53,153 nt of DNA from Paracoccus sp. (in: a-proteobacteria) (GTDB taxonomy: Bacteria > Pseudomonadota > Alphaproteobacteria > Rhodobacterales > Rhodobacteraceae): contig JAUNTZ010000011.1 in NCBI GenBank assembly GCA_030538425.1, forward strand, positions 15,722-68,874, in the 5' to 3' direction. Positions 1 through 53,153 of the stretch are shown piece after piece (position 1 is the first letter of the stretch; the number at the start of each line of letters is the position of its first letter). A model generated the notes under the pieces. That model did no database searches, was not told the DNA's origin, and worked only from the letters and a program-made list of their open reading frames with translations. Made by a program: the position numbers and the translations under genes.

Positions 1-713
1 ACCACCGCGCCGACCGCGCGCACGCCCAAGGGACGCGCGGCCGGATCGCCCAGAACCTCAGCCGCGCTGCCCATCCGCAAAACCCGGCCCGCCTCAATGG
101 CTGCGACGCTTGTTGCGATGCGGGCGACCTCGGAGGGGGAATGGCTGACATAGAGGATCGGCACCGACAGCTCATCGCGCAAGCGCTCGAAATAGGGCAG
201 GATCTCAGCCTTGCGGGCCTCATCGAGCGCGGCGAGGGGCTCATCCGCAAGGATCAGGCGCGGTGCGGCCAGCAGGGCGCGGCCAATCGCGACGCGCTGT
301 TTCTCGCCGCCCGACAGGTGCGCCGGGCGACGCTCTAACAGATCGCCGATGCCTAGAAGCTCCACTACATCGTCAAAGCCCGGGCCACGCACCCGTCTCG
401 GCGCGAACCACGCGCCATAGCGCAGGTTCTGCCGCACGCTCAGATGCGGAAAAAGCCGCCCCTCCTGAAAAATATAGCCGATCCGGCGGCGATGGGGGGC
501 CAGGTTGATCCGCGCGGCGCTGTCAAACATCACGCTGTCACCAATCGCGATGCGGCCCTGATCGGGCGCAAGCAGCCCCGCCACCGCATTCACGATACTG
601 GTCTTGCCCGAGCCCGAGCGCCCGAACAGCACCGTCACCCCCGGCGGCGCGTCGAATTGTGCATCGAGATCAAAGCCCCGGAAACGGTGGCGGATGCGGA
701 CCGAGAGGCTCAT
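1..713 (-). CDS. modC: Molybdate ABC transporter ATP-binding protein ModC (partial)
   Basis: ATPase subunit that drives molybdate import at the inner face of the cytoplasmic membrane. The start is inside the window (ATG at 711-713 on the minus strand) but the 3' end runs off the left edge, so about 237 codons are visible. Seen: Walker [10 protein letters not shown] near residue 31, ABC signature [17 protein letters not shown], and Walker B ending [13 protein letters not shown]. The family has a C-terminal Mo-binding TOBE (Mop) domain, which must lie outside the window. Its ATG overlaps the modB stop codon (ATGA), indicating translational coupling in a modABC operon. The modB and modA neighbours support molybdate rather than another oxyanion. 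Confidence 0.93.
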
Positions 714-1417
714 CCCTCAAGCCGCCTTGCCACGCGCCGCGCCATCAGCTCAGATGCCAGCAGCGCGGCCATGGCAATCGCCACAGACAGGATCACCAGC
801 CGCAGCGCGCCCTCACCCCCGCCCGGGGTTTGCAGAAAGGCGTAGATCGCGGTCGGGATGGTCTGGGTCTGGCCCGGAATGTTCGACACGAAGGTAATGG
901 TCGCGCCGAACTCACCAATCGCCTTGGCAAAGGCCAGAATGGCGCCCGCGATGATGCCAGGAGCCGCAAGCGGCAGGGTCACGGTCAGAAACACCGCCAG
1001 ACGGTTCGCGCCAAGGGTGGCTGCGGCCTGTTCCAGCCTTGGATCGGTGGCCTCGATCGACAGCCGGATCGCCCGCACCATCAGCGGAAAGCCCATCACC
1101 GCCGCCGCAAGCGCCGCCCCGGTCCAGCGAAAGGCCAGCACGATGCCAAGGCTGTTTTCCAGAAACGCGCCCACCGGCCCGCGCCTGCCAAACGCCATCA
1201 GCAGCAGATAGCCCGTGACCACCGGCGGCAGGATCAGCGGCAGATGCACAAGCCCGTTCAGCACGCCCCGCCCCGGAAAGCGCCACCTTGCCAGTGCATA
1301 GCCGGTCAAAATGCCAAGCGGCAGGCTGGCCAGAGTGGCCCAGAACGCCACGCGCAGGCTGAGCCGCACTGCCTGCCATTCCTGGGGGCCAAGCCAGTTT
1401 GCGAGGCTCTCGATCAA
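710..1417 (-). CDS. modB: Molybdate ABC transporter permease ModB
   Basis: Inner-membrane permease of the molybdate importer, 235 residues, the usual length for ModB. The protein is hydrophobic with about five membrane spans. The permease-type cytoplasmic loop that contacts the ATPase is visible around '[20 protein letters not shown]' and the following EQAAATLGA segment, which is the EAA loop. It overlaps modA by 4 bp on the 5' side and modC by 4 bp on the 3' side, so the three genes form one transcription unit. The substrate is inferred from the family match and from the adjacent ModA. Confidence 0.93.
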
Positions 1418-2166
1418 GGTTGCGGCACCGTGAAGCCATGCTCGCGCCAGATCACTGCCGCCGCGTCGGAGACCAGATAGTCGTAAAACGCGGTCGCCGC
1501 ATCGCGGGGCGAGGGTGTCAGCGCGATGGGATAGGTGATCGGGTCGTGGCTGTCCTGGGGGAAGGTCGCCACCACCGCCACCGCCGGCTCCGCCCGCGCA
1601 TCGGTTGCGTAAACCACGCCGAGGGGCGCCTCACCCTGCGCGACAAAGGCAAGCGCTGCGCGCACGTTATCGGCCTGCGCGACCTGCCCCGAAACGGCGT
1701 CCCACAGCCCAAGCGCGCTCAGCGCCTGCTTGCCGTAAACCCCCGCAGGCACTGCATCAACCATTGCCATGGCCAGATAGCCGCCCTCCAGCAGCCCGGC
1801 CAGATCGGTATCCGCGCCAAGCGTGATCGGTGCCGCCCCCGCCGCGCCAATCAGCACCAAAGCGTTCCCCAACAGGTCGCGGCGCGTCTGGGGCAGGATA
1901 TCGCCCGTGGCCTCTAGCGCGTCCATCCAGTCCTGACTGGCCGAGATGAAAATCTCTGCCGGTGCGCCCTCCTGGATCTGGCGGGCAAGCGCGGATGAGC
2001 CTGCGTAAGACACCGTCACCGCGTCGGACCCGATGGCGGTGGCCGCATGGCTTGCTGCCAGTTCATCAAGCGCCTCGCGCAGACTGGCCGCAGCAAAGAC
2101 CAGCACGGGGTCATCGGCATGGGCGGGTGCGGCAAGGGCTGCGGCGAGAGCAAGGGCAAGACGCAT
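1414..2166 (-). CDS. modA: Molybdate-binding periplasmic protein ModA
   Basis: Periplasmic molybdate receptor, 250 residues from the chosen ATG at 2164-2166. This start gives a clean signal peptide (MRLALALAAALAAPAHA, cleavage before DD). The longer upstream reading would prepend about 38 residues with no signal-peptide character and run through the promoter region. Seen: VFAAASLREALDEL just after the signal, GSSALARQIQEGAPAEIFIS, and YGKQALSALGLWD, all typical of ModA. First gene of modABC. An inverted repeat lies just upstream. Confidence 0.92.
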   Translation of the reverse strand: MRLALALAAALAAPAHADDPVLVFAAASLREALDELAASHAATAIGSDAVTVSYAGSSALARQIQEGAPAEIFISASQDWMDALEATGDILPQTRRDLLGNALVLIGAAGAAPITLGADTDLAGLLEGGYLAMAMVDAVPAGVYGKQALSALGLWDAVSGQVAQADNVRAALAFVAQGEAPLGVVYATDARAEPAVAVVATFPQDSHDPITYPIALTPSPRDAATAFYDYLVSDAAAVIWREHGFTVPQP

Positions 2167-2183
2167 GGCGATGTCCTCATATT

Positions 2184-2209
2184 CGGATGCGGATATATCA
2201 TGGCATCCG
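2184..2209. promoter_or_regulatory. Inverted repeat upstream of modA, possible operator
   Basis: CGGATGC at 2184-2190 and GCATCCG at 2203-2209 form 7-bp arms around an AT-rich centre (GGATATATCATG), 18 bp upstream of the modA ATG. Molybdate operons are commonly controlled by ModE-type regulators at palindromes with TATA-containing half sites. This repeat is in the right place but does not match the enterobacterial ModE consensus closely. The operator role is inference. Confidence 0.35.
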
Positions 2210-2249
2210 CCCCGCCGAGACAACCGCAATTCCGCCCGAGGCTGCAAAG

Positions 2250-2276
2250 AAAAACCCGGCAGAGCGATCTGCCGGG
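2250..2276 (-). terminator. Rho-independent terminator of the DUF1127 gene
   Basis: Perfect 9-bp stem CCCGGCAGA/TCTGCCGGG (2255-2263 with 2268-2276) and a GCGA tetraloop. On the minus strand it is followed by TTTTTCTTT. It lies 26 bp past the stop of the DUF1127 gene and separates it from modA. Confidence 0.88.
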
Positions 2277-2301
2277 ACAAATTCCGTCGCGGTGGTGGCC
2301 T

Positions 2302-2496
2302 TTACATCATATGCGCCAGACCGTGAATGTCGGCGCGGCTGATGCCGATATCGTCCAGCTCACGATCCGAGAGCCGGTCCAGTTCGCGCCGGGTCTCGCG
2401 CACGCGGCGCCATTTGTGCAGAGCCTGCGCCATGCGGGCGAAAAAGCCGGTCGCCGCCGGGGTGTTATAACTCGTCATTGCCATGTCATTCCTCAT
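2302..2496 (-). CDS. DUF1127 family small basic protein
   Basis: Protein of 64 residues ending in the DUF1127 (YjiS-like) module: 'RRELDRLSDRELDDIGISRA' preceded by a basic WRRVRETR segment. Members are small alphaproteobacterial proteins, several of them RNA-associated or linked to phosphate and carbon metabolism, but no function can be assigned from this sequence. An in-frame ATG at codon 5 (MAMTSYN) may be the true start. The gene is monocistronic, with a strong terminator at 2250-2276 and its own upstream region that contains repeated GGTAAC motifs. Confidence 0.85.
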   Translation of the reverse strand: MRNDMAMTSYNTPAATGFFARMAQALHKWRRVRETRRELDRLSDRELDDIGISRADIHGLAHMM

Positions 2497-2622
2497 CTGG
2501 CCAATCGCGCCCGGACCGGATTATCCGCGCGGGCCGCGTCTCATGGCGCCCATATAGGGCGGGTTCGGCGCCCGCACATCCGCCAAAGCCGCAGACCTGC
2601 CATGCGATTTCTGCATCGCAGC

Positions 2623-2645
2623 GTTAACGGTAACGGATCGGTAAC
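2623..2645. promoter_or_regulatory. Clustered GTTAAC/GGTAAC motifs upstream of the DUF1127 gene
   Basis: GTTAACGGTAAC (2623-2634) followed 5 bp later by another GGTAAC (2640-2645), in the gap between the DUF1127 gene and rsmE. The TTAA core resembles one half of a CtrA box, but no second TTAA half at the N7 spacing is present. I can only say that the motif is repeated and intergenic. Confidence 0.25.
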
Positions 2646-2666
2646 AGAGGGGTGACAGCGAGCGGC

Positions 2667-3392
2667 CTAGCGCCAGTCGCCAAGCGCCGCCTGAAACAGC
2701 GCAAGTGCCGCGACCGCCGCCGTATCGGCGCGCAGGATGCGCGGGCCAAGGCTCACCGGAGTGACATGGGCCAAAGCGCGAAGCCGCTTGCGCTCACCCT
2801 CTGAAAACCCGCCCTCGGGGCCGATCAGGACCGCCCATGCCGCGCCCTGCCCCGCGAGAGCGGCCAGAGTATCGGCGGGACCGGCCCGCGACTCGTCGGC
2901 CCAGATGATCCGCCGTGCCGGATCCCAACCCTCCAACAGGCGGTCAAGCCGTTGCAGATCGGCCACCTGAGGCACAAAGGTGCCGCCACATTGCTCGGCG
3001 GCCTCGACCGCATGGGCTTGCAGGCGGTCCTGACGGATGCGCTCGGCATTGGTGAAATCGGTCTGGATGGGCAGGATGCGCGCGGCGCCCATCTCGGCGG
3101 CTTTTTCGACGATGAAATCGGTGCGGGCCTTCTTGATCGGCGCAAAGATCAGCCACAGATCGGGCGCATCAAGCTGCGGCGCGGTCTGCGCCATCGCCTG
3201 CACCACCCCGCCCCGCTTGCCCGCATGCGCGATCTGCGCCGACCATGCGCCGTCACGACCGTTAAACACCTCGATCTCGGCGCCCGGGCCAAGCCGCATG
3301 ACGCCAAAGAGATAATGCGCCTGCCCCGCATCAAGGGGCAGTTCTTGCCCTGCGGCAATCGGGTGATCTATGAAAAGCCTGACTTGTCCCAT
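2667..3392 (-). CDS. rsmE: 16S rRNA (uracil1498-N3)-methyltransferase RsmE
   Basis: SPOUT-family methyltransferase that makes m3U1498 in 16S rRNA using S-adenosylmethionine. It has 241 residues, the normal length. The N-terminal PUA-like part contains HYLFGVMRLGPGAEIEVFNG. The C-terminal SPOUT knot shows VLIGPEGGFSEGE and SLGPRILRADTA, the two most diagnostic motifs. It is divergent from ubiA, with 29 bp between starts, so the two promoters overlap. ATG at 3390-3392. Confidence 0.94.
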   Translation of the reverse strand: MGQVRLFIDHPIAAGQELPLDAGQAHYLFGVMRLGPGAEIEVFNGRDGAWSAQIAHAGKRGGVVQAMAQTAPQLDAPDLWLIFAPIKKARTDFIVEKAAEMGAARILPIQTDFTNAERIRQDRLQAHAVEAAEQCGGTFVPQVADLQRLDRLLEGWDPARRIIWADESRAGPADTLAALAGQGAAWAVLIGPEGGFSEGERKRLRALAHVTPVSLGPRILRADTAAVAALALFQAALGDWR

Positions 3393-3421
3393 GCCCCGAT
3401 CTTAGGAAAGAGACCGCGCAA

Positions 3422-4363
3422 ATGCCAGATGTCACAAGCCAGAGCGTCGCGGATGCGCCTAAGGGAAACTGGGTCGATCTCTATGCGCCTGCGGCCACGC
3501 GCCCCTATCTGCGGCTGAGCCGCGCCGACCGGCCCATCGGCACATGGCTGCTGCTGCTGCCCTGCTGGTGGGGGATCGGGCTTGCGATGATGGCCGACCG
3601 CGCGGTCTGGTTCGATCTGTGGATCGCGGTGGCCTGCGGGATCGGCGCCATGGCGATGCGCGGGGCGGGCTGCACATGGAACGACATCACCGACCGCAGA
3701 TTCGACGCGCAGGTCGCCCGCACCCGCTCACGCCCGCTGCCCTCGGGTCAGGTCAGCCTGCGCGGCGCGGTGATCTGGATGGTGGCGCAAGCCCTGATCG
3801 GGCTGGCGGTTCTGCTGACGCTTGGCAGGGCTGCAATCTGGATGGGGGTGCTGAGCCTGATCCCGGTCGCGATTTATCCCTTTGCGAAACGGTTCACATG
3901 GTGGCCGCAGGTGTTTCTGGGCATTGCCTTCAACTGGGGGGTGATGCTGGCCTGGGCGGCGCATATGGGCGGGATCGGGCCGGTGCCGGTCATCGCATGG
4001 CTGGGCGGCATCGCCTGGACGGTGTTTTACGACACCATCTATGCCCATCAGGATACCGAGGATGACGCGCTGATCGGGGTGAAATCGACGGCGCGCCTCT
4101 TTGGTGACGCCTCGCCGCGCGTGATTGCGGGCTTTGGCGCGGTGGCGGTCCTGTTCATCGCCGCCGCCGTGCTGGCCACCGGGATCACCGGCGCGGGGCG
4201 GTGGATTGCGCTTTCCGGAGTGGCGGGCTTTGCCGCGCATCTCATCTGGCAACTTCGCCGGTTTCGGCCCCATGACAGCGCCATCTGCCTGCATCTCTTC
4301 CGCGCGAATCGCGATGCGGGGCTGATCCTTGCGCTGCTTTTTGCCGTGGCCGGGCTGGTTTGA
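3422..4363 (+). CDS. ubiA: 4-hydroxybenzoate polyprenyltransferase UbiA
   Basis: Integral membrane prenyltransferase of ubiquinone synthesis that attaches the polyprenyl tail to 4-hydroxybenzoate. It has 313 residues and multiple membrane spans. The first Mg-prenyl-diphosphate motif is visible as NDITDRRFD and the second aspartate-rich motif as YDTIYAHQDTEDD, both in the positions expected for the family. There is no operon partner on this strand; the next gene starts 57 bp downstream. Confidence 0.94.
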   Translation: MPDVTSQSVADAPKGNWVDLYAPAATRPYLRLSRADRPIGTWLLLLPCWWGIGLAMMADRAVWFDLWIAVACGIGAMAMRGAGCTWNDITDRRFDAQVARTRSRPLPSGQVSLRGAVIWMVAQALIGLAVLLTLGRAAIWMGVLSLIPVAIYPFAKRFTWWPQVFLGIAFNWGVMLAWAAHMGGIGPVPVIAWLGGIAWTVFYDTIYAHQDTEDDALIGVKSTARLFGDASPRVIAGFGAVAVLFIAAAVLATGITGAGRWIALSGVAGFAAHLIWQLRRFRPHDSAICLHLFRANRDAGLILALLFAVAGLV

Positions 4364-4419
4364 TTGTCATTTGATGGCTTGGCCCTTACATCTCGCGGAT
4401 CGGAAACGGCACGGATGGG

Positions 4420-6552
4420 ATGATGGCGGATAGCCAGACAGAAAAGGCAGGCGGGTTGCGCGCTATGGCGTTGCGGCTGACCCTGATCGGGGCGGCGGGT
4501 GCGGCGGCCTGGGGCGCGGCGGGGCTGATCGCCGCCGAGATCGAGACTCGGACCGAGGTCGATGTGCGCCGGGTGCTGCTGCGCGACGGCTTCGACTGGG
4601 TGCGCCCCAGGGCCGACGGGCTGCGACTGGTGCTGCAAGGCACCGCCCCCGATGAGGTCGCCCGGTTCCGCCTGCTCTCCGCCATGGCCGAGGCCGCGCC
4701 CCATGCCCGACTGGTCGATGAGTTGAGCGTGGCTCAGCGTGAGACCTTTACGCCCCCCGAATTCGAGCTTGAGATCCTGCGCAACGATAACGGCATCTCG
4801 ATCATGGGTCTGGTGCCAAGCCGCACCGATATCGCGGCGATGACCGACCGCCTGCGGCGCGATACGGGCATGGCGCAGGTCGACAGCTTTGTCGGCAGCG
4901 CCGCCTATCCGCCGCCTGAGAACTGGTCGCCCGCATTGGGTTACGGCTTGCGGATCGCGGCGATGACGCAGCGCGCGACGATTTCGGTCGCGCCGGGCCG
5001 GGTCCGGGTGGTGGCGGTGGCCGATAACCCGACCGAAAAGGCGCGCCTTGAATCAGAGCTGCGCCGCAGCCTGCCCGGCGGGGTTGAGCTGGAGACAGAG
5101 ATCAGCGCGCCGCTGGCGGTGATCTCGCCCTTTGTGCTGCGCTTTGTGCGCGACGAAGGCGGCGCGCGGTTCGACAGCTGCGCCGCTGACAGTCAACAGG
5201 CTCTGGAGCAGATCGAACAGGCGGCCAGATCGGCGGGGCTTTCGGGCGCCTCGGGCTGCACTCTGGGCATCGGCGCGCCGTCGCCCCTTTGGGGTGAGGT
5301 GGCCGCAGGCGCGGTCGCGGCGATTGGCCGGATGGGGGCGGGCCAGCTCTCGATCTCGGATCGCGCCTTGTCGATCATCGTGCCCTCCGAGGTCAGCGAG
5401 GACAGCCTTGATCGTGAGGCCAACGCCCTGCGTGAGGCCCTGCCCGCGCCCTTTACCCTTTCGGCCAGACGTGAGGCGCCCGAGGCCGCGCAGGCGGGCC
5501 CGCCCCATTTCAGCGCAATTCTGCCCGGCGATGAGACCCCCGCGCAGATCGAGGGCCGCGCAGGCAGCGCCGAGATGGCGGGCGTGATCGAAAACATGGC
5601 CCGTGCCCGGCTTGGTCCGGTTGAGGGCAGCCTTGGCCATGATCCCGCCATGCCTGCCGACTGGTCGATGCGGATCATCGCCGGGCTTGAGGCGATGGAT
5701 GCGCTGATTGAGGGCTCATTGGAGATCAGCCCCGAGAGCATCACCCTCACCGGCCTGTCGGGCGATGCCTTCGCCACCGACCGCGCCATCGCCGCCATGT
5801 CGCACCGGCTTGGCGAGGGCGCGGCCTATACGCTTCAGATCGGCTATGACAAATGGCGCGATGAGACCCGCGCGGCCGCGTCGGGGACCGAGTGTGTGGA
5901 CCGGCTCAATACTGTGATGGCCGAAACCGGGATCGGGTTTGAACCGGCGGGCGCGGCGATTGTGGGCGAGACGGAGGCTCTGATGGAGGGCCTCGGCGCC
6001 GCTTTGGCCGATTGCGGCGATTACCGGATCGAGATCGCGGGCCATACCGATGCGCAGGGGCGTGATGAGACGAATATGGCGCTGTCGCTCGCGCGCGCTG
6101 AGGCGGTTCTGGCCGCGATGACCGAGGCCGGGATCGCGACCGACAACATGACCGCCGAGGGCTACGGGCCGACCCGCCCCATCGAAAGCAATGACACGCG
6201 TGAGGGGCGTGAGGCGAACCGCCGGATCGAGTTCGAACTGCTCTCGCCCCAGCCGGTTGAGGATCGCGCCGCGCTGGCCGGGGTGCGGCTCACCGGCCGC
6301 ACCCCCGCGCCCGAGGATGCCCCGGTCCCGCCCGCCCCCCTGCGGGAGCCGCCCGCCGCACCCGAGCCCGAGACGCCTCGCCCCGACTGGGCCACGCCAG
6401 AGATGAGCGATGAGGATATCGCCATCATCCTGCGTGAGATGGAGGCGCTTGTGGTGCAGCGGCCCGGTGCAGACACGCCCCGCCCGCAGCTTCGCCCCGA
6501 AGATCTTGCGCCCGCCGCCCCGCAAAATGACGAACCCCAAGAGGCAGAATGA
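4420..6552 (+). CDS. Large OmpA-family envelope protein with BON-like repeats
   Basis: Protein of 710 residues. An N-terminal membrane or uncleaved signal segment lies near residues 15-40. A long middle region contains several modules resembling BON domains (for example GLRLVLQGTAPDEVARFRLL, GISIMGLVPSRTDIAAM and VRVVAVADNPTEKARLESEL). A C-terminal OmpA peptidoglycan-binding domain follows at roughly 500-620, with IEIAGHTDAQGRDETNMALS and REANRRIEFEL. The last ~90 residues are rich in Pro, Glu and Ala. OmpA domains bind diaminopimelate in peptidoglycan; the BON assignment is by eye. ATG at 4420 or 4423. It is followed by a small membrane gene with a 4-bp overlap, so the two probably act together at the cell envelope. 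Confidence 0.85.
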   Translation: MMADSQTEKAGGLRAMALRLTLIGAAGAAAWGAAGLIAAEIETRTEVDVRRVLLRDGFDWVRPRADGLRLVLQGTAPDEVARFRLLSAMAEAAPHARLVDELSVAQRETFTPPEFELEILRNDNGISIMGLVPSRTDIAAMTDRLRRDTGMAQVDSFVGSAAYPPPENWSPALGYGLRIAAMTQRATISVAPGRVRVVAVADNPTEKARLESELRRSLPGGVELETEISAPLAVISPFVLRFVRDEGGARFDSCAADSQQALEQIEQAARSAGLSGASGCTLGIGAPSPLWGEVAAGAVAAIGRMGAGQLSISDRALSIIVPSEVSEDSLDREANALREALPAPFTLSARREAPEAAQAGPPHFSAILPGDETPAQIEGRAGSAEMAGVIENMARARLGPVEGSLGHDPAMPADWSMRIIAGLEAMDALIEGSLEISPESITLTGLSGDAFATDRAIAAMSHRLGEGAAYTLQIGYDKWRDETRAAASGTECVDRLNTVMAETGIGFEPAGAAIVGETEALMEGLGAALADCGDYRIEIAGHTDAQGRDETNMALSLARAEAVLAAMTEAGIATDNMTAEGYGPTRPIESNDTREGREANRRIEFELLSPQPVEDRAALAGVRLTGRTPAPEDAPVPPAPLREPPAAPEPETPRPDWATPEMSDEDIAIILREMEALVVQRPGADTPRPQLRPEDLAPAAPQNDEPQEAE

Positions 6553-6875
6553 ACCGTCAGGATTTTATCATCGCAACCGCTCTGGTCCTGTTGGGCTGTT
6601 TCCTGCTTGGCTGGTTTGCAAGCTGGCTTGTGGGCCGGCTGACCCGGCCCTCAACCGCTGATCTTGGCGCGCTTGACCGGATGGCGCAGCATGTGGTCGA
6701 TACTGAGGGCGAACGCGACCGGGCCACCGATCTTCTGGCCACGCGTGAGGCTGAGATGGCCGCCACCGCCGAAGAACAGGCGCAGCAATTGCGCGATGCG
6801 GAAGCAACGCTGCATGAGGCGCGCGCCGAGATCGAGGAGTTGCGCGCCTATATCGACCGCCATATCCGGCGCTGA
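6549..6875 (+). CDS. Small single-span membrane protein with coiled coil
   Basis: Protein of 108 residues: one membrane segment at about residues 8-29 (ATALVLLGCFLLGWFASWLV), then a charged, heptad-like coiled coil from about 45 to the end (EGERDRATDLLATREAEM and AEATLHEARAEIEELRAYI). Its ATG overlaps the stop of the OmpA-family gene (ATGA), so it is translated with it. No named family is recognised. The topology suggests a cytoplasmic-membrane partner or scaffold for the upstream envelope protein; that role is inference. Confidence 0.75.
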   Translation: MNRQDFIIATALVLLGCFLLGWFASWLVGRLTRPSTADLGALDRMAQHVVDTEGERDRATDLLATREAEMAATAEEQAQQLRDAEATLHEARAEIEELRAYIDRHIRR

Positions 6876-6884
6876 GCGGCGCAT

Positions 6885-6920
6885 AAAAAACACCCGCAGC
6901 CTCAAAGGGTTGCGGGTGTT
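6885..6920 (-). terminator. Terminator between convergent genes
   Basis: 10-bp stem AACACCCGCA/TGCGGGTGTT (6889-6898 with 6911-6920). On the minus strand it is followed by six T residues (A run at 6885-6890), making it a strong terminator for the aminotransferase gene. On the plus strand the U tract is weak, so it may act only partly there for the 108-residue gene. Confidence 0.88.
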
Positions 6921-6941
6921 ATCTCAAGCGTCAGCGGTGGT

Positions 6942-8126
6942 TCAGACGCCCGCCTCAAAAATCGCCCGCGCCAGAACCGGCACGGAATCGCGGTTGAGCC
7001 CGGCAATGTTCAGCCGCGAATCGCCGACCATATAAATCGCGGCCTCTTCCTTCATCCTCGCGACCTGTTCCGGCGTGGCGCCAAGGCGTGAGAACATCCC
7101 GCGATGCCGGGCCAGAAAGTCGAAACGGTCGCTGCCGGTCAGGTTGCGCAACTCGGTCGCCAACTGGTCGCGCAGGCCGAGCATGGTGTTGCGGATCTCT
7201 TCCAGCTCGGCGCGCCAGTCGGCCGAGAGACCCTCATCGCGCAGGATGGTCGAGACGATCCGCGCGCCATGATCGGGCGGAAAGCTGTAGGTCTGGCGGT
7301 TCAGATAGGCCAATGCGCCTTGGGTCATATCACGCGCCGCCGTGTTCTCAGCCAGGGCAATCAGAATGCCGGTCCGTTCGCGGTAAATGCCGAAATTCTT
7401 GGAGCAAGAGGCCGCAATCAGCACCTCGGGCAGGCGGCTGGCAATCAGGCGGGTCGCCTCGGCATCGGCGTCAAGCCCGTCGCCAAAGCCCTGATAGGCC
7501 AGATCGACCAGAGGAATCGCGCCGGTTTTCGCCAGAATATCGGCAATCTCGGCCCATTGCTCGATGGTCGGATTCGCGCCGGTCGGGTTGTGGCAGCAGC
7601 CATGCAGCAGCACCACATCGCCCTTTGCGGTCTTGGCCAAAGCGGCCTTCATCGCCTCGAAATCGACGCCGCGCGTCTCATTGTCGAAATAGGGATAGGC
7701 CTGATACTTCGCGCCCATGAATTGCAGGATCGAGACATGGTTCGGCCAGGTCGGATCCGAGACATGGATCACCGCATCGGGGTTCGCCATGCGGATCAGC
7801 TCGAACGCATTGCGGATCGCGCCGGTGCCGCCCACGGTCGAACAGGCCGCAACCCGGCCCGCATCCGCATTGCCCAGAACAAGCGAGACCATCGCATCGC
7901 GGTAATCCTGCTCACCGGCAAGCGCGGTATAGGATTTGCTGTCCTGCACCTCCCAGATGCGCTGTTCGGCGGCCTTGACGGCGCGCATCACGGGCGTGTG
8001 GCCGGTGGGGTCCTTATAGACGCCGACGCCAAGGTCGATCTTGCCCTGACGGGTATCGGCCTTGAATTCACCCATCAGGGCAAGGATTTTATCGGGGGCC
8101 TGCGGTTTGAGATTGCCCAGCATCAT
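6942..8126 (-). CDS. Aromatic-amino-acid/aspartate aminotransferase (class I)
   Basis: PLP-dependent transaminase of 394 residues in the AspC/TyrB subgroup. It moves an amino group between aspartate or aromatic amino acids and 2-oxoglutarate in the cytoplasm. Seen: DLGVGVYKDPTGHTPVMRAV near the N terminus, HGCCHNPTGANPT, DLAYQGFGDG, and the PLP lysine in SCSKNFGIYRERTG. The C-terminal RHRGMFSRLG segment fits the substrate-binding region. Substrate preference (Asp or aromatic) cannot be decided by eye. The start overlaps the upstream sulfurtransferase stop (ATGA), forming a two-gene operon in which transamination and mercaptopyruvate metabolism may be linked. Confidence 0.9.
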   Translation of the reverse strand: MMLGNLKPQAPDKILALMGEFKADTRQGKIDLGVGVYKDPTGHTPVMRAVKAAEQRIWEVQDSKSYTALAGEQDYRDAMVSLVLGNADAGRVAACSTVGGTGAIRNAFELIRMANPDAVIHVSDPTWPNHVSILQFMGAKYQAYPYFDNETRGVDFEAMKAALAKTAKGDVVLLHGCCHNPTGANPTIEQWAEIADILAKTGAIPLVDLAYQGFGDGLDADAEATRLIASRLPEVLIAASCSKNFGIYRERTGILIALAENTAARDMTQGALAYLNRQTYSFPPDHGARIVSTILRDEGLSADWRAELEEIRNTMLGLRDQLATELRNLTGSDRFDFLARHRGMFSRLGATPEQVARMKEEAAIYMVGDSRLNIAGLNRDSVPVLARAIFEAGV

Positions 8127-8977
8127 GCGTCTCCGGTTGCGATTTTAAGGTCGGGAAAGGCGCCCCATTCGGTCCATGAGCCGTCATAAAGCGCGTGGTT
8201 GCGATGGCCGATGATCTCAAGCGCAAGCGACAGCACCGCCGCCGTGATCCCCGAGCCGCAAGAGGTGATGGCCGGACGGCTCAGATCCACCCCCGCCGCC
8301 TCGAAGATGGCGCGCATCTCACCGGGCGATTTCATCGTGCCGTCCTCGTTGAACAGGCGGGTAAACGGGACGTTGCGCGCGCCGGGAATATGGCCCGCGC
8401 GCAGACCGGGACGCGGCTCGGGCGCGTCACCGCGGAACCGTTCGGGAGCGCGGGCGTCGATGATCTCGTGATCGCCCAGTTTCGAGGCGGCGGCAACCTG
8501 TGTCACATCGCGCACCAGACCCGCCTGCCGCTGCACGGTGATATGGCGGTCGCGCATGATCGGGGGCATATCCTCAACCTCGCGTCCCTCGGCCTGCCAT
8601 TTGGCGAAACCGCCATCCAGAACCGCGACATCGGTTTTGCCCATCAGCCGGAACAGCCACCAGACGCGGGCGGCGCTGCGAATGTCGGAATTGTCGTAGA
8701 TCACGACCTGATGCCCGTCGCCAATCCCCATGGCGCGCATCCGGCTGATGAACATCTCAGGCGGGGGGGCCATATGCGGCAAGGCGCTGCGCGGATCGGA
8801 AATGGCGTCGATATCAAAGAACCGCGCGCCGGGGATATGGCCCGCGTCATATTCGGCCTGACCGCTGCGCCCCGTGGCGCCCATATGCAGGCTGGCGTCG
8901 ATGATGCGCAGATCGGGATCGTTCAGATGAGCGGCCAGCCAATCGGTCGAGACCAATGTTTTCGGATCGTCCTGCAT
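8123..8977 (-). CDS. sseA: 3-mercaptopyruvate sulfurtransferase SseA (tandem rhodanese)
   Basis: Two-rhodanese-domain enzyme of 284 residues that transfers sulfane sulfur from 3-mercaptopyruvate to thiols or cyanide. The N-terminal inactive domain starts at LVSTDWLAAHLNDPDLRIID. The C-terminal domain carries the active-site loop TSCGSGITAA, in which CGSG(I/V)TA marks mercaptopyruvate enzymes, as opposed to the CRxGx(R/T) loop of thiosulfate rhodaneses. It is the first gene of an operon with the aminotransferase, which could generate the mercaptopyruvate from cysteine. Confidence 0.92.
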   Translation of the reverse strand: MQDDPKTLVSTDWLAAHLNDPDLRIIDASLHMGATGRSGQAEYDAGHIPGARFFDIDAISDPRSALPHMAPPPEMFISRMRAMGIGDGHQVVIYDNSDIRSAARVWWLFRLMGKTDVAVLDGGFAKWQAEGREVEDMPPIMRDRHITVQRQAGLVRDVTQVAAASKLGDHEIIDARAPERFRGDAPEPRPGLRAGHIPGARNVPFTRLFNEDGTMKSPGEMRAIFEAAGVDLSRPAITSCGSGITAAVLSLALEIIGHRNHALYDGSWTEWGAFPDLKIATGDA

Positions 8978-9072
8978 CTGATGCCCCCCTTTGTGCCGTC
9001 GCGCCCCGATGTAACCAAGCGCAACCCGCGCTGCAATGGTGATATGGCGGGATCAAGCAAAGGCAAGGCGGC

Positions 9073-9549
9073 TCAGCCGCCCTGTTTCAGCAGCCGCTGT
9101 TTCTGGCGGTTCCAGTCGCGTTTCGCGCTTGTCTCGCGCTTGTCGGCGACCTTCTTGCCCTTGGCCACGCCGATCTTGAGCTTCACGATGCCGCGATGGT
9201 TGAAATACATCACCAGAGGCACAAGCGTCATCCCCTCACGCCCCACCGCCGCCCAAAGCCGCGCCAATTCCTTGCGCGAGACCAGCAGCTTGCGGCGGCG
9301 GCGTTCCTCATGCCCGAACACGCCCGCCTGTTTATAGGCCGCGATATAGGCGTTGATCAGCCACAGCTCACCATTTTCAACGCTCGCATAGGATTCGGCG
9401 ATATTCGACTGGCCGGTGCGCAGGGATTTGACCTCGGAGCCCATCAGCATGATGCCGCATTCCAGATCGCTTTCGATGAAATAATCGAAACGCGCGCGCC
9501 GGTTTTCCGCGATGATCTTGTAATTCGGGTCGGTTTTTTGCTGTGCCAT
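9073..9549 (-). CDS. smpB: SsrA-binding protein SmpB
   Basis: tmRNA-binding protein needed for trans-translation and rescue of stalled ribosomes. 158 residues from the chosen ATG at 9547-9549, the family's usual length. A longer in-frame reading to 9714 would add 55 unrelated residues. Seen: [20 protein letters not shown] (β-barrel core), [14 protein letters not shown], and the basic C-terminal tail [20 protein letters not shown] that enters the decoding centre. Divergent from fhs with 118 bp between starts. No ssrA gene is visible in the window. Confidence 0.95.
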
Positions 9550-9667
9550 GGTCGGGCAGAGATAGGCGCAAGCCCCTGCCTTGTAAAGAAGCCCGTCGCG
9601 ACCCGTCCGGTTGTGCGACCGGGCGGGCGGCCCTATGGTGGCCCCAAAACGCGTCACGGGGGACAGG

Positions 9668-11338
9668 ATGCAATCGGATATCGAAATTGCCCGCAAGGCG
9701 GTCAAACGTGACATTTTCGAGGTGGCTGCGACTCTCGGACTGGGGCGCGGCGATGTCCTGCCTTACGGACATGACAAGGCCAAGCTGACCCACGAGGCGC
9801 TTGCCGCGCTTGAGGGGAACCCGCGCGGCCGTCTGGTTCTGGTCACCGCGATCAACCCGACCCCGGCGGGTGAGGGCAAGACGACCACCACCGTGGGGCT
9901 GACCGATGCGCTCAACCGGATCGGCAAGCGGGCCACCGTCTGCATCCGCGAGGCCTCGCTTGGTCCCAATTTCGGCCAGAAAGGCGGCGCTGCGGGCGGC
10001 GGCATGGCGCAGATCGTGCCGATGGAGGATATGAACCTTCATTTCACCGGCGATTTTCACGCGATCACGGCGGCGCATAACCTGCTTGCGGCGATGATCG
10101 ACAATCACATCTATTGGGGCAATGCGCTTGAGATCGACACGCGGCGGATTTCCTGGCGGCGGGTGATGGATGTCAACGATCGCGCGCTGCGCCAGATCAC
10201 CGCAGGGCTTGGCGGCGTGGCCAATGGTTTCGCGCGTGAGACCGGCTTTGACATCACCGTGGCGTCCGAGGTGATGGCGATCCTTTGCCTTGCACGCGAT
10301 CTTGAGGATTTGCAGGACCGGCTGGCCCGCATCGTGGTGGCCGAGACCCGCGACCGCCGCCCGGTCACGGTGCGCGATCTGGGGGCCGAGGGCGCGATGG
10401 TGGTGCTGTTGCGCGATGCGCTGCAACCGAACCTTGTCCAGACGCTTGAGAACAACCCGGCCTTCGTCCATGGCGGGCCGTTTGCCAATATCGCCCATGG
10501 CTGCAACTCGGTCATCGCGACCCGTGCCGCACTCGCGCTGTCGGATTATGTCGTGACCGAGGCGGGCTTTGGCGCGGATCTGGGCGCTGAAAAATTCCTC
10601 AACATCAAATGCCGCAAGGCGGGTCTCGCGCCCGATGCCGTGGTGGTGGTGGCGACGATCCGCGCGCTCAAGATGAATGGCGGTGTGGCCTACGCGGATG
10701 TGGGGCGCGAGGATGTCGCGGCGCTGCGCGCGGGCTGCGCCAATCTGGGCCGCCATGTCGGCAATATGCGCGGCTTTGGCCTGCCGGTGGTGGTCGCGAT
10801 CAACCATTTCACCAGCGATACCGAGGCCGAAATCGCCGCCCTGCGCGAGTATTGCGCCGGGCTTGACGTGCCGGTGAGCGTCGCGCGCCATTGGGCCGAG
10901 GGCGGCGCAGGGGCCGAGGAACTGGCGCAACTGGTCGTCGCCGCAGCCGAAGGCCCGCGCGCGGGCTTCGCGCTGACCTATCGCGACGATCTGCCCCTTG
11001 CCGAAAAGATCGACGCGATCTGCCGGCGCATCTATCACGCCGAGGGCGCGCTCATCCCCGAAAGGCTGCGTCGCCAGCTGGCGGACTGGGAACAGGCAGG
11101 CTACGCCGCTCTGCCCGTCTGCATGGCGAAAACGCAATACAGCTTCACCACCGACCCCGACCGCCGCGGCGCCCCCGAAGGCTTTCACATCCCCGTCCGA
11201 GAGCTTCGCCTCGCCGCAGGTGCGGGCTTTGTGGTGGCGATCTGCGGCGAGATCATGACCATGCCCGGCCTCCCCCGCCACCCCGCCGCCGAACGCATCG
11301 GTCTCAACGCGGATGGCGAGATCGAGGGGCTGTTCTGA
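9668..11338 (+). CDS. fhs: Formate-tetrahydrofolate ligase
   Basis: Cytoplasmic enzyme that makes 10-formyl-THF from formate, THF and ATP, feeding C1 metabolism. 556 residues from the ATG at 9668, with a GGGGGAC Shine-Dalgarno-like stretch just upstream; the usual length for the family. Seen: N-terminal [10 protein letters not shown], the P-loop [45 protein letters not shown] and the C-terminal [19 protein letters not shown]. The gene is intact, but its last ~50 codons reappear as four decayed tandem copies directly downstream (see the repeat entries). Confidence 0.96.
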
Positions 11339-11440
11339 GCCTCGCAGCTATTGCGCCGGCGATGCCAGGGCGGGCAGCTTTATTGGGCGGTTAGGAACCT
11401 GCCTGATCGGACATGCTCCGCTTGGTCCATAGTCCCATTG

Positions 11441-11604
11441 CGAGAAGGCTCCCTGTCCAGGTCTTCGACCTTCGCCTTGCCGCAGGCGCGGGATTTGTGG
11501 CGGCAATCTGCGCCGAGGTTATGGCCATGCCGGCCTGCCCCGCCACCTAGCGGTCGCAACGCATCGGGCTTAACGCGGATGGACAGATTGAGCGACTGTT
11601 ATAG
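11441..11604 (+). pseudogene. fhs 3' echo copy 1
   Basis: In the fhs frame from 11461 it reads [17 protein letters not shown], then AEVMAMPACPAT, a TAG stop at 11548-11550, and then [14 protein letters not shown] with a terminal TAG at 11602-11604. Apart from the internal stop it follows the fhs C terminus to the end at the same length. It is a non-functional fragment. Confidence 0.85.
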
Positions 11605-11706
11605 GCGTTGCGAGGTCTGCGCGGGCGATGCCAGGGCGGGCAGCTTTATCGGGCGGTTAGGAACCTGCCTGATCGGACATGCTCCGCTTGGTCCATAGTC
11701 CCATCG

Positions 11707-11879
11707 CGAGAGACCGGCGTCGCGCAGCCAAATGCTCCGACTTCGCCGCCCCGCCGCAGGCGCGGGACTTGTGGCGGCAATCTGCGATGAGGTCATCATC
11801 ACGCCCGTCCGGCCCCGCCATCTAGCGGCCCAACGCATCAGCCTGAACCGCGCATGTCCAGATTGAGGGGTTGCTCTGA
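11707..11879 (+). pseudogene. fhs 3' echo copy 2
   Basis: Readable as LRRPAAGAGLVAAICDEVI followed by PVRPRHLAAQRISLN. One extra base then shifts the frame before a recognisable QIEGLL and terminal TGA at 11877-11879. It is more diverged than copy 1. A unit start block GCGAGAGACCGGCG (11706-11719) precedes it. Confidence 0.8.
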
Positions 11880-11980
11880 GCCTCGCGGCTTTTACTGGGT
11901 GTTGCCGGTGCGGCTGGCATTGTCGGGTCGCGATGAAAGCGCGTGATCGGGCAAGACTAGGTATGATCCTTATTCCCGTC

Positions 11981-12156
11981 GCGAGAGACAGGCGCAGCGC
12001 GCCAGAAGGCTTTCACGTCCCCGTCCAAGAGGTTTGCCTCACCACAGGGGCGGGTTTTTTGACGGCGATCTGCGGCGAGATCATGACTATGCCCGCCTCC
12101 CGGCCGCCGAACGCTTAGGCTCGAACGAGGATGGGCAGATTGAGGGGTTGCTCTGA
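11981..12156 (+). pseudogene. fhs 3' echo copy 3
   Basis: The best-preserved peptide of the array: [17 protein letters not shown], then [17 protein letters not shown], matching the fhs C terminus ([16 protein letters not shown] and [17 protein letters not shown]). It breaks in the next ~12 codons, where a deletion shifts the frame, and QIEGLL plus TGA is again visible at the end (12154-12156). An ATG-started frame from 11933 could encode 61 residues containing this motif, but nothing suggests it is expressed. Confidence 0.83.
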
Positions 12157-12244
12157 GCCTCGCCGCTTCTGGCCGGGCGACGCCGACGCAGGAGGTCTTT
12201 TTCGAACGGCGAGGAATGAACTTGAGCTGGTTAGTGATCCATGT

Positions 12245-12341
12245 CGCGAGAGACCGGCGCGACGAAAGCTCCCACAACCCCGTCCGTGAGCTTCGCCTCG
12301 TCGCCGGGGCGGGCTTCGTGGCGGCGATCTGCGGCGAGACC
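12245..12341 (+). pseudogene. fhs 3' echo copy 4 (truncated)
   Basis: Begins with the same GCGAGAGACCGGCG block, reads NPVRELRLVAGAGFVAAICGE in the fhs frame, and then loses similarity abruptly at about 12341. The remaining ~35 codons of the fhs end are missing. It is the last recognisable unit of the array. Confidence 0.8.
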
Positions 12342-12770
12342 GACCTTGCTATAAAAGGGGCAGTTCGTGGCCCCTTCCTGCGGAGGCAGCTCCACTCACC
12401 CAGCCGGTTCCGCCATAGGCTGTTTTCAAGTGGCTTGCGGCGCTCACATGCGGCTCATGCGATGTTCGATATCTAGTCGTTTCCGGGGCCCGCGGCTTGA
12501 GAAGGCGCAATTCTCACCGCCCTCATACAGGATGCAAATCATCCTCGCCCGCACCACCGCGCAGCGGCGGACTTTACCACGGTCCTCAGCCGCAACGCTC
12601 CGCCGGTGCCCGTCCCCCTCACCCGCGCCCACCACGCCCGACCTCTCTCCCGCACCAACCCAACTGTCTTTTGTCCCCAAATATCCCCGCCGGAGGCACC
12701 CGCAACCTCCACCCGCGCGGCATTGACTTTGCGCATCACAGGGCCATCTTGGGCGAAAGGGGATGCGGAT
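12342..12770. other. Gene-free stretch between the fhs echo array and ccdA
   Basis: No coding sequence with recognisable similarity was found on either strand. From about 12530 it becomes C-rich on the plus strand (CCCGCACC-type runs) and contains one copy of a dispersed intergenic element at 12664-12700. The ccdA promoter should lie in the last ~100 bp, but no clear -35/-10 pair is seen. Confidence 0.5.
12664..12700 (+). repeat. Dispersed intergenic element, copy A
   Basis: CTGTCTTTTGTCCCCAAATA followed by TCCCCGCCGGAGGCACC. It shares CTGTCTTTTGTCYC and AAATATCCC with the copy at 23874-23935 and is related to the three degenerate copies at 36011-36304. The family resembles short intergenic repeats that I associate with Rhodobacteraceae genomes; that link is from memory. 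Confidence 0.6.
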
Positions 12771-13508
12771 ATGCTCGATATCGGTTATTGGGGCGCGGCA
12801 CTGGCGGGGGTTTTGTCCTTTCTCTCGCCCTGCATCCTGCCGATGGTGCCGTTCTACCTGTCCTATATGGCGGGTCTCTCCATGGCCGAGCTGCGCGCCG
12901 ATGGCCGGATCGAGGCGGGGGCGCAGCGCCGTCTGGTGCTTTCGGCTCTGGCTTTTGCGGCCGGGGTGACGACGATCTTTGTTCTGCTGGGACTGGGGGC
13001 GACCGCGCTTGGCCAGCTGTTCTTCGACTGGCGCGAGCCGCTCTCTTATCTCGCGGCGGCGGTGCTGTTTGCCTTTGGCCTGCATTTTCTGGGCATCTGG
13101 CGGATCGGCTTTCTCTATCGCGAGGCGCGGCTTGAGGGCCCTGCGAACCCGGCGGGCATTGCCGGGGCCTATGCGATGGGGCTGGCCTTTGGCTTTGGCT
13201 GGACGCCTTGTGTCGGGCCCGCGTTGGCCGCGATTCTGATGGTCGCCTCGGGAAGCGGGGATCTGTGGCGGGGCGGCAGCCTGTTGCTGGTCTACGGGCT
13301 CGGCATGACCGCGCCTTTTGTCATTGCGGCGCTCTTTGCCAAGCCGTTTCTGGGCTGGGCCGCGCGCAACCGCAGATATCTGGGCCATGTCGAAAAGGTC
13401 ATGGGGGTGATGCTGATCGTCTTTGCCCTGCTGATCGCGACGAACTCGGTCAATCTGATCGCGCAATGGATGATCGAGAATTTCGACTGGTCGCTGACCC
13501 TGCGCTGA
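12771..13508 (+). CDS. ccdA: CcdA-type thiol-disulfide transmembrane reductant transporter
   Basis: Membrane protein of 245 residues with six predicted spans. It carries electrons from cytoplasmic thioredoxin to periplasmic thiol proteins through two membrane cysteines. Seen: LSFLSPCILPMVPFYLSYM with the first Cys (SPC.LP) and FGFGWTPCVGPALAAIL with the second (TPC.GP). ATG at 12771 follows AAAGGGG; earlier ATGs in the C-rich leader give no family similarity. It is followed 11 bp later by a periplasmic thioredoxin gene, so the pair probably forms a periplasmic reducing pathway like SoxV/SoxW or CcdA/CcmG. Confidence 0.92.
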   Translation: MLDIGYWGAALAGVLSFLSPCILPMVPFYLSYMAGLSMAELRADGRIEAGAQRRLVLSALAFAAGVTTIFVLLGLGATALGQLFFDWREPLSYLAAAVLFAFGLHFLGIWRIGFLYREARLEGPANPAGIAGAYAMGLAFGFGWTPCVGPALAAILMVASGSGDLWRGGSLLLVYGLGMTAPFVIAALFAKPFLGWAARNRRYLGHVEKVMGVMLIVFALLIATNSVNLIAQWMIENFDWSLTLR

Positions 13509-13519
13509 AAGGAGATGGG

Positions 13520-14077
13520 ATGCTGACACGACGTCTGTTCATTGCCGCCGGTCTGGCGGCCACGATTCTGCCCGCCTCTGCGGCGGTGCTTGGCGATGAC
13601 GGGCTGCATAAGGCCCCGTGGATGCAGGACACCTTTCGCGACCTGCGCGAGGATCTGGCTGAGGCCACCGCCTCGGGCCGACATCTGCTGCTGATGATTG
13701 AACAGCGCGGCTGCATCTATTGCACGCAGATGCATGAACAGGTCTATCCCGATGAGGCCATTACCCGATTGCTGAGTGATGATTTTTTCGTGATCCAGAT
13801 CAATATGTTCGGGGACATTCCTGTCACCGATTTCGATGGCGAGACACTGGCTGAGAAGGACATCGTGCGCAAATGGCGGGCGGTGTTCACGCCGACGCTG
13901 ATCTTTCTGCCGCCTGGGGTCTCGGACGATGTCAGCGCCGCCCGCGCGGCTGCGGTGACGATGCAGGGCGCGCTTGATATCCAGACCACCACCGCGCTTC
14001 TGGAATGGGTGCGCGAGGGCGGCTATGCGGGTGGCAGTTTTCAGGATTACATGGCGGCGCGGGCGGCGGACGGATAG
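13520..14077 (+). CDS. SoxW-like periplasmic thioredoxin-fold protein
   Basis: Protein of 185 residues with an N-terminal export signal (MLTRRLFIAAGLAATILPASA) and a thioredoxin fold containing a CIYC active site in QRGCIYCTQMHEQVYPDE. The cis-proline region appears as FTPTLIFLPPG. ATG at 13520 is preceded by GGAGATGG; the overlapping ATG at 13515 hits a stop after three codons. It is directly downstream of ccdA, which would keep its CxxC reduced. SoxW is the closest named family I recognise, but no sox genes are in the window, so the physiological target is unknown. Confidence 0.85.
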   Translation: MLTRRLFIAAGLAATILPASAAVLGDDGLHKAPWMQDTFRDLREDLAEATASGRHLLLMIEQRGCIYCTQMHEQVYPDEAITRLLSDDFFVIQINMFGDIPVTDFDGETLAEKDIVRKWRAVFTPTLIFLPPGVSDDVSAARAAAVTMQGALDIQTTTALLEWVREGGYAGGSFQDYMAARAADG

Positions 14078-14081
14078 GGGC

Positions 14082-14711
14082 TCAGCCCTGGCAATAGCTT
14101 TGCTGACGGGTCCAGCCTGCGATATCGTCGCGTTTCGAGGCCACCCGCAGCGGCGCCCAGTCCCGCGCCACCCCGCGCCACCGGCCCGAGCCGTCACGCG
14201 CCACCGCATTGTCGCGCCCGACCTGCCGCGCCATGATCCGCATCGCGCATGAGGCGTTGTCGGCCCCGTTCATGATATCGCCCGAACAGCCGTAATGCCG
14301 CCATGTCGCGGGCGAGATCTGCATCAGCCCCAGCCAACGCCCGCCGCCGCCACGCGCCGCCGGATTATAGGTGCTTTCATGGCGGGCAAGCGCCGAGGTC
14401 AGCCCGACCCAGAACGCCTTCCTCCCATCCGGCCCCTGCGCGGCATAGCCCGGGCAGTAATGGCCGATATCCTGCGGCACCTGTGAGACCATGGCGACGC
14501 CCTCGCGGTCAAGCGCCGCAAGCGCGGCCTGCGTCCAGGCATCCGAGCCGCCGCGATGGTCCCAACGCATCACCGGCAAAGCGGGCGGCGGAGCGGCCAC
14601 CGGAGCGGGCGCGATCAGCAGGTTCGCGTTATCGGGGGTGTCACAGGCGGCCAGCGAGGCAATCGCGGCAAGCCCAAGAATCGCGGCGCGGCGGCAAAGC
14701 GAAAGGCGCAT
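14082..14711 (-). CDS. Lytic transglycosylase (SLT domain) lipoprotein
   Basis: Protein of 209 residues. The start at 14709-14711 gives a lipoprotein signal with lipobox LAAC (MRLSLCRRAAILGLAAIASL then AAC), so it should be anchored in the outer membrane. The catalytic SLT-type domain shows ALARHESTYNPAARGGGGRW (catalytic Glu in RHES) and LGLMQISPATWRHYGC (GLMQI motif), with cysteines that may form disulfides. It cleaves peptidoglycan glycan strands. The longer reading to 15113 crosses the intergenic region and lacks a signal peptide. Convergent with the SoxW-like gene (stops 5 bp apart). Confidence 0.87.
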   Translation of the reverse strand: MRLSLCRRAAILGLAAIASLAACDTPDNANLLIAPAPVAAPPPALPVMRWDHRGGSDAWTQAALAALDREGVAMVSQVPQDIGHYCPGYAAQGPDGRKAFWVGLTSALARHESTYNPAARGGGGRWLGLMQISPATWRHYGCSGDIMNGADNASCAMRIMARQVGRDNAVARDGSGRWRGVARDWAPLRVASKRDDIAGWTRQQSYCQG

Positions 14712-14896
14712 GAAGGGGTCCAGAATGGTTGTTCCTGAGCCAGCGTTAAACCGCCGCACCGCCCCCGCAAATGGCGCATTTTCGTGATCACGCCCCTTGC
14801 GCGGATCATTGCCGATCATCGCGGGCGTTTTCCCGCTTTTGCGGCGCGGCGCATTATGCGATTTTAGGGCATGACAAGTGGCGATGGGTTTTGGTG

Positions 14897-15418
14897 ATGC
14901 CGTTTCTGTTGACGATCCTTGGCCTGATCGGCGCGGCGCTTGTCTGGTATATCCGCGCGCGCTTGGTCGGCATGGCGGCGCGGGATCTGGGTCATGCGGC
15001 CAGTGATGTGATGAATGCCGCCCGCAGGCTGGGTTTTCGCCGCCGCGCCAATATGCACCCGGTCGAAAGCGTCGATGAGCCCGAGCTTGCCATCGCCACC
15101 ATTGCCACGGCATTTCTGGAGCTGGACGGGTTGCCCTCGCGTGAGGATCAGATGCGGCTGGCCCGCGCGCTTGCCAGCCATACCGGCACCGCGCCGGACA
15201 AGGCCGAAGAAATGCTGGTCATGGGCCGATGGCTGGTCAGCGAATGCAAAGGCCCGCAGCCCGCGATTACCCGCGTGACCAAGCGGCTGATGCGGCTGGA
15301 GCCCACCGCGTTTCAACCCCTGCTGGCGGTTCTGGGTGAAATCAGCGGGCCGGGCGGGCTCAGCGCACCGCAGCGTGAGGCTCTGGATGAGATCGCGCGG
15401 ATTGCCCGTCTGCGCTGA
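14897..15418 (+). CDS. Conserved membrane-anchored protein of unknown function
   Basis: Protein of 173 residues from ATG 14897. One N-terminal membrane span (PFLLTILGLIGAALVWYI), then a basic linker (RAANMHPVES region) and a helical cytoplasmic domain with EDQMRLARALASHTGTAPDK and SECKGPQPAITRVTKRLMRL. The helical part is reminiscent of TerB-like domains, but I do not see enough to assign it. It is divergent from the transglycosylase and lies 63 bp upstream of gatB. The longer open frame from 14771 adds residues with no hydrophobic start. Confidence 0.7.
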   Translation: MPFLLTILGLIGAALVWYIRARLVGMAARDLGHAASDVMNAARRLGFRRRANMHPVESVDEPELAIATIATAFLELDGLPSREDQMRLARALASHTGTAPDKAEEMLVMGRWLVSECKGPQPAITRVTKRLMRLEPTAFQPLLAVLGEISGPGGLSAPQREALDEIARIARLR

Positions 15419-15481
15419 GCTGCCCTTGCCGGGACAGCGCGTAACGCTTAGAACCGCAGCGAGATCTGACAAGAGGCGAAC

Positions 15482-16996
15482 ATGCTGGACCATCTGAGCT
15501 TTACCGCACCCGAACCCAAAGTGATTGCCGGGGCCAAATCCGACTGGGAACTGGTGATCGGGCTTGAGGTTCACGCGCAGGTCGCCTCAAACGCCAAGCT
15601 GTTTTCCGGCGCCTCGACCCGGTTCGGGGCAGAGCCGAACGCCAATGTGGCTTTTGTGGATGCGGCCATGCCCGGCATGTTGCCCGTGATCAATGAATTC
15701 TGCGTGGAACAGGCGGTGCGCACCGGCTTGGGCATCAATGCCGCGATCAACCTGCGCAGCGCCTTTGACCGCAAGAACTACTTCTACCCCGACCTGCCGC
15801 AGGGCTATCAGATCAGCCAGCTTTACCACCCCATCGTCGGCGAGGGTGAGATCATCGTCGATATGGGCCCGGGCGTGGCGCGGCGGGTGCGGATTGAGCG
15901 CATCCATCTCGAACAGGATGCGGGCAAATCCATTCACGACATGGACCCCAATATGTCCTTTGTCGATTTCAACCGCACCGGCGTCGCGCTGATGGAGATC
16001 GTGTCGCGCCCCGATATTCGCGGGCCCGAGGAAGCCGCCGCCTATGTGTCGAAACTGCGCCAGATCATGCGCTATCTGGGCACCTGCGACGGCAATATGC
16101 AGAACGGCAATCTGCGCGCCGATGTGAACGTGTCGGTCTGTCGCCCCGGCGATTATGAGCGGTTCATCGAGACCGGCGATTTCAGCGTGCTTGGCACGCG
16201 TTGTGAGATCAAGAACATGAACTCGCTGCGCTTCATTCAGGCGGCGATTGAGTATGAGGCGCGCCGCCAGATCGCCATTATCGAGGATGGCGGCGCGGTC
16301 GTGCAGGAAACCCGGCTTTACGATCCGGACCGGGGTGAGACGCGGTCCATGCGCTCAAAGGAAGAGGCGCATGACTACCGTTATTTCCCCTGCCCCGACC
16401 TGCTGCCGCTTGAGATTGAGCAGGACTGGGTGGACGGGATCAAGGCCGATATGCCGGAGCTGCCCGACGCGAAAAAGGCGCGGTTTGTCAGCGGCTTGGG
16501 GCTTTCGGAATATGATGCGGGCGTGCTAACCGCCGAGGTCGAGAATGCCGATTTCTTTGAGGCTGTGGCGCAGGGCCGTGATGGCAAGATGGCCGCGAAC
16601 TGGGTCATCAATGAGCTGTTCGGGCGGTTGAACAAAGAGGGGCTGACGGTGGCGACCTCGCCGGTCTCGGCCGCGCAGCTTGGCGGGGTGATCGACCTGA
16701 TCGGCTCGGGTGAGATCTCGGGCAAGATGGCCAAGGATCTGTTCGAGATCCTTTGGACAGAGGGCGGCGATCCGGCGGAAGTCGCCGCCGCGCGCGGCAT
16801 GAAGCAGGTGACGGACCTTGGCGCGATCGAGGCCGCCGTGGATGAGATCATCGCCGCCAACCCCGCTCAGGTCGAGAAGGCCCGCGCCAACCCCAAACTG
16901 GCGGGCTGGTTCGTCGGTCAGGTGCTCAAAGCCACGGGGGGCAAGGCCAACCCTGCGGCGGTGAATGAGATCGTGGCCCGCAAACTGGGCGGGTGA
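15482..16996 (+). CDS. gatB: Asp-tRNA(Asn)/Glu-tRNA(Gln) amidotransferase subunit B
   Basis: tRNA-binding and kinase subunit of GatCAB, which converts Glu-tRNA(Gln) and Asp-tRNA(Asn) to the amidated forms. 504 residues, normal length. Seen: [55 protein letters not shown], and the C-terminal YqeY-like domain ending [18 protein letters not shown]. gatA and gatC are not in the window, so the complex is encoded at dispersed sites. An AGGCGAAC ribosome-binding region precedes the ATG. Confidence 0.96.
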
Positions 16997-17104
16997 TGCG
17001 GGTTCTGGGCGGCCCGGCGGGGTGATTTGCGGGCGCAAGGGAACCGGGCGGAAATTCTGCCGTTAATCTGTGTAAAAACGGCGCAAGCCAACAGGGATAG
17101 CCGC

Positions 17105-17611
17105 ATGACGCAGTTCGAATATACCGTGATTCCCGCGCCCGCGCGCTCTGAGAAGATCAAGGGCGCCAAGACCCCGGCGGATCGTTATGCCGTGGCGCTT
17201 GGCGCGGCGATCAATGAGATGGCGGCGCAGGGCTGGGACTATGTGCGGGCCGAGACCCTGCCCTCGGAGGAACGCAGCGGGCTGACCGGGCGCACGGTGA
17301 TGTTCCACAATCTGCTGGTGTTCCGCCGCGCGAAAGCGGTGATGGCGCAGGCCCCCGCGCCGCGTGAGGCCGAGCCTGCGCCTGCCGCTGCGAGGCCCGA
17401 GCCTGAGACCACCCCCGGCCCGCAAGCCGCAATGGTCACCCAAGCAGGCCCCGCCCCTGCCCCGGCGGCATTGGCGGCGGTGACCCCAGATGCGCCGGTC
17501 GAGGCTGAAGCCACAGCGGCAGAGCCCGGCGAGGCCAAGCCCGCAACGCCGGTTTTTTCGCGCACGATGCAGATGCTGGGCGGCGCGAGCCGGGGCGTTA
17601 AAAAGGACTGA
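17105..17611 (+). CDS. DUF4177 domain protein
   Basis: Protein of 168 residues. Residues 1-75 form a DUF4177-type domain (MTQFEYTVIPAPARSEKIKG, then GAAINEMAAQGWDYVRAETL and VMFHNLLVFRR). The remainder is a low-complexity Ala/Pro/Glu-rich linker ending with a short conserved-looking tail (FSRTMQMLGGASRGVKKD). No biochemical function is known to me for this family. The ATG at 17105 was chosen because the frame upstream of it has no domain similarity. Confidence 0.8.
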   Translation: MTQFEYTVIPAPARSEKIKGAKTPADRYAVALGAAINEMAAQGWDYVRAETLPSEERSGLTGRTVMFHNLLVFRRAKAVMAQAPAPREAEPAPAAARPEPETTPGPQAAMVTQAGPAPAPAALAAVTPDAPVEAEATAAEPGEAKPATPVFSRTMQMLGGASRGVKKD

Positions 17612-17782
17612 CAGTTGGCACCGGATAACCGGCCCGATGATCGTGACGCCGGATTGTCGCGCGGGTGAGCGATTATCTGGCGGGATCGTCGCGGGCGTCC
17701 GGGCTGACCTCACCCATGGGACGGCATCTCGATGCGAGGGGCTCGGCTGGATGTGACTGATCCGACTTTCTTTTCTCTGATT

Positions 17783-18388
17783 TCAAGCAGAAAGACGGTC
17801 CCCGTCGGCCCCCACTGCCCCTCGCGCCAGATCGGTATAATGCCCGATCAGCCCCTCGCGATCCAGCCGCCCGGTGTCTCGGAACCAATGGGTCACGCCG
17901 GTCATCATCGCGATCAGCGCCATGGTGCCAAGCCGCGTATCGCCGGGGCGCATCAGTCCCGCGGCCTGACCGTCTCGCAGGATCTGCTCTAGCAGGTTTT
18001 CATAGCGGCGGCGCAGCGCGGCAATCGCGGCATGGTTCTCAGACGTGAGGTTGCGCAGCTCCATATAGGAGAGGAACACCGCGTCCGGGTTATCGAGGCT
18101 CATGGCGATGTGAAACCGCACAAAGCGGTCAAGCCGGGTCAGGGCGTCGGCCTCGGGCGCGTCGCGCCAGCTTGACAGCAGATGCTCCATATGGTCGCGC
18201 AGCAAACCGGCCAGCAGGGTTTGCTTGTCGGGGGTGTAGCTGTAAAGCGTGCCCGCCTGCACCCCCACCTGTGCCGCGATCTGGCGCATCGAGACCGCCG
18301 CATAGCCGTGCCGCGCAAACAGGTGCTGCGCGGCGGCGCGGATGGCGGGGCCGGTGATCTCAGCCCGAGAGCCTTGGGTGCGGGCCAT
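17783..18388 (-). CDS. TetR-family transcriptional regulator
   Basis: Protein of 201 residues. The N-terminal helix-turn-helix is typical of TetR: AAAQHLFARHGYAAVSMRQI then AAQVGVQAGTLYSYTPDKQT. The C-terminal ligand/dimer domain is helical (FVRFHIAMSLDNPDAVFLSY). It starts 5 bp after the stop of the ketoacyl synthase gene, so it appears to be the last gene of the lpxD-acp-KAS operon and may control that operon or a lipid-related target. The ligand is unknown. Confidence 0.88.
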   Translation of the reverse strand: MARTQGSRAEITGPAIRAAAQHLFARHGYAAVSMRQIAAQVGVQAGTLYSYTPDKQTLLAGLLRDHMEHLLSSWRDAPEADALTRLDRFVRFHIAMSLDNPDAVFLSYMELRNLTSENHAAIAALRRRYENLLEQILRDGQAAGLMRPGDTRLGTMALIAMMTGVTHWFRDTGRLDREGLIGHYTDLARGAVGADGDRLSA

Positions 18389-18393
18389 GACGC

Positions 18394-19737
18394 CTAGACC
18401 CGGCGCAGCGCAAGCACCGCGTTCAGCCCGCCAAAGGCAAAGGCGTTCGACAACACGGCATCGACCTGTGCCTCGCGCGCCTCATTGGGTACCACGTCAA
18501 GCGCACATTCCGGGTCGGGCTCCTCATAGCCGATGGTCGGCGCGATGATCCCGTCGCGCAGCGCCATGATACAGGCCAGAAGCTCAACCGCGCCGGTGCC
18601 GCCGATTAGATGGCCATGCATCGACTTGGTGGAGGAGATCATCAGCCGGTCGGCATGGGGGCCAAAGGCATGGGCGACAGCCGCGCATTCGGTCTTGTCA
18701 TTGGCCGCCGTGCCGGTGCCATGGGCGTTGATATAGCCCACATCCTCAGGGTTCAGCCCGCCATCGCGCAGCGCCCCCGCAATGGCGCGTTCCGCCCCCA
18801 CAGCCGAGGGCATCACGATGTCGCTTGCATCCGAGGACATGGCAAAGCCCACCACCTCGGCCAGAATATCGGCGCCTCGGGCGACGGCGTGGTCCCAGTC
18901 CTCGAAGACGAAGACGCCCGCGCCTTCGCCCTGCACCATGCCGTTGCGATTGGCGGAAAACGGGCGGCAGGCATCCTTGGACATGACGCGCAGCCCCTCC
19001 CATGCCTTGACCCCGCCAAAGCAGAGCATGGATTCCGAGCCGCCCGTCAGCATGATCCGCGCCGCGCCCGATCGCACCATGTTGAACGCGAGCCCCATCG
19101 CGTGATTGGAACTGGCGCAGGCGGTGGCGACCGAGAAACTTGGCCCCATCAGGCCATATTCCATCGAGACATGGCTTGCGGCGGCATTGTTCATCAGTTT
19201 CGGCACGACAAAGGGGTGAACGCGGTTCTTGCCCTCTTCGTAAACGGTGCGATAGTTTTCGTCCCAGGTGTTGACCCCGCCCGCCGCCGTGCCAAGCACA
19301 ACGCCCGACATCAGCCCCAGATCGCCGTCAAAGACCAGACCCGACTGCGCCACGGCCTGACGCGCGGCCAGAAGGGTGAATTGGGTGAATTTGTCGTAAA
19401 GCAGGATCTGCTGGCGGTTGAAATAGGTCTCGGGGTTCCAGTCATGGACCTGCGCGCCGATCTTGATCGCCAGCCGGTCCACATCGCGGAAATCAAGATC
19501 CGAGATCCCGCTTCGCCCCTCTCGGAAGGCCTCGAATGTCGAGGGCACATCATGGCCAAGCGCGTTGACCGTCCCCATCCCGGTGATCGCCACACGGCGC
19601 GGGCCCGGCGCGGCGCGCATCGGCAGAACCCGCATCGGCACGCGCAGCATCGCCTTGGCGCCGGCCTTGGCCATGGAGGCGGCCTTGCGGACCTTGCCCT
19701 TCTTCTCACCGTTTTTGTCGGCGTGTTTCTTGCCCAC
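18394..19737 (-). CDS. β-ketoacyl-ACP synthase (FabF-like) with basic N-terminal extension
   Basis: Condensing enzyme of 447 residues. The catalytic triad is visible: Cys in VATACASSNHAMG, His in YINAHGTGTAANDKTE and His in STKSMHGHLIGGTGAVE. The core starts at RRVAITGMGTVNALG, about residue 47. The ~45 residues before it are Lys/Arg/Ala-rich (MGKKHADKNGEKKGKVRKAA), which ordinary FabF lacks. It starts 2 bp after the stop of a dedicated acyl carrier protein gene downstream of lpxD. Family role: elongation of an acyl chain on ACP. A specialised acyl chain for lipid A or another envelope lipid is inferred from the neighbours only. Confidence 0.9.
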   Translation of the reverse strand: MGKKHADKNGEKKGKVRKAASMAKAGAKAMLRVPMRVLPMRAAPGPRRVAITGMGTVNALGHDVPSTFEAFREGRSGISDLDFRDVDRLAIKIGAQVHDWNPETYFNRQQILLYDKFTQFTLLAARQAVAQSGLVFDGDLGLMSGVVLGTAAGGVNTWDENYRTVYEEGKNRVHPFVVPKLMNNAAASHVSMEYGLMGPSFSVATACASSNHAMGLAFNMVRSGAARIMLTGGSESMLCFGGVKAWEGLRVMSKDACRPFSANRNGMVQGEGAGVFVFEDWDHAVARGADILAEVVGFAMSSDASDIVMPSAVGAERAIAGALRDGGLNPEDVGYINAHGTGTAANDKTECAAVAHAFGPHADRLMISSTKSMHGHLIGGTGAVELLACIMALRDGIIAPTIGYEEPDPECALDVVPNEAREAQVDAVLSNAFAFGGLNAVLALRRV

Positions 19738-19739
19738 GC

Positions 19740-20003
19740 TCAGCCCTTTTCCGCGACCAGCTTTTCGACGGCGGCGATGATGCTGCCCATGGTCGAGATG
19801 TCGAACTCGGACTTTTCGGGCTCATTGGCGTTGAAGGGGACGGTGATGTCGAATTCTTCCTCGATGGCAAAGATCGACTCGACCAGGCCCAGGCTGTCGA
19901 TGCCAAGGCTTTCGGGGGTCGCGTCATCGGTGATCTGTTCGGGTTCCAGCATCGCCTGTTCGGCAATCAATGCGCGGATGCGGGTTTTCACGTCCTGGGT
20001 CAT
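19740..20003 (-). CDS. Acyl carrier protein (specialised paralogue)
   Basis: Protein of 87 residues with the phosphopantetheine attachment serine in GIDSLGLVESI (Ser37) and the acidic helix II expected for an ACP. It is longer and more diverged than a housekeeping AcpP (EEEFDITVPFNANEPEKSEF insertion-like region). It lies between lpxD (12 bp) and the ketoacyl synthase gene (2 bp), so it is likely to serve that synthase. It does not look like the rhizobial AcpXL by eye. Confidence 0.92.
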   Translation of the reverse strand: MTQDVKTRIRALIAEQAMLEPEQITDDATPESLGIDSLGLVESIFAIEEEFDITVPFNANEPEKSEFDISTMGSIIAAVEKLVAEKG

Positions 20004-20015
20004 CTGGGCCTCCGT

Positions 20016-21104
20016 TCAGCCTTTCAGGTCTTTCAGCGCGGCGCGAAGCTGCGCCAGTTGTTCACTCAGGCGCGGCAAGCGGCGCATCGCCTTCTGGATT
20101 TGCAATTGTGTATCCATCGCCGTGGCCGGATTGCCAAGCAGAACCTTGCCCGCCTGCACACGGCTGAAAATCTTGGTCGCGCCACCGGCAATCACATCAT
20201 CGCCGATGGTGATATTGTCGCTGACCCCGCATTGCCCGCCCAGAACCACACGGTCGCCGATCTGGGCAGAGCCCGCGATGCCGACCTGACCGCAGATCAG
20301 ACAGTCCTCGCCCACAACGACATTATGCCCCAGATGGGCGAGATTGTCGATTTTGGTGCCGCGCCCGATGCGGGTTTCGCGGATCGTGCCGCGGTCGATG
20401 GTGGTGTTGGCGCCGATCTCGACATCATCGCCGATCTGGACCGAGCCAAGCGAGTGGATGCGTTCCCACGCCTGTTTGCGGATCTCTTCGCGGTGGCCAA
20501 GGGTGCGGCGGGTCTCCTCAACCCCGGATTCTTCGGGCGTGACAAAGGAAAACCCGTCCGAGCCGATCACAGCGCCGGGATGGATCACCACCCGCGCGCC
20601 GATCCGAGTGCCATGCATGATCCGCGCCCCGTTCAGGATCAGCGCATCCGCGCCGATCTGCGTGCCGCGCGCGATGCTGACATGGGCGGCGATCCGCGCG
20701 CCGTCGCCGATAGTGACATCCGCGCCGATCACCACGAAGGGCCCGATCACCGCGCCCGCGCCGATCCGGGCGCTATGGTCGATCACCGCGCTTGGGTGGA
20801 TGCCTTCGCCCCCCGCGGCAATCTCAGGCCCGGGATCAAAGCTGCGGGTCAGCCCGGCCATCAAGAGACGCGGGCGCGGTGCGAAAATTGCCGCAGCTAA
20901 GCCATATTCGGCGGGCTCCATCCCCTCAGCCAGAATCGCCACCGCGCCGGGGCGCAGGGCGCGGGCATAGTCCGGCTTCATGGCAAGCGCGATCTGATCG
21001 TCACCGGCGCGGCCCGGCTCAGCCGCGCCTCTCACCACGCGCCCCGCATCGCCCCAGACCCGCGCGTTCAGCGCCTTCGCAAGATCCCCGACCGTGATTG
21101 CCAT
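20016..21104 (-). CDS. lpxD: UDP-3-O-(3-hydroxyacyl)glucosamine N-acyltransferase LpxD
   Basis: Cytoplasmic lipid A biosynthesis enzyme, third step, transferring a 3-hydroxyacyl chain from ACP. 362 residues. The N-terminal uridine-binding domain is followed by a long left-handed β-helix of hexapeptide repeats ([20 protein letters not shown] and similar) and a C-terminal helix. Typical motifs: [20 protein letters not shown] and [20 protein letters not shown], where a His of the HLGHN segment is the catalytic region in the family. First gene of the lpxD-acp-KAS-tetR operon. The usual lpxA/fabZ neighbours are absent. Confidence 0.94.
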
Positions 21105-21170
21105 ATGGCCCCCTTTCGTGCCCGAGAATTAGCGATTGCTTTGCCGCAATGCCAGCCCCTTCGACTGGGC

Positions 21171-22769
21171 CTATTCGACCCCCGCCTCTTGCAGCGCCGC
21201 CCAAAGCCTGCCGTCACGGTTATAGATATCGGGGAAGCTGCGCAGATTGCCCTGCGCATCCGGCAAGGTGGTGAAATAGACCAGATGGATCGGCAGCGGC
21301 TCTTCGAGCCGGATCCAACGCTCTTGCCCGGTGTCCAGAACGCGGTGGAAATAGGCCTGCGGGTCCGAGGCATTGCCGCGCAGCAGCTCATAAGCCAGCT
21401 CAAAGGGCCGCCCGATCCGCACGCAGCCATTGCTGTCGGCACGCACGCGGTTGTTGAACAGATGCCGGGTCGGGGTGTCATGGAGGTAGATGTTCCACTC
21501 ATTGGGGAACATGAACTTCACCCGGCCAAGCGCGTTATCGGCGCTTGGTTGCTGGCGCAGCATATAGGGGAAGCCGCCATTGGCATAGCGCGCGAAATCC
21601 ACCTGAGCGCGCGGGATCACCCGGCCCCGCCGGTCCACCACGTCCAGATGTGAATAAGCGTTGGGGTTCTGGGCCAGACGCGGCAGATAGGTGCGCCGCG
21701 CCATGCCCGGCGGCACCGTCCAGGTCGGGTTCGGCACCACGAATTCCAGCAGATCCGAGAATTCCGGCGTCTGCATCACCGGATCGGGCGTGCCCATCAC
21801 CGCGCGGGTCTCGAAAGTGGTCTGGCCGTTCTCACGGATCTCGGTGGTGAATTCGGGGATGTTCACCCAGACATGGCGCGCGTTGAGGTCATATCCGTGC
21901 AGCCAGCGCAGCCGCTCCATCGCCATGACCACGGCGCGGTTGGCGCCGGCCGGGCCGCGATGGAGGTTGCGGATGGTCTGCGGCCCGGCAATGCCATCGG
22001 CCTGAATCCCAGCCGCCTGCTGATAGCGACGAACGGCGTCGGCCAGATCCGCGTCGAAGATCTGCGTGTCGGTGACACTCTCGGCCTCAAAGCCGATGCT
22101 CGCCAGACGCGCGCGCAGGGCCGCAACCTCGGGCCCACTCACGCCCTCACGGTAAAGCCCCTCCGCCACCTCGGGCGCGTCCGAGGGCGGCACAAGTTCC
22201 GACTGGCGCAGCAGGATCTGGTGCAGCGCCTGATAACGCGCATCCTGCGGCGCAAGCGCGGCAAGCGCGCCTTCAGGGTCCGCACCGGCAAAGCGGGCCA
22301 TCACATCAGCCATGTCCAGAGGGATGATCTCACGCTTGTTTTCGTCGGCGGTGCGGGCGGGATTGACGATACCGGTCGAAATGTCGCGGGCATATTCGGC
22401 AAAGAGGCGGGCATATTCGGCCTCGGCCCGCGCATCCAGACGGTCGCTTGCGGCGGGCATGACATAGCGGCTGTAAGGCAGGCCGTGGCTGGGCGCCTGA
22501 TTGATCGCCGCCCGCAGCGCCGCGCGCCGGGGCGTTGCCGCCTCGCCGGTGAAAATCGGGGTCAGCCCGTTGCTGCCATAAAACGCGGCAAGGCCCGGAT
22601 CGCCCGCCACCTCCTGGGCAAGCTCAAGCTCAAAGGCCGAAAAGGTCAGCTTGGGCGCAGGCAAGGCCCCCATGCCGACCTGCGCCGCAGCCGGAGACAC
22701 GGCCGCCGGAGACACCGCCAGCAACAGCGCCGCCACCGCAGCCCGGACCCGATTCGCCATCATGTTCAC
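21171..22769 (-). CDS. Murein L,D-transpeptidase (YcbB/LdtD type)
   Basis: Periplasmic enzyme of 532 residues that makes 3-3 cross-links in peptidoglycan. A signal peptide occupies the first ~30 residues (two possible ATGs, 22769 and 22763). A peptidoglycan-binding domain is visible as AVRRYQQAAGIQADGIAG. The YkuD catalytic domain shows YLHDTPTRHLFNNRVRADSN followed by GCVRIGRP, containing the catalytic Cys (HxxxxxxxSxGC-R type motif). The order PG-binding then YkuD and the length fit LdtD. Divergent from a DUF882 hydrolase gene, a pairing also found (in co-directional form) as ycbB-ycbK in E. coli. Confidence 0.9.
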   Translation of the reverse strand: MNMMANRVRAAVAALLLAVSPAAVSPAAAQVGMGALPAPKLTFSAFELELAQEVAGDPGLAAFYGSNGLTPIFTGEAATPRRAALRAAINQAPSHGLPYSRYVMPAASDRLDARAEAEYARLFAEYARDISTGIVNPARTADENKREIIPLDMADVMARFAGADPEGALAALAPQDARYQALHQILLRQSELVPPSDAPEVAEGLYREGVSGPEVAALRARLASIGFEAESVTDTQIFDADLADAVRRYQQAAGIQADGIAGPQTIRNLHRGPAGANRAVVMAMERLRWLHGYDLNARHVWVNIPEFTTEIRENGQTTFETRAVMGTPDPVMQTPEFSDLLEFVVPNPTWTVPPGMARRTYLPRLAQNPNAYSHLDVVDRRGRVIPRAQVDFARYANGGFPYMLRQQPSADNALGRVKFMFPNEWNIYLHDTPTRHLFNNRVRADSNGCVRIGRPFELAYELLRGNASDPQAYFHRVLDTGQERWIRLEEPLPIHLVYFTTLPDAQGNLRSFPDIYNRDGRLWAALQEAGVE

Positions 22770-23068
22770 GTTTTCGCCTCACGCATTTGTTTTTGGTTTA
22801 TCTGCCATTCAACAACGCACGCGTCCAGCAAGCGTTGCGACAAATTGGCTGTTGACGCAGATTCAAAGGGATTTCGGTTCCGGCCCTGTGCCCCATGGGT
22901 CACATTTCGGCGGATTATTGCCGATAACGGCAGGTTTTCGCCATGAAGGGAACGAAATCGTTTCGGGGCCCGCGTCTTGGTGACATATTATTAAGGTATT
23001 CCCGCTAAACGGGGAGCGTCACCGAACGCGGTGAGAACCAGGGACAGAGCAGGACAGGCGATCTGAAC
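22770..23068. promoter_or_regulatory. Divergent promoter region, L,D-transpeptidase / DUF882
   Basis: 299 bp without a gene. On the plus side, TTGGTG (22977-22982) and a TATTAAGGTATTC stretch near 22987-22999 could serve as -35/-10 elements. A small hairpin TCACC-GAACGC-GGTGA lies at about 23019-23034 in the presumed leader. On the minus side the AT-rich GTTTTTGGTTTAT tract (22791-22803) precedes the transpeptidase start. These assignments are by eye. Confidence 0.35.
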
Positions 23069-23629
23069 ATGACTTCCAATGATATCTCGCGCCGTGGCCT
23101 TTTGGGCTTTTTCGCGGCAACCGCAGTTGCGGCCGCTCCGGTTTCGGCCAATGCCTTCGGCATCCGCCGCCGTGCCGGCGACTTTCGCCGCATCGCCATG
23201 TATAACCCCCGCACCGGCGAAAGCATCGACACGGTATATTATATCGACGGCCGTTACGTCCGTGACGCGCTGAACGAAATCAACCATTTCATGCGCGACT
23301 GGCGCACCGGGCAGGTGATCGGGATCGACCCGCGCGCCATCGACATTGCCGCCGCAACCCATCGCGCGCTGAACACCAACGAACCCTATATGATGCTGTC
23401 GGGCTATCGCTCGCCGCAGACCAACGCGATGCTGGCCCGCAGCTCGGGCGGCGTGGCGCGCAACTCGCTGCATATGCAGGGTAAGGCCGCCGATCTTCGG
23501 CTGCGCTCGCGCAGCGTGGGCCAGATCTATCAGGCCGCGGCCAGCTTCCGCGCCGGTGGCGTGGGCCGCTATTCGCGCTCGAACTTCGTCCATGTGGACA
23601 GCGGCGTCGTCCGCACCTGGGGCGCCTGA
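23069..23629 (+). CDS. DUF882 (YcbK-like) M15-family murein hydrolase, Tat signal
   Basis: Protein of 186 residues. The N terminus MTSNDISRRGLLGFFAATAV contains a twin-arginine motif (SRRGLLGF) with a hydrophobic segment ending near VSANA, suggesting Tat export. The zinc peptidase-like domain has MLSGYRSPQTNAMLARSSGG, NSLHMQGKAADLRLRS (His and Asp ligands in HxxGxAxD) and FVHVDSGVVRTWG (second His ligand). The family resembles D-Ala-D-Ala carboxypeptidases and YcbK. It is divergent from an L,D-transpeptidase, consistent with a peptidoglycan role. Confidence 0.88.
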   Translation: MTSNDISRRGLLGFFAATAVAAAPVSANAFGIRRRAGDFRRIAMYNPRTGESIDTVYYIDGRYVRDALNEINHFMRDWRTGQVIGIDPRAIDIAAATHRALNTNEPYMMLSGYRSPQTNAMLARSSGGVARNSLHMQGKAADLRLRSRSVGQIYQAAASFRAGGVGRYSRSNFVHVDSGVVRTWGA

Positions 23630-23694
23630 GCGTCGCCCCTTCGACCATGAAAGCCGCCGATCTGGCGGCGATCCGACAGCTTGTCCTGCATCTG

Positions 23695-23716
23695 GCCCGC
23701 CACTGGCGGGCTTTTT
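23695..23716 (+). terminator. Rho-independent terminator after the DUF882 gene
   Basis: GCCCGCC (23695-23701), loop ACT, GGCGGGC (23705-23711), then TTTTT. A second small hairpin, GCCGCC-GATCT-GGCGGC, lies at 23653-23669. Confidence 0.88.
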
Positions 23717-23873
23717 GCGTTTGACCAAGCCGCCGCAGCGCATCGCCGTGAGTCGCAGCGTGTCAGATTGCCTTAGCCCGCCGCCATTGCCACTGCTCTC
23801 AGCCAGCCGCCCTCGCCACTGGCCGCTATTGGCCACTCCTCGCCCCTGCCACCGCGACCGGCACCGGCAATCC
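23717..23873. other. Non-coding stretch between the DUF882 terminator and the dispersed element
   Basis: No gene seen. Contains several loosely repeated GCCACT/GCCACC words (about 23788-23855) within C-rich sequence and ends at the start of an intergenic element copy. The whole gap between the two convergent genes, 23630-23963, holds only the terminator, this stretch and the element. Confidence 0.5.
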
Positions 23874-23935
23874 CTGTCTTTTGTCTCAAAATATCCCGGG
23901 GTGAATTGGCCGGAGGCCAAGAGGGGCAGGCCCCT
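23874..23935 (+). repeat. Dispersed intergenic element, copy B
   Basis: CTGTCTTTTGTCTCAAAATA, then TCCCGGGGTGAATTGGCC, then GGAGGCCAAGAGGGGCAGGC. It is the longest and best-formed copy of the element seen near 12664 and in the 36.0-36.3 kb array. It contains self-complementary parts (TTGGCC/GGCCAA; GGGGC/GCCCC), so the RNA could fold. Located between convergent gene ends. Confidence 0.7.
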
Positions 23936-23963
23936 CGTTCGCCCCCCGCTCAGCCGCGCCCAT

Positions 23964-24608
23964 TCATCCTTTTCCGGTCAGCTCATCAATCACGTCCAGC
24001 CACAACTGCGCAGGCTGCGCGCCCGTCACCACATGGCGGTCACCCACAATAAAGGTCGGGACTGAGCGGATGCCGCGCTCGCGGGCATGGGCCTCACGCA
24101 TCAGCACCGTGTCGCGATCCGCATCCGAGGCCAGCAGGCGCCGGACAACCTCGCCATCCATCCCCACCGCCGAGGCAATCTCAACCAGAACATCACGATT
24201 GCCCAGATAGCGCCCCTCACGCCAATGCGCCCGCATCAGCCCGGCCATGACGTGGGTCTGCGCGCCCTCTTGCCCGGCCCAATGGAGCAGGCGCTGCGCG
24301 TCCAGCGTGTTCGGCACGCGCTCAATCGCGGCCATGTTGAACCACAGGCCCAGACGCTCACCAGCCTCAAGCACGGGGCGGTTGGCGGCAATGATCCCGG
24401 CCTCATCGCGAAACTTGGCCAGCATATAATCGGTGTGTTTCATCCCCGAGGGCGGGATTTCGGGGTTCAGCTGGAACGGCTGCCAACTGATCGCGAAAGG
24501 GTGATCCGGCCTGCGTTCAAGGGCCAGGTCAAGCTCGGCCTTGCCGATCACACACCACGGGCAGACCGGATCGGCGAAAATGTCCAGACGGATGGGTTGC
24601 GGGGTCAT
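23964..24608 (-). CDS. DsbA-family oxidoreductase, FrnE-like
   Basis: Thioredoxin-fold protein of 214 residues with a CPWC active site in IFADPVCPWCVIGKAELD and a DsbA-type helical insertion. RSVPTFIVGDRHVVTGAQPA contains the cis-Pro loop. There is no signal peptide, so it is cytoplasmic like FrnE and 2-hydroxychromene-2-carboxylate-isomerase relatives. It lies 6 bp downstream of the acyl-CoA synthetase gene, suggesting co-transcription. Substrate unknown. Confidence 0.9.
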   Translation of the reverse strand: MTPQPIRLDIFADPVCPWCVIGKAELDLALERRPDHPFAISWQPFQLNPEIPPSGMKHTDYMLAKFRDEAGIIAANRPVLEAGERLGLWFNMAAIERVPNTLDAQRLLHWAGQEGAQTHVMAGLMRAHWREGRYLGNRDVLVEIASAVGMDGEVVRRLLASDADRDTVLMREAHARERGIRSVPTFIVGDRHVVTGAQPAQLWLDVIDELTGKG

Positions 24609-24614
24609 CGGCGG

Positions 24615-26075
24615 TCATGTCCTGTCATGGGCCGCGCGCAGGGCTCGGCGGTTGATCTTGCCGGTCGCCGTGCGCGGCAGTTCGGCCAAAGCGATATAAT
24701 CGCGCGGCTGTTTGTAGCGGGCAAGCCCCGCCTTGGCGGCTGCCTCAAGCGTGGCGCGGGGGGCGGGCCCGGTCCAGAAGGCCGCGATGATCGTCACGCC
24801 CGGCGCGACGGCGATTTCGGTCACCGCGACATCGCCCGCGCCCACGACCCCCGACAGCACTTCCTCAATCTCGGAGGGTGCGGTGCGAAAGCCGCCTGCA
24901 TTCATCATGTCATCGCTGCGCCCAAGCAGCGAGATGGCGCCACAAGGCAGGCGGCGGGCGCGGTCGCCGGTGAGAAACCAATCACCCGAAAACCGCGCCG
25001 CCGTCTCATCCGCCTGCCCCAGATAGCCCAGAAAAAGCCCCGGATCGGTGCGGTGAATGGCAAGCGCGCCTTCATCCGAGGACCTGCCCGCCTCATCCAG
25101 AATCGCGACCTGCCGGCCCGATTGCGGATAGCCTCCGGCCCCTTCAGGGGCGGGTCGGGCCGGGCTGCCCGAGATAAAGGTCGAGCATTCGGACAGCCCC
25201 ATCGCCTCATGCAGATCGGTGCCGGTCCGCGCCTGCCAGGCCGCCCGCAGCGCGGGGTCAAGCCGTTCGCCCGCGCTCAGCCCGTGGCGCAAATCGCGCA
25301 AGGGGCGCCAGTCGGCGCGCAGCATCCGCCGGAACACACCCGGCGCCCCCGCGATGATCGTTGCACCGTGACGCGCGGCCAGAAGCGGGATCTGCTCCAG
25401 AGCCACCCCCTCGGCGGGGATCAGCGCGGTCGCGCCCATCGTCCACGGGTCCATCAGCCCGGTGCCAAGCGTAAAGCTCCAGTTAAAGGCCCCGGCATGC
25501 AGCAGCCGGTCACTGCGGCGCAGCCCATACCAGCCATCGAACATCGCGCGCCGCGCCAGAATGGCGCGATGGGCGTGCATCACGGCGCGCGGCTGGCCGG
25601 AACTGCCCGAGGTATAGATGATATAGGCCAGCCGCTCGGGATCACCCATCGCGAAAGCGGCGGGGGTGAGCTCGGCAAAGCCCGTCAACTGCGCCTCGGA
25701 TGTCAGCGGCAAGGGCGTATCGGGAAGCGCGATGCCGTCCCCCGCGACGACGGCGGCGGGCTGGGTTTCGGCGGCGATCCGCGTCACCTCGCGCGCGGTC
25801 AGCAGGGATGAGGTCGGCACCGGCACGATCCCCGCCGCAATCGCGCCAAGATAGGCCACCGGGAAAGCGGGCCGGTTGCCCAGCCGCATCAGCAGCCGGT
25901 CGCCCGGTCGCAGCCCCGCCGCGCGAAACCCGGTCGCCGCGCCAAGCACCGCCTGCCGCAGCCGCGCATAGGACCAACGATCAGCGCGGGCAGGCCCCAG
26001 AACCGCAAGCGCCAGCCGGTCGGGCCGCGCGGCCCCTTCGCGCAGAACATATTCGGCAAGATTGAAATCACTCAT
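24615..26075 (-). CDS. Acyl-CoA synthetase / AMP-dependent ligase
   Basis: ANL-superfamily enzyme of 486 residues that activates a carboxylic acid as acyl-AMP and then acyl-CoA. Seen: P-loop-like YIIYTSGSSGQPRAVMHAH, WFLTGDRARRLPCGAISLLG (hinge region) and the C-terminal catalytic lysine in RTATGKINRRALR. ATG at 26073-26075 (MSDFNLAEYVLREGAARPD) was chosen; the longer frame runs into the cold-shock gene's terminator. It resembles benzoate-CoA ligase-type or short acyl-CoA synthetases, but the substrate cannot be read from the sequence. Probably an operon with the FrnE-like gene. Confidence 0.87.
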   Translation of the reverse strand: MSDFNLAEYVLREGAARPDRLALAVLGPARADRWSYARLRQAVLGAATGFRAAGLRPGDRLLMRLGNRPAFPVAYLGAIAAGIVPVPTSSLLTAREVTRIAAETQPAAVVAGDGIALPDTPLPLTSEAQLTGFAELTPAAFAMGDPERLAYIIYTSGSSGQPRAVMHAHRAILARRAMFDGWYGLRRSDRLLHAGAFNWSFTLGTGLMDPWTMGATALIPAEGVALEQIPLLAARHGATIIAGAPGVFRRMLRADWRPLRDLRHGLSAGERLDPALRAAWQARTGTDLHEAMGLSECSTFISGSPARPAPEGAGGYPQSGRQVAILDEAGRSSDEGALAIHRTDPGLFLGYLGQADETAARFSGDWFLTGDRARRLPCGAISLLGRSDDMMNAGGFRTAPSEIEEVLSGVVGAGDVAVTEIAVAPGVTIIAAFWTGPAPRATLEAAAKAGLARYKQPRDYIALAELPRTATGKINRRALRAAHDRT

Positions 26076-26138
26076 CGCGCCGTTCTGCACGGGCTTGGGC
26101 GATTCGGAAAGGCCGCGGCCCGCGACCCGCTTGCCCAT

Positions 26139-26166
26139 AAAAAACGGCCCGCCCAAAGGCGAGCCG
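26139..26166 (-). terminator. Rho-independent terminator of the cold-shock gene
   Basis: Stem CGGCTCGCC/GGCGGGCCG read on the minus strand (26158-26166 with 26145-26153, one G-T pair), loop TTTG, followed by six T residues (A run 26139-26144). It lies 28 bp past the csp stop and isolates it from the acyl-CoA synthetase gene. Confidence 0.88.
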
Positions 26167-26194
26167 CAACCGTGGCAGGCAAAGCCGCCTGATC

Positions 26195-26401
26195 TCAGAG
26201 CAGTTTCAGCTCAATCGCCGAATCGCGGCCATCGCGGCCCGATTGCAGGTCGTAAGACACTTTCTGGTTGTCTTTCAGGCCGGTCAGACCCGCGCGCTCG
26301 ACCGCCGAGATATGCACGAACACATCCTTGCCGCCATCATCGGGTGCGATAAAGCCATAGCCTTTGGTGGTGTTGAACCATTTTACGGTGCCAGTGGCCA
26401 T
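26195..26401 (-). CDS. Cold-shock domain protein (CspA family)
   Basis: Single-stranded nucleic-acid-binding protein of 68 residues. RNP1 KGYGFI in [18 protein letters not shown] and RNP2 DVFVHIS are both intact. Monocistronic: its own terminator follows and a ~195-bp gap separates it from thrS. The long 5' region is typical of csp genes with structured leaders, although no specific cold box is recognised here. Confidence 0.95.
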
Positions 26402-26544
26402 CCGTCTTCTCCTTCAAGTTTCCCGCCGCGGGATGCGGTCGGGCCGTGCAGCCCTTCGTCCGGCTGCCCCGTGAAGGGAGGCGGTAGCAAAGTCATAGCT
26501 CACGGCCCGAAGCATGAAGGAAATATTCAAAAACACAAGCGGGA

Positions 26545-26571
26545 AACGTGCGCGAATGTAACGCACACGTT
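26545..26571 (-). terminator. Hairpin downstream of thrS
   Basis: Arms AACGTGCGCG (26545-26554) and CGCACACGTT (26562-26571), nine of ten positions pairing, 7-nt loop, 26 bp past the thrS stop. On the minus strand the U-rich tract (TGTTTTTG) comes only ~12 bp after the stem, so it is an imperfect terminator. It might alternatively be an operator for csp. Confidence 0.45.
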
Positions 26572-26596
26572 AATCTTTCGTGAAATAAGGCCCGGT

Positions 26597-28546
26597 TCAG
26601 CGCAAATCGGGGGGCGTTCCCTCATCCGCCAGTCGCGCGACGACCTCATCCAGCGACAGCGATTCGCTGCCCTGCTTGTCAAGGCGGCGCATCGAGACGG
26701 TGCGGGTCTCAACCTCTTTCATGCCGATGGCCAGGATCGCGGGCACCTTGGCCATGGAATGTTCGCGCACCTTATAGTTGATCTTTTCGTTGCGCGTATC
26801 GGCCTCGGCACGGATGCCCGCCGCCCGCAGGGCCGCGACCACCTCACCCACATAATCGTCGGCATCCGAGACAATCGAGGCCACCACGACCTGACGCGGC
26901 GCAATCCAGAAGGGCAGTTTGCCCGCATAGGATTCGATCAGGATGCCGATAAAGCGCTCAAAAGACCCCAGAACCGCGCGATGCAGCATCACGGGCCGGT
27001 GACGGTCGCCATCCGCGCCGACATATTCCGCATCCAGACGTTCAGGCAGCACGAAATCGACCTGAAGCGTGCCGCATTGCCAGTCGCGGCCAATCGCATC
27101 GGTCAGCACGAATTCCAGCTTGGGACCATAGAACGCCCCCTCACCGGGGTTGAGCTCGAACGCATAGCCAGCCGCCTCGGTCGCGGAACGCAGCGCCCCC
27201 TCGGCGCGGTCCCAGACATCATCGCTGCCCGAACGCGCCTCGGGGCGGTCGGAGAATTTGATGCGGAACTGCTCGAAGCCAAGGTCGCGATAGATCGAGG
27301 ACAGAAACTCGATAAAGCGGCGCGTTTCGGCCTCGATCTGGTCCTCGGTGCAGAAAATATGCGCATCGTCCTGCGTAAAGCCGCGCACCCGCATGATCCC
27401 GTGCAGCGCGCCCGAGGGTTCATAGCGGTTGCAGGCCCCGAACTCGGCCATGCGCAAGGGCAGGTCGCGATAGGATTTCAGGCCCGAGTTGAAGATCTGA
27501 ACATGGCAGGGGCAGTTCATCGGCTTCAGCGCGTTGATCGACTTTTGCCGCGCGTGTTCCTCGTCCACCTCGACGATGAACATATTGTCCTGATAGTTTT
27601 CCCAATGGCCGGACTCTTCCCAAAGGCGACGGTTCACCACCTGCGGCGTATTCACCTCGACATAGCCGCCCTCACGCTGACGGCGGCGCATGTAATCCTG
27701 AAGCGTGGTATAGATCGTCCAGCCGTTCGGGTGCCAGAACACCTGACCGGGCGCCTCTTCCTGCATATGGAAAAGGTCCATCTCGCGGCCAAGGCGGCGG
27801 TGGTCGCGTTTCGCGGCCTCTTCCAGCATGGTGAGATGGGCCTTGAGGTCGTCGCGGTTGCGAAAGGCCACGCCATAGATCCGCTGCAACATCGGGCGGG
27901 TGTTGTCGCCCAGCCAATAGGCCCCCGCGACATGGGTCAGCTTGAACGCATCGGCGGGCAATTGGCCGGTATGTTGCAGATGCGGGCCGCGGCACAGATC
28001 CTGCCAGGGCCCGTGCCAATACATCCGCACATCCTCACCCTCGGGGATGCGGTCCACCAGCTCGACCTTGTAATTCTCACCCGAGGCTTCGTAATGCGCG
28101 CGTGCGCGTGCGCGGTCCCAGATCTCGGTGCGGACGGGGTCGCGGGCGGCGATGATCTCACGCATGCGGGCCTCGATCTGGCCCAGATCCTCGGGTGTGA
28201 AGGGTTCCTCGCGGTCGAAATCATAGAACCAGCCATGATCGCGGACCGGGCCGATGGTGACTTTCACATCGGGCCAGATGTCTTGCACGGCGCGGGCCAT
28301 GACATGCGCGAGGTCATGGCGGATCAGCTCAAGCGCCTGCGCCTCATCCTTCATCGAGTGGATGGCAATCGCGCCGCCCTGGGTGATCGGCCAGGCCAGA
28401 TCGATATGCGCGCCGTCGAGGCTTGCGGAAATGGCGCGTTTGGCAAGGCTTGGCGCAATGCTTTCGGCCACCTCGGCGGCGGTCACACCGGAGGGGTAGT
28501 CGCGCGCATTGCCATCGGGAAAGGTCAGGGTGATCTGGTCGGCCAT
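26597..28546 (-). CDS. thrS: Threonyl-tRNA synthetase
   Basis: Class II aminoacyl-tRNA synthetase of 649 residues. Domains in order: N-terminal TGS ([20 protein letters not shown]), the second N-terminal domain with the HxxxH-type [11 protein letters not shown] and HDHGWFYDF-like region, the catalytic core ([20 protein letters not shown] and [10 protein letters not shown]), and the C-terminal anticodon-binding domain ([20 protein letters not shown]). The C-terminal tail [11 protein letters not shown] is ordinary. No T-box, as expected for this group. Confidence 0.96.
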
Positions 28547-28642
28547 ATCGGCACCTCGTCGGTTTGGCGCCCACGGAACGCCCGGTTGCAGGTTATGTCA
28601 GTCCGTTCTCATGCGCCTGAATGGCGGGCCTGTCAACTGCGC

Positions 28643-29584
28643 TTAGCCCTCGCGGCCCAGCAGCCGCGCATAGAGGGCCAAAGCGTCGCGCTGCGCCGCA
28701 GCCACGCCGGGCAGATCCAGCAGGCGCGCGAGTTCCGCCCGCATCAGCGCGCCGTAACGATCCGGTAGCCGCCGGTCGCTGATCTTGCCACGGGCGAAAC
28801 GGGTCCAATATTCGTCCGAATAGCGTTCCTTGGCCTCAGTCGCGCCAACCGGCGTCGTGCCAAGCCCCCGCGCCCGGCGTGCCAGATAGGATTCGGCGGA
28901 TTTGACCGGATAATGCGCATACCATGCCAGCTTGTGGCCCATCGTCTCTGGTCCCTGAAAGCGAAGCACCTTGTGGATCGGCGTGCCGCGCGGGATCTCG
29001 ATAACCTGATCGCTGCCCATCAAGGCGCGGATCGGGTAGTCGCCCTGAAAATCGACCGGGTTATGGTTCTGCACCGCCCCCCAACGCCCCTTGCCGCGGC
29101 TGATCGACTTGGAGGGCCCGTTCGCGGGGCTGTCATCGCGGATGCGGCGGGTGAATTGTTCGGTGACAAGTCCCGGCTGCCAGCGGTCATCCGCATAGGT
29201 GCCGAAGCTTTTGGAACTGAGCGTGATCACGTCGATCTCTGGCCCGGCAAGCGCGGTCAGATCCCCGATCCGGCCCGCCCCCGCCTCGACGAACAGAAAC
29301 TCATCGGCGTCAAGCACCATGACCCAATCGGCGCTGTCGGTGGCATAAGCCTTGCGCATCTTGGCATAGGCGGTCCGCTGCGGGCGCTCTCCCTCGGCCA
29401 GTTCGTTGCGCAGATGGGTGATGATGCCGTGGGCGGCCAAGGCATCAAGCAGGTGGTCGGTGCCGTCGCTGCAATCATTCGTGGCGACGTGATGCGCATC
29501 AAAGCCAAGCACGCGGTGATGAGCGATAAACTCAAGCGCGTAGGGGCCCTCATCCTTCATCGAGGTGAGCAGGACATGCCGCAT
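28643..29584 (-). CDS. Glycosyltransferase family 2-type protein
   Basis: Protein of 313 residues. The N-terminal GT-A-like fold contains MRHVLLTSMKDEGPYALEFI and the metal-binding DxD region WVMVLDADEFLFVEAGAG. The middle holds LSSKSFGTYADDRWQPGLVT and a His-rich acceptor region (HKLAWYAHYPVKSAESYLAR). It belongs to the 'Glyco_tranf_2_4' group often seen as isolated genes in Rhodobacteraceae. No lipopolysaccharide or capsule cluster surrounds it, so its sugar and acceptor are unknown. It starts 1 bp from the stop of the upstream fusion gene. Confidence 0.82.
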   Translation of the reverse strand: MRHVLLTSMKDEGPYALEFIAHHRVLGFDAHHVATNDCSDGTDHLLDALAAHGIITHLRNELAEGERPQRTAYAKMRKAYATDSADWVMVLDADEFLFVEAGAGRIGDLTALAGPEIDVITLSSKSFGTYADDRWQPGLVTEQFTRRIRDDSPANGPSKSISRGKGRWGAVQNHNPVDFQGDYPIRALMGSDQVIEIPRGTPIHKVLRFQGPETMGHKLAWYAHYPVKSAESYLARRARGLGTTPVGATEAKERYSDEYWTRFARGKISDRRLPDRYGALMRAELARLLDLPGVAAAQRDALALYARLLGREG

Positions 29585-29585
29585 C

Positions 29586-30329
29586 TCAGCCCCCTAGCGC
29601 GGCAAAAGCGGGTGCGTGGGTGATCTGGGCATCGCGGGGCAAGGCGTCATGGCGCAAAGCCATCAGGAACGGCCCGGCATAGGGCGAACGCCAGCCCGGC
29701 ACCGCGCGAAAACCGAACCGCCGATAGAGCGTCGGGTCACCCATCACCACCACGGCGGCGGGCGCAATGGCGTCAAGCCCCGCACGGATCAGCGCGGAAC
29801 CTAGCCCCCGATCCTGCAAGCGCGGCGTGATCGCCACCGGCGCAAGGGCGAAAAGCGGCGCATCCGCGCTGACCGGCGAAAAACCGATATGGCCCAGAAC
29901 CACGCCCCCCACCCGCGCCACAAGCGACAGCGCCAGATCTCCGTCGCGGCGCAGATCATCGACAAGCCCGGCCTCAGCGGCGCTGTCAAAGGCGGCCAGA
30001 TGGAGCGCGCGGATTCCGTCCGCGCAAGTGGCGTCCTCGGGCGAGATCTCGGGCGCAACCGTGCTGCGGCGGTAATCGCGCGGCGCAGCGGCGGTCCCCT
30101 GCCCCCATGCGCTGCCCCCGGCCCGCGTCTGATGGGCGGCGAAGGCATCGTCATCGGTGAACAGCTCATCCACCTGCCAGAGGCGCGCACCCACCTCCTC
30201 CACGTCAAAGCGCAGACAGCCCGGCTCAGCCCGGGTGGCCTCGATATGGGCGGGCAACAGCGCGCGGATCCGTGCTGCCTCGGCATCATCGCGGGCGCTC
30301 AGCCGCCCTGTGAGTTCAATCAGTTCCAT
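29586..30329 (-). CDS. Fusion: antibiotic-biosynthesis-monooxygenase domain + GNAT acetyltransferase
   Basis: Protein of 247 residues from ATG 30327-30329. Residues ~1-90 look like an ABM (YgiN/quinol monooxygenase) domain: MELIELTGRLSARDDAEA, LLPAHIEATRAEPGCLRFDV, WQVDELFTDDDAFAAHQTRA. Residues ~95-247 form a YhbS-type GNAT N-acetyltransferase: AVAITPRLQDRGLGSALIRA (acetyl-CoA loop) and MGDPTLYRRFGFRAVPGW. Both parts are in one frame with no stop, so the fusion is real in this sequence. ABM enzymes oxidise small aromatic compounds without cofactors. How the two activities would combine is unknown. Confidence 0.8.
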   Translation of the reverse strand: MELIELTGRLSARDDAEAARIRALLPAHIEATRAEPGCLRFDVEEVGARLWQVDELFTDDDAFAAHQTRAGGSAWGQGTAAAPRDYRRSTVAPEISPEDATCADGIRALHLAAFDSAAEAGLVDDLRRDGDLALSLVARVGGVVLGHIGFSPVSADAPLFALAPVAITPRLQDRGLGSALIRAGLDAIAPAAVVVMGDPTLYRRFGFRAVPGWRSPYAGPFLMALRHDALPRDAQITHAPAFAALGG

Positions 30330-30425
30330 GCATGCCTGATGCAGCGGGGTTGCGCCCAGGTCAAGGCGCGAGTGCTTGCGCCGCGCGGCGCGGCGCGATA
30401 CTCGGGCAAGCAAGTTTCAGGTGAC

Positions 30426-31646
30426 ATGATGACAACCCCTCGCACGCCCGGCACGCCCCGCCAGCTTTCCCTGCCCGAATTTATCGCGATGCTGGCCTTT
30501 CTCTTCGCGATGGTGGCTTTTTCCATCGACGCGATGCTGCCCGCCTTGCCGCAGATTGCGGACGACCTGTCGCCCGCCGATCCCAACCGCGCGCAGCTTG
30601 TGCTGACCGCCTTTGTCGCGGGCATGGGTGCGGGGACGCTGTTTGCCGGGCCGATTTCGGATGCGATCGGGCGCAAGCCCGCGATCGGCATTGGCATCGG
30701 CATCTATATCGCGTCAGCGGTGGCGGCGATCTATGCCAATTCACTGGGGATGTTGCTGGTTGCGCGGTTCATTCAGGGGCTTGGCGTCGCCGGGCCGCGC
30801 ATTGTCGGGCTGGCGCTTGTCCGAGACCTTTATGCAGGGCGCGAAATGGCGCGGATCACCTCATTCGTGATGATGATCTTTATCGTCGTCCCGGCCATGG
30901 CGCCGCTGCTGGGGTCGGTCTTTATCGGCTGGTGGGGTTGGCGCGGGGTGTTTGCGGCCTTTGTGGGCTTTGGGCTGGTCGGTCTGGCATGGGTGCAGAT
31001 CCGCCAGGCCGAGACCCTGCCCGCCCCCGCCCGCCGCCCGATGCGGCTGTCCGCCTTGTGGCAAGGCACACGCGAGGTGCTGTCGAGCCGTCAGGTCGTG
31101 ATTGCGACCGTCGTGATGACGCTTGGCTTTGGGCAGATGTTCGCGCTCCTGTCCTCGGCGCAGCAACTCTTCAGCGAGACTTACGGTCAGGGCGACCGCT
31201 TTCCGCTGTGGTTCGCGGGGATGGCGCTGCTGTCGGGCAGCGGCACGGTGCTGAACGCGATCTATGTCGTGCGCCTGGGGATGCGGCGCATCGCGCGGGC
31301 CGCCTATGCGATGCAGGTGGTCGTCTCAGCCGTGGTTCTGGCGCTGATGGTCGCCGATGCCCTGCCCGAAAACCTGCGCTTTGCGCTGTTCTTTTTCTGG
31401 GCGACAAGCGTGTTTTTCATGGCGGGCGTGACATTTGGCAATCTCAATGCGCTTGTCTTGCAGGATCTGGGCCATATCGCGGGGCTGGCGGCCTCGGTCA
31501 TTGCGGCGCTGTCCACGCTTGGCGCGGTGATCATCGCGGCTCCGGTCGGGCTGATGTTCGACGGCACCGCGCTTCCGATGGTCATGGCCACGCTGATCTG
31601 TTCGGCGCTTGCCTGGTGGCTGATGCGGGGACTGCGCGACGCCTAA
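30426..31646 (+). CDS. MFS drug-resistance transporter, Bcr/CflA type (DHA1)
   Basis: Protein of 406 residues with about 12 membrane spans. Motif A appears as GPISDAIGRKP between spans 2 and 3. FIQGLGVAGPRIVGLALVRD and the opening SLPEFIAMLAFLFAMVAFSI DAMLPALP region are typical of Bcr/CflA exporters. Start ATG at 30426 or 30429 (tandem ATGs). It is divergent from the ABM-GNAT gene (96 bp between starts), so drug export and small-molecule modification genes share a promoter region; a link in detoxification is inference. Confidence 0.88.
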   Translation: MMTTPRTPGTPRQLSLPEFIAMLAFLFAMVAFSIDAMLPALPQIADDLSPADPNRAQLVLTAFVAGMGAGTLFAGPISDAIGRKPAIGIGIGIYIASAVAAIYANSLGMLLVARFIQGLGVAGPRIVGLALVRDLYAGREMARITSFVMMIFIVVPAMAPLLGSVFIGWWGWRGVFAAFVGFGLVGLAWVQIRQAETLPAPARRPMRLSALWQGTREVLSSRQVVIATVVMTLGFGQMFALLSSAQQLFSETYGQGDRFPLWFAGMALLSGSGTVLNAIYVVRLGMRRIARAAYAMQVVVSAVVLALMVADALPENLRFALFFFWATSVFFMAGVTFGNLNALVLQDLGHIAGLAASVIAALSTLGAVIIAAPVGLMFDGTALPMVMATLICSALAWWLMRGLRDA

Positions 31647-33253
31647 TCGCGCAACCCCCTGATCCGCGCGGCCAAGGCGCGGGTGGACGGGTCATGGCCC
31701 GCCGCCTCATCGCCCTCCAGCAGGGGCGCCACGGCAAGCGCCAGCTCCTTGCCCAGTTCAACCCCCCATTGATCAAAGCTGTTGATGCCGAGGATCACCC
31801 CCTCGACAAAGACGCGATGTTCATAAAGCGCGATGATCTGGCCCAAGGCGAACGGTGTCAGTTGCGGGATCAACAGCGTGGTCGAGGGGCGGTTGCCCGG
31901 AAAGACGCGGTGGCGGGCCTGCCGTTCGGCCTCTGCCCCGGTCAGGCCCTTCTCGGCCATCATCTGACGGGCGCGCTCAAGGCTGCGGCCCTGCATCAGC
32001 GCCTCGGACTGGGCCAGACAATTGGCCATCAGCAGGAGTTGCTGGTGATCCAGTTCCGGCTCATGCCCGCGCGCGGCCAGAATGAACTCACAGGGAACAA
32101 CCTGCGTGCCTTGGTGGATCAGCTGATAGAAGGCATGCTGGCCGTTGGTGCCCGGCTCACCCCAGACGACGGGGCCCGAGGGGATGGTCAGATCGGTCCC
32201 ATCCATCGCCACGCGCTTGCCGTTCGATTCCATCTCAAGCTGTTGCAGATAGGCGGGCAGGCGCGAGAGGCGGTTGTCATAGGGCAGAACCGCGCGGGTC
32301 GGATAGCCGCAGATCTGGTTGTGCCAGATCCCGGTCAGGGCCAGCATCACCGGCATGTTAAGCGCCAGCTCAGCCTCACGGAAATGCGCATCCATCGCCG
32401 CACCACCGGCCAGAAACTGCGCGAAATCATCAGGCCCGATGCCAATCATCAGCGACAGGCCAATCGGCCCCCAGACCGAATAACGCCCGCCCACCCAATC
32501 GGCAAAGCCAAAGGCGCGTTCCGGCGCGATGCCCCATTCGGCGATCTTGTCCTTCGCCGTGGAAAGGGCAGCAAACTGCGCGCCCGGATCGGCGACGGTG
32601 CGGCCCATCCAGTCCCGCGCGGTCGCGGCATTGGTCATCGTCTCAATGGTGGTGAAGGTTTTCGATGCAATGATGATCAGCGTGGTTTCGGGATCAAGCC
32701 CGCGCAGCGTGTCGGCAATATCGGCGCCGTCCACGTTCGAGACAAAATGCAGGCGCGGCCCGTCCAGATAGGGCGCAAGCGCGCGCGCCGCCATGACTGG
32801 CCCCAGATCCGAGCCGCCAATGCCGATATTGACAATATCGGTATAGGCCCCGCCCTGCCCCTTGATTCGCCCGTCACGGACGCCGCGCGCGAAATCCTGC
32901 ATCCGGGTCAGCGTTTCGGCGACCTCGGGCGCGATATCCTCACCGTCCACCAGAACCCGGCGGCCCGGATTGCGCAAGGCGCTGTGGAGCACCGCGCGGT
33001 TCTCGGTCTCATTGATGCGCGCGCCGTCGAACATCGCCTCGCGCCGTAGCGCGACCCCCGCCGCCTTTGCCAAATCAAGCAGCGCCGCGCGGGTCTCTGT
33101 GTCGATATTGGTCTTTGAATAATCCAGCCAAAGCCCGTCCGCAGCGACCCCGAACCCGTCGGCCCGGCCCGCATCCGCATCAAACAACGCGCGGATCGGC
33201 CGCGCCTCGCGGCCGGCCCAAAGCGCGCGCAGCGCCTGCCATTGCTGTTCCAT
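31643..33253 (-). CDS. pgi: Glucose-6-phosphate isomerase
   Basis: Enzyme of 536 residues interconverting glucose 6-phosphate and fructose 6-phosphate. Seen: IVNIGIGGSDLGPVMAARAL, SKTFTTIETMTNA (phosphate-binding), HQGTQVVPCEFILAARGHEP and the signature region SFDQWGVELGKELA. Last gene of zwf-pgl-pgi, 9 bp after pgl. It returns fructose 6-phosphate to the Entner-Doudoroff pathway in organisms that cycle triose phosphates. Its 3' end overlaps the convergent MFS gene by 4 bp. Confidence 0.96.
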   Translation of the reverse strand: MEQQWQALRALWAGREARPIRALFDADAGRADGFGVAADGLWLDYSKTNIDTETRAALLDLAKAAGVALRREAMFDGARINETENRAVLHSALRNPGRRVLVDGEDIAPEVAETLTRMQDFARGVRDGRIKGQGGAYTDIVNIGIGGSDLGPVMAARALAPYLDGPRLHFVSNVDGADIADTLRGLDPETTLIIIASKTFTTIETMTNAATARDWMGRTVADPGAQFAALSTAKDKIAEWGIAPERAFGFADWVGGRYSVWGPIGLSLMIGIGPDDFAQFLAGGAAMDAHFREAELALNMPVMLALTGIWHNQICGYPTRAVLPYDNRLSRLPAYLQQLEMESNGKRVAMDGTDLTIPSGPVVWGEPGTNGQHAFYQLIHQGTQVVPCEFILAARGHEPELDHQQLLLMANCLAQSEALMQGRSLERARQMMAEKGLTGAEAERQARHRVFPGNRPSTTLLIPQLTPFALGQIIALYEHRVFVEGVILGINSFDQWGVELGKELALAVAPLLEGDEAAGHDPSTRALAARIRGLRD

Positions 33254-33262
33254 ATCCGCCCC

Positions 33263-33934
33263 CTATTCGGCGTAATGAACCGTCAGATCACTTAAGAAAC
33301 CGGCGATAGGTGCCTCAAGCGGGTCTTTGCCCTCCGCCTCTTCCAATGCGCGCAGCTTTTCCTCGCCAAGGATCAGCAGATGGCCAAACAAAGCCGATCT
33401 GAGCGCCGGGCGGGTCAGGGTGATGCGCGGCTCACCCCCGCCCGAGGCAGCCATGACCGGCGCCGCATCATTCGCCATCAAAGCCTCTAGCCCCGCCGCG
33501 CCCGGAAACAGGCTGGCCGTGTGCATGTCATTGCCCATGCCCAGGATCAGCACCGTGATCGGCAGATGCGGCGCGATCTGTTCGGACAAGGCAGGCGCGG
33601 CCCCCTCGGGTGTGGGGTCGCCGGTGAAGAGGTCAAGATACTGCGCCGCCGCCGCAGGGCCCTGAAACAGATGCTTGCGCAGCATCGCGGAATTCGACCG
33701 GGGATGCGTGCGCGGCACCCACCGCTCATCATTGAGGAACACCGTGACATTGGGCCAATCGAGCTCCAGCGAGGCCAGCGATTCAAACACCGGCTGCGGG
33801 GTCGATCCGCCCGGCACGCAAAGGCTGGCCCGCCCCTGCGCCGACAGGTTCTGCCGCAATTCCTGCGCGATGCGGTCGGCCAGCGACAGGGCCAGCAACT
33901 CGCGGTCGGGATAGGTGATCAGTTCGGCTTTCAT
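33263..33934 (-). CDS. pgl: 6-phosphogluconolactonase
   Basis: Hydrolyses 6-phosphogluconolactone to 6-phosphogluconate. 223 residues, usual length. Seen: SLCVPGGSTPQPVFESLASL, VTVFLNDERWVPRTHPRSNS and ILGMGNDMHTASLFPGAAGL (family G-x-G-x-D-x-H-x-A-S-L-F-P; the catalytic His is present). It overlaps the zwf stop by 4 bp, indicating tight coupling. Confidence 0.94.
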   Translation of the reverse strand: MKAELITYPDRELLALSLADRIAQELRQNLSAQGRASLCVPGGSTPQPVFESLASLELDWPNVTVFLNDERWVPRTHPRSNSAMLRKHLFQGPAAAAQYLDLFTGDPTPEGAAPALSEQIAPHLPITVLILGMGNDMHTASLFPGAAGLEALMANDAAPVMAASGGGEPRITLTRPALRSALFGHLLILGEEKLRALEEAEGKDPLEAPIAGFLSDLTVHYAE

Positions 33935-35382
33935 GGTCGGATCTCTCTCCAGCGGCGGTTGTCGCGATGCATCAGACGCAACGCCTCTTCGGGACCGGAT
34001 GTTCCGGCATCGTAAGGCTCAGGCCGGGTGGTGGCCGCCTCCCAGGTTTCGATGATCGGGTCGGTCCAGGCCCAGGCCGCCTCCAGCTCATCGCCGCGCA
34101 TGAACAGGGTCTGGTTGCCCCGGATCACATCCATGATCAGCCGCTCATAAGCGTCGGGCATGTCGGTGCCCTCTGCGCCGAGCGCCTCGGCGAAGGACAT
34201 ATCCAGCGGCACCTCAACCAGACGCATGCCGCCGGGGCCGGGCTCCTTGATCATCACGGTCATGACCATGCCTTCATTCGGTTGCAGCCGGATGACAAGC
34301 TGATTGGCGCGCGGCGTGCCGGAATCGTCAAAGATCAGATGCGGCGGTTCCTTGAAGGTGACCACGATCTCTGAGGTCCGCGCCCGCAGCCGCTTGCCGG
34401 TGCGCAGATAGAAGGGCGTGCCGGGCCAACGCCAGTTGGCAATATGCAGCTTCATCGCGACATAGCTTTCAGTGCGGCTCTCGGGGTTTTCGGCATCATC
34501 GAGATAGCCCGGCGCATCGCCCTCAGCCTGATACTGGCCGCGCACGATATCGGCCGGGGCGACGGGCTGCAACGCGCGGATCACTTTCAGCTTTTCATCG
34601 CGCACCGCATCGGGGTCGAAGTGAAAGGGCGGCTCCATCGCGATCAGGCAGAGCAGCTGCATCATATGGTTCTGGACCATATCGCGCAGCGCGCCCGACT
34701 GGTCATAATAGCTGCCGCGCCCGCCGACACCCACGGTCTCGGCAACAGTGATCTGCACATGATCGATATATTGCGCGTTCCAGAGCGGCTCAAACAGGAT
34801 ATTGGCAAAGCGCACCGCCATCAGGTTCTGCACCGTCTCCTTGCCCAGATAATGGTCGATCCGGTAGATCTGGCTTTCGTCGAAATGCCGCGCAAGCGTC
34901 GCGTTGAGCGCCCGCGCACTGGCCAGATCCCGCCCGAAGGGCTTTTCGACCACGACCCGGCTTTGCCCATCGGCAATCCCGTATTCGGCCAGATGATCCG
35001 CCAGATCCCCGAACAGCGACGGCGCGACCGAGAAATAGAAAGCCCGCACCACGCCCTCGCGCATCCGGTCGCGCAGATCGGGCCAGCCATCGGCGCCCTT
35101 CGCATCGACCGGCACATAGCTGATCCGGGCCAGAAAATCGTCAAGCTGGCTCTGATCGGTGCCCTCGCCGCCGAATTCTTCGATGGCGCGGCGGGTCTCG
35201 TCACGAAACCCGGTATCGTCGAGGGTTGAGCGCGCCGCGCCAATAATCCGCGCCCCCTCCGGCATTTGCCCCGCGACAAAGCGCCGGTAAAGCCCGGGCA
35301 GGATCTTGCGCCGCGCCAGATCGCCGGTTGCGCCAAAAATCACCAGATCGAAATCATCTACAGGAATTACGCGCGAGACCAT
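33931..35382 (-). CDS. zwf: Glucose-6-phosphate 1-dehydrogenase
   Basis: Oxidises glucose 6-phosphate to the lactone with NADP+ (or NAD+). 483 residues from ATG 35380-35382 (MVSRVIPVDDFDLVIFGATG). Seen: nucleotide-binding GATGDLARRKILPGL and the active-site signature RIDHYLGKETVQNL, plus the C-terminal YERLIMDVIRGNQTLFMR. A longer frame to 35436 exists, but it lacks similarity and would run through a perfect hairpin (see next entry). First gene of zwf-pgl-pgi. Confidence 0.95.
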   Translation of the reverse strand: MVSRVIPVDDFDLVIFGATGDLARRKILPGLYRRFVAGQMPEGARIIGAARSTLDDTGFRDETRRAIEEFGGEGTDQSQLDDFLARISYVPVDAKGADGWPDLRDRMREGVVRAFYFSVAPSLFGDLADHLAEYGIADGQSRVVVEKPFGRDLASARALNATLARHFDESQIYRIDHYLGKETVQNLMAVRFANILFEPLWNAQYIDHVQITVAETVGVGGRGSYYDQSGALRDMVQNHMMQLLCLIAMEPPFHFDPDAVRDEKLKVIRALQPVAPADIVRGQYQAEGDAPGYLDDAENPESRTESYVAMKLHIANWRWPGTPFYLRTGKRLRARTSEIVVTFKEPPHLIFDDSGTPRANQLVIRLQPNEGMVMTVMIKEPGPGGMRLVEVPLDMSFAEALGAEGTDMPDAYERLIMDVIRGNQTLFMRGDELEAAWAWTDPIIETWEAATTRPEPYDAGTSGPEEALRLMHRDNRRWREIRP

Positions 35383-35386
35383 CGGC

Positions 35387-35412
35387 ACCCCCAAATTCTG
35401 CCCTTTGGGGGT
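35387..35412 (-). promoter_or_regulatory. Hairpin sequestering the zwf ribosome-binding site
   Basis: On the minus strand ACCCCCAAA (35412-35404) pairs perfectly with TTTGGGGGT (35395-35387), with an 8-nt loop. The 3' arm ends 4 nt before the zwf ATG and contains GGGGG, the only Shine-Dalgarno-like sequence in range. As RNA it would hide the ribosome-binding site. Regulatory function (temperature, ligand or protein release) is inference. Confidence 0.55.
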
Positions 35413-35460
35413 AAACGATGCCCGGTCCGCCGACAAGCCGCTTGTGGTGGCGCGAGCTCC

Positions 35461-36003
35461 TCAGCCCAAGGCGCGCCCCAGACGCGGCAGGCCCGCACGT
35501 TTGAAGAGCGCGCGCGGCGTGATCTCGCCCCCGGCGTCGACCGCGCGCTGATGGACCAGGCGCGCAGCCTCCAGAACGCGGTCCGGATGATCGCGCATGA
35601 GTGCGGCCAGAAACTCATCGGGCGCGCGGACCTCAAGCCCCAATGGGGCCAGCATGCGGCGCGGGAAATCGCGCCGGTTCTCGGTCAGGATCAGCTCGGC
35701 CTGCCCGCCCATGGCCGCGGCAATCACATGCCGGTCCCCCTCATCGGGCAGGCGCACGCCTGCAAGCGCGCCGTCTTTCGCGCCCTCGCCCAAGACAAGC
35801 GCCTGCGGAAACCGCGCCCGCAACAGCGCGATCTCAGCCCGCGCGATCTCCCCCGCAACCGGGCCCAGACGGGCCGAGACCGAATGCTGCCACTCATCCA
35901 GAACCGCCTGCGACCAAAGCGGCTCATAAAGATCCGCAACCTCGATCAGCATTTCCCGCATGACCGTCGGAAACAGCACACAGGCATCCAGAAATACGCG
36001 CAT
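35461..36003 (-). CDS. PIN-domain protein, putative VapC-like ribonuclease
   Basis: Protein of 180 residues. PIN acidic residues are visible: Asp6 in MRVFLDACVLFP, DEGDRHVIAAAMGGQAELIL (mid acidic cluster) and LTENRRDFP (typical strand-loop motif). A C-terminal extension of ~45 residues goes beyond a minimal VapC. No antitoxin-like small gene is adjacent: the upstream 300 bp is an echo-repeat array and the downstream neighbour is zwf. It may be a solitary PIN nuclease and not half of a toxin-antitoxin pair. Confidence 0.82.
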   Translation of the reverse strand: MRVFLDACVLFPTVMREMLIEVADLYEPLWSQAVLDEWQHSVSARLGPVAGEIARAEIALLRARFPQALVLGEGAKDGALAGVRLPDEGDRHVIAAAMGGQAELILTENRRDFPRRMLAPLGLEVRAPDEFLAALMRDHPDRVLEAARLVHQRAVDAGGEITPRALFKRAGLPRLGRALG

Positions 36004-36010
36004 CGCAGGC

Positions 36011-36060
36011 CCTTTTCTCTTATGTCGCTAGATATCCCGGGGTAATGCCGCAGGGCACCC
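36011..36060 (-). repeat. Dispersed intergenic element, copy C
   Basis: Degenerate copy (plus-strand reading CTCTTATGTCGC... TATCCCGGGGTAATGCCGCA GGGC) immediately beside echo copy 2 of the methyltransferase 3' end and just upstream of the PIN gene start, so it probably includes that gene's promoter or leader. Confidence 0.6.
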
Positions 36061-36107
36061 TAGCCATCCAGCCTGAAGAACAGCGCCTTGAGATAGCCCG
36101 TTTCCGC
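36060..36107 (-). pseudogene. rlmI-like 3' echo copy 2 (48 bp)
   Basis: Exactly the last 16 codons of the downstream-transcribed methyltransferase: AETGYLKALFFRLDG plus TAG. Compared with the gene it has two base changes, both synonymous (GGG to GGC, TTG to CTG). No indels. Confidence 0.9.
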
Positions 36108-36304
36108 AGACGCTTTGCCGACCTTTACATCATATGTCCCCCATATTCGAGGGCGATGCCGCAGGGCAAAAGGGCCTGCCCACTTAGCTATCCAGCCTAA
36201 AGAACAACGACTTTAGATCGACCGTTTCCGCAGGCGCATCGCTGGCCCTTGTCTTTCAGGTCCCCATTTTCGGGGGTGAAGCCGCAGGGCAAAGGGCGCC
36301 GCCC
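36108..36304 (-). repeat. Tandem spacer/element copies D and E between the 3' echoes
   Basis: Two degenerate copies of the intergenic element (about 36121-36183 and 36248-36304), each sharing CCCCATATTCGGGGGTGA-like and GCCGCAGGGCAAAGGGC blocks, alternate with the 48-bp echo copies. The unit (48 bp of gene end + ~75 bp element) repeats at 121 and 124 bp, measured stop to stop. The whole gap 36004-36304 is made of this array; no gene is in it. Confidence 0.78.
36184..36231 (-). pseudogene. rlmI-like 3' echo copy 1 (48 bp)
   Basis: Reads AETVDLKSLFFRLDS plus TAA, against AETGYLKALFFRLDG plus TAG at the gene end. Same length, no indel, four amino-acid differences; even the stop codon is kept in a different spelling. 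Confidence 0.88.
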
Positions 36305-37492
36305 CTAGCCATCCAGCCTGAAGAACAACGCCTTGAGATACCCCGTTTCCGCCAGTTGCGGCAAGGTCGGGTGATCCGGCCCCGCCTGCCCGGTCTGGAT
36401 CAGCTGCATCCGCCGCCCGGCCCGCCCGATCCCCCGCGCCGAAGCGTTGCGGAATGCGGTCAGATCGGCGGCATGGCTGCACGAACACAGGCCCAGATAA
36501 CCACCCGGCGCGACCAGAGGCGCGGCCATTTTCGCGACCCGCTCATAGGCGCGAAGCCCGGCCTCCAACGCGTTTTTCGAGGGCGCAAAGGCCGGAGGGT
36601 CGCAGATCACCACATCGAATTGCGCCCCGTCAAAGGCCAGCCCCTCAAGCGTGACAAAGGCATCGCCCTGAAGCGTCTCAAGCCGGTCCGACAGGCCCAT
36701 CGCAGCGGCGCCGCGCTCAGCCAGATCAAGCGCGGGCCCTGATCCGTCGACACAGGTCGCATGATCGGCGCCGCCTGCCAGCATCGCCAAACCAAAGCCG
36801 CCGACATGGCTGAACACATCCAGCACACGACCACGCGCCAGCCGTTGTGCAAACGCGTGATTTTCACGCTGATCATAGAACAAGCCGGTTTTCTGCCCGC
36901 CCATCAGATCGGCCAGATAAACCGCGCCGTTCATCGGCACCTCGATCGGCGGCGGCGCCTCTCCACTCAGAACCGCCATCCGCTCAGGCAGCCCCTCAAG
37001 ATGGCGCGCCCGGCCCTGTCCGTTCAGGATCACCGTCGAGATGCCGGTCACATCCCTCAGCGTGCCCGCCAGGTCTTCAATCATCCGCTCGGCCCAGGCC
37101 GCGTTAGGCTGAATGACCGCAGCATCGCCAAAGCGGTCGATCACTACGCCGGGCAGCCCGTCGGCCTCAGCATGGATCAGCCGGTAGAAGGGCGCGTCAT
37201 AGATCCGCTCACGCATGGCCAAAGCCCGCCCGATCCGCGCCGCCAGCCAGTCGCGCCCAAGCGTGGCCCCGCAATCGAGATCCATGACCCGCGCGATGAT
37301 CTTTGATGTCGGGTTGACGGTGACCAAGGCCAGCGGGCGGCGCTCGGCATCCTCCAGCACGGCGAAACTGCCGGGCGTCAGCGCCTTGGTCCGGCGGTCG
37401 GTCACGACCTCGTCGGCAAAGACCCAGGGAAAGCCGTGGCGGATCGCCTGAGGTTTCGATTTCGGTTTGAGGCGGATGATGGGCAGGGTCAT
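36305..37492 (-). CDS. Class I rRNA cytosine methyltransferase, RlmI-like
   Basis: SAM-dependent methyltransferase of 395 residues. An N-terminal PUA domain (IRHGFPWVFADEVVTDRR, ~1-80) is followed by the RlmI/RlmK-type catalytic domain: GQKTGLFYDQRENHAFAQRL, LDVFSHVGGFGLAMLAGGAD (SAM-binding loop) and VICDPPAFAPSK (catalytic motif IV). It probably makes 5-methylcytosine in 23S rRNA. The gene is intact; its last 16 codons recur twice downstream as echoes. ATG at 37490-37492. Divergent from edd. Confidence 0.9.
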   Translation of the reverse strand: MTLPIIRLKPKSKPQAIRHGFPWVFADEVVTDRRTKALTPGSFAVLEDAERRPLALVTVNPTSKIIARVMDLDCGATLGRDWLAARIGRALAMRERIYDAPFYRLIHAEADGLPGVVIDRFGDAAVIQPNAAWAERMIEDLAGTLRDVTGISTVILNGQGRARHLEGLPERMAVLSGEAPPPIEVPMNGAVYLADLMGGQKTGLFYDQRENHAFAQRLARGRVLDVFSHVGGFGLAMLAGGADHATCVDGSGPALDLAERGAAAMGLSDRLETLQGDAFVTLEGLAFDGAQFDVVICDPPAFAPSKNALEAGLRAYERVAKMAAPLVAPGGYLGLCSCSHAADLTAFRNASARGIGRAGRRMQLIQTGQAGPDHPTLPQLAETGYLKALFFRLDG

Positions 37493-37572
37493 GCGGCGTC
37501 CTTTCGATCAGACGGGTTTTGCACGGCCCGCGCGGCGCGGCAAGCCGGATCGCGCCGCCCGCCGATTGCAAG

Positions 37573-37584
37573 GTTAACGCTAAC
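37573..37584. promoter_or_regulatory. LacI-type operator-like palindrome upstream of edd
   Basis: GTTAACGCTAAC, centred on CG with one mismatched pair, 32 bp before the edd start. LacI/GalR-family operators are typically such CG-centred palindromes, and sugar-acid pathways in alphaproteobacteria are often under LacI-type control. The regulator is not in the window; the assignment is inference. Confidence 0.45.
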
Positions 37585-37616
37585 ATGATAGGCCACCACC
37601 AGCATAGGAGGCACCC

Positions 37617-39416
37617 ATGACCCTGCATCCCGCCATTGATCGCGTGACCGACCGGATCCGCGAACGCTCGCATCAAAGCCGCGCCGATTATCTGGACAAG
37701 ATCGCCCGCGCCGCGGAACGCGGCCCGCGACGCGCCCATCTCAGCTGCGGCAATCAGGCCCATGCCTATGCCGCGATGCCGAATAAACCCGATTTTCTGG
37801 GGCCTGCGCCCAATCTGGGCATCGTGACCGCCTATAATGACATGCTCTCGGCGCATCAGCCCTATGAGAGCTTTCCTGCGCTGATCCGACAGGCCGCAGC
37901 CGAGGTCGGGGCCACGGCGCAGGTCGCAGGTGGGGTTCCGGCGATGTGCGACGGGGTCACGCAGGGACAGGCGGGGATGGAGCTGTCGCTCTTTTCGCGC
38001 GATGTCATCGCTTTGGCTGCGGGCGTGGCGCTGTCGCATGACACGTTCGACGCGGCGCTTTATCTTGGGGTTTGCGACAAGATCGTGCCGGGACTGGTGA
38101 TCGCGGCGGCAAGTTTTGGCCATCTGCCAGCGGTGTTTTTGCCGGCCGGACCGATGGTTTCGGGCCTGCCCAATGACGAAAAGGCGAAGGTCCGCCAGCA
38201 ATTCGCGGCCGGAGAGGTCGGGCGCGATGCGCTGATGGCGGCTGAGATGGCGTCCTATCACGGCCCCGGAACCTGCACCTTTTACGGCACCGCGAACAGC
38301 AACCAGATGCTGATGGAGTTCATGGGCCTGCATCTGCCCGGTGCCAGCTTTGTCAATCCAAACACGCCCCTGCGTGAGGCTTTGACCATAGCGGGCGCGC
38401 AGCGCGCCGCCGCGATTACGCGGCTTGGCAATGATTATCTGCCCGCCGGGCGCATCCTTGATGAGAGGGCCTTTGTCAACGGGATCGTGGGCCTGATGGC
38501 GACCGGCGGCTCGACCAATCTGGTGCTGCATTTGCCCGCCATGGCGCGGGCCGCAGGCATCCTGATCGGCCTTGATGATTTCCACGACCTGTCCGAACTG
38601 GTGCCGCTGGTGGCGCGGGTCTATCCCAACGGGCTGGCCGATGTGAATCATTTTCACGCGGCGGGCGGGCTTGGCTTTCTGATCGGGCAATTGCTGGAGG
38701 CGGGGCTGCTGCATGTCGATGTCGAAACCGTGGCCGGGCCGGGGCTTGATCGCTATTTGTCCGAGCCGATCCTGTCGGGCGACGGGCTTGGCTGGCGCAA
38801 GGGCGCGAGCGAAAGCCTGAACGACAAGATCCTGCGCCCGGCATCCGATCCCTTTGCGCCAACCGGCGGCTTGCGGCAATTGAACGGCAATCTGGGCCAG
38901 GGCGTGATCAAGGTGTCTGCCGTCGCCCCGGAACGCCATATCATCGAGGCGCCCGCCCGGATCTTCGCCGATCAGGATGAGGTCAAGGCGGCCTATAAAG
39001 CGGGCGAACTGACCGGTGATCTGGTCGTCGTGGTCCGTTTTCAGGGACCAAGAGCCAATGGCATGCCCGAGCTTCACGCCCTGACCCCGATCCTGTCGGT
39101 TTTGCAGGATCGCGGGCAAAAGGTGGCTTTGGTGACGGACGGGCGGATGTCCGGTGCGTCGGGCAAGGTGCCTGCGGCCATCCATCTGTCGCCCGAAGCC
39201 TCTGTCGGGGGGCCGCTGGCGCGGCTGCGGGACGGAGATCTTGTCCGGCTTGACGCGGTGGCGGGCAGGATCGACTGTCTCAGCCCTGATTTCGACGCCC
39301 GCAGCCCGGCAAGCCATGATCTGTCCGAACATGCCCATGGTCTTGGACGCGAGATGTTCGCCATGTTCCGCGCCAATGCGGGCGATGCCAAAACGGGCGG
39401 TTGCAGCATCGTCTGA
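37617..39416 (+). CDS. edd: 6-phosphogluconate dehydratase (Entner-Doudoroff)
   Basis: Fe-S dehydratase of 599 residues converting 6-phosphogluconate to KDPG. Seen: [40 protein letters not shown] (cluster Cys region), [20 protein letters not shown] and [20 protein letters not shown], all characteristic of IlvD/Edd, with length and [16 protein letters not shown] terminus indicating Edd. A strong GGAGG precedes the ATG. eda (KDPG aldolase) is not in the window. Together with zwf-pgl-pgi it supplies the glucose route. Confidence 0.95.
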
Positions 39417-39475
39417 CGGCGTGCCGCAACCGCGAGACAGGGCGGGCAAGCCTGCGGCCTGTCCGCCCCGGTTCA

Positions 39476-41167
39476 TTACGCCGCCCGCATGGCGGCATCG
39501 CCCTTGGGCGAGGCCTGCGTAGCCTTGCCGGTGTCAAAGCCCGACATCAGTTCGGTCAGTTCGGTCAACTGCCCTGAGAGTGAGGTCGCGGCGGCAGCAT
39601 AGCTGTCGGACATCGCAAGATTGGCCTGATTGACCTGATCAAGCTGGGCCAAAGCCTCCGATACCTCACGAACGCCGATCGACTGTTGGGTCGTGGCATG
39701 GGCAATGCCCGAGATGTTCTCAGCCATGCCGCTGACCACCGTCTGGATCTGGCGCAGCGACTCACCCGCATCGGTCACCAGACGCACGCCGGATTTCACC
39801 TCACTTTCGCTTTTGGCGATCAGCTCGGCGATGTTCTGCGAGGCATTGGCGGATTGTTGGGCGAGGTTGCGCACTTCACCCGCGACCACCGCGAAACCGC
39901 GCCCGACTTCGCCCGCGCGCGCCGCCTCAACCGCCGCATTGATCGACAGAAGGTTGGTCTGGAAGGCGAAATTCTCAATCACGCGGGTGAAATCCGCCAT
40001 GTTTTTCGTGTGTTCCTCGATGCGGGTCATGGCGCCGATGGCCTGTTCGACGATCTCGGCGCCGCGCAGCACCGTATCGCGGGCCGAGCGGGCGGCATTA
40101 TCGGCTTCGCGCGCGGCCTCGGATGTCATGTCGATATTGCCCGAGATCTCTTCCACCGAAGCCGCGGTCTGCTCAAGCGCGGCAGCCTGGCTTTCGCCGC
40201 GTTGCGCAAGATCACGCGCGGCGACCGAAATCTGGCTGGCCTCGCCCTGCATCGTCTCACCTTGTTGACCGACAGCCTCGATCATGTCGGAGATCTGCCG
40301 CATCGAGCCGTTGAACGTGTCGCGCAGGAAGGCGAATGTGCCGTCGATCGAATCGGGCATGCGCACGGCGAGCCTGCCTTTTTCGAACTCTTTCAGACCG
40401 GAGATCAGTGCCGCCATCGCCACGCGCTGCTCAGTCACGTCGCTGGCAATCTTGATCACGCTTTCGACCTGGCCGTCACCGGAACGCACTGCGTTATAGC
40501 TGGCGACGATATGCACCTCGCGGCCGTTCTTGCCGATCCGTTCGAACTCACCCGCGCGGAAGCCGCCGCTGCGCAGATCTTTCCACATTTCGGCATATTC
40601 GGGCGATTGCGCATAATCGGGGCGCACGAACATCGAATGATGCTTGCCGCGAATTTCATCGAGCTGATAGCCGATGGCATCGCAGAAATTCTGGTTCGCC
40701 CAGAGAATTTCACCCGAGGGCGTGAATTCGATCATCGCCTGACTGCGCGACATCGCGTCGAGTTTCGCATTGGCGCGGGTGCAATCCTGCTTGAGCGTGG
40801 TGATATCACTCGCAAAGACACAGATTTCGGTGACATTGCCCGAATCGTCAAAAATAGGCGCATAGGTCGCGCTGATCCAGAATTCGGAACCGTCGCGCCG
40901 GCGGCGGCGATAGTCCCCGCCCATGGTGCGGCCGTCGCGCAGATCCTTCCAGAAACTGTCCAGATCGACGGTTTGCGCATCTTCGGGAAATAGCAGCATC
41001 GACAAGGGCTTGCCGAGTAGTTCATCCTCGGCGTAACCGCTGACTTTCAGGCAGTTTCGGTTCACGGATCGGATGATTCCGTCCGTATCATAGCGCAGGA
41101 CGAGTTGCGCCCCATCAAGTGCCTGAATCGCCTGGTCAGACCAGGGGCGGGTGGAATCTTGTGTCAT
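39476..41167 (-). CDS. Soluble methyl-accepting chemotaxis protein with two PAS domains
   Basis: Cytoplasmic chemoreceptor of 563 residues with no membrane segment. PAS1 is at ~20-130 (QLVLRYDTDGIIRSVNRNCL, AEDELLGKPLSMLLFPEDAQ) and PAS2 at ~145-255 (MIEFTPSGEILWANQNFCDA, GNDEIRGKHHSMFV-like region). The signalling domain at ~310-540 has the conserved hairpin tip AFQTNLLSINAAVEAARAGE and VVAGEVRNLAQQSANASQNI. The HxxMF-type residues in PAS2 resemble energy- or redox-sensing PAS receptors. No che genes are adjacent. Probably an energy taxis or internal-state sensor. Confidence 0.9.
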   Translation of the reverse strand: MTQDSTRPWSDQAIQALDGAQLVLRYDTDGIIRSVNRNCLKVSGYAEDELLGKPLSMLLFPEDAQTVDLDSFWKDLRDGRTMGGDYRRRRRDGSEFWISATYAPIFDDSGNVTEICVFASDITTLKQDCTRANAKLDAMSRSQAMIEFTPSGEILWANQNFCDAIGYQLDEIRGKHHSMFVRPDYAQSPEYAEMWKDLRSGGFRAGEFERIGKNGREVHIVASYNAVRSGDGQVESVIKIASDVTEQRVAMAALISGLKEFEKGRLAVRMPDSIDGTFAFLRDTFNGSMRQISDMIEAVGQQGETMQGEASQISVAARDLAQRGESQAAALEQTAASVEEISGNIDMTSEAAREADNAARSARDTVLRGAEIVEQAIGAMTRIEEHTKNMADFTRVIENFAFQTNLLSINAAVEAARAGEVGRGFAVVAGEVRNLAQQSANASQNIAELIAKSESEVKSGVRLVTDAGESLRQIQTVVSGMAENISGIAHATTQQSIGVREVSEALAQLDQVNQANLAMSDSYAAAATSLSGQLTELTELMSGFDTGKATQASPKGDAAMRAA

Positions 41168-41245
41168 TTACCATTGCTCCGAATGAAACTCCTGCACAGG
41201 ACATTAGGAACAAGACACTAAGATTCCGTTTATGGCTTGCCTTTA

Positions 41246-41265
41246 ATAGATAAAATTTTACCTAT
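41246..41265. promoter_or_regulatory. 20-bp AT-rich palindrome between the phosphatase and chemoreceptor genes
   Basis: ATAGATAAAATTTTACCTAT: a perfect TAAAATTTTA core with matching outer arms and one mismatched pair on each side. It overlaps the stop of the phosphatase gene and lies in a markedly AT-rich 94-bp gap, so it may be part of the chemoreceptor promoter or an operator. Confidence 0.4.
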
Positions 41266-41720
41266 CCGCCGCCCGGCGGGCCGAAACGGTCAATCATGCG
41301 TTGGTGAATCTGGTCGCGGGTCTTTCGGTAATTGGCCAGAATCGCCTCTCGCCCCTCGGCCAGACCGGCCGGGTCCATGATCGGCCAATATTCGACATCG
41401 AGATGAAAATTCCGCGTCAACTCAATGGCTTGGCGCTGCGCCGCCGGAGACAGCGCGACCACCAGATCAAAGCTTGACAGGTCATCGCCCCAGTTTTGCA
41501 TCTCTTCAAACGAACGGGCGCGATGGCGCGACAACTCGATATCCAGTTCCTGACAAACGGCGACGGTAAAGCCGTCGATTTCCATGTCATTCTTGACGCC
41601 CGCCGACTGAACATAGGCCGCGCGGCCATAGAGTTTCTTCATCAACCCCTCCGCCATGGGGGACCGAATCGCATTGTGATCACAGCAGAACAGCACCGAT
41701 TGAGGAAGCGCCGATGCCAT
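41262..41720 (-). CDS. Low-molecular-weight phosphatase (arsenate-reductase-like fold)
   Basis: Protein of 152 residues. The P-loop C-x5-R-S is present as CDHNAIRS in LFCCDHNAIRSPMAEGLMKK, and the general-acid Asp in PIMDPAG. It hydrolyses phosphotyrosine-like substrates or belongs to the ArsC branch; the substrate is not readable. ATG at 41718-41720 lies 2 bp after the UPF0262 stop, so it is the last gene of the murA-hisD operon. In many alphaproteobacteria this gene is followed by infA; that is not seen here. Confidence 0.88.
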   Translation of the reverse strand: MASALPQSVLFCCDHNAIRSPMAEGLMKKLYGRAAYVQSAGVKNDMEIDGFTVAVCQELDIELSRHRARSFEEMQNWGDDLSSFDLVVALSPAAQRQAIELTRNFHLDVEYWPIMDPAGLAEGREAILANYRKTRDQIHQRMIDRFGPPGGG

Positions 41721-41722
41721 GT

Positions 41723-42202
41723 TCACGAGGCCGGGATCAGCGCACAAATCAGGGTAAACAGGCGCCGCGCGGTGTCGATATCGACCTCGGCCTTGCCGTC
41801 GAGCCGTTCCTGAAGCGTGCGCGCACCCTCATTGTGGATGCCGCGCCGGGCCATGTCGATGGCCTCGATCTGGGCCGGGGGCAGCTTTTTCACCGCGTCG
41901 TAATAGCTGGCGCAGATCTGGAAATAATCCTTGACCACCTGCCGGAACGGGCCAAACGAAAGGTGAAATTCGCCAATCTTATCAGAGCCTTCGGTGGAGA
42001 TGTCGAAAACCAGACGGCCCTCGCGGATGGCCAGGATCAGCGCATAGGGGCCGCCCGGGACCGCCACGCCCTCACGCCCCGGAAGGCCGAAACTATTATC
42101 TTCCAGCAGGTCGAAAATCGCGACCTTGCGTTCCTGCTCCAGCTCGGCCGAGGCGGGCGGCACGGCGGAATCGTCGATCTCGATGCGGCAAAGACGGTTC
42201 AT
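41723..42202 (-). CDS. UPF0262 family protein
   Basis: Protein of 159 residues; the start at 42200-42202 is preceded by AAGGAGGG. Seen: MNRLCRIEIDDSAVPPASAE, ERKVAIFDLLEDNSFGLPG and LSFGPFRQVVKDYFQICASY, which identify the alphaproteobacterial UPF0262 family. Function unknown. It lies between hisD (39 bp) and the phosphatase (2 bp), the usual conserved order in this class. Confidence 0.9.
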   Translation of the reverse strand: MNRLCRIEIDDSAVPPASAELEQERKVAIFDLLEDNSFGLPGREGVAVPGGPYALILAIREGRLVFDISTEGSDKIGEFHLSFGPFRQVVKDYFQICASYYDAVKKLPPAQIEAIDMARRGIHNEGARTLQERLDGKAEVDIDTARRLFTLICALIPAS

Positions 42203-42241
42203 GCGGCCCTCCTTCACGTCAACCGGGGGCGAGTTTCAGCG

Positions 42242-43543
42242 TCATTGATTGGCCGCGTCAAGCCTTGCCGCAACAGAACGGCCATGCGCATCCAGCCCCT
42301 CGGCCTGCGCCAATGTCACCGCAGCGGGACCGATTGCCGCCAATGAGGCGGGGCTCAGCCGCGAAAGGGTGGTGCGCTTCATGAAATCAAGCACCGAGAG
42401 CCCCGAGGAAAACCGCGCGGAGCGCGCGGTCGGCAGGACATGGTTCGGGCCGGAGACATAGTCGCCCGCCGCCTCGGGCGTCCATGCCCCCATGAAAATC
42501 GCCCCGGCATGGCGGGTTTTCGCGGCCAGAGCTTCGGGGTCGGCCACGCAAAGCTCCAGATGTTCGGGGGCGATGCGATCCGACAGGCGCGCGGCCTCAT
42601 CCAGATCGCGCACCACGGCGATCACCCCGCAATCGCGCCAGCTTGCCGCGGCAATCGCGGCGCGTGGCAGGGTCGGGATGAGCCGGTCCACCGCATCAGC
42701 CACGGCGCGGGCAAGGCCCGGATCGGGGGTCAGAAGGATCGACTGCGCATCGGCGTCATGTTCAGCCTGCGCCATCAGGTCAAGCGCGATCCAGTCGGGG
42801 TTCTGGTCGCCATCGGCGATAATCAGCACCTCGGACGGGCCCGCGATCATGTCGATGCCGACGCGGCCAAAGACCTGCCGTTTCGCCGCCGCGACATAGG
42901 CGTTGCCCGGTCCGGTGATCTTGTCCACCGGCGCTATCGTCGCGGTGCCGTAAGCCATGGCCGCCACGGCCTGCGCGCCGCCGATGCGATACACCTCATC
43001 CACGCCCGAAATCTGGCAGGCCAGCATCACCAGAGGGTTCACGGCCCCGTCAGGGGTCGGCACACAGACGACAAGGCGGCGCACCCCGGCCACCCGCGCC
43101 GGAATCGCGTTCATCAGCACGGATGAAGGATAGCTCGCCTGCCCGCCCGGCACATAGAGCCCCGCCGCATCGACCGCCCCCCAACGCCAGCCCAGCATCG
43201 CGCCGGTCTCATCTGTCCAGCTTTCATCCTGCGGCAATTGGCGGGCGTGATAGGCGCGGATGCGCGCGGCGGCGAGTTCAAGCGCGGCGCGCTGCTCGGG
43301 CGCGACCTGAGCGGCGTATTCGGCAATCTCGGACGGGCTGATCCGAAGGGTCGCCGGCGTCAACTCCTGCCGGTCAAACCGCGCCGTCAACTCGATCAGC
43401 GCCGCATCGCCGCGCGCCCGCACATCCGCGATAATTGCCGCCACCGCGTCACCGACATCAGCGGAATCCTCGCGCTTGGCGGACAGCATTCCGGCGAAAC
43501 GGGTCTCGAAATCGGCATCGGTGGAATTGAGCATCACGGGCAT
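42242..43543 (-). CDS. hisD: Histidinol dehydrogenase
   Basis: Last enzyme of histidine synthesis; zinc and NAD-dependent, four-electron oxidation of histidinol. 433 residues. Seen: LYVPGGQASYPSSVLMNAIP, KITGPGNAYVAAAKRQVFGR, MIAGPSEVLIIADG and AEHDADAQSILLT, plus the catalytic His/Glu region in APEHLELCVADPEAL. AGGAGAGACCC precedes the ATG. The other his genes are not in the window, which is common in alphaproteobacteria. Confidence 0.96.
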   Translation of the reverse strand: MPVMLNSTDADFETRFAGMLSAKREDSADVGDAVAAIIADVRARGDAALIELTARFDRQELTPATLRISPSEIAEYAAQVAPEQRAALELAAARIRAYHARQLPQDESWTDETGAMLGWRWGAVDAAGLYVPGGQASYPSSVLMNAIPARVAGVRRLVVCVPTPDGAVNPLVMLACQISGVDEVYRIGGAQAVAAMAYGTATIAPVDKITGPGNAYVAAAKRQVFGRVGIDMIAGPSEVLIIADGDQNPDWIALDLMAQAEHDADAQSILLTPDPGLARAVADAVDRLIPTLPRAAIAAASWRDCGVIAVVRDLDEAARLSDRIAPEHLELCVADPEALAAKTRHAGAIFMGAWTPEAAGDYVSGPNHVLPTARSARFSSGLSVLDFMKRTTLSRLSPASLAAIGPAAVTLAQAEGLDAHGRSVAARLDAANQ

Positions 43544-43590
43544 GGGTCTCTCCTGTCAGGGCGAACCCTTAGCGCCCGGATCGAAGGGCC

Positions 43591-44151
43591 TCAAGAGCCG
43601 CGAAGGGCGCGCAACAGATTGCGCCACGGGTTGCGCCAAGGGTTGTGCGGCAGCATCCGGCGCATCTCGATCTCGGTCACGCCACGCTCGTTGACGAAAG
43701 GCGGGCCGCCGGTTTCGATGAACCCCGCGCGGGCGTAAAGGCTGCGCGCATGGTGGTTGTCGCGCCCGACATGAAGGCCAAGCCGCGTTATGCCGCGCCG
43801 CGCGGCCACCGCAGCCAGTCGCGCGAACAAGGCATCACCAAGCCCCCTGCCGCGCATGCCGGGGCGGACATAGACCGACATAATCCAACCCAGATCGGGT
43901 TCGGCGGGTGAGATGTTATCTTCAAGCGCGGCAACGGCTTCGGGCTGGCCCGCGACCAGACCGGCGGCCCAGAACTCACCCTTTTCAAGCTGCGCGGCGA
44001 AATCGGCAAGCGGGCGGTCGGCCCACTCGTCATGACGCGCCCCGAATGCCTCGGGCGCGGTCACAAGCGCCTCAAGCCGAATGGCGCGCCATGGTGCTGC
44101 ATCACCGGCCCGCATCCGCCAAAGATGCAGATCGGACCTTGGGGCGCGCAT
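43591..44151 (-). CDS. GNAT-family N-acetyltransferase
   Basis: Protein of 186 residues. The acetyl-CoA loop is seen as YVRPGMRGRGLGDALFARLA, with downstream RLGLHVGRDNHHARSLYARA and GFIETGGPPFV. The C terminus contains a short tandem repeat, NPWRNPWRN, from a 12-bp repeat at about 43622-43650. Its ATG overlaps the DUF2948 stop (TGATG). Substrate unknown. Part of the murA-hisD operon. Confidence 0.87.
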   Translation of the reverse strand: MRAPRSDLHLWRMRAGDAAPWRAIRLEALVTAPEAFGARHDEWADRPLADFAAQLEKGEFWAAGLVAGQPEAVAALEDNISPAEPDLGWIMSVYVRPGMRGRGLGDALFARLAAVAARRGITRLGLHVGRDNHHARSLYARAGFIETGGPPFVNERGVTEIEMRRMLPHNPWRNPWRNLLRALRGS

Positions 44152-44627
44152 CAGTCAGGATGGCCCGGACGCAGCCGTGAGGGCGCTATATAGGGCCGCG
44201 AGACGTCGCGCAGATCGGCGTCCAGACATTCCACCGACAGCGCCATCACACCATCCCCCGCGAAATGCAGCAAAGCGACCCCTGCCCCGTCCTCACCGGG
44301 CTGAAAGCCGATGCTCAGAAGCGACAGTACCAGCTCACGGTCGTTGCGGTCGATCCCGTCGCTTTTGACCGACAGCACATCGCGAAACACCAGCAGCGCG
44401 CGGACCCGCTCAAACGGGCGGCCCTCACGCTCGGCGGCATCGGCGTCCTCCCAGCGGAAGCGGTTGATCAGAAAGGCAATCTGGCGGGCGCGCGGGTCAT
44501 AGGCGATCTCTGCGACCGGGATCACCGCGTCCTGGCTCAGCGCAGAGATCACCGTCAGATCTTCGGCGCTTTCGGCCCGCAGCATCAGCGGGCCGGGTTC
44601 GGCATCCATGAAACCGGCATCAGCCAT
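44151..44627 (-). CDS. DUF2948 family protein
   Basis: Protein of 158 residues from ATG 44625-44627, with GGAAGGGGAAC upstream. Conserved features: [40 protein letters not shown] and [18 protein letters not shown] at the C terminus. DUF2948 is a family of unknown function restricted, as far as I know, to alphaproteobacteria. The start lies inside the murA 3' end (8-bp overlap), so its translation is coupled to murA. Confidence 0.85.
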
Positions 44628-45900
44628 CGAGTTCCCCTTCCTTGATGCGGCGCAGATTGGCGCCAACGGCGGTCAGCTTGCGCACCACGCGCTCATAGCC
44701 TCGGTCCAGATGATAAACGCGGCTGACCACGGTTTCGCCCTCGGCCCCCATCGCCGCCAGAATCAGCGAGACCGAGGCCCGCAGATCGGTCGCCATGACC
44801 CGCGCCCCGCGCAGCTTCTCGACGCCGGTCACGCGGGCGGTGCCGCCATGAACCTCAATCTGCGCGCCCATCCGCGCCAGTTCCGGCGCGTGCATGAACC
44901 TGTTTTCAAAGATCTTTTCCTCCAGCACAGAGGTGCCCTCGGCAGTGCACATCAGCGCCATCATCTGCGCCTGAAGATCGGTCGGAAAGCCCGGGAAGGG
45001 CTCGGTCACCACATCGACGGCGCGAATCCGGCCATTCTTGCGCGCGACCTTGATGCCGCGCGGGGTTTCCTCAACCGAGATCCCGGCCTCATCCAGCTTT
45101 TCGCAGAAGGCTGAGAGCAGCTCGATCCGTCCGCCCAGACATTCGACCTCACCGCCGCAGATCGCCGGGGCCAGCATATAGGTGCCAAGCTCGATCCGGT
45201 CGGTGACGACGGCGTGCGTCGCGCCGTGCAGGCTGTCCACGCCCTGAATGGTGATGGTGCTTGTCCCCTCACCCTCGATCTGCGCGCCCATCGCCCGCAG
45301 GCAGCGCACCAGATCGACGATTTCCGGCTCACGTGCGGCATTTTCCAGAACCGTGGTGCCTTTGGCAAGCGTCGCCGCCATCACGATATTCTCTGTCGCA
45401 CCGACCGAGGCAAAGCGCATTGCAAAGCGCGCCCCCTTCAGCCCGCCCGGCGCCTTGGCGTGGAGATAACCGTCGCGCAGCTCGATCTGCGCGCCAAGCG
45501 CCTCCAGCCCCTCGATATGCAGATCCATGGGCCGCGCGCCAATCGCGCAACCGCCCGGAAGCGAGACCTCGGCGTGATGAAACCGCGCCAGAAGCGGGCC
45601 AAGCACAAGGTTCGAGGCGCGCATCTTGCGCACGATCTCATAATCGGCGTGCTGACTGGTCAGATCGTGGCTCGACAGCGCCAGAACCTGACCGTCTTGT
45701 AACGCGGCTACCTCAGCGCCAAGGCTGCGCAGCAATTCGGTCATGGTGCGGATGTCCGAGAGGCGCGGCGCATTGGTCAGGGTCAGCGGCTGATCGGTCA
45801 AAAGCGTGGCCGGCATCAGCGTCAGGCAGGCGTTCTTGGCCCCCGCAATCGGGATTTCGCCAGAGAGCGGCCCGCCGCCCTGAATGATGATCTGATCCAT
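44620..45900 (-). CDS. murA: UDP-N-acetylglucosamine 1-carboxyvinyltransferase MurA
   Basis: First committed enzyme of peptidoglycan synthesis, transferring enolpyruvate from PEP. 426 residues. Seen: [20 protein letters not shown] and [14 protein letters not shown], the active-site Cys in [20 protein letters not shown] (family Cys115, fosfomycin target), and [20 protein letters not shown]. It lies 0 bp after a 57-residue gene and is coupled to DUF2948. Confidence 0.96.
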
Positions 45901-46074
45901 CTAGTCCTCTTGCCCCGATTGCTGGTCCGCCCCCGGATCGGGGGTCTCTGCCTGTCTTGCCCGCGCCTGCGCCTTGCGGCGTTGCAGATTGGCCCGCAAG
46001 GCCGCGCCCAGCCGATCCTGTCGTGGATCGCGGGCCGGTTTGGCGGGTTTGCTGTCTTTTGGCCTGTCACTCAT
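45901..46074 (-). CDS. Small basic protein upstream of murA
   Basis: 57 residues from ATG 46072-46074: MSDRPKDSKPAKPARDPRQD then RLGAALRANLQRRKAQARAR, ending in a DE/Q-rich tail. Highly charged and probably partly disordered. I recognise no family, but its position directly against murA (adjacent stop and start) supports it being a real gene. The longer frame to 46146 would cross the region just downstream of tRNA-Thr. Confidence 0.7.
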   Translation of the reverse strand: MSDRPKDSKPAKPARDPRQDRLGAALRANLQRRKAQARARQAETPDPGADQQSGQED

Positions 46075-46234
46075 CCGTCCGGTGTTACCCGCAACCCCGC
46101 CCCGCGTCCAGAAGCCGCCCCCAACCTCGCCCAGGCATTTTTTCACGGCTGCCGAAAAGTTTTCGCCCGACCCTCTTGCGCAAGCCGTCCGAACCGTCTA
46201 ATCCGCCCCACACGGTCAAGAGGGACCGCCGGGC

Positions 46235-46309
<75 letters not shown>

Positions 46310-46312
46310 TTT

Positions 46313-48052
46313 TCAGCTAGTTTCGGATATATTGCGCCCGGTCAGGCTCTGGATCGCCTCATATTGCGACAAGAACACCTGCCCGTTCAGCGCCGACAGG
46401 AAATGCGTGCGCATCAGCCGGTCCATGACCGGGCCTTTCACCTCCGAAAGGTGAAGCCCGATGCCCGCCTCGCGCAGCATCGCATTGGCGGCCTCCAGCC
46501 GCTCTAACGCGCTGAAATCAATGGCGTTTACGGCAGAGCACATCAGGATCACATGGCGCAGCGACGGGTCGCTTGCGGCGCGCTTGCGCAGCAGATCCTC
46601 AAGGAAATGGGCATTGGCGAAATAGAGGCTTTCGTCGATGCGCAGGGTCAGGATGCCCGGGGCGGTCTGAACCTTGTGGCGGTGGATATTGCGGAAATGC
46701 TGGGTGCCGGGGACAAGCCCCACCTCCGCCACATGCGGGCGCGAGGTCTTGATCAGATGAAGCAGCAGCGACAGGCCCACGCCGGCCATTACGCCCGGCT
46801 CAACCCCGAATAGCAATGTCACCAGAATCGTCACCATCATCGCGGCGAAATCGCTGCGCGAATAGGCCCATGCGCGGCGCAGGATCGACAGATCGACCAG
46901 AGCCAGAACCGCGACAATGATCGTCGCAGCCAGCGTCGCCTTGGGCAGATGATAGGCCAGCGGGGTGAGAATCAGCGCGGCCACCGCCAGCCCGATGGCG
47001 GTAAACGCACCCGCGGCCTGCGTCCGCGCCCCCGCATCGGCATTGACGACCGAGCGCGCAAAGCCTCCCGTCACCGGAAAGCCGCCCGAGATCGAGGCGC
47101 CCAGATTGGCCGCGCCAAGGGCAATCAGCTCCTGATTTGGGTCGATCCGGTGGCGCGCCCGCTGACGATTACGGCCGCCCAAGGTCTGCGCCACAGAGAT
47201 CGATTCGACAAACCCGATCAGTGAGATCATCGCGGCGGGCAGCCAAAGCTGCGCAATCAGCTCGGGCGCGAATGAGGGCAGTGTCAGCGGCGGCAGCCCG
47301 CGCGGCACCTCGCCCACCGTCGCCACCCGCGCGTCCAGACCCAGAGCCCAGACCGCAAATGTCGTCACGATAATCGCCAGAACCGGCCCTGCGCGGGTCA
47401 GCAGGGTGGCTGTGCGCGCAGACAGCCCCGCGCGGCGCAGCGCAGGCCCCATGCCGCGCCGCACCCAGACCAGAAAGCCAAGCGCCGCCGTCCCGATCAA
47501 CAGGGTCGCGGCCTCGATCCCGCCCGCCTGCGCCCAGAGCCCCGCGACAATCTCCGGCAGCGTATCGCCCTGCCCGCCCGCACCAAGAATATGGCGCAAC
47601 TGCCCCGCCGCGATCAGCAGGGCCGAGGCGGTGATAAAGCCCGAAATCACCGGGTGCGACAGAAAATTCGCGATCATGCCCAACCGCAGCAGCCCCATCG
47701 CCAGCAGCATCAGCCCCGACAGCGCCGCAAGCGTCAGCGCGGCAATGACGTAGCCCGCCGTGCCCTGCGCCGCGACATTGCCGATGGCCGCCGCACTCAT
47801 CAATGAGATCACCGCGACCGGCCCGACCGCAAGCGCGGGGCTTGTGCCCAGCATCGCATAGATCAGCACCGGCAGGATCGAGGCGTAGATCCCGGCCTCG
47901 GGCGGCATCCCGGCCAACAGAGCATAGGCCAGCGATTGCGGGATCAGCATCAGCACCACCACCGCCGCCGCCAGCAGATCGTCGGCCAATGCGTCCCTGC
48001 CATAGCCGCGCATCCATACCAACGGCGGCAGGTAGCGCGAAAGGCGCCTCAT
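46313..48052 (-). CDS. SulP-family anion transporter with STAS domain
   Basis: Protein of 579 residues: N-terminal transmembrane domain (LPPLVWMRGYGRDALADDLL, PQSLAYALLAGMPPEAGIYA), a long multi-span region and a C-terminal cytoplasmic STAS domain (HVILMCSAVNAIDFSALERL). SulP proteins move sulfate, bicarbonate or other anions. Its start overlaps the upstream MBL-hydrolase stop by 4 bp, so sulfur chemistry is a reasonable but unproven link. Confidence 0.92.
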   Translation of the reverse strand: MRRLSRYLPPLVWMRGYGRDALADDLLAAAVVVLMLIPQSLAYALLAGMPPEAGIYASILPVLIYAMLGTSPALAVGPVAVISLMSAAAIGNVAAQGTAGYVIAALTLAALSGLMLLAMGLLRLGMIANFLSHPVISGFITASALLIAAGQLRHILGAGGQGDTLPEIVAGLWAQAGGIEAATLLIGTAALGFLVWVRRGMGPALRRAGLSARTATLLTRAGPVLAIIVTTFAVWALGLDARVATVGEVPRGLPPLTLPSFAPELIAQLWLPAAMISLIGFVESISVAQTLGGRNRQRARHRIDPNQELIALGAANLGASISGGFPVTGGFARSVVNADAGARTQAAGAFTAIGLAVAALILTPLAYHLPKATLAATIIVAVLALVDLSILRRAWAYSRSDFAAMMVTILVTLLFGVEPGVMAGVGLSLLLHLIKTSRPHVAEVGLVPGTQHFRNIHRHKVQTAPGILTLRIDESLYFANAHFLEDLLRKRAASDPSLRHVILMCSAVNAIDFSALERLEAANAMLREAGIGLHLSEVKGPVMDRLMRTHFLSALNGQVFLSQYEAIQSLTGRNISETS

Positions 48053-48933
48053 AGCATATTCACCGGCACCTTCAGATAGACCTCGCCGTTATCCTCGGGC
48101 TCGGGCAGATGCCCCGCGCGCATATTCACCTGAAGCGAGGGGATGATCAGCCGCGGCATGTCCAGCGTCGCGTCTCGGGCCTCGCGAAAGCGGATGAAGG
48201 CGTCGCGACTGACATCGCCGCCCACATGCGCGTTATGGGCGCGCTGCATCCCGACTGTGGTTTCATAGGCGAAATCGCGCCCGTCATGGCCGTAATCATG
48301 GCAGATGAACAGCCGGGTATCATCAGGCAGGGCAAGGATCTTGTGGATGCTGTCATACAGCACCCCCGCATCGCCGCCCGGAAAATCGGCGCGGGCCGAG
48401 CCGCTATCGGGCATGAACAGCGTATCCCCGACAAAGGCGGAATCGCCGATGATATGGGTCATGCAGGCGGGCGTGTGGCCGGGCGTGTGGATGGCCAAAG
48501 CCTCAAGTCCGCCGATCCGGTAACGGTCCCCATCGCGAAACAGCCGGTCGAATTGCGAGCCGTCGCGGGCAAATTCAGTGCCTTCGTTGAACACCTTGCC
48601 AAAGGTTTCCTGCACCGTGGTGATCTCTGTGCCGATCCCAATCTTGCCGCCCAGCCGCTCTTGAAGATAGGGCGCGGCCGACAGATGGTCGGCATGGACA
48701 TGGGTCTCGATCAGCCATTCGACGCTGAGCCCGCGCGCCTTGACCTCATCAATGATGCGATCCGCCGAGCCGTGGCTGAGCCGTCCCGCCGCATAGGCGA
48801 TATCCATGACCGAATCGATAATCGCGCAGGCATCTGAGGCCGGGTCCTTGACGATATAGGAAAACGTGTTCGAATCCGGGTCGAAAAAGGCCGAAACCTC
48901 GGGCGTCAGGCGGGCGGGAAGGTCGTGGTTCAT
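48049..48933 (-). CDS. Metallo-β-lactamase-fold hydrolase, persulfide-dioxygenase-like
   Basis: Protein of 294 residues from ATG 48931-48933 with AAAGGAG upstream. Metal ligands: THVHADHLSAA (HxHxDH), TPGHTPACMTHIIG, the bridging Asp in GDTLFMPDSGSARADFPGG and a His in LFICHDYGHDGRDFAYET. The ADFPGG and single-domain length fit ETHE1/Blh-type sulfur dioxygenases. It forms a two-gene operon with a SulP transporter, similar to sulfide-detoxification operons; no BigR-type regulator gene is next to it. Confidence 0.85.
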   Translation of the reverse strand: MNHDLPARLTPEVSAFFDPDSNTFSYIVKDPASDACAIIDSVMDIAYAAGRLSHGSADRIIDEVKARGLSVEWLIETHVHADHLSAAPYLQERLGGKIGIGTEITTVQETFGKVFNEGTEFARDGSQFDRLFRDGDRYRIGGLEALAIHTPGHTPACMTHIIGDSAFVGDTLFMPDSGSARADFPGGDAGVLYDSIHKILALPDDTRLFICHDYGHDGRDFAYETTVGMQRAHNAHVGGDVSRDAFIRFREARDATLDMPRLIIPSLQVNMRAGHLPEPEDNGEVYLKVPVNML

Positions 48934-49094
48934 CGCAGCTCCTTTCGGGCGGGTCACCGCCAATATATTCCAAGCGCGCGATATGTGAAGAGCCCGCCGC
49001 GAAACCGGACTCGCGAAACTGGACCCGCAAAACGGGACCCGCTGCGCGCCGCGCGCTAGAAGGGCCGGGCGAGAGGCCAGCCGGGGCGATTTTG

Positions 49095-50720
49095 GTGACC
49101 AGATCCGACATGACGCCCCGCCTCAGGCGCGCCTTGCCCTATATCGCCGTCGCGGCTTTGTTCGGCATGGGGCTTTATGCGCTTTACCGGCTGCTGGCGC
49201 CCATGGATGCCGCGCAGGTCATCGCCCAGATCCGCACGATCCCGTGGCGCGTCACGCTGCTGGCGGTGCTGACCACGTTTTGCGGCTATCTCTGCCTTGC
49301 CGGTTATGACTGGTCGGCGCTGCGCTATATCGGGAAAAGCCTGCCCGGCCCGGTGGTTCTGACCGGCGGGCTGATGGCCTATGCGTTCGGCAACACCGTC
49401 GGGCTGACCGCGATTTCGGGCGGCGCGGTGCGGTGGCGGATCTATGGCGGGCTGGGCCTGTCGGGCTATGACATCGCCAAGATCTCGGCCTTTACCTCGA
49501 TCTGTTTCGGGGTGGCGGGCAGTGTGATCGGGCTGATCGCGCTTGCCATCGAGCCCTCGGCTTTGACGGGCGTGCTGCCCGCAAGCCCCGCCACGATCCG
49601 CGCCGGTGCCGCGCTGTCGGTGGTGGCGGTGATGGCGCCCCTGATCTGGCTTTCGGCCAGCGGTCGCAGCTTGCGGCTGGGCCGCATCCGCATCGCGATG
49701 CCGCGCCTGCCGATCATCGGCGCGCAGATGCTGATCAGCCTGGGTGACCTGTGCTTCGCAAGCCTGACGCTTTACCTGTTCCTGCCCACCACCGGCGACA
49801 GCTATCTGAGCTTTCTGCCCGTCTTCGCCGCCGCCACCCTGGCCGGAGTCCTCTCCCATGTCCCCGGCGGGATCGGCGTGTTTGAGACCGTCATCATCGC
49901 CGCCATGCCGCGCGGCACGCCCGTCGATCAGGTGGCGGCGGCGCTGCTGATGTTCCGGCTGACCTATTACCTCCTGCCCTTCGGTCTGGCGCTGATCGTG
50001 CTGGCTCTGTCCGAGGCGGTCAGGATCACCAAAGGCGGTCTGCCCGGCGCGGCGGGGCGCGCGCTGCAACTGCTCTCGCCGGTGGCATGGGCGCTGCGCC
50101 CTCTGGTGCCGATGTTGCTTTCGGTGATGATCCTTGGCTCGGGCCTGTGGATGAGCCTGGCCACGCTGTTGCCGCCCTTGGGCGATGATCTGGACACCGC
50201 CGAGACGCTGTTCCCACTGGCCTTCCCCGGCGCGCCCGCGCTGAGTGCAAGCGCGCTTGGCGCGGGCCTGATCCTGCTGGCCTTTGGGGTGATGTGGCGC
50301 TCACGCGGGGCGTTCTGGCTGGCGATGGCGGCGCTGATCCTGTCCGCGCCGGTCGCGTGGGTGGTCAGCCATGATCCCCATCGGGCGGCGGGCCTGATGC
50401 TGGCGGCTTGTATCCTGCTGCCCTTCCGCCATAGCTTCGACCGCCGTGCCTTGCTGACCGACCGCGCGCTGACGCCGCTATGGCTTGCGATGATTGCGGC
50501 GGTGGCGGCGGGGTTCGGGCTTTTCGCGCTGATCATGCATCTGGCCCCGCCCTTTCACGGAGAACTCTGGTGGGAACTCGCCACCGACGAGGCCGCACCC
50601 CCCGAGCTTCGCCTTGGCCTGCTGATCAGCCTTGTGGTCGGGCTTGGCGCGCTGTTCCTGCTGATCGCGGGACCAAGCGGTGAGGCCGCAGAGCCTGAGA
50701 AACAGCCGCCAATGAACTGA
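49095..50720 (+). CDS. MprF-like membrane protein: flippase domain without synthase domain
   Basis: 541 residues if GTG 49095 is the start (GGGG upstream); an in-frame ATG at 49110 is an alternative. The protein is almost entirely hydrophobic, with a dozen or more spans: the UPF0104/lysylphosphatidylglycerol synthase TM region (YAFGNTVGLTAISGGAVRWR, AGVLSHVPGGIGVFETVIIA, LTYYLLPFGLAL). Full MprF has a C-terminal aminoacyl-transferase (DUF2156) domain of over 300 residues. Here the gene stops after PSGEAAEPEKQPPMN and tRNA-Arg follows. It is flippase-only or truncated. Confidence 0.85.
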   Translation: MTRSDMTPRLRRALPYIAVAALFGMGLYALYRLLAPMDAAQVIAQIRTIPWRVTLLAVLTTFCGYLCLAGYDWSALRYIGKSLPGPVVLTGGLMAYAFGNTVGLTAISGGAVRWRIYGGLGLSGYDIAKISAFTSICFGVAGSVIGLIALAIEPSALTGVLPASPATIRAGAALSVVAVMAPLIWLSASGRSLRLGRIRIAMPRLPIIGAQMLISLGDLCFASLTLYLFLPTTGDSYLSFLPVFAAATLAGVLSHVPGGIGVFETVIIAAMPRGTPVDQVAAALLMFRLTYYLLPFGLALIVLALSEAVRITKGGLPGAAGRALQLLSPVAWALRPLVPMLLSVMILGSGLWMSLATLLPPLGDDLDTAETLFPLAFPGAPALSASALGAGLILLAFGVMWRSRGAFWLAMAALILSAPVAWVVSHDPHRAAGLMLAACILLPFRHSFDRRALLTDRALTPLWLAMIAAVAAGFGLFALIMHLAPPFHGELWWELATDEAAPPELRLGLLISLVVGLGALFLLIAGPSGEAAEPEKQPPMN

Positions 50721-50742
50721 TTTCATTCTATGTTCAGAGAAA

Positions 50743-50819
50743 TGGCGACCCCGGAAGGAATCGAACCCTCAACCTGCCGATTAGAAGTCGGCTGCTCTAT
50801 CCAGTTGAGCTACGGGGCC
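50743..50819 (-). tRNA. tRNA-Arg (TCT)
   Basis: Minus-strand cloverleaf: acceptor GGCCCCG/CGGGGTC (one G-T pair), anticodon arm GCCGA-CTTCTAA-TCGGC (anticodon TCT), T arm GAGGG/CCTTC, discriminator G and encoded CCA. Confidence 0.96.
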
Positions 50820-50848
50820 AATATCCGCGTGATGGCGCAAAACCGCGC

Positions 50849-51322
50849 TCAGGACAAGGGAAACCGGATCTCGCGGGTCATGAAGACGCTGTTCGGGTCC
50901 GCGCGGTAGTCGCCAAATGGCGCACATTCCGCAAAGCCCGCTTGGCGATACAACGCCCGCGCGGGCGCGAATACCTCCTGTGAACCGGTCTCAAGCGAGA
51001 GCCGGTCAAGCCCCGCCGCCTGCGCCTCGGCCACCATATGATCCAGCAGGCGACGCGACAGCCCGCGCCCGCGCGCCTCGGCCAGAACATGCATCGACTT
51101 GATCTCACCATGGCCGGGCGCGAAACGCTTGATCGCACCCATCGCCTGCACCGCATCCCCCTCGCGCAGCACGAACAGCGTGATCTCGGGCCGGTCGAGA
51201 TCCGCGCGCGGGATCATATGGATCGATTCGGGCGGCGTGTTGCCGTCATGCATGGCCGCGTGATGGCGGGCGAAGATCAGGTCCAGATCAGCAGAAAGCG
51301 GCGATTCGCGGCTGATGCGCAA
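50849..51322 (-). CDS. GNAT-family N-acetyltransferase
   Basis: Protein of 157 residues. Acetyl-CoA-binding segment HVLAEARGRGLSRRLLDHMV, with RLSLETGSQEVFAPARALYR and QAGFAECAPFGDYRADPNSV at the C terminus. The order ITLFVLREGDAVQAMGAIKR and EIKSMHVLAE is typical of small-molecule GNATs. Substrate unknown. It lies 3 bp after an NDUFS4-like gene. Confidence 0.88.
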   Translation of the reverse strand: MRISRESPLSADLDLIFARHHAAMHDGNTPPESIHMIPRADLDRPEITLFVLREGDAVQAMGAIKRFAPGHGEIKSMHVLAEARGRGLSRRLLDHMVAEAQAAGLDRLSLETGSQEVFAPARALYRQAGFAECAPFGDYRADPNSVFMTREIRFPLS

Positions 51323-51325
51323 GGC

Positions 51326-51637
51326 TCAATGCGTCCAGGGCGCCCGGCGGTCGGGGGCGAAATTCTCACCGTAGCCGCGCGGACGGATGTTCAGGCCGCG
51401 CTTGTTCGGCTCAACTACGACATAATCAAGGCCGTGTTCAGTCGCATAGGCCACCGCCTCTTCGCGCGAGGCAAAGCGCATCCGCACCTGCGCCTGGGTA
51501 TCGTCACTGCTGGTCCAGCCCATCAGCGGGTCGATCTCACGGCGATCATCCTGCGGGAACTCCAGCAGCCAGACGCGGGTCCGGGCGGTGCCGGATTGCA
51601 TGGCGTTGCGGGCGGGCTGATAGATGCGCACTTGCAT
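51326..51637 (-). CDS. NDUFS4-like complex I accessory subunit (ETC_C1_NDUFA4)
   Basis: Protein of 103 residues: [60 protein letters not shown] and [17 protein letters not shown]. These are the conserved segments of the alphaproteobacterial homologue of the mitochondrial complex I 18-kDa subunit. It binds the peripheral arm of NADH:quinone oxidoreductase. The nuo operon is not in the window. It starts close to the divergent sodC gene. Confidence 0.9.
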
Positions 51638-51760
51638 GATCGTTCCTTTCAGGCGGCGGGTCCGGCCTGCCTTGGTTATTGCCGCAAGCCGCGCGCACGA
51701 TCAAGAGGAACTGCGCAGGCCGCCCCGCGTTGGGTTCCGAACCATCGAACGGAGACGAAG

Positions 51761-52414
51761 ATGACCCATCCTTCCCCGCAAGCGGTTGCCCTGCCCCTCA
51801 CCACGCGCCCCGCGACTTGCCTTGCCGCGCTGATGGCCGCGACGATGCTGTTCGCGGGCGCCGGTCATGCTCAGGACGCCCCCGCCGATCTCCTCCCGCA
51901 GCCCGGCGAGGTCGAGGCGGAACCGCATGAGGACGCTCTTCCCACCGAAGAACTGCTGGATGCCGCTGCCGAAACCGCCCGCCCGATGACCGCGCAGATC
52001 ACCGGTCCCGACGGCGCGGCTTTGGGTGAGGTGACCATTCTCGATACGGTGTCGGGCATGGCCCATGTGATGATCTCGCTTTCCGGTCTGCCCGAGGGGC
52101 GTCTGGGCGTGCATATCCACGAAACCGGCGCCTGTAAGCCCGATTTCGCCGCTGCAGGTGGCCATCTGGCCGGTGACCGTGCCCATGGCATCAACCATCC
52201 CGACGGCCCGCATCCGGGCGATATGCCCAATATCCACGTTCCCGAAAGTGGCGCAATCACGGTGGAATATTTCCTGCCCTATCTGACGCCCGAGCTTCTG
52301 GATGATGAGGACGGCTCGGCCTTCATCATCCACGAACATGCCGATGATTATGCCAGCCAGCCCACCGGCGAGGCAGGCGGTCGCATCGGCTGCGGCGTGT
52401 TCACGCATCAGTAA
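51761..52414 (+). CDS. sodC: Periplasmic Cu/Zn superoxide dismutase
   Basis: Protein of 217 residues with a signal peptide (TCLAALMAATMLFAGAGHA) and an acidic linker (PGEVEAEPHEDALPTEELL) before the SOD domain at ~75-217. Metal ligands visible: GVHIHETGAC (two His), GGH and GPHPGDMPNIHV (Zn site with Asp), and FIIHEHADDYASQPTGEAGG (Cu His). Disulfide Cys in GAC and GCGVF. It converts superoxide to H2O2 and O2 in the periplasm. The acidic linker is longer than in typical sodC. Confidence 0.92.
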   Translation: MTHPSPQAVALPLTTRPATCLAALMAATMLFAGAGHAQDAPADLLPQPGEVEAEPHEDALPTEELLDAAAETARPMTAQITGPDGAALGEVTILDTVSGMAHVMISLSGLPEGRLGVHIHETGACKPDFAAAGGHLAGDRAHGINHPDGPHPGDMPNIHVPESGAITVEYFLPYLTPELLDDEDGSAFIIHEHADDYASQPTGEAGGRIGCGVFTHQ

Positions 52415-52482
52415 AGGCAGGGGCACAATTTCGCGCCCTCTTCCCCTTGTCTCTCGCGGGCGCAGTGCCCACATTGGGCGCG

Positions 52483-52497
52483 GAACGAACGGGGAAT
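52483..52497. promoter_or_regulatory. Possible LexA box upstream of uvrB
   Basis: GAAC-N7-GAAT (52483-52497), 13 bp before the uvrB ATG. The Rhodobacter-type LexA operator is GTTC-N7-GTTC, whose reverse complement is GAAC-N7-GAAC, so seven of eight defined bases match. uvrB is a common SOS gene. Inference. Confidence 0.4.
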
Positions 52498-52510
52498 ATC
52501 GGGCAGGATC

Positions 52511-53153
52511 ATGGGCCATAACAACACCAACGCGCCGGTGGCGCGCTTTGCCGAAGTCACGCGGCCCAAGCTCGAAGGCGGGCGGCGCTTTGTCATGCAT
52601 TCCGATTTCGCGCCTGCGGGCGACCAGCCGCAGGCCATTGCCGAACTTGCCCAAGGCGTGACCGCAGGCGAACGCGATCAGGTTCTGCTGGGCGCGACCG
52701 GCACCGGCAAGACCTTTACCATGGCCAAGGTGATCGAGGAAACGCAGCGCCCGGCGATCATTCTGGCCCCGAACAAGACGCTGGCGGCGCAATTATATGG
52801 CGAATTCAAGGGGTTTTTCCCCGATAACGCCGTGGAGTATTTCGTCAGCTATTATGACTATTACCAGCCCGAAGCCTATGTGGCGCGGTCGGACACCTAT
52901 ATCGAGAAGGAATCGCAGATCAACGAGGCCATCGACCGGATGCGCCATTCGGCCACGCGGGCGCTTCTGGAACGCGATGACGTGATTATCGTGGCCTCGG
53001 TGTCCTGCATTTACGGTATCGGCTCGGTCGAGACCTATTCCGCCATGTCGCAGGATATGGCGGTCGGTCAGATGTATGACCAACGCGAGTTCATTGGTCA
53101 GCTTGTCGCCCAGCAATATCGCCGCCTCGACGCCAGTTTTCAGCGCGGCGGCT
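52511..53153 (+). CDS. uvrB: Excinuclease ABC subunit B UvrB (partial, 3' end outside)
   Basis: Damage-recognition helicase-like subunit of nucleotide excision repair; the first 214 codons are visible. Seen: [40 protein letters not shown] (Walker A), [20 protein letters not shown], the UvrB-specific β-hairpin [20 protein letters not shown] and [15 protein letters not shown]. The window ends within the next codons. Confidence 0.96.

Follow-up and report, generated by a model that had tools for sequence, protein, structure and literature searches.

The window analysed here, a stretch of 53,153 nucleotides from the draft genome of a Paracoccus sp., contains an intact fhs gene that is followed by several degraded copies of its own end. 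The question raised by this locus is how the tail of a gene came to be repeated behind a gene that stays whole, and whether the repeats are an isolated accident or one case of a process that acts more widely in this genome. The features of the array and of its flanks, all on the + strand, are the following:

9668..11338, +, intact fhs, formate--tetrahydrofolate ligase, parent gene of the array (Pfam FTHFS, 866 bits, on the ORF 9611-11338; the start at 9668 comes from a crude gene caller)
11159..11424, +, parent unit, made up of the final 180 bp of fhs and 86 bp of spacer, placed by the repeat register
11425..11604, +, copy 1 of the fhs tail, 72% identical to the own tail; its tblastn match contains a single in-frame TAG
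11605..11717, +, spacer 1, 97% identical over 73 bp to the parent spacer (spacer 0, 11352-11424)
11718..11879, +, copy 2 of the fhs tail, 75% identical to the own tail
11880..11986, +, spacer 2, placed by the repeat register
11987..12156, +, copy 3 of the fhs tail, the nearest to fhs in the alignment (82%)
12157..12252, +, spacer 3, placed by the repeat register
12253..12375, +, copy 4, truncated, clear up to 12349 and then with a probable deletion of ~60 nt
12771..13508, +, next gene, encoding a DsbD/CcdA-like membrane protein (Pfam DsbD_TM on the ORF 12606-13508; the start at 12771 comes from the crude gene caller)

The last ~180 bp of fhs, together with ~90-110 bp of spacer, recur four times downstream, from 11425 to ~12350, and the repeat search gave spacings of 266, 274, 288, and 259 bp between the copies of the tail and grouped the repeats into two families, D1 and D2. 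Tandem Repeats Finder (TRF) detected a 266-bp period over 11204-11867 and, with looser settings, 4.2 copies over 11201-12338. The self-alignment proposed in the earlier note produced an aligned diagonal at an offset of one unit (909 columns, 71.5% identity, E 2e-124), and E-values of this order exclude a chance origin of the repeats. The four decayed tandem copies that the earlier note had described, with these same spacings, were confirmed, and its claim that the gene itself is untouched agrees with an FTHFS match that runs across the length of fhs. The start of the array had been placed at the fhs stop codon, and this has to be corrected since the repeat unit begins near 11159, inside fhs, ~180 bp (60 codons) 5' of the stop. 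The array consists of head-to-tail copies of one contiguous segment that has one border within fhs and leaves the gene intact.

When compared with the fhs tail by blastn, three copies are 77-82% identical over 133-181 columns and copy 4 is 84% identical over 89 columns, whereas in the multiple alignment the identities of copies 1 to 4 to the tail are 72, 75, 82, and 76%. The last copy is clear up to ~12349, and the alignment suggests that it may continue to ~12375 past an internal deletion of ~60 nt. The first two spacers had been noticed as nearly identical, and indeed the pair 11352-11424 and 11618-11690 shares 97% identity over 73 bp beside coding-like parts of 72-82%, which supports the view of the earlier note that the copies differ in age or were partly homogenised. 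Further downstream, the stretch 12667-12703 recurs with 88-96% identity over 23-34 bp in four other fetched fhs loci (L080, L031, L016, and L050), and a related stretch is present in another array of the own genome (L159 12754-13217); it resembles an intergenic element that is common in the family.

A phylogenetic tree was built with 27 rows, comprising the own tail, the four copies, and 22 tails of relatives, left from 32 loci after the removal of 10 in which no usable tail was present. The own fhs tail and its four copies form one clade (support 98/97), which shows that the copies derive from the neighbouring fhs of this genome. The end branches of the copies (0.21-0.39) are much longer than that of the fhs gene (0.034), as would be expected for copies released from coding constraint. 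Divergence is 18-28% between the copies and the gene and 28-40% between one copy and another, and the changes with respect to fhs are distributed over all bases and over the three codon positions (50/210, 38/210, and 62/207, respectively).

We have also searched for the array in related organisms, as the earlier note had suggested for the fhs locus. Of 110 fetched fhs loci, 105 (the own locus included) carried at least 300 bp of downstream sequence and five were too short; none of the 104 other loci repeats the fhs tail within the next 1.5 kb, so that, in this set, the array is confined to the own locus (L082). A search with the array DNA against 125 genomes of the genus gave matches in 83 of them, own included, and, among the matches listed, none outside the own genome exceeded ~190 bp; only three candidate places were scored per genome, and this search alone is weak evidence of absence. 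The subset of matches whose place was compared falls on fhs tails, and the nearest fhs of another organism shares ~77% amino acid identity. In one relative (G024), 225 bp comprising the fhs tail and downstream DNA are present twice with 99.6% identity (L260 6446-6670 and L109 3067-3291); one copy is separated by 12 bases from the end of contig C1 and follows a gene that we read as encoding a transporter ATPase-like protein, and L109 stops at its copy, which is probably also a contig end.

The fhs array is not the only one in the window. A second gene-tail array, built in the same way, was found on the opposite strand:

35998..36352, -, second array, i.e., the last 48 bp of an RlmI-like gene plus spacer, with a period of 124 (TRF, repeat search)
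36305..37492, -, RlmI-like SAM methyltransferase gene, parent of the second array (Pfam Methyltrans_SAM, PUA_3)

To see whether such arrays are general, a sample of the own genome was examined, consisting of the window and of 35 readable stretches out of 40 (five were masked and dropped), i.e., 648.6 kb or 24%, and it revealed many arrays that the earlier note had missed. Arrays were called with the crude gene caller and self-BLAST (E 1e-6), requiring copies at most 700 bp apart and at least 30% of the array outside genes. This procedure yielded 22 local arrays, i.e., 34 per Mb, or 20 arrays in 595 kb if the window, which was chosen for its array, is left out. The identity within these arrays ranges from ~99% down to below 70%, and the TRF periods at the array loci are mostly of 77-283, a few loci having only shorter periods or none that fit. 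One of the 22 (L171 1-163) is a repeat at a contig edge that overlaps a tRNA-Asp gene. The genes adjoined by the arrays, as identified with Pfam, include aroC, cobU, cobS, a cobQ-type gene, apbE, an nqrA-like gene, lpxI, and a pta-like gene, and by our own reading polA as well; they are ordinary and unrelated, except for three cobalamin genes located on one contig (C3), where cobS, cobU, and the cobQ-type gene each have a gene-end array (L133 10226-10517, L133 12158-12564, and L152 10667-11413). The highest copy number was observed after the gene that we read as polA-like, with ~10 decayed copies of a period of ~106 (L153 2435-3452). At L149, two segments that are 91% identical (2020-2132 and 2570-2683) each begin a few bases past the end of a called gene and are separated by a small gene.

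When 25 arrays of the own genome were compared all-versus-all, the fhs array did not match any of the others, and only the array at L152 10667 shared stretches (of at most 55 columns), namely with those at L159 12754 and L158 19152; the stretch common to L152 10667 and L159 12754 is probably a common intergenic element. Arrays inside genes are also more numerous in the own sample, with 12 (18.5 per Mb) against 1 (3.1 per Mb) in the first genus sample and 6 (4.0 per Mb) in the wider set of loci, so that a general increase of tandem duplication is possible. Several of the 12 resemble protein repeats, and three (L152 520-880, L159 15401-15720, and L166 12416-12693) resemble boundary arrays that contain short doubtful ORFs and are kept outside the 22.

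In the sample, the arrays show a bias towards gene 3' ends. A called gene 3' end is included in 16 of the 22 arrays and a called 5' end in 6, the start sites of the crude gene caller being uncertain. Sorting by hand, done after the arrays had been seen, gave 12 arrays with only a 3' end, none with only a 5' end, three that cover a stop and the next start, five between genes, the L149 array, which lies around the small gene, and the tRNA case. One of the 12 covers both ends of a convergent pair, and the RlmI array was counted with them despite a 6-bp overlap of its edge with the next called start. As a null, units were placed at random on gene maps of the genus, and among those that break no gene the expectation was ~25% 3'-only, 29% 5'-only, 22% both, and 23% between genes. 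The binomial probability of the 12:0 distribution is 5e-5; it becomes 4e-4 with the tRNA case taken as 5', and 1e-4 for 11:0 without the RlmI array. Arrays occupy 7 of 77 convergent gaps, 14 of 424 co-oriented gaps, and 0 of 73 divergent gaps (convergent versus divergent, p 0.014). Five arrays span a stop and the next start (L133 12158, L144, and L166 9490, plus L159 15401 and L166 12416), and in all of them both frames are whole, as tandem duplication predicts.

The same procedure applied to 25 genomes of the genus detected 6 arrays in 1518.5 kb (0 in 318.5 kb, after four masked stretches were dropped, 4 in 400 kb, 0 in 400 kb, and 2 in 400 kb). These six include a tandem tRNA-Asp pair (L202 8543-8727) and one orthologous array that appears in two stretches from sister genomes (L249 and L257), and both were kept in the counts. 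A wider baseline of 80 fhs loci, mostly from Rhodobacteraceae with a few other Alphaproteobacteria, gave 2 arrays in ~1497 kb. A count free of gene calls, restricted to tandem offsets of at most 350 bp that are not a multiple of three, resulted in 19 cases in 648.6 kb of the own genome, 3 in 1518.5 kb of the genus, and 1 in 1497.5 kb of the wider set, i.e., 29, 2.0, and 0.7 per Mb (own versus genus, p 6e-8). The density in the own genome is thus 8.6 times that of the genus by the array call and 15 times by the count free of gene calls. Ten of the 18 genes that bear or flank arrays have a homologue in the genus stretches, and no called array adjoins any of these ten there, the nearest being ~870 bp away (L211). 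On the basis of this sample and of the crude gene caller, the own genome seems to carry many more gene-end arrays than its relatives. The orthologous arrays of two relatives, L249 3755-4065 (G014) and L257 3649-4066 (G019), are intergenic, have a repeated GGGAGGAGG motif, and resemble tandem CcsR-type small RNAs; neither has an Rfam match at the gathering thresholds.

The own assembly, a draft, consists of 92 contigs and is 86.6% complete. In profile searches, mutS, mutL, recJ, and addA scored above the cut-offs, and a recG-like gene scored 627 bits; this is below its cut-off of 659, which 11 of the 12 relatives examined also failed to reach. The xseA gene had no match in the own assembly and had one in 29 of the 31 genomes searched (the misses being the own genome and G017). 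The loss of exonuclease VII was considered as a cause of the excess and dropped, because purD, the neighbour of xseA in the relatives, is missing as well (only a weak 26% match was found in the own assembly), and the absence of both is likely an assembly gap.

The borders of the arrays can be read by eye in eight cases with ~86% identity or more. The shared border sequence is of 11 nt in L144 (TGAGACGGCGG), 8 nt in L136 (ATCCGCGC), 6 nt in L166 9490, ~5 nt in L133, ~4-6 nt in L153, 1 nt in L159 15401, and 0 nt in L152 520 and L166 12416; the border alignments also listed L159 12754, L152 18656, L202, and L059, which are outside the eight scored. In the fhs array the junctions are eroded: GACCGCCG is found at the in-gene border of the unit, and GACCGGCG at 11712 and 12252, which are two of the four spacer ends; another of these ends carries it with one mismatch. 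No common motif was seen by eye at the borders of the arrays compared, and both unit length and border vary between arrays.

Taking these data together, the explanation that we consider probable is that the fhs array is the product of an ordinary tandem duplication at short homology, which was spared at a site where no coding sequence or promoter was disturbed and then decayed neutrally. The earlier note had named slippage or unequal recombination as the simplest explanation, and this remains the best fit because the copies originate from the own gene, there is no integrase or reverse transcriptase match on the contig, and the borders share short sequences or none. In a first tandem duplication, two points would have been joined, one ~180 bp 5' of the fhs stop and the other ~90-110 bp 3' of it, and the probable means is slippage or illegitimate recombination at a short match. 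With only a 3' boundary in the unit, fhs would remain whole and the additional tail would become non-coding DNA behind it. The rise to four downstream copies and the partial homogenisation of two spacers could be due to subsequent slippage, conversion, or unequal exchange between units, and point changes and small indels would then have eroded the copies. The same process would act at many gene boundaries of the lineage, where selection would remove the cases that break a gene or duplicate a promoter, so that the surviving arrays would be those at harmless sites. That promoter copy number may matter is indicated by a 57-bp promoter tandem duplication of Mycobacterium tuberculosis (PMC12817950). 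Neutral slippage alone, however, does not account for the excess over the relatives, the own genome having mutS, mutL, recJ, addA, and a recG-like gene, and three of the eight scored borders share only 0-1 nt. In addition, the null expects 5'-only arrays to be about as frequent as 3'-only arrays and the observed ratio is 12:0; therefore, either a selective filter or a step directed to 3' ends is needed.

Such a directed step, in which transcript 3' ends would set off duplication, for instance through R-loops, termination, or transcription-replication conflict, and gene tails would be copied with their spacers, finds support in the 12:0 ratio, in the preference for convergent over divergent gaps, and in the confinement of the excess to the own genome in the samples. 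We nevertheless regard it as unlikely, since the same bias is predicted by selection against promoter duplication, the five arrays that cross a stop and the next start belong to close co-oriented genes where no transcript end is expected, and terminator-like sites between 11100 and 12900 are at chance level (one found, 1.5 expected). In the same manner, it is doubtful that we are dealing with a Paracoccus-like lineage in which a duplication process that prefers the 3' ends of transcribed genes has long acted at many loci, giving a density roughly nine to fifteen times that of the genus. The 97% identity of two spacers beside much more diverged coding-like parts could instead reflect constraint, and the spacers might be functional repeats, such as a tandem array of small RNAs or terminators, with the gene tails as passengers; tandem small RNAs with a CCTCCTCCC motif exist in this bacterial family, and an array with that motif occurs in two relatives of the genus. 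We give this idea little credit, because no Rfam family matches 11000-13000 at E up to 1, the search for sigma-70-type promoters and for terminators gave no such site beyond chance, the divergence of spacers 2 and 3 is strong, and the fhs array matches none of the other own arrays in the comparison of 25; the array most probably has no function.

The integrases of many islands use gene 3' ends, so that the copies might be remnants of mobile DNA, either island attachment sites stacked at the fhs 3' end or the product of a diversity-generating retroelement, and the duplicated 225 bp of G024 indicate that duplication of an fhs tail is possible elsewhere. This origin is highly improbable: Phage_integrase (PF00589) has no match on the contig of the window (C30) at E up to 0.001, its five matches being on other contigs, and the variation of unit length and border between arrays also speaks against it. 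The island attachment sites were thus discarded for the window, and so was the retroelement, since the sole RVT_1 match (PF00078) of the assembly is on contig C83, where no array was called in 11.9 kb, and the copies have changed with respect to fhs no more often at A (17/86) than at the other bases (133/541; C 65/230, G 39/207, and T 29/104). An assembly artefact deserves to be considered in a draft of this kind, with one array placed at a contig edge over a tRNA-Asp gene, but it is just as improbable, since mis-assembly of one sequence cannot yield copies that differ to such an extent from the gene and from each other, and similar arrays are found on many contigs.

If taken alone, the fhs array is a curiosity, an ordinary scar; the interesting part is the density of such scars in this genome and their 3' bias. 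They suggest that small tandem duplications can accumulate at gene ends and decay there in one bacterial lineage while its relatives show hardly any, and the rate, the repair background, and the selective filter of such duplications become testable by comparison. They also carry a warning for annotation, as these arrays can give rise to spurious short ORFs and to false pseudogene calls beside intact genes. No description of gene-tail arrays in this bacterial family was found among the titles and the beginnings of the abstracts in the open-access literature searched.

Some known systems resemble these arrays in part. Bacterial minisatellites or VNTRs, such as the mycobacterial interspersed repetitive units, are intergenic head-to-tail repeats, some of them at gene boundaries, that are thought to arise by slippage or recombination. 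The arrays of the own genome are likewise tandem, with periods of tens to hundreds of bp, but a tail of the neighbouring gene can often be recognised in their unit, they have many decayed copies and mostly unrelated units, and they are known here from one strain. RecA-independent tandem duplication between short direct repeats occurs in Escherichia coli and Salmonella, and it shares with our case the intact gene at the border, the short shared sequence at several junctions, and the occurrence at unrelated loci; what differs is that those events belong to the laboratory, while small decayed duplications, biased to 3' ends, are spread over this genome, and that some borders share no bases. The tandem repeat regions of Borgs are described as pervasive and virtually absent from the host genome, and as rapidly evolving, recently formed, A-enriched repeats on an extrachromosomal element (PMC9879509). 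They are similar in that pervasive tandem repeats mark one kind of genome and are flanked by partial repeats, and different in that most of the arrays reported here are decayed and belong to the GC-rich draft genome of a bacterium (PMC9879509).
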